Source: Clostridiales bacterium (GTDB taxonomy: Bacteria > Bacillota > Clostridia > Christensenellales > Aristaeellaceae). From it: DNA of 47,216 bases. Each line of letters begins with the position of its first letter. Positions within the stretch are counted from its first letter, which is position 1. The position numbers were made by a program, and so were the translations under genes. Below the pieces are notes generated by a model. The model saw nothing but the letters and a program-made list of their open reading frames with translations, was not told the DNA's origin and ran no database searches. The DNA is taken from NCBI GenBank assembly GCA_012729115.1, contig JAAYDR010000043.1:1-47216 (forward strand). The letters run 5' to 3'. Below, piece by piece: positions 1 through 47,216 of the stretch.

Positions 1-1116
<1,116 letters not shown>

Positions 1117-1130
1117 CTAGTATGCTATCC

Positions 1131-1477
<347 letters not shown>

Positions 1478-1487
1478 CAGCATTGTT

Positions 1488-1516
1488 AGTGTACGCTATT
1501 TAGCTACATGTCGCAA
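1488..1516 (-). promoter_or_regulatory. groESL promoter, SigA type
   Basis: On the minus strand TTGCGA, a 17-base spacer and TACACT precede CIRCE by about 10 bases, the usual arrangement for HrcA-repressed housekeeping promoters. Both boxes match 4 of 6 consensus bases; the position gives the support. Confidence 0.6.
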
Positions 1517-1697
1517 ACCCATTGATAACTGCTTCACGCTGTTTTTACCTATGGAATGCCGTATTTTCCCTGAATTCAATATGTTTTCTTCTATTCTCTC
1601 ACTTTATCTTTTGTTTTGTTTGGTTTTCTGCTATACCCCACCTGTCTTTTTTCCGAAAATGTGGTACAATTCTCTGGAACCAGAAAGGAACGAGATC

Positions 1698-2759
1698 ATG
1701 CCTCACCAAACTTCCATGGCCCACGCATTGCTTGCCTGGTACCGGATGGCAAAACGCCCTCTCCCGTGGAGGGAAACCAGGGACCCCTACCGAATCTGGA
1801 TATCAGAGATTATGCTGCAGCAAACCAGGGTGGAAACTGTCAAGGGATACTATAAGCGTTTTTTGCAGCGATTCCCCACTGTGTCTGCTCTGGCTGCCGC
1901 ACCCGAGCAGGATGTACTCAAAGCATGGGAGGGTCTGGGATACTACAGCCGTGCCCGAAATCTCCAAAAGGCGGCCCAGGTGATTACTGAGGAACATGAC
2001 GGGGTATTTCCCCAAACGTACGAAGGGCTGTTGGCGCTTCCTGGCATCGGGGCGTATACTGCCGGTGCGATCTCCAGCATTTCTTTCGGACTGCGGGTGC
2101 CCGCCATTGACGGCAATGTGTACCGGGTGGCAGCCCGGTATTTCGGTATTCGCGACGATATCGGCTCTCCCGCTGTTCAGCGGCAAATAAGGGCTTTGGT
2201 AACAGACAGTCTCCCTGCAGAAGGCGTGAGCGATTACAACCAGGCCCTGATGGAACTGGGAGCTACCGTCTGTATTCCAGGTGTTCCCAAATGCGGGATC
2301 TGTCCATGGCAAAATACCTGCGATGCCTGCGGAGAACAGGATGCCCATCTTCTGCCTATCCGTATTAAAAAAGTTTCCCCTAAAGCCATGAACGTGGCAG
2401 TATGCCTGATCACCTGTCAGGGACGGATTCTGGTTATGCGCCGAACGCAAAAAATGCTCCACGGATTGTATGTTTTTTGGCTGTTGGAGGGGGATTCAGA
2501 CCGGAAGCGGGTCGGGAAAACAATGGATGATCAGGAACTCCGCTGCTCCTTCGAAGCAGTCTTGGGGACTGCCCGGCACGTGTTTACACACCGGATCTGG
2601 AAGATGGAGTTACTGCACTATCGGCTTTTGAAAATTCCTCAGCAGGCAGTATTGGATGTACTGGGAGCCAGGTTGGTCACCCGGCCAGAACTACTCACCC
2701 TGCCCCTGCCCGCTGCCATGCGTGCTGCCAAGGAGGCGGCTCTGGAACTGGATTGGTAA
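1698..2759 (+). CDS. mutY: Adenine DNA glycosylase MutY
   Basis: Removes adenine mispaired with 8-oxoguanine or guanine in base excision repair. 353 residues. The catalytic Glu is in SEIMLQQT (E37). The helix-hairpin-helix LPGIGAYTAGA (114-124) is followed by the catalytic Asp in PAIDGNVYR (D138). A 4Fe-4S ligand set C192-X6-C199-X2-C202-X5-C208 is complete. The C-terminal third is the NUDIX-like domain that recognises 8-oxoG (VCLITCQGRILVMRR region). The frame is open upstream to 1551, but the ATG at 1698 has AGAAAGGA and fits the family start. It is one of three HhH-GPD glycosylases in this window. Confidence 0.96.
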   Translation: MPHQTSMAHALLAWYRMAKRPLPWRETRDPYRIWISEIMLQQTRVETVKGYYKRFLQRFPTVSALAAAPEQDVLKAWEGLGYYSRARNLQKAAQVITEEHDGVFPQTYEGLLALPGIGAYTAGAISSISFGLRVPAIDGNVYRVAARYFGIRDDIGSPAVQRQIRALVTDSLPAEGVSDYNQALMELGATVCIPGVPKCGICPWQNTCDACGEQDAHLLPIRIKKVSPKAMNVAVCLITCQGRILVMRRTQKMLHGLYVFWLLEGDSDRKRVGKTMDDQELRCSFEAVLGTARHVFTHRIWKMELLHYRLLKIPQQAVLDVLGARLVTRPELLTLPLPAAMRAAKEAALELDW

Positions 2760-2819
2760 AAGGTGGAAATCTATGCTATCATAATCTCTGATTGATTCCG
2801 AAATGAAAGGGGCCTTGTG

Positions 2820-4376
2820 ATGGCCGCTCTGATTCACAAATTGAAGATACTTGGAAAGCGCCGCCTATCCCGGCGAGCTTTACTTATCCTCTGCGGATTA
2901 TGGTGCGCAGCGATGCTCCTTCCCCTTATTTTGATTGCCTTTGATGCACATCCCGTCCATGACGACTTTGTGCATACCCAGTCCGTCACTCAGGCTTGGA
3001 CACAGACGGGCAGTGTATGGGCAGCGATTAGGGCTGCCTGGGAGCACACTCAATATATGTACCGGACCTGGCAAGGCACCTATGTGGCCATGTTCTTTTC
3101 AGCTCTTCAGCCCATGGCCTTTTCCCCCCGTCTTCTCTTTCTCACACCGTTGTTGACCCTAATAGGGTTGTGCCTATCGGCTGCCTATTTTTCCAGAAAC
3201 CTGTTGCGCGTGACCCTTCGTACAGATACATCGACCTGTGCTGTCTTTTTCACGGTTCTGATGACCTTACTTTTGCAATTTCTGCCCAGTGCCAGGGAAG
3301 TAATCTACTGGCCTTCCGGGACACCCTACACCCTCAGCGTTATCATGATCTTTGTAATCCTGGGGCTGCTCATCAAGCTTCACATGCAACAACAACCTCA
3401 CCATTTTTTTCTTCAAGCCGGTTTGCTCTTCTTGTGCGGAGTTGTCTTGGGTGGCTGTCCTTATCCCCTGGCATTGGGGGGTACTTTGGGACTTCTGTTT
3501 GTTGTGGCATGGACCTTTCAAACCCGTTCCCCCGCGCGCTGGGCCAGTGTGAGTACACTGGCAGGCTCCGGACTGGCCTTGATGTTGGTGGTGATCGCTC
3601 CAGGCAATCACCTGCGCCAGGAGGTGATTGGGCAACCCATGAGCGCGGCAAAAGCCGTACTGCAAAGCATCGCAGAATGTGCCGAAATGACCGGCAAATG
3701 GTTCTCACCGCAGTTGGTCGCATCAGCGCTCCTTCTTGTCCTGCTCCTCGCGCCGATCTTGCGATCCAGTCCTTTCCGCTTCCGCCATCCCTTCCTATTG
3801 ATGACTTTGAGCTTCGGGTGTTTGGCTGCTTCCTTTGTGCCTCCGATTTATGCCACAGGTGTGGAAGGATATCGGGTTGAGCGGGTTCTATGCAGCCTTT
3901 ACATGTTCTATGTGCCGCTGATGCTGCTCAATCTGCTGTATTTTACAGGCTACCTGATTAAGCGCTTTGAAAACCTGGGGTCCTTAGTGGACATCCATGA
4001 ACAGAAGGGCCCCACTATAGCAGTGATGGCCCTTAGCATCGTCCTGATGGTATGGGGACTGTTTGCCAATGCGATCATGGCCTCCCCCAGCATCGGCGCG
4101 GCCAAAAGCCTTCTCACCGGTGAAGCCGCTACCTATCACCAGGAGATGAGCCTGCGGGAAAAGCAAATCGCGACCAGCGAAAGTGCAGAGGAGGCACGAT
4201 CCGCCATTCATCCGCTCATGTCTGTGCCTGTAGTACTGCCTGTGGACATGCTGCCCTATCAAAAGGATGGAGGTCTTCCTGGCCTGATGCGCAGCTATTT
4301 CAGGATGCACATGCTGGCTGATGAATACGGAGCGGGATCTATCCCGCAAGCGGAATGGGATGCTATAAACCAATAG
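2820..4376 (+). CDS. Polytopic membrane protein, GT-C/DUF6056-like
   Basis: 518 residues with about ten predicted membrane helices. A short N-terminal cytoplasmic stretch and the first helix (ALLILCGLWCAAMLLPLILIAF) are followed by a presumably extracellular loop with HPVHDDF. An acidic DD just after helix 1 is the hallmark position of GT-C glycosyltransferases, and the later WQGTY-LQPM pattern resembles DUF6056 proteins. The C-terminal 100 residues are soluble. I do not recognise a defined substrate. Start: GTG at 2817 and ATG at 2820 are adjacent; GAAAGGGG is best spaced for the ATG. It follows mutY by 60 bases, with only a weak promoter-like TTGGTA-N18-TATCAT between. Role in envelope sugar or polymer transfer is inference. 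Confidence 0.6.
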   Translation: MAALIHKLKILGKRRLSRRALLILCGLWCAAMLLPLILIAFDAHPVHDDFVHTQSVTQAWTQTGSVWAAIRAAWEHTQYMYRTWQGTYVAMFFSALQPMAFSPRLLFLTPLLTLIGLCLSAAYFSRNLLRVTLRTDTSTCAVFFTVLMTLLLQFLPSAREVIYWPSGTPYTLSVIMIFVILGLLIKLHMQQQPHHFFLQAGLLFLCGVVLGGCPYPLALGGTLGLLFVVAWTFQTRSPARWASVSTLAGSGLALMLVVIAPGNHLRQEVIGQPMSAAKAVLQSIAECAEMTGKWFSPQLVASALLLVLLLAPILRSSPFRFRHPFLLMTLSFGCLAASFVPPIYATGVEGYRVERVLCSLYMFYVPLMLLNLLYFTGYLIKRFENLGSLVDIHEQKGPTIAVMALSIVLMVWGLFANAIMASPSIGAAKSLLTGEAATYHQEMSLREKQIATSESAEEARSAIHPLMSVPVVLPVDMLPYQKDGGLPGLMRSYFRMHMLADEYGAGSIPQAEWDAINQ

Positions 4377-4433
4377 GTCAACAATTGAGAAAAAGCCTGT
4401 GTGGTCCTTGACCATTACGCACTTGCTGTTCCA

Positions 4434-4808
4434 TTACTCTGCAGTATCACCCTTCTCAACCCTGGCCCTGGCAGTCCGGTTCAGACTCGCCAGGGCCCGG
4501 TTATAGCTGTGGCGGATCATTTCCAGCAGGAGGCCATTCTCTACCATACCGTCCAAGTGGATGGTATTATTGTACGGTTGTTGCACCAAGGGACAATGAT
4601 AGCCATGCCGCACAGCCTGTGGGTATTGCTCCCGCCAGATGATGCCTTGCACAGGTTCGCATTTCAGCGTAACCCAGCCCCGGCTTGGATACACCTGCGC
4701 AAAGATGCGTCCTTCCACCCGAGCGCAGATGGGTTCGGGCCCGAAGGGACATTCCAAATAGGCTCCAGGCTTGGTAAGGCAGTAATCCAATATCTCCTGC
4801 GGGTTCAT
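4434..4808 (-). CDS. MmcQ/YjbR family protein
   Basis: 124 residues, typical of the MmcQ/YjbR (DUF661) family, which has a double-wing DNA-binding-like fold and no settled function. Family features seen: start with PQEILDYCLTKPGAYLECPFG, a central WVTLKCEPVQG strand pair and the late NTIHLDG segment before the final helix (LLLEMIRHSYN). The frame is open further upstream, but the ATG at 4808 has GAGGG at good spacing and matches the family start. It lies convergent to the upstream membrane protein gene and divergent from pgi. Confidence 0.85.
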   Translation of the reverse strand: MNPQEILDYCLTKPGAYLECPFGPEPICARVEGRIFAQVYPSRGWVTLKCEPVQGIIWREQYPQAVRHGYHCPLVQQPYNNTIHLDGMVENGLLLEMIRHSYNRALASLNRTARARVEKGDTAE

Positions 4809-4869
4809 GAACAGCCCTCTTTTCTGGGATTGTTTGCCTTGTGTTCCGGTATTATTTACCAATTCATCA

Positions 4870-4899
4870 TTGCTTGTATCTCCCCTTGGGTGATATACT
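4870..4899 (+). promoter_or_regulatory. pgi promoter candidate, SigA type
   Basis: TTGCTT, an 18-base spacer and TATACT end 32 bases before the pgi ATG. It sits in the divergent gap between the MmcQ-like gene and pgi. Confidence 0.5.
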
Positions 4900-4930
4900 A
4901 TCCCGGAGCAAAGATTGGAGGATCAGTCCT

Positions 4931-6355
4931 ATGGCAAAGGAAATGCGCAAGCCCATCATTTTGGATGTAAACCACATGATGGCGGATATACTGGGTTTTC
5001 AGTACGGTATTGCCTCGGAGCAGGTGGATGCCATGGCGAGGGTAGCTGCCCACGCCCAAGCGGCAGTGGAAAAAAATCGGGGGACCGGCTGGCTGGGTTG
5101 GATGGATCTACCCTACAACCAGGCGGAGATTGTAGCAAAGATTGAGAAGATAGCGGCCCGGGTTCGCAAGGATTTTGATACCTTCGTGGTGCTGGGCATT
5201 GGCGGAAGTGCTCTGGGCCCCATTGCGGTACAGTACGCTCTCAACCATCAGCGCTACAATGACCTGTCGGCAAAAATGCGGGGTGGCCCCCGATTCTATG
5301 TGGAGGACAACATCGATCCGGAACGCATGGCTTCCTTGCTGGATGTGATTGATATCAAGCGTACCTGCTTTAATATCATCACCAAATCCGGAGCAACGGC
5401 GGAAACCATGAGTCAATACCTGATCATCTCCGACTTACTAAAAAAGAAGGTTGGTGATGGCTGGCAGAAGCACATCATTGCCACCACGGACCAGGAGAAG
5501 GGTAATCTCATCAAATTGGCTCATAAAGAGGGCTTTGATCTGTTCTATATCCCTTCCACTGTGGGAGGCCGCTTTAGTGAGCTATGTCCGGTAGGCCTGC
5601 TTCCCGCAGCTGTTTGCGGCATTGACATCAAAGGCCTGCTGGAGGGCGCGGCAGCCATGGATGAACGGTGCAAGACACCCAACCTGTGGAAGAATCCGGC
5701 TCTGCTGGAGGCTGTGCTTCAGTACATCGCAATGGAAGAAATGGATGCCAACATCCAAGTCATCATGCCCTATGCGGATAGCCTGAAGTATATGGCGGAT
5801 TGGTTTTGCCAGCTTTGGGCCGAGTCTCTGGGCAAGAATGTGACTCGCAAGGGCATGGCGGTAAATGTTGGTCAGACCCCCACCAAAGCTCTGGGTGTGA
5901 CCGATCAGCACAGTCAGCTTCAGCTATATACCGAAGGACCCTATGACAAGGTGATCACCTTGCTCAAGGTGGAGAGCTTCCGGGAAAAAGCCCTCATCCC
6001 GCATGGCTGCGAGGAGTTCGCGGATGTGGCCTTCCTGGGTGGCAAGAGCCTGAATGCGCTGATCGATGCAGAGCGCCAGGGAACCGAGTATGCGCTATAC
6101 CGTTCCGGCCGGATGAACCAGACCATCATCCTTCCCCAGGTGAATGCCTATACCCTGGGGCAATTGATGTACTTCTTTCAAATGGCTACCGCTTATATGG
6201 GTGAACTGCTGGACATTGACGCTTTCAACCAGCCCGGGGTGGAGGAAAGCAAAATTGCCAGCTATGCAGTACTTGGGAACCAAAGCGATAAGTATATGAA
6301 GAAGGCTCAGGAGATGAAGGAACGCACGGAAAGCCAAAAAAGGTATCTGCTGTAA
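4931..6355 (+). CDS. pgi: Glucose-6-phosphate isomerase
   Basis: Interconverts glucose-6-phosphate and fructose-6-phosphate in glycolysis. 474 residues. Sugar-phosphate (SIS) motifs are visible: VVLGIGGSALGP near residue 93, ITKSGATAET, and the STVGGRFSELCPVGLLPAA stretch. The later GTEYALYRSGRMNQTIILPQ and the C-terminal helix are also family-like. The start at 4931 follows GGAGGA by 8 bases; the frame is open 30 codons further upstream without a comparable site. It is monocistronic by layout, as the next gene is on the other strand. Confidence 0.95.
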   Translation: MAKEMRKPIILDVNHMMADILGFQYGIASEQVDAMARVAAHAQAAVEKNRGTGWLGWMDLPYNQAEIVAKIEKIAARVRKDFDTFVVLGIGGSALGPIAVQYALNHQRYNDLSAKMRGGPRFYVEDNIDPERMASLLDVIDIKRTCFNIITKSGATAETMSQYLIISDLLKKKVGDGWQKHIIATTDQEKGNLIKLAHKEGFDLFYIPSTVGGRFSELCPVGLLPAAVCGIDIKGLLEGAAAMDERCKTPNLWKNPALLEAVLQYIAMEEMDANIQVIMPYADSLKYMADWFCQLWAESLGKNVTRKGMAVNVGQTPTKALGVTDQHSQLQLYTEGPYDKVITLLKVESFREKALIPHGCEEFADVAFLGGKSLNALIDAERQGTEYALYRSGRMNQTIILPQVNAYTLGQLMYFFQMATAYMGELLDIDAFNQPGVEESKIASYAVLGNQSDKYMKKAQEMKERTESQKRYLL

Positions 6356-6365
6356 AGGTCCATTG

Positions 6366-6384
6366 AAAAAGGAATCCGTTTCCT
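6366..6384 (-). terminator. Weak hairpin with U-tract between pgi and acetyltransferase
   Basis: On the minus strand AGGAA-acgga-TTCCT is followed by TTTT, just past the acetyltransferase stop. The stem is only 5 bp. It could serve either convergent gene. Confidence 0.35.
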
Positions 6385-6390
6385 CATTAT

Positions 6391-6909
6391 CTACAGCTCA
6401 ATCCAGTATCTGGCAAAGCGCTTCTCCCCGAGGTTCACCACATTTTCCAACACCGCTCCCTGGTGCTCCATCACCCTGGCAGAGGCCCTGTTCCAGGTCT
6501 CGCAGGTGAGGAGCACCTTTTTCATCCCTGATCTTCTGCACTCCTTAAGCCCTAAACCCAGCATTGCTGTGGCATAGCCCTTTCCCCGTTCACTGGGACG
6601 AATACCATAGCCGATGTGTCCTCCATACAAGCGAAGATACTCATTTAGCCCGTAGCGCAAGTTGATCGCCCCCAAGATGCGCCCGGGCTTTTGGTCTCCC
6701 ATCAGAAAAAAAGTGTCGGCACGTACCTTGTCCCCCAGGTTATCACCGTTGGAGTATTGCTCGGTTTTATGCCAAAAATCAAGATAACTGTCAAGATCCA
6801 AAGTGAGGCTGTAAGGCACGATGGGTTCCTCTGCCGCGCGTATCTCCCCCACGATATCAAGCCATGCAGCTTCATGGTGAAGGCCTGGTCTTTCCAGCCA
6901 AAGACTCAT
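6391..6909 (-). CDS. GNAT family N-acetyltransferase
   Basis: 172 residues with the GNAT fold pattern. The acetyl-CoA pyrophosphate-binding motif is R-G-K-G-Y-A in RPSERGKGYATAMLGLGLKEC, preceded by the central strand HIGYGIRP. The C-terminal VLLTCETWNRASARVMEHQGAV resembles the RimJ/RimL-like Acetyltransf_3 group, where Asn precedes the final strand. The substrate is unknown. A G-rich GGGGGG site precedes the ATG. It lies 33 bases downstream of the DUF554 gene on the same strand, so they are probably co-transcribed. Confidence 0.85.
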   Translation of the reverse strand: MSLWLERPGLHHEAAWLDIVGEIRAAEEPIVPYSLTLDLDSYLDFWHKTEQYSNGDNLGDKVRADTFFLMGDQKPGRILGAINLRYGLNEYLRLYGGHIGYGIRPSERGKGYATAMLGLGLKECRRSGMKKVLLTCETWNRASARVMEHQGAVLENVVNLGEKRFARYWIEL

Positions 6910-6942
6910 TGTTCCGCCCCCCTTCTCCCTAATCCTTCATCC

Positions 6943-7641
6943 TCAGCCACCCAAGAGCCTTGCGATAGGAAAATAGAGAAAGGGCACAAAGATTGCAGGC
7001 AACAGGTTGGCCACTTGAATGTCCTTATGAAGGAGCATATTGATGCCGATACCCATGATGAGCAGACCTCCCACAGCGCTCATCTCCAACACCACCTGCT
7101 GGCTGAGCAGAGGAGCAATCAGATTTCCCAGCAATGATATTGCCCCCTGATACACCAGCACAGGCAACGCAGAAAGCATCACCCCCGGGCCCAGGGCGCT
7201 GGCGAACACAATGGAAGCTACACCGTCGAGAATCGATTTGGCTACCAAAGTACTGTGATCCCCGCGGATGCCGCTGTCCAGGGAACCTACCACGGCCATG
7301 GCCCCAACGCAAAACACCAGGCTGGCTGTCACAAAGCCCTCCGCAAAGGTGCTCTTCCCTGACCCTTCCCCGCCCAATTTGCGTTGGGCATAGGCGCCCA
7401 GTCTGTCCATCTTGTTACCAATATCCAACAAGGAGCCTGCTACTCCGCCTACCACCATGGACAGGATAACCAACAGCAGGTTTTCGGTTTGCAGCGCACC
7501 TCTGATGCCGATTAACAGTGTGCATAGAGCCAGGCCTTGCATCACGGTATCCGATAGGGAGGGCTTCATCCCCCGCCGGAGCATCAGCCCAATCGCTGAG
7601 CCGATCAGAATTGCCACGACATTGATCAACGTTCCGATCAA
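6943..7641 (-). CDS. DUF554 membrane protein (YdfK/YqgA family)
   Basis: 232 residues, hydrophobic, with six to seven predicted membrane helices. The start MIGTLINVVAILIGSAIGL and the glycine-rich repeats (LLLVILSMVVGGVAGSLLDIG; FCVGAMAVVGSLDSGIRGD) are characteristic of DUF554. The family is uncharacterised, with a transport role suspected. The start codon is TTG (7641) with AAGGA 7 bases upstream. An ATG ten bases further upstream is in another frame, so the rare start is well supported. It follows the rpmA terminator and precedes the acetyltransferase gene. Confidence 0.88.
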   Translation of the reverse strand: MIGTLINVVAILIGSAIGLMLRRGMKPSLSDTVMQGLALCTLLIGIRGALQTENLLLVILSMVVGGVAGSLLDIGNKMDRLGAYAQRKLGGEGSGKSTFAEGFVTASLVFCVGAMAVVGSLDSGIRGDHSTLVAKSILDGVASIVFASALGPGVMLSALPVLVYQGAISLLGNLIAPLLSQQVVLEMSAVGGLLIMGIGINMLLHKDIQVANLLPAIFVPFLYFPIARLLGG

Positions 7642-7674
7642 GGGTCATTCCTTCTTTTGCGATATCATGATAGG

Positions 7675-7701
7675 AAAAAAGTGCAAGGCATCCTTGCACT
7701 T
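7675..7701 (-). terminator. Intrinsic terminator of the rplU-prp-rpmA operon
   Basis: A 10-bp perfect stem, AAGTGCAAGG / CCTTGCACTT, with a 3-base loop runs into six U residues on the minus strand, 26 bases after the rpmA stop. Confidence 0.92.
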
Positions 7702-7726
7702 CAAAGTAATTGAAACATTTCTTCGC

Positions 7727-8023
7727 TTACTGGGCAGCGGCGTTCTCCACGGGGTATACGCTGACCTTTTTCTTGTCACGTCCCATGCGCTCAAAGCGGA
7801 CAATACCATTGACCTTGGCAAAGAGGGTATCGTCACTGCCGATGCCCACGTTGGTGCCAGGATGGATCTTAGTGCCCCGCTGCCGAACCAGGATGTTACC
7901 GGCCAAAGAGAATTGTCCGTCAGCCCGCTTGCAGCCCAAGCGCTTGCTTTCGCTGTCGCGGCCGTTGCGGCTGGAACCTACGCCCTTTTTGTGGGCAAAA
8001 TATTGAAGATTCAGCTTCAACAT
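7727..8023 (-). CDS. rpmA: 50S ribosomal protein L27
   Basis: 98 residues. L27 reaches toward the peptidyl-transferase centre. The protein carries the Firmicutes-type N-terminal extension MLKLNLQYF before the mature [21 protein letters not shown] sequence. In Staphylococcus aureus the related extension is removed after LQFF by the protease Prp, whose gene lies directly upstream here. The start overlaps the end of prp by 7 bases, which indicates translational coupling. The ATG has GGAGGA upstream. Confidence 0.98.
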
Positions 8024-8361
8024 GGTGATGTCCTCCCATCAATGATTTTCATATGCTTGGGGTATACAGAGGAGATATCCTCAAATCCTTGCAAGGTGGT
8101 CCTAAGTATTACTTGCGCATCGTGCCGAGCAACCTCGTCCATGTTGTTTGGTAAAGTCACCCGAATCATTGCGCTTGCGGCTTCCTGTTCCACCGTGGGT
8201 TTCACGCCTGCCACCGTTTCCAGCGCATTTACGCAGGTGGTGATGAGTGCGCTTACGGCGGCACATACGATGTCCTGTCCATACTTTCCGTACCCGGCAT
8301 GCCCAGAAAGTACAAACTCCCGGAACATCTCGCCCTCCCGGATCACAGTGAGCGTGGTCAT
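8017..8361 (-). CDS. prp: Ribosomal-processing cysteine protease Prp
   Basis: 114 residues, YsxB/Prp family. It cleaves the N-terminal extension of L27 so that the ribosome becomes functional. The catalytic pair is visible: His in LSGHAGYG and Cys in [11 protein letters not shown], 11-12 residues later. Its position between rplU and rpmA is the conserved one. The start overlaps the rplU stop by one base (TGATG) and the end overlaps rpmA. Confidence 0.95.
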
Positions 8362-8666
8362 CAGCCGATGGCGGTGATTTCCACCTTGGTGTAATTCTGC
8401 CTGTGGCCAGCCTTGCGATGATAGTTCTTCTTGCTCTTGTACTTGTAGATGACGATCTTTTCGCCCTTCACCTGACCGATCACCTTGCCCTCCACCTTGG
8501 CTCCCGCCAACGTAGGAGTTCCGACCTCAACACCCTCGTTCGAGCCCAGCATCAGCACGTCGAAGCTAACCTTGCTGTCGGGCTCCTGGTCCAGTTTTTC
8601 CACGTAAATGGTATCCCCTTCGGATACGCGGTATTGCTTGCCACCTGATACGATAACTGCGTACAT
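8361..8666 (-). CDS. rplU: 50S ribosomal protein L21
   Basis: 101 residues, standard L21: MYAVIVSGGKQYRVSEGDTIYVEKL at the start and YKSKKNYHRKAGHRQNYTKV near the end, which binds 23S rRNA. GGGGAGGTG precedes the ATG. First gene of rplU-prp-rpmA, preceded by a structured leader. Confidence 0.98.
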   Translation of the reverse strand: MYAVIVSGGKQYRVSEGDTIYVEKLDQEPDSKVSFDVLMLGSNEGVEVGTPTLAGAKVEGKVIGQVKGEKIVIYKYKSKKNYHRKAGHRQNYTKVEITAIG

Positions 8667-8669
8667 GGC

Positions 8670-8750
8670 AAAGCACCTCCCCGTTCAATCTCGCCAAGCG
8701 TAAGGCGGCAACCATGGGCGCACTTTAAAACCCCGCTTGAGCGGCTTACC
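8670..8750 (-). promoter_or_regulatory. L21-type ribosomal protein leader RNA
   Basis: The 5' UTR of rplU folds locally: CCGC-UCAA-GCGG hairpin (8733-8744), then AAAGUGCGCCCAUGGUUGCCGCC, then the ribosome binding site. Position and sequence resemble the Firmicutes L21 leader described in Rfam, thought to mediate autoregulation. Assignment is from memory of the motif, without a covariance search. Confidence 0.55.
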
Positions 8751-8755
8751 GAATT

Positions 8756-8784
8756 AAGTTATCACAATCGCCGTGGAATGTCAA
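8756..8784 (-). promoter_or_regulatory. rplU operon promoter, SigA type
   Basis: A perfect TTGACA, a 17-base spacer and TAACTT on the minus strand. The predicted transcript starts at the beginning of the structured leader. Confidence 0.65.
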
Positions 8785-8798
8785 CAAATTTCTTGCTT

Positions 8799-9611
8799 TC
8801 ACGCGTTTTCTTTTCCTGTGTTGCCCCTGCTTCTGGTTCTCTCATAATAGAACATGTACTGTTGAAGCACTCCTGCGCACTTTGCGTATCGCTCGATGGG
8901 AAAATGACCGCCGTAATAGTCATTCATGATTTTCCTGATCCAAGTATCAATGGGAAAAGCCTCCTTGTGACCAAGGCTGAAAAGACAGATGCAATCCGCC
9001 ACTTTTACTCCGATGCCTTTATAACTCTGTAAGTAGAGCCTCCATTGAGCATAGTCTCCAGGGCCAAATCGCTTGTCCTGTTGATCCCGAAGATAGTGTC
9101 CGGCTGCTTCCAGCAGATAGCTTGCCCGATAACCAAGACCGAGTTCCCGGAGGGTGGCAATACTGGAGGAAGCGATTACATCAGCCTCAGGAAATTTGCC
9201 AAAGGCATCACAGAGCCGCTGAATGATTTGCTTAATCCGGGGGATGTTGTTGTTCTGGCTGATGATAAAGCTCAACATGGTTTCCCAGAGTTCCTGTCGC
9301 AGAATACGCATTCCATAGGAAACCTTCGCCGCGGCTTGCAGATAGCTGTCTTGAGGGTCGATCTCCCTGACAATGGCGGGATAGTCCGTATCCATGTCAA
9401 AGTATGGGGCCCACACCCGTTGCCAGTCCTGGGGGGAGCAATCGGCCTGTATCAGATCTGGTGTGGGCTGGCTAATGGTGAGGAGTTTGCCAAAAGCGGG
9501 TATGCGGTAATGGTTCGCGTCGATTTTCTCCCAGCGAAAACACTGTCCACTGTCAGCCATTCTATCCAAATCAAAAAAGTCAACAGCCAGTTGAATTTGT
9601 CTTCCCTCCAT
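8799..9611 (-). CDS. ogg: 8-oxoguanine DNA glycosylase, OGG1 type
   Basis: 270 residues. Bifunctional glycosylase/lyase that excises 8-oxoguanine. The N-terminal domain has the family motif ADSGQCFRW. The HhH-GPD domain carries the Schiff-base lysine in YKGIGVKVADC (K203) and the catalytic aspartate in FPIDTWIRK (D222). SFIISQNNNI is the conserved segment before it. The Cys in LGVKVADCICL matches clostridial OGGs. The frame is open to an ATG at 9647, but that codon lies inside a strong hairpin; ATG 9611 gives the family-like N-terminus, although its ribosome site (CTGGA) is weak. Confidence 0.93.
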   Translation of the reverse strand: MEGRQIQLAVDFFDLDRMADSGQCFRWEKIDANHYRIPAFGKLLTISQPTPDLIQADCSPQDWQRVWAPYFDMDTDYPAIVREIDPQDSYLQAAAKVSYGMRILRQELWETMLSFIISQNNNIPRIKQIIQRLCDAFGKFPEADVIASSSIATLRELGLGYRASYLLEAAGHYLRDQQDKRFGPGDYAQWRLYLQSYKGIGVKVADCICLFSLGHKEAFPIDTWIRKIMNDYYGGHFPIERYAKCAGVLQQYMFYYERTRSRGNTGKENA

Positions 9612-9621
9612 TCCAGATAAC

Positions 9622-9659
9622 GCACAGCTGACGTTGCATGCAAGCAACGCCAGCTGTGC
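9622..9659 (-). terminator. Long hairpin downstream of the SPFH gene
   Basis: A 16-bp stem with one mismatch (9622-9637 / 9644-9659) and a 6-base loop lies between the SPFH gene stop and the glycosylase start. No good U-tract follows on the minus strand; on the plus strand TTTGTTACATT follows. Possible terminator or processing site. Confidence 0.4.
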
Positions 9660-9724
9660 TTTGTTACATTAGTTCATCCTTTATCCACGTAAGTGCAACG
9701 CCTCTGGTTCTCCCTAGCGGCCTG

Positions 9725-10783
9725 TTATACCTTCTGTCCGCAATTGGTGCAAAACTTCGCACCTGTTGCCAAAGGAGCGCCGCAAGCTTCGCAAGCGGTT
9801 GGTGCAGCCTTGGTCTGGGTGGCACCACATTGCGGGCAAAACTTGCTGCCAGCAGGGATTGCCTGGCTGCAGGAAATGCAGGGGGTTGTATTCTGGGCCT
9901 GGGGAGCAGCCGGAGCAGCGCCCATGCCCATGTTCTGGGAAAAGAGCTGACCCATGGCCGCGCCCGCGCCCATGCCAACGCCAATGCCCGCCATTCCGCC
10001 GCCGGGGTTATTGGCAGCTTCGCGCAGGGCCTCTGCAGCCTGGTATTGGGTATACTTATTCAGATCACCCACCACGCCCATGGAGGTACGCTTGTCGATG
10101 GACTTTTCCACTTCCTCGGGCAAGCTGATGTTTTCGATAACAAAGCTGGTGAGGGTGAGGCCCAGCGCTTCCACCTTGGGATTAAGGGTGGTCAGTGCAA
10201 ACTGGCTTAGCTCGTCATAATTGGCAGCCAGGTCAAGGGCGGGAATTTTGCTTTGGGCGATGGCGTCGCTAAGACCGGATACAAGGGTTCGTGTAATCTG
10301 ACCCTCCACGCCTTCCACGGTGAACAGGCTGCTGGTACCAAACACCTCTTTGAGGAAGGTGGTGGGGTCCTTGACCCGGAAGGAATAGATTCCAAAGGCG
10401 CGGATCCGGATCATTCCAAACTCCGTATCCCTCATCATGACAGGGTTACTGGTACCCCATTTGATGTCCAGGAACTGCTTGGTATTGATGAAATACAGAT
10501 CGCTTTTAAAGGGAGACTTGAAGCCGAACTTCCAGCTTTTCAGCGCGGTAAGGATCGGCATGTTTTGGGTAGTGAGCTCATAGCGGCCCGGCTGGAACAC
10601 GTCTGCCAACTGGCCTTCGTTCACGAAGACCGCCACCTGGCTTTCCCGGACAGTGAGCTGCGCCCCCATCATGATCTCTTTGCCATTCATGTCATAACGA
10701 TATACCATCGTATCCTGGGTGTCGTCCGTCCACTCGATCACGTCAATGAGCTGGCTGTTGATGATGTTTTTGATGAAACCCAT
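9725..10783 (-). CDS. SPFH-domain protein with C-terminal zinc ribbons (YdjI-like)
   Basis: 352 residues. Residues 1-230 are an SPFH/band-7-like domain as in Bacillus YdjI (virion-core-like family), including GAQLTVRESQVAVFVNEGQLADVFQPG. A Gly/Ala/Met-rich linker follows (about 255-290). The tail holds two zinc ribbons: CISCSQAIPAGSKFCPQCG and CEACGAPLATGAKFCTNCG, each CxxC...CxxC. There is no signal peptide or membrane helix, so it is probably cytosolic and membrane-associated through the SPFH part. YdjI-like proteins are linked to membrane-stress responses with other membrane-binding proteins; no PspA-like partner is visible here. The AAAGGAG site is 12 bases from the ATG. It lies 35 bases after the receiver-like gene. 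Confidence 0.85.
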   Translation of the reverse strand: MGFIKNIINSQLIDVIEWTDDTQDTMVYRYDMNGKEIMMGAQLTVRESQVAVFVNEGQLADVFQPGRYELTTQNMPILTALKSWKFGFKSPFKSDLYFINTKQFLDIKWGTSNPVMMRDTEFGMIRIRAFGIYSFRVKDPTTFLKEVFGTSSLFTVEGVEGQITRTLVSGLSDAIAQSKIPALDLAANYDELSQFALTTLNPKVEALGLTLTSFVIENISLPEEVEKSIDKRTSMGVVGDLNKYTQYQAAEALREAANNPGGGMAGIGVGMGAGAAMGQLFSQNMGMGAAPAAPQAQNTTPCISCSQAIPAGSKFCPQCGATQTKAAPTACEACGAPLATGAKFCTNCGQKV

Positions 10784-10818
10784 GGCTCAAGGCTCCTTTC
10801 GTTTTTTGACCACTGATT

Positions 10819-11634
10819 TTATTGATTTGGTTCGCTGCGACACTCCTCCGCGGCCAGTGCGGTCAGGGAGGTTAGGGTCTTCGTGTCCATGAGCGTCATG
10901 GAAAGGCCCAAATAATTCTGGATCTGTTCAATGGTCTCTCTGATGTATCCCAAGGCCCGATCCGGCGATACCTCTGCCTTGTCGGGCTTGTGGGGATTGG
11001 CGGAAACCATCACCCGCACCTCCTCTGGTGAGATTACGGCCACATGCAGTTTCATATGATCGTGTTCCTCGCCAAAAAAGTTCCGAAGGGCTACCTCCAG
11101 GCGATCACTTCCGTAATGCCAGCGCTCGGTGATAAAGTTGTCCCCCTGGGGTATCGACAGCCGAATGCGCAGAAAAGGTGCGTCGATCTTTTCGGGGCAG
11201 CGCAGCATGCGGTGATGGGTCAGTATGTAGTCACGGGTGGGTGCCATTCCGGAAAGCAGCTTTTTCATCCAGCGCTCCTGCACCATCTTCAGACGGTATC
11301 CCTCATCATACTCATCATCGGAATCATCCGCGTGAAGCTGATTGAGCAGCTGATAAACCTCCCTCATGATTGCCCATTGACTTTGTTCCGTGTCGGCAAT
11401 CGCAAAAACCGGCATTAGGGAATACTGCTCGTCCATGTAAACGTTCAGAGGGGCAAAGGCCGGGTCATTGTCTATGGCGATCGCATCAATGTGATGCATT
11501 CGCATACATTCCTTTGCATCGTCCACAGTACTACGCAAACGGGGGGGCTTGTACCCCATCGCTTCCCAGCCCTCCATGGAGGCAAACATCTCCTCAACTC
11601 GTGCATCCTTGGTGACGATTAGCAACCTGTACAC
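10819..11634 (-). CDS. Uncharacterised protein with receiver-like N-terminal domain
   Basis: 271 residues. The start (V)YRLLIVTKDARVEEMF, then HIDAIAIDND and LMPVFAIADT, follow the beta1, beta3 and beta4 pattern of response-regulator receivers, with Asp residues near the acidic pocket. I see no clear helix-turn-helix in the rest. The central part is acidic (HADDSDDEYDEGY) and the C-terminal half is alpha/beta (LHVAVISPEEVRVMVSANPH). The ATG-proximal choice: GTG at 11634 has GGAGGG 6 bases upstream; further upstream codons lie in the promoter. It has its own strong promoter and is followed after 35 bases by the SPFH gene. Function is unknown. Confidence 0.6.
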   Translation of the reverse strand: MYRLLIVTKDARVEEMFASMEGWEAMGYKPPRLRSTVDDAKECMRMHHIDAIAIDNDPAFAPLNVYMDEQYSLMPVFAIADTEQSQWAIMREVYQLLNQLHADDSDDEYDEGYRLKMVQERWMKKLLSGMAPTRDYILTHHRMLRCPEKIDAPFLRIRLSIPQGDNFITERWHYGSDRLEVALRNFFGEEHDHMKLHVAVISPEEVRVMVSANPHKPDKAEVSPDRALGYIRETIEQIQNYLGLSMTLMDTKTLTSLTALAAEECRSEPNQ

Positions 11635-11673
11635 GCGCAACCCTCCATGTCCTCTGATATGGCTTCGTCCCCC

Positions 11674-11702
11674 ATTATACTCATAAAAGATAGAAATTTC
11701 AA
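11674..11702 (-). promoter_or_regulatory. Strong SigA promoter for the receiver-like/SPFH pair
   Basis: TTGAAA, a 17-base spacer and a perfect TATAAT on the minus strand, about 40 bases before the GTG start. Confidence 0.8.
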
Positions 11703-11764
11703 TGATATACAGAATTTGTGTGCCGGCCTTGGAAAACAAAGTCTATCATGGAGCAAAATCGCCG

Positions 11765-14700
11765 TCAGGAGGCCTTGGCCGGCAAGTCGATATGAAGCTC
11801 TTTGGCCAAATCTACCAGAGTATCCAGGGCTGTAACGATCTGCTCCGGCTTGTGCTCACTGATGACACAAAAGCGCAGCCTCGCCTTGTTCTTTGGAACG
11901 GCGGGATACACGGCGGGGGGTACGAAAACCCCTCGCTCGCGCATCTTGTTGCTCAACAGGAAGGCGTCCTCATCCTTGCCCACCAACACAGGCAGTATGG
12001 CGGTATGGCCGGCCAGACAAATGTTCAGGTTGCGCTTCTCTGCCTCCTCCACAAAGGTGTCTATGTTGCGTTTCATGGACTGCATAATCGCGGGATTGCT
12101 TCTGAGCAGGCGGATGGAGCATAGGGTTGCCGCCGCCAAGGGCGGCGATATGCCCACGCTGAACACAAAGCCGGGCAGGTTGTAGCGCAGGTATTCAATG
12201 ATCGCCTTGGGTCCGGCCAGATAGCCGCCGCAGGTCCCCAGTCCTTTGGAGAGGGTCCCCATCTTGATGTCGATGTCATCAGGCTGAAGATGAAAGTATT
12301 CGTCAACACCACCGCCGGCTTCCCCAATGACACAAGCGCTATGAGCCTCGTCCACCATCAGGAAGCATCCGTACTTCTTTTTAAGCTCCACAAACTTGGG
12401 TACCGGAGCGATGTCACCGTCCATACTGTAAGCACCCTCGATGATGATGAGTACTTTTTCATAGCGGTGGCGCTGAGCTTTGAGGATCCCTTCAAGGGCT
12501 TCATAATCGTTGTGGGGAAAAGGTTTTGCTGTGGCAAGGCTTAGGCGGCATCCCTGATCTACCGAATTGTGCGCAAGCGCATCAAACACGATTAAATCTT
12601 TCTTGCCACAGAAGTTGCCCACAACCGTAACGTTGGTGGAGTGCCCACCGACAAGAACCAAGGCGCTTTCCGCATGCTTCCACTGGGCCAACTCACTCTC
12701 CAATTCCTGGTAGAGAGTCTTCTCCCCCGCCAGCAGCCGGCTGCCGCTGGCGCTGGTACCATACTGGTCAATGGCCTTCTTGGCAGCCTCCATGACCTCA
12801 GGACGCCCGCTCATGCCTACGTAATTGTAACTTCCAAAGTTGAGCACTTCATGACCTGCCATGAGGCTCTTGTCCTTCAGGGCTGAATCATGGCACACAA
12901 AGTAGGGATTATCCATGCCGCTTTCCATCAAACCCTGCATGCGTGCCTGGAAGCTCTGATACTCAGGCGTATCCTCAAAGCAGGTGATGGGGGTTATTTC
13001 CTCATCCTCCGGACGGGCTGCCTCATTCTCATACGCTACATTGCCGGTGATCTTATCATAGAGCAGCGCGCTCAGATCGTTGACGGAGGTACAACGTCCA
13101 TACTCCTCCACGGGGATTACCACATTGAAAAGTTCCTCAACCTTGAGAGATATGGAGAGAACCTGCAGGCTGTCCCCCTTCAGATCATCAATAAAATGGG
13201 CATCGTCATGGATCTCCGTTTCCGGAAGCACCAATGCTTCGGCATAAAGAGCGCGAACCTTGTGTTTGATCTCCTCCATCTGCAGGTCAGTGGGCTGCAC
13301 CTCCTTCACCTGGATATCCACCGGGGGTGGTACAGGTTCGGATTCCCGCTTGACGGTGAGGCTAAGGTCCCGGTAGGCCAGCTTCTTGCCCTCGATGCCT
13401 TGCTTTAGCTCGATCCGCTTCACCTTGATGCCATTGACAAGGGGAAGCCGTTCCGGGGTGACCAGAACCCGGGTGAGACGCTTCATGGTGGGCAGCTTGG
13501 CGTTGAGTGCTACCACCTGCTTCATTAAACTTTCCAGGAAGGAATCATCTTTGTAATGCTCACCTACGTTAAGCACCAGGGTGATATCTTCATACTTTTG
13601 ATTCTTGCCGGGCCTTTTGATACCCAGCACCGTCATCTGATCGTAACCCTCCAGTGCGGAAAACACGTCTTCCAGCTCATCCGGATACACGTTCTCCCCG
13701 GACTCGTTGATGATTATATCCTTGCACCGGCCTTCTACGAAGACCCGGCCATCCTTCCCGAGCCGGACAATGTCCCCGGTGGGGTACCAGCCGCCCTCCA
13801 GCACATCCGGGGGCAAGAGGATGCCGTCCACCAATCGGCCTGTGTGGATGGATGCGCCCTTGATAAGCATCTCACCCCTGCGGCCGGAAGCATCGGTCTG
13901 GCGGAGACGGTACTGTACGTTGCTCAGGGGCTTGCCCACGGAGCCGGAGATCCGCTTGCGCAGGCTCATGGACACTTCCACGCTGGTCAGCGCGGTTTCC
14001 GTCATGCCGAAGCCGCAGACGGTATAATAGCCCAGGCCATTGAACAGCTTTAAATGCTCGGTGGGTGTGTGGCTGCCACCCAGGATCACCACCCGCAGCT
14101 GGCTGCCCAGGGCGTTCTCCAAAATGCTTTTAAACAGAACCTGCCCTCCCAGCCAAAGACCGAATCGAGGTGCGATCCTCTGGGTCCCCAGGCTCAGGTA
14201 CATCATGGCATTGAAAAGGCCCTGCTTAAGCCTGCTCTCTTTGGCAAGCTTCTTGCGAAGCGTAGTACACATGTTATTGGCCAACAAGGGCACAGTGATC
14301 ATCATCTCCACCCGGCAACGCCGAGCGGTCTGCACAATGGTAGCAGGAGAGCGATCCTTCAGGTACACATTGGTATACCCGATGAAGCTAACCCACAACA
14401 AATTCGCAATGAAGCCCAACACATGGTGATAGGGCAAAAAGGCAAGCACTCGCATATTACGGTTATCAATGAGGCGCTTGTTTTCCTCGTAAATAAGCTG
14501 AGAGCTGAGCACCTGTTCCGCGATGGCTCTGCCGTTGTACACAAAAACGCGGCTGGTGCTGGTTGTTCCGCTAGTACAAAGGGCCACATTGTCTCCATAA
14601 TCCGGGATAAAATCCTGGGCTGCTGGTGCTGCAAAAAGTTCAACAGCTTTTATTAGCTTGACACCCGTCAGGCTCCGCTCCTTTTGGGTGATGATGATGT

Positions 14701-15061
14701 CGCTTCCCGCCTGGCTCATCAGGTAGGCAATCATATCATCCGGGAGGTTTGCATCCAGCAGCAGGGCATTGTACCCAGCCTGGATGACCCCCCAGAAGGT
14801 AGGGTACCACTCCTTACAGGTTTCCAGGGAGATGGCAACAAAAGCACCGCGTTTTTCAACTCCAATGGCATTGCGCAGATAGGCTGCATAATTGACCGAC
14901 CATTGCCTGTACTGGGTGTAGGTGGTGATTTGCTCTTTATCATCCACCAACTCCACTGCGGCGGCCACATCCCCATATGCGCAGGTCAGTTCAAACAGGT
15001 TGCGCAGGCTCATGTCCTGGCGCAAAGCTTGGCTTTTCTCCATGATATCATATATTGCCAT
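11765..15061 (-). CDS. Trimodular fusion: acyl-activating enzyme - acyl carrier protein - alpha-oxoamine synthase
   Basis: 1098 residues. Residues 1-560 are an AMP-binding acyl-CoA/ACP synthetase: A3 TSGTTSTSR (163), A5 GFGMTET (350), A7 YPTGD, A8 GRCKDIIIN and an A10 Lys in NGIKVKR. Residues 590-675 are an acyl carrier protein with the phosphopantetheine Ser in LKGDSLQ (S631). Residues 715-1090 are a PLP alpha-oxoamine synthase (serine palmitoyltransferase/KBL/ALAS family): His in ALAHNS (H831), VDEAHSA (D904, H907) and the Schiff-base Lys in GTLSKGLG (K939). Inferred role: activate a fatty acid, load the carrier, and condense it with an amino acid to a 2-amino-3-ketone, as in sphingoid-base synthesis. 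The amino acid is not predictable here. Two starts, 15073 (overlaps the SDR stop, no usable site) and 15061 (GAGGGA), are possible. Confidence 0.9.
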   Translation of the reverse strand: MAIYDIMEKSQALRQDMSLRNLFELTCAYGDVAAAVELVDDKEQITTYTQYRQWSVNYAAYLRNAIGVEKRGAFVAISLETCKEWYPTFWGVIQAGYNALLLDANLPDDMIAYLMSQAGSDIIITQKERSLTGVKLIKAVELFAAPAAQDFIPDYGDNVALCTSGTTSTSRVFVYNGRAIAEQVLSSQLIYEENKRLIDNRNMRVLAFLPYHHVLGFIANLLWVSFIGYTNVYLKDRSPATIVQTARRCRVEMMITVPLLANNMCTTLRKKLAKESRLKQGLFNAMMYLSLGTQRIAPRFGLWLGGQVLFKSILENALGSQLRVVILGGSHTPTEHLKLFNGLGYYTVCGFGMTETALTSVEVSMSLRKRISGSVGKPLSNVQYRLRQTDASGRRGEMLIKGASIHTGRLVDGILLPPDVLEGGWYPTGDIVRLGKDGRVFVEGRCKDIIINESGENVYPDELEDVFSALEGYDQMTVLGIKRPGKNQKYEDITLVLNVGEHYKDDSFLESLMKQVVALNAKLPTMKRLTRVLVTPERLPLVNGIKVKRIELKQGIEGKKLAYRDLSLTVKRESEPVPPPVDIQVKEVQPTDLQMEEIKHKVRALYAEALVLPETEIHDDAHFIDDLKGDSLQVLSISLKVEELFNVVIPVEEYGRCTSVNDLSALLYDKITGNVAYENEAARPEDEEITPITCFEDTPEYQSFQARMQGLMESGMDNPYFVCHDSALKDKSLMAGHEVLNFGSYNYVGMSGRPEVMEAAKKAIDQYGTSASGSRLLAGEKTLYQELESELAQWKHAESALVLVGGHSTNVTVVGNFCGKKDLIVFDALAHNSVDQGCRLSLATAKPFPHNDYEALEGILKAQRHRYEKVLIIIEGAYSMDGDIAPVPKFVELKKKYGCFLMVDEAHSACVIGEAGGGVDEYFHLQPDDIDIKMGTLSKGLGTCGGYLAGPKAIIEYLRYNLPGFVFSVGISPPLAAATLCSIRLLRSNPAIMQSMKRNIDTFVEEAEKRNLNICLAGHTAILPVLVGKDEDAFLLSNKMRERGVFVPPAVYPAVPKNKARLRFCVISEHKPEQIVTALDTLVDLAKELHIDLPAKAS

Positions 15062-15069
15062 GGCTTCCC

Positions 15070-15894
15070 TCATCCCTTCTTCACATAATAGGCGCGTATC
15101 CCGGCAAAAAACAAACCGGGGGGAAGCAACCCATGAAGCCAACACGCTGTCCGTTGATCCAATCGGGCGATTCGCAGGCGATATCGCGGTTTCCGACGGT
15201 TGGCTTGACGGAGCACCTTCAGGCCCAGGGTTTCAGGGTGCAGCCCGCCCATTTCGTCCCGCTGAATGGTCATGCAAGTGCTGGCGTACTCTTTGGCATA
15301 AGTCTGGAGAAGGTTTCCCAGTTTTAAGCGATAGGCCTGGCTCCCCTTCTGATGATCCCCGGGCTCCACCACACACACCGAAATTCCAAAGGGCCTCACC
15401 TCCATGGCCAGGCACTGGGCGTAACCCTCGATGGCATGTTTACTGGCGGTATACGCGCTTTGGAATGGGATACCCAGGATACCGTTGAGCGAGGAAAACA
15501 GAAAAAGCTTTCCGGAGCCCTGTTCGCGCATAACAGGCAATACTTTGGTTATCATGCGAGTCATGCCCAGGAAGTTGGTACTCATCACCCGTTCATACAG
15601 ATCTGTTCCTGTTTCCTCACAAGAGCCCAGGGATAACAAGCCTGCGGAGTAGCAAAGCACATCCACCCGGTTGCTCAATGTGAGCGCCTCCCTGACAAAG
15701 GCATTGCAGCTACCTTCGTCAGTTACGTCCAGGGGCAAGTGGTAATACGCCTCCCCCACTTGCCGGTCTTCTGGCATCGTGAAGGAGCGTGCTCCCGCCA
15801 CCACCAGCCACCCGTCCTTGGCGAACGCTTGCGCGGTCGCCAAGCCCAGACCGCTGGATGCGCCAATAATCCATGCGGTTCCTTTCGTTTTCAC
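15070..15894 (-). CDS. Classical short-chain dehydrogenase/reductase, possible 3-keto-base reductase
   Basis: 274 residues. NAD(P)-binding GASSGLG (11-17), the CYSAG motif, Asn in STNFLG (N107), Ser in FLFSS (134-135), and YTASK (Y148, K152) give a full SDR catalytic set. The C-terminus is basic then hydrophobic (LHGLLPPGLFFAGIRAYYV), as in membrane-associated reductases such as eukaryotic 3-ketodihydrosphingosine reductase. Start: GTG 15894 has GGGGAGG 5 bases upstream and directly precedes the Rossmann strand. The stop lies 8 bases before the fusion protein's ATG at 15061 (and overlaps an alternative ATG at 15073), so translation is coupled. Reducing the ketone made by the fusion enzyme is the natural inference, not proven. 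Confidence 0.88.
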   Translation of the reverse strand: MKTKGTAWIIGASSGLGLATAQAFAKDGWLVVAGARSFTMPEDRQVGEAYYHLPLDVTDEGSCNAFVREALTLSNRVDVLCYSAGLLSLGSCEETGTDLYERVMSTNFLGMTRMITKVLPVMREQGSGKLFLFSSLNGILGIPFQSAYTASKHAIEGYAQCLAMEVRPFGISVCVVEPGDHQKGSQAYRLKLGNLLQTYAKEYASTCMTIQRDEMGGLHPETLGLKVLRQANRRKPRYRLRIARLDQRTACWLHGLLPPGLFFAGIRAYYVKKG

Positions 15895-15946
15895 TTTGAC
15901 CTCCCCAATAATTGCGATAAAATGGTTTGAATAGTAAAACAGATGT

Positions 15947-15975
15947 AGTATACCGCAAAGGGGAACAGGTTGCAA
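15947..15975 (-). promoter_or_regulatory. Promoter of the SDR/fusion operon
   Basis: TTGCAA, a 17-base spacer and TATACT on the minus strand, about 50 bases before the GTG start of the SDR gene. It lies divergent to the ECF gene promoter. Confidence 0.7.
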
Positions 15976-16036
15976 GTTGCATTGGCTGTGCTTCATGCCG
16001 CACCGCTTTTTATTGTCTGGTTTTTCACAAGTTCGT

Positions 16037-16064
16037 TTCACAAGTCCTTCCAGTGTGATATACT
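16037..16064 (+). promoter_or_regulatory. Promoter upstream of the ECF S-component gene
   Basis: TTCACA, a 16-base spacer and TATACT. The predicted start, near 16071, coincides with the first base of a long-range stem and leaves a leader of about 210 bases. Confidence 0.55.
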
Positions 16065-16070
16065 TTTTTA

Positions 16071-16176
16071 GAAGGGAAACTGTTTGAAGATTTTCGGCTT
16101 TGCCTAGGACTCGTGCAAACTCCCTTCCAAAGACTCCATGGATTTGCCCCATGATGCAGAGAGGAGGATGTCCATG
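16071..16176 (+). promoter_or_regulatory. Structured 5' leader of unknown class
   Basis: The leader opens with GAAGGGA, which pairs with TCCCTTC at 16121-16127; GTTTG/CAAAC extends this stem and GGC-TTT-GCC forms an inner hairpin. Downstream, CATGGA (16137-16142) can pair with TCCATG (16171-16176), enclosing a strong GAGGAGG site. I do not recognise a known riboswitch class (FMN, TPP, THF, preQ1-I and cobalamin motifs are not apparent). Confidence 0.4.
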
Positions 16177-16221
16177 CGGTTCTTGTTGGCTGTAGCTGAT
16201 ACTTCAGAGGCTGCTATTTGA
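16174..16221 (+). CDS. Possible 15-codon leader ORF
   Basis: ATG at 16174 follows GAGAGGAGG by 6-7 bases, an unusually strong site, and reads 15 codons (MRFLLAVADTSEAAI) to TGA. It ends 60 bases before the ECF gene. No codon enrichment points to attenuation, so this may be chance. Confidence 0.25.
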   Translation: MRFLLAVADTSEAAI

Positions 16222-16281
16222 TTGTTCTTCTACCGGTCTATCTGTTCACCAGCCAGGAAGAATGTAGATGGAGGTAAAGAT

Positions 16282-16821
16282 ATGAAGAAAAATGTACTCT
16301 GGGTTACTCAAACCGCCGCTGCTATCGCTTTGCTCATCGTCATGCAAGCTGTTACCGCACCCCTTGGCAATACATTGATTACAGGTTCAATTGTCAATTT
16401 GATTTTAGTTGTTTCCGTCATGATCCTTGGCTTGCCCGCAGGGCTCACTGTCAGCGCCGTTTCCCCCGTTTTCGCCAAGCTGCTGGGCATCGGCCCTCTT
16501 GGGGAGATCATCCCCTTTATTATGCTGGGGAACATGGTACTGGTGTTGCTGTGGCACCTGATTGGAAAAAAGTCCTTTGCCAAGCAGCCCCTGCCTCACC
16601 TCACCGCCGGAGTCATCGCCTCTGTTGCGAAGTTCTTGGTCCTGTATGGGACGATTGTGAAGATCGCAATTCCCTATCTGCTTCGCTTACCGGATGGCCC
16701 AGCCAAAGCAATCACCGCTACCTTCTCTCTTCCGCAACTTGTTACTGCGCTCATTGGCAGCGGTGTGGCCATTGTTATTCTTCCGTTGCTACAAAAGGCC
16801 CTTTCCCAAAGGTCCGCTTAA
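16282..16821 (+). CDS. ECF transporter S component, substrate unknown
   Basis: 179 residues with about five to six membrane helices. It resembles vitamin-uptake S components: VTQTAAAIALLIVMQAVTAPLG in helix 1 with the AxxxA-type small-residue pattern used to dock on EcfT, then GSIVNLILVVSVMILGLPAGLTVSAVSPVFAKLLG and IIPFIMLGNMVLVLLWHLIG. No EcfA or EcfT genes are adjacent, as is usual for group II systems that share one energising module. The substrate cannot be told from sequence. The start at 16282 has GGAGG 7 bases upstream; an in-frame codon at 16222 lacks a site. The leader is structured, which may indicate ligand control. Confidence 0.75.
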   Translation: MKKNVLWVTQTAAAIALLIVMQAVTAPLGNTLITGSIVNLILVVSVMILGLPAGLTVSAVSPVFAKLLGIGPLGEIIPFIMLGNMVLVLLWHLIGKKSFAKQPLPHLTAGVIASVAKFLVLYGTIVKIAIPYLLRLPDGPAKAITATFSLPQLVTALIGSGVAIVILPLLQKALSQRSA

Positions 16822-16826
16822 GGAAC

Positions 16827-16841
16827 CCAGGCTCTGCCTGG
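16827..16841 (+). terminator. Short hairpin after the ECF gene
   Basis: CCAGGC-TCT-GCCTGG is a perfect 6-bp stem starting 6 bases after the stop codon, with no U-tract. Confidence 0.35.
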
Positions 16842-16847
16842 CTGTGA

Positions 16848-16885
16848 GGAAGCCCCCAGGAGCCGATATACTCCCGGGGGCTTCC
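16848..16885. terminator. Long hairpin between convergent genes
   Basis: GGAAGCCCCC / GGGGGCTTCC with an inner GGAG/CTCC gives about 14 bp with one mismatch. It lies between the convergent ECF and peptidoglycan-binding protein genes and could stop transcription from both sides, although neither side has a good U-tract. Confidence 0.5.
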
Positions 16886-16906
16886 ATAATTTGCCTATAT
16901 CCGGTA

Positions 16907-19471
16907 TTATCGTCCGATCCGCTTAAGCGTCGCCTGCCATCCCAGGTCGATGGCCTTTTGATGGGAGGTCGCATAGGGCCCGATCGCTTTTACCTGTTGC
17001 TCGGTACGGGGGAAGTGGATGCACAGGTGCCCTGGGAAGTTATTGTTCTTGATGTGGTAGGTTTCATGGGGTGTATTATGAGTGGAAGCCATGTACACAG
17101 TGCCATCGCTGAACACAACCCATACCGCCTTCGGACTCCAGGTGGTAATCCCGCCGAAAGCCCGGTTCATGCTGGCGGTATCATTTGCGGTGAGAGGCTC
17201 CGCATCCGCGTGGGCTCCGATACTGAAAATATTCAGCTGCCAACTGATACCTGTTACAAAGTCATATACCGTCACATTGGGGTAGATCTTGCAGCGGGCC
17301 TTGATTTCAGTATACCAGTTAGCATATCGCACATTGGCCGGGTTGGGTGCACCGGTCAGGCTTAAAGCCGGCGCTTTGGTGGATGTGGAGGCAGAATCTG
17401 CCTTCTTGGCAGTGCTGCTGTTAAGCTTGGCAAGGGTCAGACTGCCAGCAATGCCGTCTGCCGTGAGGCTATTGCGTTTTTGGAACGCAATTAAGGCCAG
17501 GCTTGTTTTTGAACCGAACTTGCCATCTGCTGTGCCGGTCAGATAGCCCAGGGCAATCAGGCGGAGCTGTAAGTCCTTGACGGAGGCGCTCACCATACCT
17601 TCCTTGAGGATGGTGGCGGTCTGCACCGTCTTCTTCACCACAGCGGTGGCATACAGCGTGGACTGGGTTTTGGCTCCGGCAACCCCATCCCCGATGAGGT
17701 TATTGGCCTTCTGAAAGGCGATCAGGGCACTTTTGGTACCTACACCGAACTTGCCGTCTGCTACGCCAGTCAGATATCCCAACTCGATCAAACGGTTTTG
17801 AAGAGCGGTTACGTCGCTGCCGGTACTTCCATAGCGAAGTGTTATTCCCGGAGCTACAAGGGCGCTGCCCCGGACAGCACTTTCACTGTACAGCACGCTC
17901 TGGGTCTGGAAACCCGCCTTGCCGTCCACCGCCAGGCCATTGGCCTTTTGGAAAGCGCGTACCGCAGTGATATCATCCTCCAGATACACACCGTCCAGAC
18001 GGGAAGAATAATACCCCAAGTCCATCAATCGTTGCTGAAGCTGCTTGACAGCATTGCCTCTGGACCCTGCCATAATGACTACCGTTGTCTCTGGCGTCAA
18101 AGGAGCGGTTGTGACAACAGGGATGGCAGTCGCCATGGCGCTTGGTGCGTTAATCCCAAAGAGCACAGCCCGGGTCTGAATCCCGCACACCCCATCCTCC
18201 TTCAATGAGCTCTTCTTCTGAAAAGCCTTGAGGGCCTTGACACTGGAAGCGCCAAACTTACCGTCCACCTTGCCGTCATAATAGCCCAGATCCTTAAGTC
18301 GCTGCTGTACCGTCTTGGCATCTTCACCCTTGTCCCCTTCCCGGACAATCCCAGTGGGTTGGGCGGAAACAGGCATAGGGGTGGGGGTGACGATGGTGCC
18401 GGCAGAAAGGGCTGTGGCACCAAACAGCCTATCCTGGGTGGCTGAATCCGCCTCGCCCGTCACACGCATGTCATGCAGCAGCTGAAAATCCTTGATTGCC
18501 TGAACAGTGGCCTTATCGCAGGTTCCGCTGACTTCGCCCAAGTAAAATCCGAGCTCCTTAAGCCGTGCCTGAAGTTTTTGCACAGGCTCCCCCACCTTGC
18601 CGGACGTGATGGTAAAGCCCGGAAGGGGGGGGATGGTTTTCAGGATTTTACGATAGCCCTGAGGGTTCTTGGGGGTGCCCTCATAAAGCAGAAGCTGGAA
18701 ATTGCCATCGGCGATGCCATCCTGCTTCAAGCCATTTCTTTTTTTACAGGCATTCACGGCCTCTTCTGTTTGAGCTCCATATTTGGAATCAATTTTGCCT
18801 TTGTAATAGGTAAGCTCCGTCAGGGCCTCCTGCAATGCTTTCACCATCGCCCCGGCACTCCCCTTTTGCAGAGTGCCATACTTGGCAGCCTCCGGGCTGG
18901 GTGTGGTCTCCGCTTTTGGCGTGGGGGTTGGGATGTTGGCAAGATTCACATAGGAGCTCACCACATAGCCTGTCTTGCCTTTGTACTTCACTTTGGCAAA
19001 GCCAGTGGAGGTAAGGCTTACAACAGTCACCACCTCATCCCTGGGGATGGACAACAGTACATCGGCGGTGGCATTGTCTGTTTTACGAAGCTTGACCCGG
19101 TCAATGGTATTGGTGTCATAAGGGTACTTGTCCACAGCCGACGGTGCCGGCTGGGAGGAGGCGACTGTGGGCCCCGGGTCGGCTGCGGGAGATACGCCGT
19201 CTACATATTCCTTCAGGGCATAGCCGGTAACGGTTCCAACTTTGATCTGGTAATAGGAGCCGGACACACCCAGGATGGTGATGCTATCACCAGCTTGCAG
19301 GCGCTTCACCACCACCGCTGAGGAACTGGCGGATTTGCGCAGGTTTACATTCTCCCCGCATGTTGTATCATAGGGATAGGCAGCGGCCAATGCGGACCAA
19401 CTGATAGACGCCAGCCAAATGAAGCACAGCAACCCTGCCACCCAGCGGCTTGTCCTTGCGCCCTGTCTCAT
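16907..19471 (-). CDS. Secreted SH3/peptidoglycan-binding repeat protein with L,D-transpeptidase-like C-terminus
   Basis: 854 residues. A signal peptide (cut near ALAAA, about residue 30) is followed by two bacterial SH3 domains (31-90, 115-175), each starting YPYDT. Then come six PG_binding_1 repeats of about 60 residues (pattern LQxRLxxLGYYxGxxDGKFGxxTxxAxxAFQKxNxLxxDGxAGxxTxxxL) joined by Pro/Thr-rich linkers. The last 150 residues (VYDFVTGISWQLN...TYHIKNNNFPGHLCIHF) resemble a YkuD-type fold in which GHLCIHF stands in for the usual SHGCIRL catalytic segment. Probable cell-wall or cortex enzyme. ATG 19471 (GGAGGG) is chosen; an in-frame ATG at 19501 lies at the predicted transcript start. 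Confidence 0.85.
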   Translation of the reverse strand: MRQGARTSRWVAGLLCFIWLASISWSALAAAYPYDTTCGENVNLRKSASSSAVVVKRLQAGDSITILGVSGSYYQIKVGTVTGYALKEYVDGVSPAADPGPTVASSQPAPSAVDKYPYDTNTIDRVKLRKTDNATADVLLSIPRDEVVTVVSLTSTGFAKVKYKGKTGYVVSSYVNLANIPTPTPKAETTPSPEAAKYGTLQKGSAGAMVKALQEALTELTYYKGKIDSKYGAQTEEAVNACKKRNGLKQDGIADGNFQLLLYEGTPKNPQGYRKILKTIPPLPGFTITSGKVGEPVQKLQARLKELGFYLGEVSGTCDKATVQAIKDFQLLHDMRVTGEADSATQDRLFGATALSAGTIVTPTPMPVSAQPTGIVREGDKGEDAKTVQQRLKDLGYYDGKVDGKFGASSVKALKAFQKKSSLKEDGVCGIQTRAVLFGINAPSAMATAIPVVTTAPLTPETTVVIMAGSRGNAVKQLQQRLMDLGYYSSRLDGVYLEDDITAVRAFQKANGLAVDGKAGFQTQSVLYSESAVRGSALVAPGITLRYGSTGSDVTALQNRLIELGYLTGVADGKFGVGTKSALIAFQKANNLIGDGVAGAKTQSTLYATAVVKKTVQTATILKEGMVSASVKDLQLRLIALGYLTGTADGKFGSKTSLALIAFQKRNSLTADGIAGSLTLAKLNSSTAKKADSASTSTKAPALSLTGAPNPANVRYANWYTEIKARCKIYPNVTVYDFVTGISWQLNIFSIGAHADAEPLTANDTASMNRAFGGITTWSPKAVWVVFSDGTVYMASTHNTPHETYHIKNNNFPGHLCIHFPRTEQQVKAIGPYATSHQKAIDLGWQATLKRIGR

Positions 19472-19510
19472 CTTGCACCCTCCCATTGGGACATACTTCA
19501 TATCATCACC

Positions 19511-19539
19511 ATTTTATGTCAGTTCCATAAAGGTGTCAA
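19511..19539 (-). promoter_or_regulatory. Promoter of the peptidoglycan-binding protein gene
   Basis: A perfect TTGACA, a 17-base spacer and TAAAAT on the minus strand. Just upstream (19550-19563) lies the inverted repeat TTACAT-AG-ATGTAA, a possible activator site. Confidence 0.75.
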
Positions 19540-19572
19540 GGCGAATATGTTACATAGATGTAATATTACCCC

Positions 19573-20265
19573 CTATAATTTCCTGGGAATCATTCTGGCC
19601 TTCTTGCTGCGGCCAAGTTTCTTACGCACATAGGCTTCAGCCTCCGGGTAGAGGCCTGTGGGGCAGGTTACCACCATTACCTGCCAATAGCTGGGCTGAA
19701 AGAACAGGAGCTGCCGTGTCTCCCGCCAGCAACGCACCCGGCGCACATCCTGCCAATGTATTTCTACCCTGTGAATCAGCATGGGGCCGGGCACAACATC
19801 CCGCTGAGGGTTGAGTTTCTCCACAGCCTGCGGGGAGAGAAAGCGGGCGTACAGCCTGATGGCTGTGGGGTTCTGGAGGTAGGTATCTCTGCGTACCCCC
19901 TCCTTGTCAAGGGTGAAATGAACTACCTCCGGACCCTGAATGAGCAAGATTAGCATCATGAGCAACAGCATAACACCCAAAGCCGTCACCAGCGTCCAGA
20001 AAAAGCCCTGTAAAAACAATGCCTGAATTCCCCTGCCACCGCTGAGCACGCCCTCCAGCAGCAAACTCAGCACCGCAACAAGAAAGAGCACCGGCAGCAC
20101 CACCCGCAAGGCATGGTTCCACGCAAACCAATCCCGCACAGGAATTCTTCCGATCTGGAAGGATAGTCTCTCATTCGTTTTACTGAGCTTTCCGGCGCAG
20201 AAAGGACAGGCATCTCCCAGTGGAACCTCCCTTTTACATCTGCGGCAATAATTCATCATGGACAT
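19573..20265 (-). CDS. Zinc-ribbon membrane protein of unknown function
   Basis: 230 residues. The N-terminus is a zinc ribbon, CRRC (7-10) and CPFC (20-23). Two membrane helices follow (about 53-75 and 83-110), then a soluble domain of about 120 residues (VVHFTLDKEGV; YWQVMVVTCPTGLYPEAEAYVRKKLG) that has a PH-like strand pattern by eye. Basic residues at the C-terminus end in RKL. The start at 20265 has GGAGG 7 bases upstream. It is divergent from the LysM/collagen-like gene and lies downstream of no co-directional gene. No function is known to me. Confidence 0.7.
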   Translation of the reverse strand: MSMMNYCRRCKREVPLGDACPFCAGKLSKTNERLSFQIGRIPVRDWFAWNHALRVVLPVLFLVAVLSLLLEGVLSGGRGIQALFLQGFFWTLVTALGVMLLLMMLILLIQGPEVVHFTLDKEGVRRDTYLQNPTAIRLYARFLSPQAVEKLNPQRDVVPGPMLIHRVEIHWQDVRRVRCWRETRQLLFFQPSYWQVMVVTCPTGLYPEAEAYVRKKLGRSKKARMIPRKL

Positions 20266-20310
20266 TTTGTTTCCTCCAAGCATCCCTGCAAACAGGCACT
20301 TTCTTCCATT

Positions 20311-20328
20311 CCCCATCATACAATGGGG
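20311..20328 (+). promoter_or_regulatory. Promoter with overlapping inverted repeat, possibly mother-cell sigma type
   Basis: CATACAAT (20317-20324), as in SigE/SigK -10 elements, lies inside the inverted repeat CCCCAT-CATACA-ATGGGG. A CAC at 17 bases upstream fits a loose SigK -35, but no ATATT is seen for SigE. It sits 30 bases before the LysM protein start. Confidence 0.35.
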
Positions 20329-20355
20329 AGAGAACACCTGGAAAGGAGCATTTCG

Positions 20356-21015
20356 ATGATACGGCCAACCATGTCCGGAACTACTCCCTCCGAAAGAATC
20401 TGCGCTGAGGAATACATCGTTAAAAAAGGTGACAGCTTCTACCTGATCAGTCATAAGCTTGGCGTGCCCTTACGGGATCTGCTGGCTGCCAACCGGGACA
20501 TACATCCTGCCCGTCTGATGGTGGGCGATGTTCTGTGCATCCCCAGAGAAGAGGACGACAGCGTTCAAAATGGCGCAACCGGCAAAACGGGAGCCACAGG
20601 GGTGACTGGTCCCACCGGTGAAACCGGGCCCACAGAGGTCACGCCTCCCGAGGATACATCAGGTGGAGTAGAAACCGGGCCCACTGGACCCAACTGCCCT
20701 GTAGAAGAACAGCACACCGTACAAGCCGGTCAAACCGTGGCCGATCTCCAACTGCGCAATCTGGTAAGCCGTAACACAATCGCTACCGCCAACCCCAATG
20801 TCAATCTGGAACAGCTTGCTCCCGGCCAGGTGTTATGCATCCCCACGGAGAACATCCCCTGCACCGTGCCTCCAACCTATACACTGAAAGAGAATGACAC
20901 GCTGGAAACCGTAGCCATCCGCTTTAATCTGCCGGTGGCATCTTTACTGCGGGCCAATCCTTGCCTGGCTCCCCAGGACTTTGAATGCGGTGTGACCGTC
21001 ATCCTGCCTTCATAA
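20356..21015 (+). CDS. Triple LysM protein with collagen-like repeat
   Basis: 219 residues. LysM1 (about 20-63, YIVKKGDSFYLISHKLGVPLRDLLAANRD) is followed by seven uninterrupted G-X-T triplets (73-93), a short acidic linker and GPTGPN. LysM2 (119-163) and LysM3 (175-217) follow. Each LysM contains VLCIP or an equivalent ending. There is no signal peptide, which fits a spore coat/exosporium protein assembled from the mother cell rather than a secreted one; this is inference, helped by the possible mother-cell promoter. ATG 20356 has AAAGGAG. The stop codon abuts the stop of the SNF2 gene on the other strand with no space between. Confidence 0.85.
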   Translation: MIRPTMSGTTPSERICAEEYIVKKGDSFYLISHKLGVPLRDLLAANRDIHPARLMVGDVLCIPREEDDSVQNGATGKTGATGVTGPTGETGPTEVTPPEDTSGGVETGPTGPNCPVEEQHTVQAGQTVADLQLRNLVSRNTIATANPNVNLEQLAPGQVLCIPTENIPCTVPPTYTLKENDTLETVAIRFNLPVASLLRANPCLAPQDFECGVTVILPS

Positions 21016-22782
21016 TCAGCCTGCATCCTCCAGCAGTCTTTCTACCAGACGCTGGACATACTGCCGTACATATTGTGCATCGGAGAAGACGCTTTCCTGG
21101 CTCTTGGGCTCATCCCCCATCAGAGCCACGAATTGACTCACCTTTAGGCCCAATGCGTCCTGCATGTCCTGATCACTGCCGCCTTGGGAGACAAGGTAGT
21201 AACAAAGGATGGAATCTTGTTGACCCATCCGGTGAGCCCGGTCTTCCGCCTGACTGTGCACAGCCGGTGACCAATCCAGTTCACCAAAAACCACGCAGGT
21301 AGCCTGCTGCAGGTTAAGCCCTGCCGCTGCCCGCAGGGAGATACAGCATAATGGGGTGCGGCCTTCCATAAAACGCTCCACAGAGCGCTCCTTCTGCGCG
21401 GTGGTTTCACGACCCGTAATAAAGGCCGGTGAAAAACCGTGCAGTTCCTTTTTATACAGGTCCATCACCTGATGGTGGTGGGCAAAAAGCAGCACCCGCT
21501 CTCCGTTCTCCAGCAGGGCTCGGACAAACTGAGCCACATAGGGGGCCTTGGCAATTCCGGTGGCCTGCCGTTCACCCTGCTCCACCTCCATCTCCATCAT
21601 CGCACGCTGGGAGGCGTTGAGTTCCGGTTCAGCCTTCAGTTGGCGCAGCTTCTCGGCCACGGGCTGCATCAGTTTTCGATAGGTCACATCATCACTGTCG
21701 ATGGGCATCACCAGGCGGCGCTTGGGTGGCAGGTCCTTGAGCACATCCTGTTTCACGCGGCGCAACATGAGACCCTCCCGGCGCAGGAACTCACCCAGCA
21801 ACTCCGGCTTGGCCACAATCTGGTTACCATAACCGTAGCACCATTCCCTGGTGAAGCTCTCATAATCACCCAAAAAGTGGAAATCCAAAATATTGACCAC
21901 ATTCCAGATCTCAGCACCCCGGTTGTAAATGGGGGTACCGCTAAGCCCCACAATCCGTTGGGCATTCTGGGCCAAGAGGCTGGCGGCGGAGTACTTTTCT
22001 GTGCCGCTGTGGCGCAACTCCTGAATCTCGTCGAAAATTACCGTTTCAAAGCCATACTGAGGCAAAGTGTCCTTCCACCCCCGCAAAAGCAGATAATGCA
22101 TGAGATAGATATCCGCCATGGGAAGCTGGTAGGGCTTGAGGCCCTTCACAGTATGTACTGCTACGGGGCCGCCGCCTGGTTTGCGCAGGAATCGAGCGAT
22201 CTCGCTCTCCCAGTTACGCAGCAGATGAGCCGGAGCAATGACGATCACGGGATACCCCTGGGTGTGAGAGAGCATAGCCAGAGCTTGAACCGTCTTGCCC
22301 AAACCCATTTCATCCGCCAGGAGGCAACGATCGCTTCGCAGCAAAAAGGCCAAGCCCTCCTCCTGAAAGCCTGCCAGCTTTCCTTGAAACACATGAGGCA
22401 CGGGGGAAATCCGATCAGGGGCATGAAGAGCACTCTCCCTCATCACCACATATTCACGGGCTTGAAAGAGCGCCTCTCGCCAGCGCTCCATATCCTTTTC
22501 CTTTACTACCAAGGGATAGCGGAGCATCAGCCAGTTCAAATCCCCTATTACCCTCCGGTGGGCACTAAAGCGTGCTTCCCCCCGACGATTGGTTTCTGTG
22601 CCTGGAAACAGGCGCTTGCATAGCTCCGTGACCACAGGGTCTGCCTTCACAACCCAGCATTTGCGCTTGGGCTGATAGGATAAGGTGCCATAGACCCGGT
22701 ATACAGGATTATGCTCCCGTTGAGCTCCACTGCCATCCGCCAGATAGGGCGGGAGAAAGAATTCCCCTGCGTCACCATTCAT
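21016..22782 (-). CDS. SNF2-family ATPase/helicase-like protein
   Basis: 588 residues. Walker A LADEMGLGKTVQALAML, the DEAH-box variant FDEIQELRHSG, motif III SGTPIYN and the C-terminal helicase half with ISLRAAAGLNLQQATCV and DRAHRMGQQ make a complete SNF2 motor. There is no bromo, SWIM or other extra domain; the 170-residue N-terminal part is short. It is smaller than typical bacterial RapA (about 970). ATG 22782 overlaps the stop of the upstream nuclease gene by 4 bases (ATGA), so the two are translated together. It is the last gene of the run fRMsr-folT-nth-obgE-yhbY-nuclease-SNF2. Confidence 0.93.
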   Translation of the reverse strand: MNGDAGEFFLPPYLADGSGAQREHNPVYRVYGTLSYQPKRKCWVVKADPVVTELCKRLFPGTETNRRGEARFSAHRRVIGDLNWLMLRYPLVVKEKDMERWREALFQAREYVVMRESALHAPDRISPVPHVFQGKLAGFQEEGLAFLLRSDRCLLADEMGLGKTVQALAMLSHTQGYPVIVIAPAHLLRNWESEIARFLRKPGGGPVAVHTVKGLKPYQLPMADIYLMHYLLLRGWKDTLPQYGFETVIFDEIQELRHSGTEKYSAASLLAQNAQRIVGLSGTPIYNRGAEIWNVVNILDFHFLGDYESFTREWCYGYGNQIVAKPELLGEFLRREGLMLRRVKQDVLKDLPPKRRLVMPIDSDDVTYRKLMQPVAEKLRQLKAEPELNASQRAMMEMEVEQGERQATGIAKAPYVAQFVRALLENGERVLLFAHHHQVMDLYKKELHGFSPAFITGRETTAQKERSVERFMEGRTPLCCISLRAAAGLNLQQATCVVFGELDWSPAVHSQAEDRAHRMGQQDSILCYYLVSQGGSDQDMQDALGLKVSQFVALMGDEPKSQESVFSDAQYVRQYVQRLVERLLEDAG

Positions 22783-23141
22783 GGCAGGGCCACCCCCCAA
22801 AGCTGCGGTAGAGTCAAGACATCAACGGGCTTGCCGCCCAATGTCTCCGGCAACTTCACATACCGCTGGGAAATGACGATGAGGGCAGATATGCTCTTGC
22901 AGGCGGCGTATCGCAACAGCTGCGCCTGAATGAGGCCGGTGTCCGGCTTTCCCTTTTTTATCTCGATCCCTACATCCCCCACCAGAAAATCGATACGGCA
23001 GCCCTTACCAATCACAGCCTCATGGGTAAAAGAAAACCCGGCCTCCAGCAACCGCTCCCGGACCATCCGGTGAATATCAATTTCATAGGGTGCAAAAGGA
23101 GGTCGCATGGCCAAAAGGGCTTCCCAAACCGCCTCTCTCAT
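22779..23141 (-). CDS. Small PD-(D/E)XK nuclease-like protein
   Basis: 120 residues. The motif GKGCRIDFLVGDVGIEIKKGK has the classic spacing of PD-(D/E)XK enzymes: Asp in IDFL and E-I-K in the next strand. An N-terminal helix supplies a Glu (EIDIHRMVRERL). The final part (ALIVISQRYVKLP) is a core strand followed by a surface helix. Small single-domain members of this fold include VRR-NUC, archaeal Holliday-junction resolvase-like and DUF-type proteins; it cannot be placed further. The start at 23141 has AAAGGAGGT. It overlaps the SNF2 gene by ATGA, suggesting one functional unit. Confidence 0.8.
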   Translation of the reverse strand: MREAVWEALLAMRPPFAPYEIDIHRMVRERLLEAGFSFTHEAVIGKGCRIDFLVGDVGIEIKKGKPDTGLIQAQLLRYAACKSISALIVISQRYVKLPETLGGKPVDVLTLPQLWGVALP

Positions 23142-23194
23142 CCAGGGACCTCCTTTCGTGTTCTGCTCTGCTGGTCGAATTACTGCCAATCGAC

Positions 23195-23485
23195 CTACAG
23201 CATAATGCGTTTGTTCTCCCGGCTCTCCTTATAGAGCACAAAGCGCCTGCCAATGCACTGTACGCTTTGGGCATGGACTTCCCGGCATAGAATTTCTGAG
23301 GCTTCCTTGGCGGTGAGCTCACAACCATTCTGCACCGCGCATTTGATGAGCTCCCGTGCCTCCAGGGCGTCATAGGCCTCCTTCACAGTATGCTGGGTAA
23401 CACCGTCCTTGCCGATGTAAAGAATGGTATCCAGGGTGTTGGCGATGCTCCTCAGCATAGCCCTTTGCTTGCTGGTCAGTTCCAT
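23195..23485 (-). CDS. yhbY: YhbY family RNA-binding (CRM-domain) protein
   Basis: 96 residues, one CRM domain, as in E. coli YhbY, which binds pre-50S ribosomal particles. MELTSKQRAMLRSIANTLDTILYIGKDGVT and LEARELIKCAVQNGCE are typical; the conserved GxxG loop appears as IGKDG. The gene follows obgE by 12 bases, the common clostridial order for these two ribosome-assembly factors. AAGGAGAA precedes the ATG. Confidence 0.95.
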   Translation of the reverse strand: MELTSKQRAMLRSIANTLDTILYIGKDGVTQHTVKEAYDALEARELIKCAVQNGCELTAKEASEILCREVHAQSVQCIGRRFVLYKESRENKRIML

Positions 23486-23497
23486 GATAGCTTCTCC

Positions 23498-25535
<2,038 letters not shown>

Positions 25536-25539
<4 letters not shown>

Positions 25540-26105
25540 GGCTTGTCCTCCCCTTCGTTGATCGGGTCTGCGTTCTTCTCCTCTTCCTTTGCCTGGGAAA
25601 AGAGCCTGGTCTGACCCAAACCCCGGGCTACGTAATAAACCACAACGATGGATATGGGGATGTCGATCAGGTAAGTCAGTAACCGGCCTTCCACCAGCAC
25701 CCAATACCCTTTTGGGATAAAGTAGGTTAGCCAATAGGAATTGAGAAAAAGGTTTATCAGGGCAACGCAAACGCAGGTAACTGCCACCCGCCACCAGGCA
25801 GCCTTTTTACGGTACAGCATCAAACCGTAGACCAGACCTGTAAGGGCATAGGTGAGGGTGAAGCCAGGAAAATACGCCCCGGATGGAAACAATTGTGCAC
25901 CGAAGAAATCTCCCAGAGCCCCCACAGTAATGGCCCATGGGAAGCCCAGAAATACTCCTGCCATGGCTACAGGCAGGAAGCCAAAATTGAATTGCTTGGT
26001 GGGCAATGGAATCTGTACCAGATTTCCCATAACAATCTGCATTGCCACCAGCAACGCTGTACAGGTGATCTTCTCTGTGGCGGATAACCTTCTCTGCCTT
26101 GTCAT
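25536..26105 (-). CDS. folT: Folate-type ECF transporter S component
   Basis: 189 residues, six membrane helices. The segment FPSGAYFPGFTLTYALTGLVYG and the late NSYWLTYF / LLTYLIDIPISI match FolT-type substrate-binding proteins of ECF transporters; the AxxA-type docking motif is in TALLVAMQIVMGN. EcfA/EcfT must be encoded elsewhere. The start is the second of two adjacent ATGs, which is better spaced from GAGGG. The acidic cytoplasmic tail (AKEEEKNADPINEGEDKP) is unremarkable. Its stop overlaps nth. Confidence 0.85.
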
Positions 26106-26168
26106 CATAACCCTCTACATTCATCATCCTTGATCAATATTGCGAGTACTATGCAGCCAGACATCATT

Positions 26169-26666
26169 TCACCAGTCACAGCCCTCACCCAGCAGTTCGG
26201 CCAGTTTTTCAAGGCCCTGCCTGTCCTGCTCATCAAAGCGATCCGGCACCGGACTGTCGATATCCAGCACTCCCACTATCTTCTCTCCGCAAAAAATCGG
26301 CACAACAATCTCAGATCGGGAGGCATCATCGCAGGCAATATGCCCTGCAAAGGAATGCACATCCGGCACCACCTGGGTCTGGCCTCTCACTACCGCCGTG
26401 CCGCACACGCCCTTGCCCGGAAGAATTCGCACACAAGCAGGTTTCCCCTGGAAAGGGCCCAGTACCAGCTCGCTGCCCCGCAGAAGGTAAAACCCAACCC
26501 AGTTGATTGTCTCCAGGGCCAAAGCCAGCAAAGCCGACACGTTGGCAAGATTGGCAATGACATCCCTTTCTCCCTCCAGCAATCCTTTCGTCTGGACGGA
26601 AAGCAGCGTGTACAGTGCACCCTTATCCTTGGGATACTCCCAGGTCAGCCTGTGATCCAAATCCAT
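26169..26666 (-). CDS. Free methionine-(R)-sulfoxide reductase, GAF type
   Basis: 165 residues, one GAF domain, fRMsr family (E. coli MsrC/YebR). The three redox cysteines are at the family positions: C78 (PACVRI), C88 (KGVCGT) and C112 ([15 protein letters not shown]). [14 protein letters not shown] follows as usual. It reduces free methionine-R-sulfoxide with thioredoxin. ATG 26666 has AAGGGGG. It is the first gene of the minus-strand run into folT, 63 bases apart. Confidence 0.92.
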
Positions 26667-26693
26667 GCCCCCTTGTATAGCGCTTCCTGCCAC

Positions 26694-26721
26694 AGTATAC
26701 CATTTTCTCCATCGGCTGCAA
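26694..26721 (-). promoter_or_regulatory. Promoter of fRMsr and probably the following operon
   Basis: TTGCAG, a 16-base spacer and TATACT on the minus strand, 27 bases before the ATG. It is back to back with the icd promoter. Confidence 0.5.
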
Positions 26722-26768
26722 AGCGTCATTTCTTTGATTCTCCTGCTGTTCTTTTGCTGTATCCCGCC

Positions 26769-26798
26769 TTGCGCCTCTCATCCAATACCCTGTACAAT
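26769..26798 (+). promoter_or_regulatory. icd promoter candidate
   Basis: TTGCGC, an 18-base spacer and TACAAT, about 38 bases before the icd start. Confidence 0.5.
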
Positions 26799-26835
26799 AG
26801 CAAGGACTTGCAGCCCTGACCAGCAAGAGGAAAGG

Positions 26836-28053
26836 ATGATCCCCTCCATGGCAAAAATCCTCATGACTACGCCGCTGGTGGAAATGGACGGCGACGAAAT
26901 GACGCGAATCCTGTGGCAAAAGATCAAGGAGATATTGATTCTACCTTATGTGGACCTGAAAACCGAGTATTATGACTTGGGTCTTATCAAACGAGACGAG
27001 ACCGATGATCAGATTACCATTCAAAGCGCTGAAGCCACTTTGCGGCACGGTGTGGCTGTGAAATGCGCCACCATTACCCCAAATCTCCAGCGGGTGAAGG
27101 AATACAAACTGAAGCAGATGTGGAAAAGCCCCAATGGCACCATCCGCGCCATGCTGGATGGTACGGTGTTCCGCGCCCCCATCGTGGTTAAAGGCATTTC
27201 TCCCTGTGTGCGAAGCTGGAAGAAGCCTATTATCATTGCTCGCCACGCCCACGGAGACGTGTATAAAAATGTGGAGTTTGCTGTACCTGGCAAGGGTCAG
27301 GGGGAACTGTGCTTTACCAACGATGCCGGAGAAGAGACACGCCTGCCCATCGCCTCTTTTCACAGCGGTGGTGTTCTGCAGGGGGTCCACAATACGGATG
27401 AAAGCATCTCTTCCTTTGCACGGGCCTGCTTTACCTATGCCCTGAGCCAGAAGCAGGATCTTTGGTTCTCCACCAAGGATACGATCTCCAAAATTTATGA
27501 TCATCGTTTCAAGGATATTTTTGCCGATCTGTATGAAAATGAATACAAAAATGCCTTCGATGATGCAAAAATCGAGTATTTTTATACGCTGATCGACGAC
27601 GCGGTAGCCCGGGTCATCCGCAGTGAGGGGGGCTTCATCTGGGCGCTGAAGAATTATGACGGCGATGTGATGAGCGACATGGTGGCCACTGCCTTTGGCA
27701 GCCTGGCCATGATGACCAGTGTACTGGTGTCTCCCCGAGGGCAGTTCGAGTACGAGGCGGCTCATGGTACGGTCACCCGCCATTACTACAAGCATCTGGC
27801 CGGAGAAGAAACCAGTACCAACCCTGTGGCCACCATCTTTGCCTGGACCGGAGCCCTGAAAAAGCGTGGCGATCTGGATAAATTGCCTGAACTCGTCTCC
27901 TTTGGTGAGACGCTTGAAAAGGCCACCTTGCAGACGATTGAAAGCGGCCTGATGACTAAAGACCTGGTGCCCCTCTTTGAAGGACAGGCAAGAGGCCTGG
28001 ACAGCATTGCATTTCTGGAGGCCATTGCACAGACTTTTGAGCATATGGGTTGA
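26836..28053 (+). CDS. icd: NADP-dependent isocitrate dehydrogenase (eukaryotic-like type II)
   Basis: 405 residues. Oxidative decarboxylation of isocitrate to 2-oxoglutarate. [44 protein letters not shown] and the substrate/metal region [24 protein letters not shown] identify the homodimeric type II subfamily. GTVTRHY(Y)KH and [13 protein letters not shown] complete the NADP site. Starts at 26836 (GAGGAAAGG) or 26848 are both possible; the family usually begins close to VEMDGDE. It sits alone on the plus strand, ahead of the amidase-like gene. Confidence 0.95.
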
Positions 28054-28084
28054 TTGGGATCAGGCACTCACCCAATGCGATTCT

Positions 28085-28132
28085 AAACACCGCACCTCCT
28101 TCTCGCATAGAGTGTTGGGAAGGAGGTGTTTT
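28085..28132 (+). promoter_or_regulatory. Hairpin that buries the ribosome binding site of the amidase gene
   Basis: CACCTCCTTC (28093-28102) is a perfect 10-bp complement of GAAGGAGGTG (28119-28128), which is the Shine-Dalgarno sequence of the gene starting at 28134. TTTTC follows, so it may double as an icd terminator. Confidence 0.6.
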
Positions 28133-28133
28133 C

Positions 28134-28616
28134 ATGCGGGAAATCCCCTATGACCGGGAGGCCGCTCTTGCCTACGCCGACCGCTGGGCACTGGACAGGA
28201 ATCCGGCCTACCTTGATTTCTCGAATCTGGGCGGCGACTGTACCAACTTTATTTCACAATGTCTATTCGCCGGCATCGGGGTGATGAACTATACGCCTGA
28301 CACAGGCTGGTACTATCTCAACGGTAACCGCAAGGCTCCCGCCTGGACAGCCGCCCGGTATCTGCACAAGTTTTTATTATATAATCAGGACGTGGGTCCC
28401 TATGCCCAGGAAAGGGGGCCGGAAGAAATGGCCCCAGGGGATCTGGTGCAACTCATGAACCAGTCCGGGGTTTTTTACCACAGCCTGCTGATCATGAGAA
28501 TTGTGGGTGATCAGATTTATATCGCTACCCATACCCTGGACGCGTACATGCGGCCATTGTCCAGCTACCATTATTACAAAGCGTCGTTTATGAAAGTCAT
28601 GGGGGGGCGAGCCTAA
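28134..28616 (+). CDS. Putative amidase-domain protein (Amidase_6 type)
   Basis: 160 residues. Papain-like cysteine fold: GGDCTNFISQCL holds the nucleophile (C36), and VFYHSLLIM the His (H116). YDREAALAYADRWALDRNP matches the start of the Amidase_6 domain found in spore- and cell-wall-associated proteins of Clostridia and Bacilli. There is no signal peptide, so it may act in the mother cell or cytosol. An extremely strong AAGGAGGTG precedes the ATG, but it is buried in a hairpin. Substrate unknown. Confidence 0.85.
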   Translation: MREIPYDREAALAYADRWALDRNPAYLDFSNLGGDCTNFISQCLFAGIGVMNYTPDTGWYYLNGNRKAPAWTAARYLHKFLLYNQDVGPYAQERGPEEMAPGDLVQLMNQSGVFYHSLLIMRIVGDQIYIATHTLDAYMRPLSSYHYYKASFMKVMGGRA

Positions 28617-28630
28617 AACCTTCCCCCCTC

Positions 28631-28659
28631 TTGCGCAGCTTCCTTTTTTGTTATATTAT
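28631..28659 (+). promoter_or_regulatory. Promoter of the DUF1538-PII operon
   Basis: TTGCGC, a 17-base spacer and TATTAT, 48 bases before the start codon. Confidence 0.55.
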
Positions 28660-28707
28660 ATGAAACAGGCTGCTTTTCTTTCATTATATAGAAGTTGGAG
28701 GTATGGA

Positions 28708-30234
28708 ATGCGGAAAAAGCTGAAAGAAACGACATATGAAGCCCTATATTCTGTGTTGCCGATCACCATCATCGTGTTTTTGTTGAGCGTGATCATCTCA
28801 CCGATGCCGGTAGGCACGCTGATGCTATTTCTCTTTGGTGCAGTCCTGCTGATATTCGGCATGGGGCTGTTCACCATGGGCGCAGATATGTCCATGATGA
28901 AAATGGGCGAGGACATCGGTGTAGCCATGACCAAGCCCCGCCGATTCCTTCTAGTAGCCCTGGTAAGCTTTACCATGGGCGTTATCATCACCATCGCCGA
29001 ACCGGATTTGCAGGTATTGGCCACCCTGATTCCCAGCATTCCCAATCTGACCCTAATCCTCACTGTCGCAATAGGTGTTGGCATCTTCCTGTTGCTGGCG
29101 GTTCTTCGAATTTTGTTTCGGATCAGGCTTTCGATCCTGTTGATGATATGCTATACGATCGTCATCGTACTATCGATTCTTGCTCCAGACCGTTTTGTTC
29201 CCGTTGCATTTGACTCAGGCGGGGTCACCACGGGGCCTATCACGGTACCCTTTATCATGGCCATGGGCCTTGGCTTGGCCTCCATCCGCGGCGACAGAGA
29301 GTCCCGTGAGGATAGCTTTGGTTTGGTGGCGCTATGCAGCGTTGGCCCTATCCTTGCCGTTCTGGTGCTGGGAATTTTTTATCAGCCAGGGGATACTGCC
29401 TATACGCCCCCGGTGATTCCTCAGGTTGCCACTTCCCGTGATGTAATGATGGAATTTATCCACAACGCGCCGCATTACTTTGCTGAAGTAATGGCTGCAG
29501 TCTGGCCTATCCTCGCCGTGCTTGTGTTGTTTCAATTGCTCACACGACGTTATCACAAGCGTCAGATGTTACGATTGGTCATCGGTTACGTATATACCTT
29601 CATTGGCCTGGTGCTGTTCTTAACCGGTGTGAACGTTGGGTTTATTCCGGTGGGACAAGCACTGGGTGCGAGCATCGCCTCCTCCCCCATGAAATGGCTC
29701 CTGATCCCCCTGGGTGCGCTGATCGGCTACTTTATCGTGGCCGCCGAACCGGCGGTCCATGTGCTGAAAAAGCAGGTGGAGGAAGTGTCCTTGGGAGCAA
29801 TCCCGGGAAAGATTGTACAGCGGTATCTCTCCATCGGTGTGGCCGTGTCGCTGGCGATCTCCATGTTGCGGGTGCTGACCGGCATCTCTATCTACTTGTT
29901 CTTGGTTCCCGGTTATACCATCGCGATTGCCATGACCTTCTTTGTGCCCAAGATCTATATTGGCATCGCCTTTGACTCCGGCGGGGTCGTCAGCGGCCCC
30001 ATGACCTCGACCTTCCTGCTGCCCTTCACCATCGGTGCGTGTCTGGATCCGAGCAGGCTGATGACCGACGCCTTCGGGCTTGTAGCAATGGTGGCCATGA
30101 CACCACTGCTGGCCATCCAACTGATGGGCATCATCTATGGGCGTAAGACAATGGCAGCCACGCCTCTTGAGATGGTGGAGCCCGGCTTAGCGGACGAGGA
30201 CATCATCGAATTCGAAGAGGAGGCCTACCAATGA
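28708..30234 (+). CDS. DUF1538 membrane protein, tandem repeat
   Basis: 508 residues, about twelve membrane helices arranged as an internal duplication. Each half carries the same signature: AFDSGGVTTGPITVPFIMAMGLG and AFDSGGVVSGPMTSTFLLPFTIG. Each half also has an E-containing loop, AEPDLQVL and AEPAVHVL. The family is uncharacterised; the inverted-repeat design with re-entrant-like GPxT motifs suggests an ion or small-molecule transporter. ATG 28708 has GGAGG. Its stop overlaps the start of the PII-like gene (ATGA), which points to PII-type gating. Confidence 0.88.
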   Translation: MRKKLKETTYEALYSVLPITIIVFLLSVIISPMPVGTLMLFLFGAVLLIFGMGLFTMGADMSMMKMGEDIGVAMTKPRRFLLVALVSFTMGVIITIAEPDLQVLATLIPSIPNLTLILTVAIGVGIFLLLAVLRILFRIRLSILLMICYTIVIVLSILAPDRFVPVAFDSGGVTTGPITVPFIMAMGLGLASIRGDRESREDSFGLVALCSVGPILAVLVLGIFYQPGDTAYTPPVIPQVATSRDVMMEFIHNAPHYFAEVMAAVWPILAVLVLFQLLTRRYHKRQMLRLVIGYVYTFIGLVLFLTGVNVGFIPVGQALGASIASSPMKWLLIPLGALIGYFIVAAEPAVHVLKKQVEEVSLGAIPGKIVQRYLSIGVAVSLAISMLRVLTGISIYLFLVPGYTIAIAMTFFVPKIYIGIAFDSGGVVSGPMTSTFLLPFTIGACLDPSRLMTDAFGLVAMVAMTPLLAIQLMGIIYGRKTMAATPLEMVEPGLADEDIIEFEEEAYQ

Positions 30235-30959
30235 TCGACCATGAGCTTTCGCACAGCGCTCCACCCAAACTGCTGGTGACAGTGATTGACCGGGATCAGA
30301 CCAGAAGGTTGGAGGAGATCCTGCGGGAAAAGCATGTTTCTTTTCACTATACGTTTAACGCCACGGGAACCGCCAGCTCAGAAATGCTCAAGGCGTTTGG
30401 ACTTTCCGGGAGCCAAAAAACGGCGTGCATCTGTATTGAGCCCGCCCATCGGGCAAAGCCGCTGATGGCTGCGCTGGCAGAGCGCATGGAACTGACACGG
30501 CCGGGAAATGGCATTGCCTTTATCCTCCCGTTATCGGGCATCAGCGCGGCGCTCTCCAGCGCGTTCTCCCAAGGCTTTGAGGAACAAAGGGAAAGGTGGA
30601 TGGAATTGATGGACAGGGAAGCGGAACAGCTTCACCAAGACACCCGGTATGAACTGGTCATTGCCGTGGTCAATCAGGGATACAGCGAAAAGGTCATCGA
30701 CGTGGCACATGCTGCCGGGGCAAGGGGCGGTACAATCGTCCATGCCCGCCGCTCCGGGATGGGGGACGAAGGCAAATTCTTTGGCATTTTGGTACAGGAG
30801 GAAAAAGAGATTATCACGATCCTGATCCGCAAAGATGCCAAGAGGCAGCTGATGCAAGCGATCGCCAAGGCCTGCGGCATTAAAACCGAAGCCCAGGGGA
30901 TCGTATTCTCCTTGCCAGTGGAGAGCTGTGCCGGCATCGCCATGGATGGCGAAGAGTAA
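30231..30959 (+). CDS. Tandem PII-like signalling protein
   Basis: 242 residues made of two ferredoxin-like PII units: about 12-110 (LLVTVIDRDQTRRLEEILREK) and 139-240. The second half keeps PII-like motifs, GGTIVHARRSG and GKFFGILVQEEKEIITILI. The T-loop is short or absent in the first copy. Classic GlnB/GlnK function is unlikely without glnA/amtB nearby. Instead the ATGA overlap with the DUF1538 transporter suggests a dedicated regulatory subunit, as GlnK is for AmtB. Confidence 0.8.
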   Translation: MIDHELSHSAPPKLLVTVIDRDQTRRLEEILREKHVSFHYTFNATGTASSEMLKAFGLSGSQKTACICIEPAHRAKPLMAALAERMELTRPGNGIAFILPLSGISAALSSAFSQGFEEQRERWMELMDREAEQLHQDTRYELVIAVVNQGYSEKVIDVAHAAGARGGTIVHARRSGMGDEGKFFGILVQEEKEIITILIRKDAKRQLMQAIAKACGIKTEAQGIVFSLPVESCAGIAMDGEE

Positions 30960-30965
30960 TTTCCC

Positions 30966-31007
30966 GGGGCAATTCACGGTAAAAGCTGTGCCTTGCCCCT
31001 CATTTTT
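30966..31007 (+). terminator. Terminator after the DUF1538-PII operon
   Basis: GGGGCAA (30966-30972) pairs with TTGCCCC (30993-30999), with an inner CACGG/CTGTG stem and ATTTTTG after it. Confidence 0.65.
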
Positions 31008-31013
31008 GCCTGC

Positions 31014-32111
31014 TTATGTGGACAACTCCCGATGTTTGTGTTTCTTTGCGTAAATTTCCCCACCGACCCAGACTGCCAGGGGAATCGCCACCTGGAAGGG
31101 GAATGCGTAATAGGGATAATAGGCTAAAAATGCTATCATATCCATTGTATTTTTATAGGCAATCGCGCCAAGTGCCAGGGCGAGCATACCCATTGGCAGG
31201 ACAATTGGCCGGCAATGATCCAAATCAAAAAGAGAGGCCATACCTTTGCTGGCCGCCAGCAAACAGCAGGCAGTTTTGACAATCCCTGCGAACTGGAAGT
31301 TGGTGGAGATGGAACTCTCGATCCGGGCGAGAAAGTCGCCAACCTGGATGATGCGCGCCGCACTAAAGGATGGAAAATAGTTCAGGGACATGATGGTTGC
31401 ACCCAACAGGCTCAGGTTCCTGATAAAAACCAGCAGGAATGTAACCGTGGTAATGATCAGGCTATACAAGAACATCTTGTAAGGGTTTGCCTTTTTCTGA
31501 AAAGAACCGGCCAAGCCTAAAAAGATCACGGTCTCCGTATAGGGGAAGGAAAACACCTCAAAGGTACTCCTGGCAATTTTTGCAGGGGTGTGATTGAGCA
31601 CCGGCATGAAGTTTTCAAGCCTGATGTCCGGGATGGAGGCTACAAAGGTAAGTGCAACAATCGCCAGCACAAATGCACTCATAACCAATGACCATTTTCC
31701 AATGGACGACATGCTGCTCCTGACCAAATAAACCGTGGTGAGGACCATTAAAATCAGGATGGGCAGCTGCGGCGTTTCGGGCATCGTAGAGACCTGGATA
31801 AATTCCGAAAAATTGCGCAGGACCAGGGCGCTTAAATACACAGCATACCAGATGTACAGCACGGTGAGCACCTTGCCCGCAATTTTCCCAAAGATTAGCT
31901 CCAGCACTTGGAACAGATCCTTTTGGGGAAACAGCCGGATGATCCGTCCATACACCAGGAACAGAGGGATAACCAGCAGGCTTGCCAACAATATGGTGAA
32001 CCAGCCGTCCTGTTCCACGCCTCCTGTGATGCCAATCACCACGCTGCTGCCAAAATTGAAAAGCACAATGCTAAACATCACCTGGGAAAATGTAGCTTTT
32101 TCATTCTTCAT
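31014..32111 (-). CDS. Spore germination permease subunit (GerAB family)
   Basis: 365 residues, ten predicted helices, amino acid permease-like superfamily. The start KATFSQVMFSIVLFNFGSSVVIG, the second-helix GWFTILLASLLVIPLFLVYGRIIRLFP and the SFPYTETVIFLGL segment are typical of GerAB/GerKB subunits, which bind the germinant. It is the last gene of a four-gene receptor operon with GerAA, GerAC and a small two-helix protein. AGAAAGGAA precedes the ATG. Confidence 0.93.
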   Translation of the reverse strand: MKNEKATFSQVMFSIVLFNFGSSVVIGITGGVEQDGWFTILLASLLVIPLFLVYGRIIRLFPQKDLFQVLELIFGKIAGKVLTVLYIWYAVYLSALVLRNFSEFIQVSTMPETPQLPILILMVLTTVYLVRSSMSSIGKWSLVMSAFVLAIVALTFVASIPDIRLENFMPVLNHTPAKIARSTFEVFSFPYTETVIFLGLAGSFQKKANPYKMFLYSLIITTVTFLLVFIRNLSLLGATIMSLNYFPSFSAARIIQVGDFLARIESSISTNFQFAGIVKTACCLLAASKGMASLFDLDHCRPIVLPMGMLALALGAIAYKNTMDMIAFLAYYPYYAFPFQVAIPLAVWVGGEIYAKKHKHRELST

Positions 32112-32147
32112 GGAGCGTTTCCTTTCTGTTGCATTTGGATAAACGCG

Positions 32148-32366
32148 CTAGTCTTCCAGGTGAAATATGGCTTCAATCACTTGTGTTATGCCTTCGCTGG
32201 GGGAGGGAACTGTAACACTAAGGCTGTATAGAATCAGCAAAACAAAGCTGATCAGCATGATAGCAATGTGAATGACTTTCACTTTTTTCTCCGAATGTTT
32301 CAGCACTGTCAACCACTCCATGAGCGTGGCAGGTACGAACAGGAGCAATACGATGGCTGTCAGCAT
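32148..32366 (-). CDS. Two-helix small membrane protein, putative germinant receptor D subunit
   Basis: 72 residues with two membrane helices (about 3-21 and 31-53) joined by a basic turn (KHSEKKVKV) and a short soluble tail. A strong GGGGGGTGA site precedes the ATG. It lies between the GerAC and GerAB genes. Small two-helix D subunits of similar size are known in some Bacillus germinant receptor operons and modulate receptor function. The assignment rests on size, topology and position, not on a clear sequence match. Confidence 0.65.
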   Translation of the reverse strand: MLTAIVLLLFVPATLMEWLTVLKHSEKKVKVIHIAIMLISFVLLILYSLSVTVPSPSEGITQVIEAIFHLED

Positions 32367-32378
32367 GATTTCACCCCC

Positions 32379-33515
32379 CTATTTGATAAATGCGGAATTA
32401 ACAATATGCACCTTGGAGGTAACCTTCACCTCCACAGTGGGGAATTGCTCCTCCCAGGTGGGCATCAACCTATCCCATAACATGGGGTCCTTCCTATAGA
32501 TCATTTCACCAAAGCCGAAGATATCGACGTTGTACTCTCGCTGGACCTTCACGATCATATCCTGAATGCTGTTTTGGATCAGTCGTTGCGCAGCATCCTC
32601 AATCAGTTTGACCTGTTCCTTGTCCATTGGGTCCATCTTGTTTAGATTCTCTGCAAGCGTAACATTGGTTATGGTTTTAATATCCACCACCATCCTGTCC
32701 TGTTCATAGGTATAGGATTTCCTGGTTTTATTCTCAAAAATTTCCAGGGAAATATCGTAAGTAGGCATTTCGCCCAGAGAAAGGGGCAAAATACCGCGCT
32801 CCAACATGTCTTCTACCATCAGGGCGTATTTGGCTTCCTCAGCGCTGAGAAAGCCCGCAAGCTTATCCCCTTTGCAAATGGCAATGCCGTTAAGTTCCGG
32901 TATTTCCTGGTCCTCCATTTTTATTTTATGAATTGCAGGCAGCAGCGCCGCATTTCTGGGAGAATTGATCATATCATAAAGCCTGTACAGATCAAAATGT
33001 ATCGTAGCTCCTGTGGCCTGTTTATCCTCCGCGACGATATCGTATATGGTGCTGGACATGATTCCGCCGGAATCCTTGGGGCTTTCCAGAATTGATTTCG
33101 CCGTATCCTCCTGGGACAAAACAACGCTCATGGTCTCCCGGCACTCAGCGTCCCTTAAGAACCATTCCAGGATTCCTGATAGACCCATTTCCCGAGCTAC
33201 TTCCTGGTTAACAGACACCAGCAACGCATTGCCAAAAAACAGCCTGTCCTCCTCTTTTTTTTTCGCGTTTCTGACAGCATCGAACAGTGTTTTCCCTTCG
33301 GATTCAACAAGCCTGCCTTTGACGGCATCATCCTTGCTCCCGCCCATCAAATCAGCGACTTCAAAGCTTATTTTGAATAAGTCGGCTTCCTTGTCAAAGT
33401 CGATGGCAATGCCCACCACCAGATCCATTTCGTCAAGACTTCGGTAATTCCAACAACCGGACAGTACTAACGCCAGCGCAACGCACATCAGGCATAATGA
33501 CAGACGCTTACCCAT
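32379..33515 (-). CDS. Spore germination lipoprotein (GerAC family)
   Basis: 378 residues. The lipobox LSGC at about residue 20 follows a hydrophobic signal (LCLMCVALALVLSGC); the mature start CWNYRSLDEMDLVVGIAIDFD is the typical GerAC N-terminus. The C-terminal domain with NKMDPMDKEQVKLIEDAAQRLIQNSIQDMI and FGFGEMIYRKDPMLWDRL is diagnostic. Start at 33515 is chosen over the ATG at 33521 because the GGAGGG spacing fits. It overlaps the end of the GerAA gene by 8 bases. Anchored to the outer face of the inner spore membrane. Confidence 0.94.
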   Translation of the reverse strand: MGKRLSLCLMCVALALVLSGCWNYRSLDEMDLVVGIAIDFDKEADLFKISFEVADLMGGSKDDAVKGRLVESEGKTLFDAVRNAKKKEEDRLFFGNALLVSVNQEVAREMGLSGILEWFLRDAECRETMSVVLSQEDTAKSILESPKDSGGIMSSTIYDIVAEDKQATGATIHFDLYRLYDMINSPRNAALLPAIHKIKMEDQEIPELNGIAICKGDKLAGFLSAEEAKYALMVEDMLERGILPLSLGEMPTYDISLEIFENKTRKSYTYEQDRMVVDIKTITNVTLAENLNKMDPMDKEQVKLIEDAAQRLIQNSIQDMIVKVQREYNVDIFGFGEMIYRKDPMLWDRLMPTWEEQFPTVEVKVTSKVHIVNSAFIK

Positions 33516-35061
33516 CGGCATTCCCTCCTGATTGACGTGTCTTGTTCTCCGTCAGGTTCCAGGGGCGCTTTCGCATCGTCCACCAGGGGGAACGGATGAG
33601 AATATCCTTGCTGTCCTGGAAGCTGAAGCTGCCTCTCATGGCAATCTGCTCTACACCGAAAGACGTCAGGTTGTTGATATGAATCAGCAGGATAGAAAGG
33701 CCAACCACGACACCGAAAAAACCAAAAGTTGAGGCCAGCAACAACAATAGCATGCGGGAATAGATGATGGGAGCGTTCAGCCTGGGCACCAATAGGCTGG
33801 TAATACCTGTAGCCGCCACGACAATGATCATAGGCGCGGCCACCAGGCTGGCATCCACGGCAGCCTGTCCGATAACCAACGCACCCACGATGCTCAGAGC
33901 CTGGCCGATATTGGATGGCATCCTAATCCCCGTTTCCCGGAGGACATCAAACACCAACAACATTATCACAGCTTCAATGGCTGCAGGCAAAGGCACACGC
34001 TGCCTTTCCATGGCAATCCTGATTAACAGCGGCAAGGGCAACATCTCCTGGTGGAAGGCTACTATGGAGATGAAAAGCGCAGGCACTGAGACAGTCATAA
34101 AGAATGCGATAATGCGCAGAATCCTGGCAAAGGACGTATAGTAAAAATTGAAGTAGTAATCCTCGCCGCTTTGAAAGTTCTCGATAAACAAATAAGGAAC
34201 TGTGAGCACCATTGGTGTACCATCCACAAGGACGGCAATACGGCCCTCCAGGAGTTTGGCCACTACCGCATCGGGCCGCTCCGTGTAGCCCGTGGTGCGG
34301 AAGGGTGAATAATTGTGATCGCGAATCAACTCGGTGAGATAGTTGGAGTCCAGGACACCGTCGATGTCAATTTGATTCAGCCGCCGCAAAAGTTCCTCCA
34401 GAATGTTTTTATCGGCAAGACTGTCCAGATAACACACACAGACATCGGTCTGGGTACGCCTGCCCAGTGTGAGATGCTTTGCTTTTAGATCATGCGTACG
34501 CAGCCGCCGCAGCACCTGAGAGAGGTTTGACATAAGCGATTCCGTAAAGCCCTCCCTTGGTCCAACCAGTACTTTTTCATTATCAGGTTCGCCTATGGAA
34601 CGGAGGCTGAATTGCTTGGTATTAAGCGTTGCGGCTTGGGCGCAGTTGTCACATAACAGAACGGTATCACCATAGGTCACGCTTTCAATGAGCTCCCTAA
34701 ATCCGTCGATTTTTTTACCCTCGCCCACCTGCACCACACCGGCCAGCAGCGCGTCAATCAACGTAACGCCTTCGCCTGGCACGATGGTCATGAGTGGCCT
34801 GACAATATTGTCATTAATGATCTGGGAGTTCACCACCCCATCGCAAAAAACCAGAAAGTACCGGCCATGGCTGTTCTCTTCACCGGGTATCAGTTTATAG
34901 CGCACATACCCCGCATCGGTAAACAGCTTTTTGACAATCGCCATGTTCTCATCCAGTGACGTGGAAAATTTGCAGTCATCAAAAGGGCGATTCAGCTTGT
35001 CAACCGCTTCCTTTACCTTCTGCTCCTTTTTCCTCTCAGGCTTCCTAAACAATTGAAACAT
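33508..35061 (-). CDS. Spore germination protein (GerAA/SpoVAF family)
   Basis: 517 residues. A soluble N-terminal part of about 280 residues (LGRRTQTDVCVCYLDSLADKNILEELLRRLNQIDIDGVLDSNYLTELI is the family hallmark) is followed by about five helices (RILRIIAFFMTVSVPALFISIVAFH; LPAAIEAVIMLLVFDVLRETGIRMP). GerAA subunits assemble into the pentameric ion channel of the germinant receptor. ATG 35061 (AGAGGAAG) is chosen over an open frame of 70 more codons that covers the promoter. First gene of the operon. Confidence 0.95.
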   Translation of the reverse strand: MFQLFRKPERKKEQKVKEAVDKLNRPFDDCKFSTSLDENMAIVKKLFTDAGYVRYKLIPGEENSHGRYFLVFCDGVVNSQIINDNIVRPLMTIVPGEGVTLIDALLAGVVQVGEGKKIDGFRELIESVTYGDTVLLCDNCAQAATLNTKQFSLRSIGEPDNEKVLVGPREGFTESLMSNLSQVLRRLRTHDLKAKHLTLGRRTQTDVCVCYLDSLADKNILEELLRRLNQIDIDGVLDSNYLTELIRDHNYSPFRTTGYTERPDAVVAKLLEGRIAVLVDGTPMVLTVPYLFIENFQSGEDYYFNFYYTSFARILRIIAFFMTVSVPALFISIVAFHQEMLPLPLLIRIAMERQRVPLPAAIEAVIMLLVFDVLRETGIRMPSNIGQALSIVGALVIGQAAVDASLVAAPMIIVVAATGITSLLVPRLNAPIIYSRMLLLLLASTFGFFGVVVGLSILLIHINNLTSFGVEQIAMRGSFSFQDSKDILIRSPWWTMRKRPWNLTENKTRQSGGNADG

Positions 35062-35150
35062 AACTTCCTCTTTAACGCGTAGCCGCCCGGGCGTTTTGAC
35101 GCGTCCATTCTTCCAAGCAAGGCATCTGTCTGCCTGCCGGGCAATGCTTC

Positions 35151-35180
35151 TAGTATTAAATGCCAAGAATGTTTTTATTC
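35151..35180 (-). promoter_or_regulatory. SigG-like promoter of the germination operon
   Basis: On the minus strand GAATA, an 18-base spacer and AATACTA fit the SigG consensus (GHATR-N18-CATWHTA) except for one base. It lies about 90 bases before the GerAA start. Known gerA-type operons are transcribed by SigG in the forespore. Confidence 0.65.
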
Positions 35181-35355
35181 CGCCAATGCCGCTCATCGCT
35201 TCACAAGCATTTTCATTATTCATTGATAAACAGTGCGGGGGACATGCTGCAACAGAGCATTCCGCATGCAAGACTGTGATTCATTGTAGCGGGCCGATGA
35301 GTACACCTTGGCCGGCAGCGCAAACAGACCCCAATTATAAATTACTGCGGCACTC

Positions 35356-35385
35356 TTGCGCTTTAGCTCCCTTTGAGCTTATGAT
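35356..35385 (+). promoter_or_regulatory. Promoter of the DUF4332-like gene
   Basis: TTGCGC, an 18-base spacer and TATGAT, 50 bases before the ATG. The remaining part of the 373-base divergent gap (35062-35434) shows nothing else I can support. Confidence 0.45.
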
Positions 35386-35434
35386 ATGTTCTAGAATGTC
35401 TGATGTATCGTATCCCAGAAAAGGAGGTGGATGC

Positions 35435-36055
35435 ATGCCGTACCAACTGGATCTGTCCTTGATATCCATTCAGGAATACAAAGAGATACTTAAAAGCCAG
35501 AACCTTCTACCGGGACGGCGAATGCTCTGGCAGGATATTGACTGCCGCTTTGAAATTATTGAAAAGAGCGGAATCGTGAACCTTGCGCTGCTAAGAAAAG
35601 CTCTGTCCACACCTGTAAAGATCGCTTCATTCGCGGATGCCTGCGGCATCCCCGAACAATACCTGACGCTGCTGAAAAGAGAAATGTCAAGCCTTGAGCA
35701 AAAGCCCGTTTCCATCGACAACTTTCCGGGGATGGATTCCGAGGTGATCATAGGCCTTCACGACAAAGGGATCAACAACTCCAAGGAGTATTGGGAAAGC
35801 CGTCCACCCAGGGATGAGCTCATCTGTCTTTGTGACCTTGTGCGAATTAACGGAGTGGGATCTGTTGCGGCCAAAGCTTTTTACGAGGCAGGTTATACCT
35901 CCGCAGCAGATGTATCTGGGGCAAACGCGCAGGATATGCTTGCACGGGTATCGGAGGTCAATGAAGAAAAGCATTATTACAACGCGAAGGTGGGGGTCAA
36001 GGACATGCAGTTTTGCATCGACTTTGCGTCACTGCTGATGCGATTCAGCGGGTGA
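35435..36055 (+). CDS. DUF4332-like helix-hairpin-helix protein
   Basis: 206 residues, cytosolic. Two HhH-like units are visible: FPGMDSEVIIGLHDKGINNSKEYWES (about 100-125) and DLVRINGVGSVAAKAFYEAGYTSAADVSGANAQDMLARV (about 135-175), the arrangement of DUF4332 proteins. The N-terminal 95 residues are less familiar but include a helical ALRKALSTPVKIASFADACGIPEQYLTLLKRE segment. Nucleic acid or protein binding is only suggested by the fold. ATG 35435 has AAAGGAGG. Divergent from the germination operon. Confidence 0.65.
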   Translation: MPYQLDLSLISIQEYKEILKSQNLLPGRRMLWQDIDCRFEIIEKSGIVNLALLRKALSTPVKIASFADACGIPEQYLTLLKREMSSLEQKPVSIDNFPGMDSEVIIGLHDKGINNSKEYWESRPPRDELICLCDLVRINGVGSVAAKAFYEAGYTSAADVSGANAQDMLARVSEVNEEKHYYNAKVGVKDMQFCIDFASLLMRFSG

Positions 36056-36090
36056 AAAGCGCATCGGAAAAATTCGATTAATGAGCGCTG

Positions 36091-36519
36091 TTATATTTCC
36101 TTCGCCAGCAAGTCAATGGCCTCCAGGTACCCGGCATAGCCCTTGCCCTTTACGGCAGCTACGCAAGCGTGGCGGACATAGGACACATGACGGAAGTCTT
36201 CCCGTGAATCCGGGTCACTGAGATGCACCTCCACTGTTGGAATGCCCACAGCCTTTACCGCATCCAACAGAGCTACGCTGGTATGAGTATAGGCAGCCGG
36301 GTTTAATACAATGCCGTCATACTTCCCTGCCGCCTCCTGAATCCAGTCCACCAGAACGCCCTCATGGTTTGTCTGGCGAATCTCAACGCCAATGCCCTGC
36401 CGTAGGCAGTGATCGCTAATGCGTTCCACGAGCGTGGTATATGATTCCTGTCCATATATCTCCGGTTCCCGTTTTCCCAGCAGGTTCAGATTTGGACCGT
36501 TAAGCACGAGTATGTTCAT
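36091..36519 (-). CDS. aroQ: 3-dehydroquinate dehydratase, type II
   Basis: 142 residues, dodecameric type II enzyme, third step of the shikimate pathway. MNILVLNGPNLNLLGKREPEIYG carries the catalytic Tyr loop; NPAAYTHTSVALLDA and VEVHLSDPDSREDFRH hold the substrate-binding Asn, His and the SDP motif. ATG 36519 (GGAGGAATTTG) overlaps the end of aroEK by 20 bases. Last gene of the operon. Confidence 0.97.
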   Translation of the reverse strand: MNILVLNGPNLNLLGKREPEIYGQESYTTLVERISDHCLRQGIGVEIRQTNHEGVLVDWIQEAAGKYDGIVLNPAAYTHTSVALLDAVKAVGIPTVEVHLSDPDSREDFRHVSYVRHACVAAVKGKGYAGYLEAIDLLAKEI

Positions 36520-37729
36520 CAAATTCCTCCATGATCTGCTGTGCCGCTTCATGGGTACTCGATCCCATGTCCACTACGGCATTGGAGACCCTCTCGTAAA
36601 TGGGCCTGCGAAGCAGGTACATCTCAGACAGGTTCCAGGACAGGGGACGGCCGGCAATCTCCAGCTGCTCCAAGGGGCGCCTTAGCCAATAGACACGGCT
36701 ATTCATCCCAAGGGCTTTTTGGTTTTCTTGCCGGAGCACCGTGCCACCGCCGGTGGACAGAACGATGCCACATCTCTTGGCTGATTGGCAAAGGATCCGG
36801 CATTCAATGTCTCGGAAGGCAGCTTCTCCATCCCTTTTAATGATTTCCTCCGGTGAACGTCCTGTGGTTTGCGTGATCAGATCATCCAGATCCACAAAGG
36901 GGCGTCCCATCTCCTCCGCCAGGATCTTGCCCACAGTGCTTTTCCCGCTGCCGGGCATCCCCACAATGGCGATGTTTTCCATCTCCCGGAGCAGCGCGTG
37001 ATAAACTCCCACCGATTCCTTTTCTTCAATCAGCCTGCCCAAAAACACCTGAGCTGCTGCCCGGCCTTGCGCAGCCAGCATAAATAGCCCGCCTACCGCC
37101 GGGATACCTCGTGTCTGTGCCTCCAACACAAGGCGGGTGCGAAGGGGATTGTACACAAGATCGATTACACCCTCAAGGGCGGGAAACTGTTCCAGTGAAA
37201 CGGGAGAAGCATCTACATCCGGATACATTCCCACCGGGGTCGCGTTGACCAGCAGCCGAGCGTTACGGTGATGGTCCAGGTTTGTGTAGTTCTCCTGCCC
37301 TGAGCGGGTGATTTGGATCACGCAGGATGCACCCTGCTCTTCAAGCACAGCGGTTACCGTCTGGGCAGCTCCTCCCGTACCCAGTACTAGAACTTTCTTG
37401 CATCGAACGGAGAAGCCCGCGCAATCAAGCAGCCCCCTAAAACCGGCATAATCGGTGTTGTCTCCATGGATACGCCCATGCTCATCAAAACGCAACAGAT
37501 TGACATTTCCCAGCCGCCGGGCGATGGGAGTCAAGCTGTCACAAAAGGGCAGCATCGTCTTTTTGTAGGGGATGGTCACGTTAAGCGCGGTCAAACCGCC
37601 TCCCCGCAGGAATGCCTCCACTCCAGCCGGGGGAACCTCGAAGAGACGGTAATCCTGAATGCCAAAATAACGGTAGATCAAAGGGGAATAGCTATGCCCC
37701 AGCTTCTCCCCCAACAGCCCGAAGCCCAC
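36500..37729 (-). CDS. aroEK: Fused shikimate dehydrogenase - shikimate kinase
   Basis: 409 residues. Residues 1-249 are AroE: SYSPLIY, NVTIPYKK (catalytic K56), HGDNTDYAG (D93), NADP-binding VLGTGGAAQT and NATPVGM. Residues 250-409 are AroK: P-loop GMPGSGKST (257-265), FVDLDDLI, STGGGTVLR and the RPL lid. Steps four and five of the pathway are thus on one chain. The start is GTG at 37729, placed by GGTGAGG that lies inside the last codons of pheA; the pheA stop is 2 bases before. There is no sign of a frameshift at the junction. Confidence 0.94.
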   Translation of the reverse strand: MGFGLLGEKLGHSYSPLIYRYFGIQDYRLFEVPPAGVEAFLRGGGLTALNVTIPYKKTMLPFCDSLTPIARRLGNVNLLRFDEHGRIHGDNTDYAGFRGLLDCAGFSVRCKKVLVLGTGGAAQTVTAVLEEQGASCVIQITRSGQENYTNLDHHRNARLLVNATPVGMYPDVDASPVSLEQFPALEGVIDLVYNPLRTRLVLEAQTRGIPAVGGLFMLAAQGRAAAQVFLGRLIEEKESVGVYHALLREMENIAIVGMPGSGKSTVGKILAEEMGRPFVDLDDLITQTTGRSPEEIIKRDGEAAFRDIECRILCQSAKRCGIVLSTGGGTVLRQENQKALGMNSRVYWLRRPLEQLEIAGRPLSWNLSEMYLLRRPIYERVSNAVVDMGSSTHEAAQQIMEEFDEHTRA

Positions 37730-37731
37730 CT

Positions 37732-38871
37732 TTACCTCACCTCGCTGTAACTGCCCAGAAACACAAAAAGCTGGTTGCCTGCGGAACATTCCCCCAGTAG
37801 CCGGATCACATCCTCAGACCAGACGGATGCTTCAAAATCAAAATAGAACAGAAATTCAAAGTCGCGCCCTACAATGGGACGGCTCTCCAGCTTGGTCAGG
37901 TTCAGGCCCAAAGCGGCAAAGCGGGCAATCATCCGGTACAATGCCCCAGGGGTGTGCTCCACGGAAATCATCAGGCTGATTCTGTCCGCACCGGGGTAGA
38001 TGGCCATGTCCTTGGTGATGCAGATGAAGCGGGTGTAGTTGTTTTCGCTGTTTTGCACATGTTCGGACAGCACCTCCAGACCGTAGAGGAGGGCGCAGTT
38101 ATGGGAGGACAGGGCAGCTATGTCCCGGCGGTCCGATTCCGCCACCAGTTTGGCGGCAGTGGCGGTGTTTTCGCAAACGATCACTTTGATCTCCGGATGG
38201 CTGTTCAAAAAGGCGCTGCACTGGCCCAAGGCCTGTTCGTGGGACACAATCTCCTTGATATCTTTCAGCTTTACTCCCGGCTTGGCAAGCAGATTGTGGT
38301 CGATATGCATGCGGATACTGCGAACAATGTGGAAATGATAGCGGTGCATCAGATCGTAAACGCTGCTGACGGAGCCGTTGGAGCTATTCTCGATGGGCAG
38401 CACCCCAAACTCACACAAGCCCTTTTCCACCGCCTGAAATACTCCCTCAAAGCTGCGGAAGTACACAATGTCTGCCATGGCAAAGATCTTATCACAGGCC
38501 ATCTGAGAATAGGCCCCCTCCACCCCCTGGCAAGCAACTGTCCCTTTTTTGGGGAAGAGGGCTGTCTTTGTGGTGGCCTTACGAATGCTTTTGGTCAACT
38601 CCGTTTCCCCGTCAAAGAAAGACTGCTGGTAGGAGCGGCTGAGGTCAAAGAGCACTGAGTAGAGCATCCGGGCGTACATGTCCATGGATTCTCCAGCCTG
38701 CTTGCCAACACGGGCCAGGATTTCCCGCTCCCTCATCCGATCCAGTACTTTCATGCCCTGCGCCTTCTTCAGCTTGGCTACCTGGGCGGCAACCTCCATG
38801 CGCTTGCAGAAAAGATCCGTCATTTGCGTGTCAATGCTGTCCAGTTCCGTACGAAGCTGCTGTAAATCCAT
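37732..38871 (-). CDS. pheA: P-protein: chorismate mutase - prephenate dehydratase
   Basis: 379 residues. N-terminal AroQ-type chorismate mutase (1-85, LRTELDSIDTQMTDLFCKRMEVAAQVAKLK). Prephenate dehydratase from about 105 with FPKKGTVACQGVEGAYSQMA, PIENSSNGSV and the catalytic YTRFI. The C-terminal ACT domain (290-375) has the LESRPIVG motif that binds phenylalanine in feedback-inhibited enzymes. It directs chorismate to phenylalanine. Start at 38871 after AGGAGAAGGAGAG. It lies 19 bases after aroC. Confidence 0.96.
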   Translation of the reverse strand: MDLQQLRTELDSIDTQMTDLFCKRMEVAAQVAKLKKAQGMKVLDRMREREILARVGKQAGESMDMYARMLYSVLFDLSRSYQQSFFDGETELTKSIRKATTKTALFPKKGTVACQGVEGAYSQMACDKIFAMADIVYFRSFEGVFQAVEKGLCEFGVLPIENSSNGSVSSVYDLMHRYHFHIVRSIRMHIDHNLLAKPGVKLKDIKEIVSHEQALGQCSAFLNSHPEIKVIVCENTATAAKLVAESDRRDIAALSSHNCALLYGLEVLSEHVQNSENNYTRFICITKDMAIYPGADRISLMISVEHTPGALYRMIARFAALGLNLTKLESRPIVGRDFEFLFYFDFEASVWSEDVIRLLGECSAGNQLFVFLGSYSEVR

Positions 38872-38890
38872 CTCTCCTTCTCCTTTCAGC

Positions 38891-39964
38891 CTAGAGCAGA
38901 AAATCCAGGATAACCAATGCCGCAACAGCCTCCACACAGGGTACAGCCCGCAGGGCGACGCAGGGGTCGTGCCGACCCTGAATGCAAAGGGGCGCTTGGG
39001 TCATGGTATCCAAATTCACGGTCTGTTGTTCCCGTCCGATGGAGGGGGTGGGTTTATAGGCTACCCGGAAGATCAGCGGCATGCCTGTGGTGATACCCCC
39101 CAGCACGCCTCCATGGTGATTGGTTGCGGTTCGGACTTTTCCATCCCTGAGGACATAGGGATCGTTATGCTCGCTTCCCCGCATCCCGGCGGCACCAAAG
39201 CCCGTGCCGAACTCCACCCCACGTACAGCGGGGATACCGAACAGGGCCGAAGCCAATCGGCTTTCAATACCGTCAAACATCGGGTCGCCAATTCCCGCGG
39301 AAAGGCCTATGACCCCACACTCCACGATACCCCCCACACTGTCCCTCTGCGCGGCGGCCTTGCTGATTTCCTGCTCCATTGCCTTACCCGCCTCTTCCTC
39401 CAGCACAGGAAGGCTTCGCGTGGCGGGCAGGTGCAGCTCCTGGCGTGTCAGGTTCACGGAGTCATAACCCCGGTCCCAAACGGTGCCCACTGCCTGGAGA
39501 TGCGCACCCAGGAAAACGCCTCGCTTCTCCAGGAACTGAAGGGCGATACCCCCGGCAATGCAAAGAGGTGCTGTGAGACGTCCGGAAAAATGGCCTCCAC
39601 CACGGGGGTCATAATGATCGCCATATCGCATGCGAGCGGAGTAATCGGCATGAGAGGGACGAGGCAGGGCAGCCATCGCCACATAATCCTCGGAGCGTAT
39701 ATCCCCATTTTCAATCACCGCAGCCAGCGGAGCGCCGCAGGTGTATCCCTCATACAGACCCGATAGAATGCGTGGCTTATCCTCTTCCCTGCGAGGTGTA
39801 GAAAGGACGGTCCTGCCAGGAGCCCGACGGTTCAGAAAAGCCTGCAACTGCTCCAGATCGATCTTCATCCCTGCAGGGAGGCCATCTACCACAACTCCGA
39901 CTGCCTCGCCATGGGACTGGCCAAAAACGGACACCTTGAGTTTGTTACCCATGATTGAGGACAT
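38891..39964 (-). CDS. aroC: Chorismate synthase
   Basis: 357 residues. FMN-dependent last step to chorismate. SVFGQSHGEAVGVVVDGLPAG is the N-terminal signature; RRAPGRTVLSTPRREEDKPRILSGLYEG, GGHFSGRLTAPLCIAGG and NHHGGVLGGITTGMPLIFRVAYKPTPSI cover the active site. The C-terminus (DPCVALRAVPCVEAVAALVI) is intact. The start (39964) lies inside aroA by 20 bases with GGGAGG upstream. Confidence 0.97.
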   Translation of the reverse strand: MSSIMGNKLKVSVFGQSHGEAVGVVVDGLPAGMKIDLEQLQAFLNRRAPGRTVLSTPRREEDKPRILSGLYEGYTCGAPLAAVIENGDIRSEDYVAMAALPRPSHADYSARMRYGDHYDPRGGGHFSGRLTAPLCIAGGIALQFLEKRGVFLGAHLQAVGTVWDRGYDSVNLTRQELHLPATRSLPVLEEEAGKAMEQEISKAAAQRDSVGGIVECGVIGLSAGIGDPMFDGIESRLASALFGIPAVRGVEFGTGFGAAGMRGSEHNDPYVLRDGKVRTATNHHGGVLGGITTGMPLIFRVAYKPTPSIGREQQTVNLDTMTQAPLCIQGRHDPCVALRAVPCVEAVAALVILDFLL

Positions 39965-41213
39965 TGCAGCGGCCTCCCAGTTTCACATAATCATTAAAAA
40001 AGGATGGATAGGATTTGTTGACTGCCTCCGCTCCCACCAGTTGGGTTTCTTCCCGGCAGAGGGTGGCAGCAATCGCAGCAGACATGGCAATCCGGTGGTC
40101 CTGGATGCAGTCGACACGACCCCCTGTGAGAGAAGCCGTTCCCTGTACAAAGAGACAGTCTGAGCTTACCCAGGCTTGGCCCCCAAGGTCCGTCAGCATC
40201 TGAGTGATCCCTGCCAAGCGGTCGCTCTCCTTGAGCCGGAGCCGCCCTACACCTGGAAACCTGGTGATACCGGGGGTCACAGAAGCCACAACGGCCAGAA
40301 TGGGTACCAGATCCGGAATCCCGCGTGCGTCAATGGACACGGCCTTTCTTGCTCCCCCGGCGGACAGGGTAACGCAATTCTCCCGCGTCCTAAATACAGC
40401 ACCAAACCGTGTTAATAGCTCAGCCACTGCTGCGTCACCCTGTGTGGAGGGAAGTTGAAGACTTGAGATTGCTACCGGCCCGCCCAGAGCTCCAGCCGCC
40501 AGGAAGAAGGCCGCATTGGACCAATCTCCCTGAACATCTGCCTCCCCCGCAGAGCGGTAACCCTGACCGGGAAGAATGCGATAGACATTTTCCGCAACCT
40601 GGACGGATATGTGGAAGCGGGACAGGGAATCGACAGTCATGTCCACATAGCCCTTGGACTCCAACGGGCCCTGAAGTACCACCTCTCCCCCCCCGCACAA
40701 AGGCAGTGCGAAAAGCATACCGGAGACGAACTGGGAACTGACGTCTCCCGGCAACGAATAAGCACCTGGTTCCAATTTACCGCCAATCGTGAGGGGCAGC
40801 CCTTCTCCTTCGCAAATCATTCCACCGGCACGCAAGGCGTCCAGCAATGGACCGAGAGGACGCAGAGGAAGCCTTCCTGTGCCCGTGAAGGTTCCTCCAC
40901 AACCCAGAGCCGCCACCACCGGCAGCAGGAAGCGCAGGGTGGATCCGCTTTCTCCGCAATGAAGTACTGGAGAGGAAGGAGGGCTTGCGATGGGAGTTAC
41001 GATAATCTGATCCCCCTGCTGGTCAAAGGAAGCGCCCAATACAGTGAGACAGCGCAATGTGGCAGCGATATCCTCCCCCTGCCAGCCTGGAAGCCGGAGG
41101 ATGGTGGGCTTTTCTGCCAGAGCGGCGCAAATGAGGAGGCGGTGGGCATCGGACTTGGATGGAATCGCCTGCAGGCTGCCCCGAAGCGTGGAAGGATAGC
41201 AAACAACATTCAT
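39945..41213 (-). CDS. aroA: 3-phosphoshikimate 1-carboxyvinyltransferase (EPSP synthase)
   Basis: 422 residues. Sixth pathway step. PSKSDAHRLLICAAL, the GESGSTLRFLLPVVA phosphoenolpyruvate-site motif (G-S-G-type rather than the GNAGTA of class I plant/E. coli enzymes), and RLRLKESDRL and DHRIAMSAAI at the second site are all present. Class by glyphosate sensitivity cannot be settled from these motifs alone. The ATG overlaps the aroB stop by 4 bases. Confidence 0.96.
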   Translation of the reverse strand: MNVVCYPSTLRGSLQAIPSKSDAHRLLICAALAEKPTILRLPGWQGEDIAATLRCLTVLGASFDQQGDQIIVTPIASPPSSPVLHCGESGSTLRFLLPVVAALGCGGTFTGTGRLPLRPLGPLLDALRAGGMICEGEGLPLTIGGKLEPGAYSLPGDVSSQFVSGMLFALPLCGGGEVVLQGPLESKGYVDMTVDSLSRFHISVQVAENVYRILPGQGYRSAGEADVQGDWSNAAFFLAAGALGGPVAISSLQLPSTQGDAAVAELLTRFGAVFRTRENCVTLSAGGARKAVSIDARGIPDLVPILAVVASVTPGITRFPGVGRLRLKESDRLAGITQMLTDLGGQAWVSSDCLFVQGTASLTGGRVDCIQDHRIAMSAAIAATLCREETQLVGAEAVNKSYPSFFNDYVKLGGRCNVLNHG

Positions 41214-42274
41214 GAGCCTTCCTCCATTCCCAGCCGGATGATGGGCAAAAGCTCGGTGATGGAGATGGGATACAAGCCACAGCTTCCCACATTGCGGGGA
41301 AGAATCAAAGTAATATGATCCCCCTGACGCTTTTTGTCCCCAAGGGAGGCATCCGCCAAGGCCTCCGCTGAAAATGGGCTGGTGGAGGGGAGACCCAAGG
41401 CATCCAGGGCCCTCTGAAGGAACCGGAAGGTTCCGGCCTCGCAAAACCCCATCCTCTCTGCCGCCCGTGTAAGGATCGCCATTCCTACAGCTACACCCTC
41501 CCCATGGCGCACTGTAAAGCCGCTGAGCTTCTCCACTCCGTGGCCCAGGGTATGACCCAAATTCAGCATGCGACGGAGACCATTCTCCCGCTCATCCACC
41601 CGAACGATCTCAGCTTTATATGCCACGCAGGGGGGGACGATATCCATCCAGGACGCAGCCAGTCCATCGCGCGTCAGAGTCTCCAGCAGGCCCGAAACGC
41701 CCAGCATCCCATATTTGACGCACTCCGCAGCCCCCGATGCCAGCTCCTGACGCGGCAGAGTGGCAAAGGTGGCACAATCGCAAAACACCGCCTCAGGCTG
41801 CCAGAAGGTCCCTGCCAGATTTTTACCCGAGGGCAGGTTGACAGCGGTTTTACCGCCTACAGAGGAATCCACAGCCGCCAGCAGGGTGGTGGGAATCTGT
41901 ATGTAAGCCGTGCCACGCTGATACACTGACGCGGCAAACCCAGCCAAATCACCGGTAACGCCACCGCCCAGGGCTGCCACCAGATCTCCTCTGCCCAATC
42001 CCTTTTGAGCAAGAAATTCGAGTAGATGAGACAGTAGCTCAAAGCTCTTGGAACCTTCGCCGGGGGGAAAACGGTACATGTGGGGACGGAAGCCCGCTTT
42101 GGCAAAGGATGAAGCGACGAGCTCCCCATAGAGCTCCGCCACGGTCTCATCCATTACCAATGCAACCGGACAGGGAGACCTCAACGCGGCGGTCATCTCC
42201 CCCACCCGATCCAGCAAACCTGTACCGATCCATGCCTGATACGGATGTGTGGCCGCTACCTTGATGCTTTTCAT
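41210..42274 (-). CDS. aroB: 3-dehydroquinate synthase
   Basis: 354 residues. Second step of the pathway, NAD- and metal-dependent. GRGDLVAALGGGVTGDLAGFAASVYQRG, PTTLLAAVDSSVGGKTAVN and the metal ligands in NLGHTLGHGVEK plus RHGEGVAVGM are present. ATG overlaps the tyrA stop (ATGA); AAAGGATT upstream. Confidence 0.97.
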   Translation of the reverse strand: MKSIKVAATHPYQAWIGTGLLDRVGEMTAALRSPCPVALVMDETVAELYGELVASSFAKAGFRPHMYRFPPGEGSKSFELLSHLLEFLAQKGLGRGDLVAALGGGVTGDLAGFAASVYQRGTAYIQIPTTLLAAVDSSVGGKTAVNLPSGKNLAGTFWQPEAVFCDCATFATLPRQELASGAAECVKYGMLGVSGLLETLTRDGLAASWMDIVPPCVAYKAEIVRVDERENGLRRMLNLGHTLGHGVEKLSGFTVRHGEGVAVGMAILTRAAERMGFCEAGTFRFLQRALDALGLPSTSPFSAEALADASLGDKKRQGDHITLILPRNVGSCGLYPISITELLPIIRLGMEEGS

Positions 42275-43122
42275 GCTTGTGAATCCTTTCCAGCCATGAT
42301 TCGTTCCTTCCAATCACAGCCCTCCTGCAGCAGGGCGCTGAGCCCTTGGGCATCTCCCTGCCGCAGAGCCTCCGCATAGGTTGCCAGGCGCTGGCAAAGC
42401 TCGTCGATTTCAGCAATCAAATGGTCTCGATTGAGCATAAAGAGCTCTGTCCACATTGGCACATGAAGAAAGGCAACCCGTGTGAGGTCCTGAAAGCTGC
42501 CCCCTGAAAATTGAGCGTGACACAGAGCATTGGGGCTTTTCACATAGGCGTTGGAAAGCACGTGAGCCAGCTGGGAGGTATAAGCGATCACCCTGTCGTG
42601 TTCCTCAGGGTTGGTGATGGTTACTCCCCCAAAGCCTATGGACAGAAAAAAGTCCTCCAACATGGCGAGGGTTTCCGGAGGCGTGTCTTCCTCAGGGCAT
42701 AGGAGCATGGATGCACCGGTAAAGAGCTTCCCATGAGCAGCCTCGTATCCGGAGACTTCCCGGCCCGCCATGGGGTGGCCGCCCACGTAATGGAAACCCC
42801 GATGGAAGGCGATGGGAAGGATACCATCCCTCACAGTCTGCTTCACTCCGCACAGATCAACCACGCAGGCACCGGGGGAGATCCTGTCCCCGTTTCTCAC
42901 CATAAAATCCACTGCCGCCTGGGGATAGAGGGCCAGAAGCAACAGCTCACAGTTCCCCAACGCTGCGTCATTCAGCTCACCACAGATCACTCCATCGGCC
43001 ATGGCTCTGGCCATAGTGCCCGGGTCAGTGTCCAAGCCATACACCTGATGCCGGGCGACGCTCCTGGATCCATGGGCCAAGGAACCGCCAATCAATCCCA
43101 GGCCCACAATGCCAATGATCAT
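42271..43122 (-). CDS. tyrA: Prephenate dehydrogenase
   Basis: 283 residues. Directs prephenate to 4-hydroxyphenylpyruvate for tyrosine. Rossmann motif IGIVGLGLIGGSLAHG; GGHPMAGREVSGYEAA and TSQLAHVLSNAYVKS are the active-site signatures (His in GGHPMAG). There is no ACT domain, so tyrosine feedback by that route is not expected. It starts one base after the aroF stop; the ribosome site AAGGAG lies inside aroF. Confidence 0.95.
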   Translation of the reverse strand: MIIGIVGLGLIGGSLAHGSRSVARHQVYGLDTDPGTMARAMADGVICGELNDAALGNCELLLLALYPQAAVDFMVRNGDRISPGACVVDLCGVKQTVRDGILPIAFHRGFHYVGGHPMAGREVSGYEAAHGKLFTGASMLLCPEEDTPPETLAMLEDFFLSIGFGGVTITNPEEHDRVIAYTSQLAHVLSNAYVKSPNALCHAQFSGGSFQDLTRVAFLHVPMWTELFMLNRDHLIAEIDELCQRLATYAEALRQGDAQGLSALLQEGCDWKERIMAGKDSQA

Positions 43123-43123
43123 C

Positions 43124-44143
43124 TCAGCTGAACTCCTTCCCCGCCTGAAGGGTCGCATGGATCAAGCGGGCGGTCCGTGCCAACTCATCAAAGGCGGCGG
43201 GGGTCAGGGACTGAGGACCATCACAGAGGGCACAGGCGGGGTTGTTGTGGACCTCGATCATCAACCCGTCTGCGCCGGCAGCTACAGCAGCTAAAGACAT
43301 GGGGCGTACGAGCCTGGATATCCCGGTGGAATGGCTGGGATCAATTACCACAGGCAAATGGGTTAGCTGCTTAAGCATAGGTACGGCGGACAGATCCAGG
43401 GTGTTACGGGTACTGGTCTCAAAGGTGCGAATTCCCCGCTCGCAGAGAATCACCTGCTCGTTGCCCCCTGCCATAATGTACTCCGCGCTCATCAGCAGTT
43501 CCTCCAGGGTACTGGACAGTCCCCGCTTCAGCAAGACCGGCTTTCTCTGCCGCCCCAACTCCCGCAGCAGTTCGAAATTCTGCATGTTCCTGGCTCCCAC
43601 CTGGATGATGTCCACTTCATCAAAGAGGGGAAGTTGACTGGGGTCCATAACCTCAGTAACGATGGGCAGCCCTGTTTCCTTTTTGGCAATCAGAAGAAGC
43701 TCAATTCCCTCCTTGCCCAAGCCCTGAAAGGAGTAAGGGGAAGATCGGGGTTTGAAAGCTCCGCCCCGCAGGCAGGTGGCACCGGAGGCCTTCACAGAGC
43801 GCGCCACCGCGCAAATTTGCTCCGCACTTTCCACAGAGCAGGGACCTGCGATCAAAGTCAATCCTCCGCCGCCAATTTTAGCGCTGTTTACCTCCACTAC
43901 CGTATCCTCAGGATGGAACTTGCGGTTGGCGTTTTTATAAGGCTCCTGGATACGCTTCACGTCTTCTACGATCTCCATGGAGCGTACCAGGTCAATATCG
44001 ACCCGGCTGGTATCGCCCACCAGCCCCAGGATGGTCTGAAGCACCCCTTCAGACACATGAACCTGCAAATGCAATGACTCCAGCCAATGGATCAGCTTGT
44101 TAATTTCTTCTTGCCGGGAATCCTTTTTAATCAGAACAATCAT
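43124..44143 (-). CDS. aroF: 3-deoxy-7-phosphoheptulonate (DAHP) synthase, type I-beta
   Basis: 339 residues. First committed step, condensing phosphoenolpyruvate and erythrose-4-phosphate. An N-terminal ferredoxin-like regulatory domain (1-70, [22 protein letters not shown]) precedes the (beta/alpha)8 barrel with [36 protein letters not shown] and [10 protein letters not shown]-type domains mediate Tyr inhibition in Thermotoga enzymes. GTG at 44152 lies too close to the ribosome site, so ATG 44143 (AGGAG, 8 bases) was chosen. First gene of the operon, behind an attenuator. Confidence 0.96.
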
Positions 44144-44173
44144 CTTTTCCACTCCTCCCTAACAATTCCGTTG

Positions 44174-44209
44174 AAAAAGGACCCCCGCGGCGTCTGCCGT
44201 GGGGGTCCT
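44174..44209 (-). terminator. Attenuator terminator upstream of aroF
   Basis: A 14-bp stem (44178-44191 / 44196-44209, one G-U) with a 4-base loop runs into UUUUU on the minus strand. It ends about 30 bases before the aroF ATG, after the leader ORF, so it stops transcription ahead of the operon rather than behind a gene. Confidence 0.92.
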
Positions 44210-44210
44210 C

Positions 44211-44240
44211 ACACTTTCACCTAGTATGTGAAGCAAGTGT
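44211..44240 (-). promoter_or_regulatory. Hairpin spanning the end of the leader ORF
   Basis: ACACT/AGTGT and TTCAC/GTGAA form a 10-bp stem with a 3-base bulge and a 7-base loop that contains the leader stop codon. Leader GGCGUUU (in the Trp-Arg-Phe codons) could alternatively pair with AGACGCC of the terminator; which pairing works as antiterminator is inference. Confidence 0.5.
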
Positions 44241-44334
44241 CCCTAGCAGCGAAACGCCAAACAGCCTTACTCATATAGCGGGTAAAGCTAAAGCTAAAGT
44301 AATAAAAGCTGGCTACCGGGACGGAACGCGTCAT
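44221..44334 (-). CDS. Phe/Tyr-rich leader peptide of the aromatic operon
   Basis: 37 codons from ATG 44334 to TAG. The site GAGG lies 7 bases before the ATG. Eleven residues are aromatic: six Phe, four Tyr and one Trp, with a cluster FYYFSFSF at residues 10-17. Ribosome stalling at this cluster when Phe- or Tyr-tRNA is scarce would change folding of the RNA before the terminator at 44174-44209, as in classic pheA, trp and his leaders. Too short for usual gene calling; strongly supported by codon content, ribosome site, promoter and terminator together. Confidence 0.85.
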   Translation of the reverse strand: MTRSVPVASFYYFSFSFTRYMSKAVWRFAARDTCFTY

Positions 44335-44353
44335 ACATACGCCTCACATTCAA

Positions 44354-44374
44354 CAGGGATTCTGCTTATCCCTG
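44354..44374 (-). promoter_or_regulatory. 5' hairpin of the aromatic operon mRNA
   Basis: CAGGGAT-N7-ATCCCTG is a perfect 7-bp stem within a few bases of the predicted transcript start; it may stabilise the mRNA 5' end. Confidence 0.5.
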
Positions 44375-44384
44375 ATTTCCATGT

Positions 44385-44413
44385 ATTATAGCGCGATAAA
44401 GCAATGATGTAAA
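44385..44413 (-). promoter_or_regulatory. Aromatic operon promoter, SigA type
   Basis: TTTACA, a 17-base spacer and a perfect TATAAT on the minus strand, about 50 bases before the leader ATG. Confidence 0.85.
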
Positions 44414-44488
44414 GTTTTTTTCCGGTTTTCATGGCGCATCAGCACCTGGAGCCACCCCATCATGAAGACATGCTGCTGCAGGCGGTTC

Positions 44489-44517
44489 TTTACTTTTTTT
44501 CACGAACCATGTAGAAT
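44489..44517 (+). promoter_or_regulatory. Promoter of the lipid-kinase-family gene
   Basis: TTTACT, a 17-base spacer and TAGAAT, 47 bases before the ATG at 44565; divergent to the aromatic operon promoter. Confidence 0.5.
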
Positions 44518-44564
44518 GAACCTGCGCAAGCGTACCTATCCATTTTTGAAAGGCGAGTGACCCC

Positions 44565-45431
44565 ATGATCCAGCTGATTGTCAATCCCGTGGCGGGAAAC
44601 GGAACTGCGAAAACCATCGGAGCTTTGGCCCATGAATACCTTGAGCAGCGGGGCATTGAGCACGAGGTTCGCCATACCGAATACAGCGGCCACGCCACGG
44701 AACTGGCAAAAGACGCAGCGGACAGGGGCCTCCAAACGGTGATCGCTGTTGGCGGAGATGGCACCGTATCCGAAACCGGAGCCGGACTCATGTATTCCAC
44801 TTGCGCGCTCGGCATCCTCGCCGCCGGCACGGGTAATGATTTTCTGAAGGCTCTGGGTCTGCCCAGCAAATGGCAGCCTGCGTTGGAACTTATTCTCTCC
44901 ACCGCCCCCAGACCTGTTGATACCGGTATCATCAACGACCGTTTTTTTCTGAATGTATGCGGTATGGGCTTTGATGTGATGGCCCTGGACCATACACTTA
45001 GCGCCAAAAAGTATATGAAGGGTATGCTTCCCTATCTTTATGGGGTGATTCGCGCTATCAAAAACTTTAAACCGGCCCCGATGCATATCGAGATCGGAGA
45101 TGAAGTGAAGCTGGACGGAAGATATATGGTCTGCTCCGTTGCCAATGGCCGTTTTATTGGGGGAGGAATTCCCATTGCCCCGGTAGCAGATGTGGCAGAC
45201 GGCCTGTTTGATATTATCGTGGTAGATGCCGTGCCCCGCTGGAAGATCCCCTTCTATCTGCCGGGACTGCTCACCGGCAAACTGATCAACTATAAAATCA
45301 CTCATCACTACCGCTCTGGGGGTGTCCTGCTCAACTCCCACGGTATGCGATTGAATTTGGACGGAGAAATCCTCCCCATGGAGCAATGCCAGTTCACCTG
45401 CCAAAAGGATGCCCTACAGGTTCACTGGTGA
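44565..45431 (+). CDS. Diacylglycerol/lipid kinase family protein (YegS/DgkB-like)
   Basis: 288 residues. ATP-binding DAGK catalytic domain: MIQLIVNPVAGNG, VIAVGGDGTVSETGAGL and GTGNDFLKALGL. The C-terminal beta-sandwich includes VANGRFIGGGIPIAPVADVADGLFDI and a final NLDGE strand. Phosphorylates diacylglycerol or a related lipid; exact substrate unknown. AAAGG is 10 bases from the ATG. A phospholipid-recycling role (as DgkB) is possible, but members also make undecaprenol or sphingosine phosphates, which is of interest given the putative sphingoid-base genes 30 kb away. Confidence 0.9.
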   Translation: MIQLIVNPVAGNGTAKTIGALAHEYLEQRGIEHEVRHTEYSGHATELAKDAADRGLQTVIAVGGDGTVSETGAGLMYSTCALGILAAGTGNDFLKALGLPSKWQPALELILSTAPRPVDTGIINDRFFLNVCGMGFDVMALDHTLSAKKYMKGMLPYLYGVIRAIKNFKPAPMHIEIGDEVKLDGRYMVCSVANGRFIGGGIPIAPVADVADGLFDIIVVDAVPRWKIPFYLPGLLTGKLINYKITHHYRSGGVLLNSHGMRLNLDGEILPMEQCQFTCQKDALQVHW

Positions 45432-45510
45432 GCCAACTCGGACCCTTTTCGTCTCTTTTATGCTCCGTTTACCCTAGAATGTGATATACTAGGGGAAGAG
45501 GTGATGGGCG

Positions 45511-46548
45511 TTGCGCTGCAAGCCGATTCTGCGTTGGGTGCTGTGCCTTTGTGCCGTTTTTTGGATGAGCCTTCTCTCCCTAATGGTGGCCCAGGGAACC
45601 CAGGATGAGGAGGATGTTTTCCTGGCTGACGCTGCCTATACGCCCTATATCTATGTGATTTCTCCCAAGAAGGGAGCAAGCTATGACGGCGCGGCCTCTC
45701 TGACAGTCAAAGCAGCCGGGGAGCATGTTCGCTCCATCGAGTTGGAACTGACCGGCGAGGAAGGGACCCAACGTTTCCGCCTGGATGCGGAAGAAGTTGA
45801 ACATACGTTTACCTTTGGGAAACCCCAGACCAAGGGAGCATCACTTATTATCCGCGGGTATGGAATCCCGGACTCCAATGGAAAGCAGCACTTTGCTGAG
45901 CTTCGCCAGGAGATCCCTTCCCCAAAGGAAGAACTGGTGGAGAAGATGATTGCCCTGGCCTATGCCAATTCCAAGGACAGCCGCTATCGGTTCGCACTGG
46001 CGGAAACAGACTGGGACATCGGGGTATGCAAGAACTTTGTGATGAGACTCTTTGACACCTTTGCCAAGGATTATCGTATGCTGGAATACCCGGAGCTTGC
46101 GCTGCATATGCCCGTAAACAACAGCAAGAAGGCCTGCGCTCCCTACGACTACGGCATCGAATGGAAGCCTGAGGGGCCGGAAACCGGCAATCCCTTTGAA
46201 ATAGCAGCGCAATTCAAGTACAATACCGATTTGAGCGAATCGGATAACGCAGCGTTGGCCAGGCAGCTTTTGGTCCATATTCGAAAGGGTGACTTCTTTC
46301 AGATCGTGGGATACTATGGCGGTGGGAACGGACCTCACAGCATGTACATCATCGCAGACTACGATCCTGCCACAGAAATGATTCGCTGGACCGACAGCAA
46401 TATGCGTGGTACCCGTATTGACGGCGTGCGCTGGGGTTACCTGCAATACGACGCGGACGCCCCTGTAGACTGGTGGATTGATGTTTTTAACAGGAAGTGG
46501 CGCGGAGCCACCCTCTATCGCCTGCGGGATGATCTGTATCATTATTAA
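45511..46548 (+). CDS. Secreted papain-fold (NlpC/P60- or CHAP-like) protein
   Basis: 345 residues. A signal peptide (about 1-28, LRWVLCLCAVFWMSLLSLMVAQG) is followed by a beta-sandwich region (45-135, YIYVISPKKGASYDGAASLTVKAAG). The C-terminal half looks like a cysteine peptidase: Cys in DWDIGVCKNFVMRLF (C173), His in GNGPHSMYII (H276), Asp in IRWTDSNM (D295). No exact family is recognised. The start is TTG at 45511, with AGAGGTG 7 bases upstream; the nearby ATG is in another frame. A gene for a small helical protein follows 13 bases later. Confidence 0.75.
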   Translation: MRCKPILRWVLCLCAVFWMSLLSLMVAQGTQDEEDVFLADAAYTPYIYVISPKKGASYDGAASLTVKAAGEHVRSIELELTGEEGTQRFRLDAEEVEHTFTFGKPQTKGASLIIRGYGIPDSNGKQHFAELRQEIPSPKEELVEKMIALAYANSKDSRYRFALAETDWDIGVCKNFVMRLFDTFAKDYRMLEYPELALHMPVNNSKKACAPYDYGIEWKPEGPETGNPFEIAAQFKYNTDLSESDNAALARQLLVHIRKGDFFQIVGYYGGGNGPHSMYIIADYDPATEMIRWTDSNMRGTRIDGVRWGYLQYDADAPVDWWIDVFNRKWRGATLYRLRDDLYHY

Positions 46549-46561
46549 GGAGGATGCGGCA

Positions 46562-47050
46562 ATGGCAAAGTTTATCAACACAGTAAAGCTGGGATGGCTC
46601 AAGGGTGTAGAAGGCATTGGCACATTTGCCTCCAACCTGGCCAGCAATGCAAAATTCAAAGTTGCGGAGATTAATCTGGAAACCCGCAGGCGGGAGGTAA
46701 TCGCTGAGTTTACCCAGAAGGCTTATGATATGTGGCAAAACGGGACCCAGTTGCCTGAACCACTTAATAGCATGCTCCAGGAAGCCTGCGAGCTGGATGA
46801 ACGCTTGAGCCTTCTACGGGCCCAGCGATATGCTGCTGTGGACAGCGAGGGAAAAAAGGAAGTACAATCAACTGGAAATGGGCCGGAAGGTGTGAAGGAG
46901 GAAGGGGAAGCAACTCAACCTGCTGAAAAACTCCAGGAAGAACCGATGAAACCGGTGGAGTATACAGAAGCATCTTCTTTCGCTGATGAAAAGAAGGATC
47001 CTGATGTCGCTGATGAAGGGCACCAGGAGCAAACCAACCCGGAATCGTAA
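46562..47050 (+). CDS. Small acidic helical protein of unknown function
   Basis: 162 residues. The first 90 are helical and amphipathic (FINTVKLGWLKGVEGIGTFASNLASNAKFKVAEINLETRRREVIAEF...); the last 70 are Glu/Pro/Asp-rich and look disordered. No domain or motif is recognised. A strong AAGGAGG precedes the ATG. It is probably co-transcribed with the secreted papain-fold gene. Confidence 0.6.
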   Translation: MAKFINTVKLGWLKGVEGIGTFASNLASNAKFKVAEINLETRRREVIAEFTQKAYDMWQNGTQLPEPLNSMLQEACELDERLSLLRAQRYAAVDSEGKKEVQSTGNGPEGVKEEGEATQPAEKLQEEPMKPVEYTEASSFADEKKDPDVADEGHQEQTNPES

Positions 47051-47105
47051 GGTTGTGCCAAGGGTAAGTGATGGGTTGGTATTATAATGAAATGCGAAGA
47101 GATAC

Positions 47106-47131
47106 AGGCGCGGAGGAATCTGCGCCTTTTT
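47106..47131 (+). terminator. Intrinsic terminator
   Basis: AGGCGC / GCGCCT with an inner GA/TC pair, followed by TTTTT. It lies 55 bases after the last plus-strand gene and is the likely end of that unit. The rest to the window edge shows no gene. Confidence 0.8.
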
Positions 47132-47216
47132 GACTCAATCATTAACCCAATCATTGTCCGGTTAATTCCCAGAGTAACATCCACAGTGGCAAAGGAGTAG
47201 AAGATACATAGAGAAA

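Follow-up and report, generated by a model that had tools for sequence, protein, structure and literature searches.

The synthase gene and its SDR neighbour

The window, by which we mean the whole 47,216-nucleotide stretch of DNA that was analysed, contains a minus-strand gene (11765..15061) whose product, 1098 amino acids long when read from its ATG, joins an acyl ligase, a carrier domain and an alpha-oxoamine synthase (AOS) domain in a single chain. An alternative GTG start at 15145 would give a synthase of 1126 amino acids, and in that numbering Pfam placed AMP-binding at 64-434, PP-binding at 629-695 and Aminotran_1_2 at 766-1109 (2.3e-40 for the protein, 1.4e-9 and 1.4e-46, respectively). 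The AlphaFold2 model of the synthase had a mean pLDDT of 83.5 and a pTM of 0.51. The acyl-adenylate-forming ligase domain (13382..15061, minus strand; residues about 1-560), recognized by Pfam AMP-binding and by its motifs, carries TSGTT at 163-167, GFGMTE at 350-355, GRxKD at 444-448 and Lys546, which we take to be motifs A3, A5, A8 and A10. A few relatives depart from these motifs (TADTT and GMSKD in L073, TAGTV in L086 and TSGST in three rows); the window's own motifs show no such departures. The carrier domain (13052..13270, minus strand; residues about 598-670; Pfam PP-binding) has its phosphopantetheine serine, Ser631, within GDSL, and the AOS domain (11765..13003, minus strand; residues 687-1098) contains H831, D904, H907, K939 and R1063, together with S774, V969, A1054 and Y745.

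We gathered 80 full-length sequences, the window's included. The carrier-site Asp-Ser (window S631) and the AOS lysine (K939) were present in all 75 distinct printed rows drawn from this set, and D630-S631 and K939 were invariant in 38 chosen rows with 38-69% identity to the window. Because these residues are kept across the relatives, the domain architecture is more than a chance arrangement. A sequence-only reading of this DNA had described one 1098-residue protein with intact adenylation motifs, a carrier serine and an AOS lysine, and Pfam, the motifs and the alignment bear out each element.

Upstream of the synthase on the same strand lies a gene for an SDR that resembles 3-ketodihydrosphingosine reductase (KDSR) (15070..15894; 274 amino acids; S135, Y148 and K152). 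Its GTG start is preceded by ggggagg, and 8 bases separate its stop from the synthase start. Pfam identified it as adh_short (4.3e-37, scored on a longer reading of 360 amino acids). The coupling of SDR and synthase that had been proposed recurs in part of the family: an SDR was found within 250 bases of the synthase in 36/80 loci and at another place in the locus in a further 5/80, and apart from the SDR no gene family occurred within 4 kb in more than 6/80 loci. In 29/80 loci there was no SDR despite room upstream. Control by one promoter, also claimed in that reading, was not established. The scan found 8 promoter-like sites versus 3.9 expected in shuffles; one of them precedes the SDR (15947..15975, minus strand) and is weak and sigma-70-like, a mere consensus match at 9 of 12 positions that is not evidence of function. 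Three terminator-like matches were scored in the scan, none of them within the SDR-synthase gap. The statement that no N-acyltransferase lies nearby needs qualifying: a GNAT-type gene is present at 6391-6909, about 4.9 kb from the synthase, with no sign of a link between the two.

Affinities of the AOS domain and the choice of amino acid

The hallmarks of the AOS superfamily, namely the PLP lysine, the stacking histidine, Asp-x-x-His and the carboxylate arginine, were present in 27/27 family rows. The first match of the domain was bacterial serine palmitoyltransferase (SPT; Sphingobacterium 3a2b/8guh) by sequence and 8guh by fold (E 2.4e-33), with KBL and Thermus AOS as close in fold. It shares with SPT the PLP-Lys AOS fold, the catalytic H, D, H, K and R, and the alanine at A1054. 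Its identity to SPT is about 30%; in contrast to SPT, it has His-Asn instead of His-Ala at the PLP-stacking site, shares one chain with a ligase and a carrier, and fell in both trees into a separate clade outside that of the characterized SPTs. The curated SPT models scored 303.4, 271.3 and 229.4 bits, below their respective cut-offs of 640, 500 and 670, and the top model, BioF, reached 342.6 bits, below its cut-off of 426.45. We considered and rejected an identity as KBL, BioF or ALAS: the cut-offs were missed, the N/T and V/T positions of these enzymes are not shared, and the domain lies outside their group. The clustering with KBL or BioF that the sequence-only reading had named as counting against it was thus not observed, though the domain lies outside the SPT clade as well. 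As the SPT, KBL-BioF-ALAS and window clades meet at a junction without a trustworthy root, the amino acid cannot be read from the tree.

Diagnostic residues were compared at S. multivorum positions 81, 274 and 358 against a small reference set (5 SPT, 3 KBL-type, 2 ALAS and 2 BioF rows). A1054 is SPT-like and differs from KBL, ALAS and BioF, and is the one diagnostic residue that cleanly follows SPT. S774 is as in SPT and separates the domain from KBL only, since BioF and one of the two ALAS share the serine. At position 969, 23/27 rows have valine and 4/27 alanine; SPT has alanine, and KBL, ALAS and BioF have N/T. The same machine might be thought to use alanine or glycine, yielding a 1-deoxy-sphingoid base or a terminal amino-ketone or amino-alcohol lipid, and the separate clade, the Asn after the stacking His, the prevalent Val969 and the equal closeness in fold of KBL and Thermus AOS would fit such a substrate. 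The SPT-like A1054, a serine at 774 unlike KBL, and a partner SDR of a kind that also adjoins SPT-clade AOS argue against it, and we regard it as unlikely. Use of cysteate, as in the sulfonolipid (capnine) route, is very improbable. SulA is reported to have an SPT fold and most of the active-site residues and to prefer acyl-ACP (PMC9304779), but its specific lysine, Lys281, is replaced by Val or Ala in 27/27 family rows (V969 in the window).

The nearest group to the window's AOS domain (100/100) consists of a Planktothrix PKS-terminal AOS (L100) and an RkpG-like AOS of Sinorhizobium C101 (L101), the latter matching the window at all ten sites listed. These differ from the window in that their acyl chain comes from PKS/FAS-type modules and in that the SDR of L101 is not KDSR-like, its best model being PRK06181. 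The L101 AOS follows an ER/KR/carrier chain and precedes an SDR, a sulfatase-type gene and a Capsule_synth gene; the surrounding genes are presumably rkpA, G, H, I and J. Such rkp clusters are described as a PKS plus capsule genes (PMC3908369). An RkpG/RkpH-type capsule or envelope pathway, in which the sphingoid-like lipid serves only as a polysaccharide anchor, could thus be envisaged, and the Planktothrix PKS-AOS also lies among glycosyltransferases. We consider it improbable given the dissimilar L101 SDR and the neighbourhood of the fused gene, which apart from the SDR is without a recurrent family; it is a reading of what the product is for, and it can hold together with a self-loading, SPT-like enzyme.

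Published work gives grounds for caution about AOS enzymes of this kind. A Black Sea study judged AOS outside its Spt-like clade to be probably not sphingolipid enzymes (PMC11334938), and for a cyanobacterial SPT-like AOS, no 3-KDS formation in E. coli and a host without sphingolipids are reported (PMC8895605).

The KDSR-like reductase and the distribution of the pair

In the SDR, S135, Y148 and K152 and the glycines G11 and G17, that is, the Ser-Tyr-x-x-x-Lys and the glycine-rich nucleotide site, were invariant in 28 rows. Its best NCBIfam model was the KDSR model NF049977 (188.7 bits; next model, 174.9), as for nine further partner SDRs scanned. These were 7/7 SDRs beside standalone AOS and two further synthase-linked SDRs (L072 and L084), whereas the model was top for 0/6 control SDRs (E. 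coli FabG and YbbO, the L101 and L170 SDRs and two other SDRs of the window's own genome). The likeness to KDSR (Bacteroides BT_0972, PMC9278070) was drawn through NF049977, and at 189 bits the window SDR misses the curated cut-off of 400, which was passed in 0/14, 0/16 and 0/118 genomes and in 0/14 control genomes. A score with this model is not in itself specific, since there were matches in 3/14 control genomes at 1e-45 (B. subtilis, L. lactis and H. volcanii) and in 11/14 at 1e-30. In each of 14 genomes, one SDR matched almost the full length of the model with 189-304 bits, and all others scored at most 115.5. The SDR tree contained a 38-row KDSR-like group (90/98), which unites the window's SDR with SDRs coupled to SPT-clade AOS and outside which 13/13 other SDRs fell. 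Four synthase-linked SDRs (two from Treponema, one each from Eubacterium and Oscillospiraceae) formed one group (99/98) together with four whose neighbour is an SPT-clade AOS; the standalone AOS adjoining those tree SDRs lie inside the SPT clade (99/86). From its model matches and tree position, the SDR appears to be KDSR-like and of a kind that also stands beside SPT-clade enzymes in other Clostridia.

Genomes with the fused chain also tend to carry such an SDR. A full-length KDSR-like SDR was found in 19/22 genomes reached through relatives (21 with the full chain and one with the AOS only) versus 19/117 other genomes of the class at E <= 1e-45 (Fisher p 2.8e-10); the three without it were G041, G049 and G056. 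Within the family, an SDR of 47-58% identity was present in 12/12 other full-chain genomes versus 4/11 without the chain (p 0.0013). Four genomes of the genus (G005, G006, G008 and G015) kept the SDR and had no AOS-region match at E <= 0.001. Among the 19 SDR-positive class genomes, 17 had some AOS at 1e-60, and in 8 the SDR lay within 330 bases of an AOS scoring 391-570 bits with the SPT model. Other Clostridia thus carry pairs of a standalone SPT-clade AOS and a KDSR-like SDR.

Relatives of the fused synthase occur in Bacillota, Bacteroidota, Treponema and one Myxococcota MAG, and the host itself is a member of the Bacillota, judged by its nearest named relatives and spore-germination genes. 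The chain is rare, being found in 1/245 genomes sampled across the class, that one being the window's own, and patchy, being found in 9/16 other genomes of the genus; the Bacteroidales copies are nested among Clostridia in the tree. Patchiness, this nesting and the kinship of the AOS to PKS-linked enzymes would suit a stand-alone secondary metabolite or signal, in which the ligase loads a carboxylate that is not a fatty acid, for example a short or an aromatic one, to give a small diffusible amino-alcohol, as with PigH or CqsA. We find this slightly less likely than use of alanine or glycine: the SDR is KDSR-like, the neighbours in the fetched loci do not point to a secondary metabolite, a sign against the proposal that the sequence-only reading had named, and the best ligase model is a long-chain fatty-acid CoA ligase (PRK06187), though at 132.5 bits it is far below its cut-off of 476.

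A candidate route to sphingoid bases

We favour, with reasonable though not strong confidence, a self-loading SPT-like enzyme that acts with a KDSR-like ketoreductase to make a sphinganine-like base. The ligase domain would adenylate a fatty acid with ATP and hand it on to the phosphopantetheine arm that the built-in carrier bears at Ser631. The AOS domain, with PLP on Lys939, would bind an amino acid, most likely L-serine, and condense it with the carrier-bound acyl chain, with loss of CO2, to give a 3-keto sphingoid base. Reduction of this ketone by the SDR encoded upstream would then yield a sphinganine-like 2-amino-1,3-diol. The domains, the catalytic residues, their conservation, the linkage of the two genes in roughly half the loci and the kinship of the SDR are directly seen; the fatty acid, the serine, the chain length and the direction of reduction are what we infer from them. 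The earlier proposal of three fused steps with an adjoining ketoreductase and a sphingoid-base-like product gains support from the KDSR-like SDR and its grouping with SPT-linked SDRs.

A functional precedent is PfSgaA/B/C of Pseudomonas fluorescens MYb115, likewise with an AOS in a two-gene core and a KDSR-like SDR in the cluster. As described, PfSgaB, tested on acyl-CoA surrogates, showed SPT activity with L-serine and hardly any with other amino acids, and the SDR is proposed to act next (PMC12134224). By that description its chain comes from an iterative PKS, whereas the window's ligase would load a ready-made acid. Carrier (AcpR) and synthetase (AasR) genes also go with SPT in Rhodobacteria, as separate proteins (PMC9386255), and a Roseomonas SPT adjoining a carrier gene (L110) fell in the proteobacterial SPT group. 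The ligase-carrier-AOS layout itself has precedent in other phyla. A-CP-PLP2 proteins of Microscilla (A1ZVW4) and Blastopirellula (A3ZWL3), tabulated in 2013 with the product marked unknown, have the same Pfam order of AMP-binding, carrier and Aminotran_1_2 when compared by layout; the entries describe no SDR partner, and the AOS of a Synechococcus AMP-binding enzyme (B1XHP8) was modelled there on SPT 3a2b (PMC3870968). The earlier proposal, which had called the route notable for a Firmicute, is to be amended by the 2013 layout, the place of the AOS domain outside the SPT clade and the standalone pairs of other Clostridia.

More broadly, and more tentatively, anaerobic Bacillota living in gut, rumen and digester, Treponema and some Bacteroidales, the last with no SPT-model match above cut-off, may make sphingoid bases through one self-loading enzyme. 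It would convert free fatty acid directly into 3-ketosphinganine, needing neither acyl-CoA nor a separate acyl-ACP, and work with an exchangeable KDSR shared with the ordinary SPT of relatives. Bacteroides species are described as major gut sphingolipid producers (PMC10865984), and a survey of Black Sea MAGs reported Spt-like genes from 38 phyla (PMC11334938). If the proposal is true, these Bacillota, Treponema and Bacteroidales would be further potential producers. Searches that rely on the SPT clade or on a curated SPT cut-off would overlook them, as the AOS lies outside both. With loading, carrying and condensing in one chain, acyl supply to a bacterial SPT would become testable with one purified protein, and the fused enzyme would be a compact tool. 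Sphingolipid building would extend to bacteria not usually known for it, among them the window's host, a relative of gut and digester Clostridia.

Organization and catalytic residues of the fused synthase

The host genome (3.15 Mb, 124 contigs) carries the window as its contig C19. There, the partner SDR gene (15894-15070, minus strand), encoding 274 aa from a GTG start, is followed 8 bases further on by the gene for the fused synthase of 1098 aa (15061-11765, minus strand). The Pfam order AMP-binding, PP-binding, Aminotran_1_2 bore out the proposal of the sequence-only reading that acyl-ligase, carrier and alpha-oxoamine synthase (AOS) lie in a single chain. The carrier serine and AOS lysine that it had pointed to were also recovered, as Asp-Ser and Lys, in all 75 distinct rows printed from the 80 full-length chains gathered. 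In an alignment of 38 chosen fused chains, carrier residues D630 and S631, AOS residues K939, H831, D904, H907 and R1063, and ligase residues G350, T354, E355, G429, D430, G444, K447 and K546 were invariant. The adenylation motifs, previously described as intact, include the phosphate loop TSGTTSTSR in the window; departing loops among the relatives were TADTT (L073) and TAGTV (L086).

An AlphaFold2 model of the fused synthase, built from the 38 chosen relatives, had a mean pLDDT of 83.5 and a pTM of 0.51, with low-confidence stretches between the domains (residues 570-591 and 674-695). The structure prediction that the sequence-only reading had proposed as a check gave serine palmitoyltransferase (SPT) 8guh as the top Foldseek match (E 2.4e-33, TM 0.91 by target), closely followed by KBL, a Thermus AOS and BioF, so that the fold alone names no substrate. 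Also among the matches was the McyG A-PCP didomain 4r0m (722 alignment columns, TMq 0.40, rmsd 9.6), which suits the ligase-carrier half. A 2013 table lists the A-CP-PLP2 order seen in the fused synthase for proteins of Microscilla and Blastopirellula, their product being entered as unknown (PMC3870968). Among the papers listed in searches of the open-licence PMC literature, none announces the fused protein in Clostridia in its title or its opening abstract lines.

Position of the AOS domain among known families

Two AOS trees were compared. Tree 1 (69 rows) contained 34 hand-picked fused chains and that of the window, less L077, which was too short; tree 2 (63 rows) was tree 1 minus fifteen rows (long branches and near-duplicates) plus nine. 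In these trees three groups met at one junction: one of SPTs, one of KBL, BioF and ALAS, and one that joins the fused family to the PKS-terminal AOS of Planktothrix and an AOS of Sinorhizobium (100/100). Because the root was placed by midpoint, the trees do not determine which of the three groups are sisters, and the reading of tree 1 that put the fused family on the SPT side was dropped as a product of midpoint rooting of a three-way junction, as seen in tree 2. Clustering with KBL or BioF, which the sequence-only reading had named as contrary to its proposal, was found in neither tree, the fused family lying outside that group in both. The AOS domain also missed the NCBIfam cut-offs, the highest score being that for BioF (342.6 of 426.45).

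Diagnostic sites were read at S. multivorum positions 81, 274 and 358. These were S, A and A in SPT rows (n=5); V/A, N/T and V/T in KBL-type rows (n=3), where the Ala at 81 is the engineered V79A of 8s1y, the wild type having Val; T/S, T and T in ALAS rows (n=2); and S, T and T in BioF rows (n=2). The fused family (n=27) had S at 81, V in 23 and A in 4 rows at 274, and A at 358, so that the sole site cleanly following SPT was 358 (A1054). Tyr745 occupies the site held by Asn52 in most rows, as does a Tyr in 2 of the 3 proteobacterial SPT rows; Tyr at this site has been noted for some SPTs (PMC9304779). Identity with KBL, BioF or ALAS was rejected on trees and residues, and alanine or glycine is an unlikely amino acid substrate. 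Cysteate is a highly improbable one, since the Lys of cysteate acyltransferase (SulA) is absent from the fused family, and this route was rejected.

Some compared loci have features of their own. The RkpG-like AOS of Sinorhizobium (L101) is preceded by a chain that has ER, KR and carrier domains; an SDR, a sulfatase-type gene and a capsule gene follow the AOS. That the fused synthase makes an envelope anchor of the RkpG type, which would be compatible with loading of a fatty acid and condensation with serine, is improbable. On Planktothrix plasmid p3, a candidate cluster for an amino-lipid glycolipid comprises a type I PKS ending in carrier-AOS (L100, 5581-13179), with a fatty acyl-AMP ligase and several glycosyltransferases nearby. 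In Bacteroidales G040 and G045, which encode the fused synthase as well, an AOS with the SulA-type active-site Lys sits beside an SDR (L170, 4751-6803; L171, 2247-4299), and these pairs are candidate sulfonolipid genes.

Neighborhood and distribution of the fused gene

The best 80 of 120 confirmed relatives were kept, and these span Clostridia, Bacteroidales, Treponema, one Deltaproteobacterium/Myxococcota MAG and Clostridium rhizosphaerae. Within 4 kb of the fused gene, no family except the SDR recurred in more than 6 of the 80 loci. The SDR was found within 250 bases in 36 loci (31 upstream; three downstream, L072, L084 and L087; one upstream of a partial copy; one divergent, L074), and in 5 more it lay at another position in the locus. 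Another 29 loci had room upstream and no SDR, and 11 of the 80 lacked such room, L077 falling in both counts. The named genes that flank the pair in the window are ordinary ones (ObgE, endonuclease III, spore-germination genes and a shikimate cluster). A neighboring secondary metabolite gene set, which would have spoken against the earlier proposal, did not appear: biosynthetic-cluster context was rejected within the fetched loci, and a non-fatty secondary metabolite is a rather unlikely product.

Other genes of the window were also inspected. The gene just downstream of the synthase (10819-11739, minus strand) and that at 19573-20454 (minus strand) had no Pfam match at 0.001; by eye, the former resembles the gene that follows the SDR in same-genus genome G005. 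An 864-aa protein (16907-19501, minus strand) contains two stretches of SH3_3 and six of PG_binding_1, and its C-terminal part carries no Pfam name. Spore-germination genes of GerA, GerAC and spore permease types (31014-35271, minus strand) point to a spore-forming host.

Among 40 genomes searched (the host's own and those of 39 relatives), 9 of 16 other same-genus and 3 of 7 other same-family genomes contained the full chain, and at order level it was seemingly split across two contigs in 1 of 16. Among 245 genomes sampled class-wide, the full chain was detected at E <= 1e-150 only in the host's own genome. Some genomes have the AOS part alone (L018 and L094-L098, 69-72% identity). Because these nest within the fused clade at two places, they look like descendants of the fused chain that apparently lost ligase and carrier. 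Bacteroidales copies nest among those of Clostridia, and gene transfer is therefore likely.

Kinship of the partner SDR and the proposed reaction

The top NCBIfam model of the window SDR was NF049977, for 3-ketodihydrosphingosine reductase (KDSR), at 188.7 bits against a cut-off of 400. It also ranked first for 9 of 9 further partner SDRs scanned, but never among six controls (FabG and YbbO of E. coli, the L101 and L170 SDRs, and two SDRs from the host's own genome). In each of 14 genomes, a single SDR reached 189-304 bits, and no other exceeded 115.5; the top SDR was the linked one wherever linkage to the fused gene or an SPT-clade AOS exists, and in the host's own genome it was the window SDR. 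Of 16 more genomes, 13 had a match of 170-348 bits (two each in G043 and G044). Overall, 19 of 22 genomes reached through relatives carried a KDSR-like SDR; G041 had a partial 108.5-bit match only, and G049 and G056 had none at 1e-30. The background was 19 of 117 other class genomes at 1e-45 (Fisher p 2.8e-10, with related MAGs treated as independent). Control genomes also matched, 3 of 14 at 1e-45 and 11 of 14 at 1e-30, and an NF049977 score is not proof of KDSR.

None of the 19 class genomes with a match was selected for carrying the fused gene. In eight of them (G067, G072, G106, G110, G134, G142, G156 and G162) the SDR and an AOS that scores 391-570 bits with the SPT model are no more than 330 bases apart. 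In nine more, an AOS at 1e-60 lies elsewhere in the genome, and G109 and G164 have none at this threshold. Four same-genus genomes (G005, G006, G008 and G015; loci L156-L159) retain the KDSR-like SDR and gave no match to the AOS region at E <= 0.001. In seven genomes (G033, G017, G026, G021, G032, C. rhizosphaerae and G047; L163-L167, L172 and L173, respectively) a KDSR-like SDR adjoins a standalone AOS, and these AOSs belong to the SPT clade (99/86). C. rhizosphaerae YIM B02515 has the fused gene (L066) in addition to its SPT-clade gene (L172). The standalone pairs of these seven and of the eight class genomes look like a simple two-gene set for sphingoid bases in Clostridia, distinct from the fused protein. 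In Rhodobacteria, SPT genes accompany carrier and synthetase genes (PMC9386255); a gene near the Roseomonas SPT (L110) matched no Pfam family. PfSgaB, the AOS of a Pseudomonas fluorescens PKS cluster, can act as an L-serine SPT, with a KDSR-like SDR as proposed partner (PMC12134224).

In the SDR tree, which omits 7 of 28 partner rows (L077 for its bases of unknown identity, and six near-duplicates), four synthase-linked SDRs (two Treponema, Eubacterium, Oscillospiraceae) shared a group (99/98) with four SDRs linked to SPT-clade AOSs. Outside it lay nine of the remaining SDRs of the host's own genome, E. coli FabG, the L101 SDR and two SDRs beside SulA-like AOSs. Chance adjacency of the SDR was rejected on this tree, the locus counts, the class-wide background and the SDR-AOS pairs in class genomes.

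We think it fairly probable that the fused synthase would load a fatty acid with ATP onto its built-in carrier and condense the acyl chain with L-serine, with loss of CO2, and that the partner SDR would reduce the ketone. The domains, residues, gene coupling and SDR kinship are observed; the substrates and the direction of reduction we infer. Counted against this reading are the separate AOS clade, the missed cut-offs, the His-Asn signature, Val969, the incomplete SDR linkage, the control genomes with KDSR-model matches and the four same-genus genomes with an SDR and no AOS-region match. The best evidence that the fused protein would yield a ketone of the SPT kind is that synthase-linked and SPT-linked SDRs interleave in the SDR tree.
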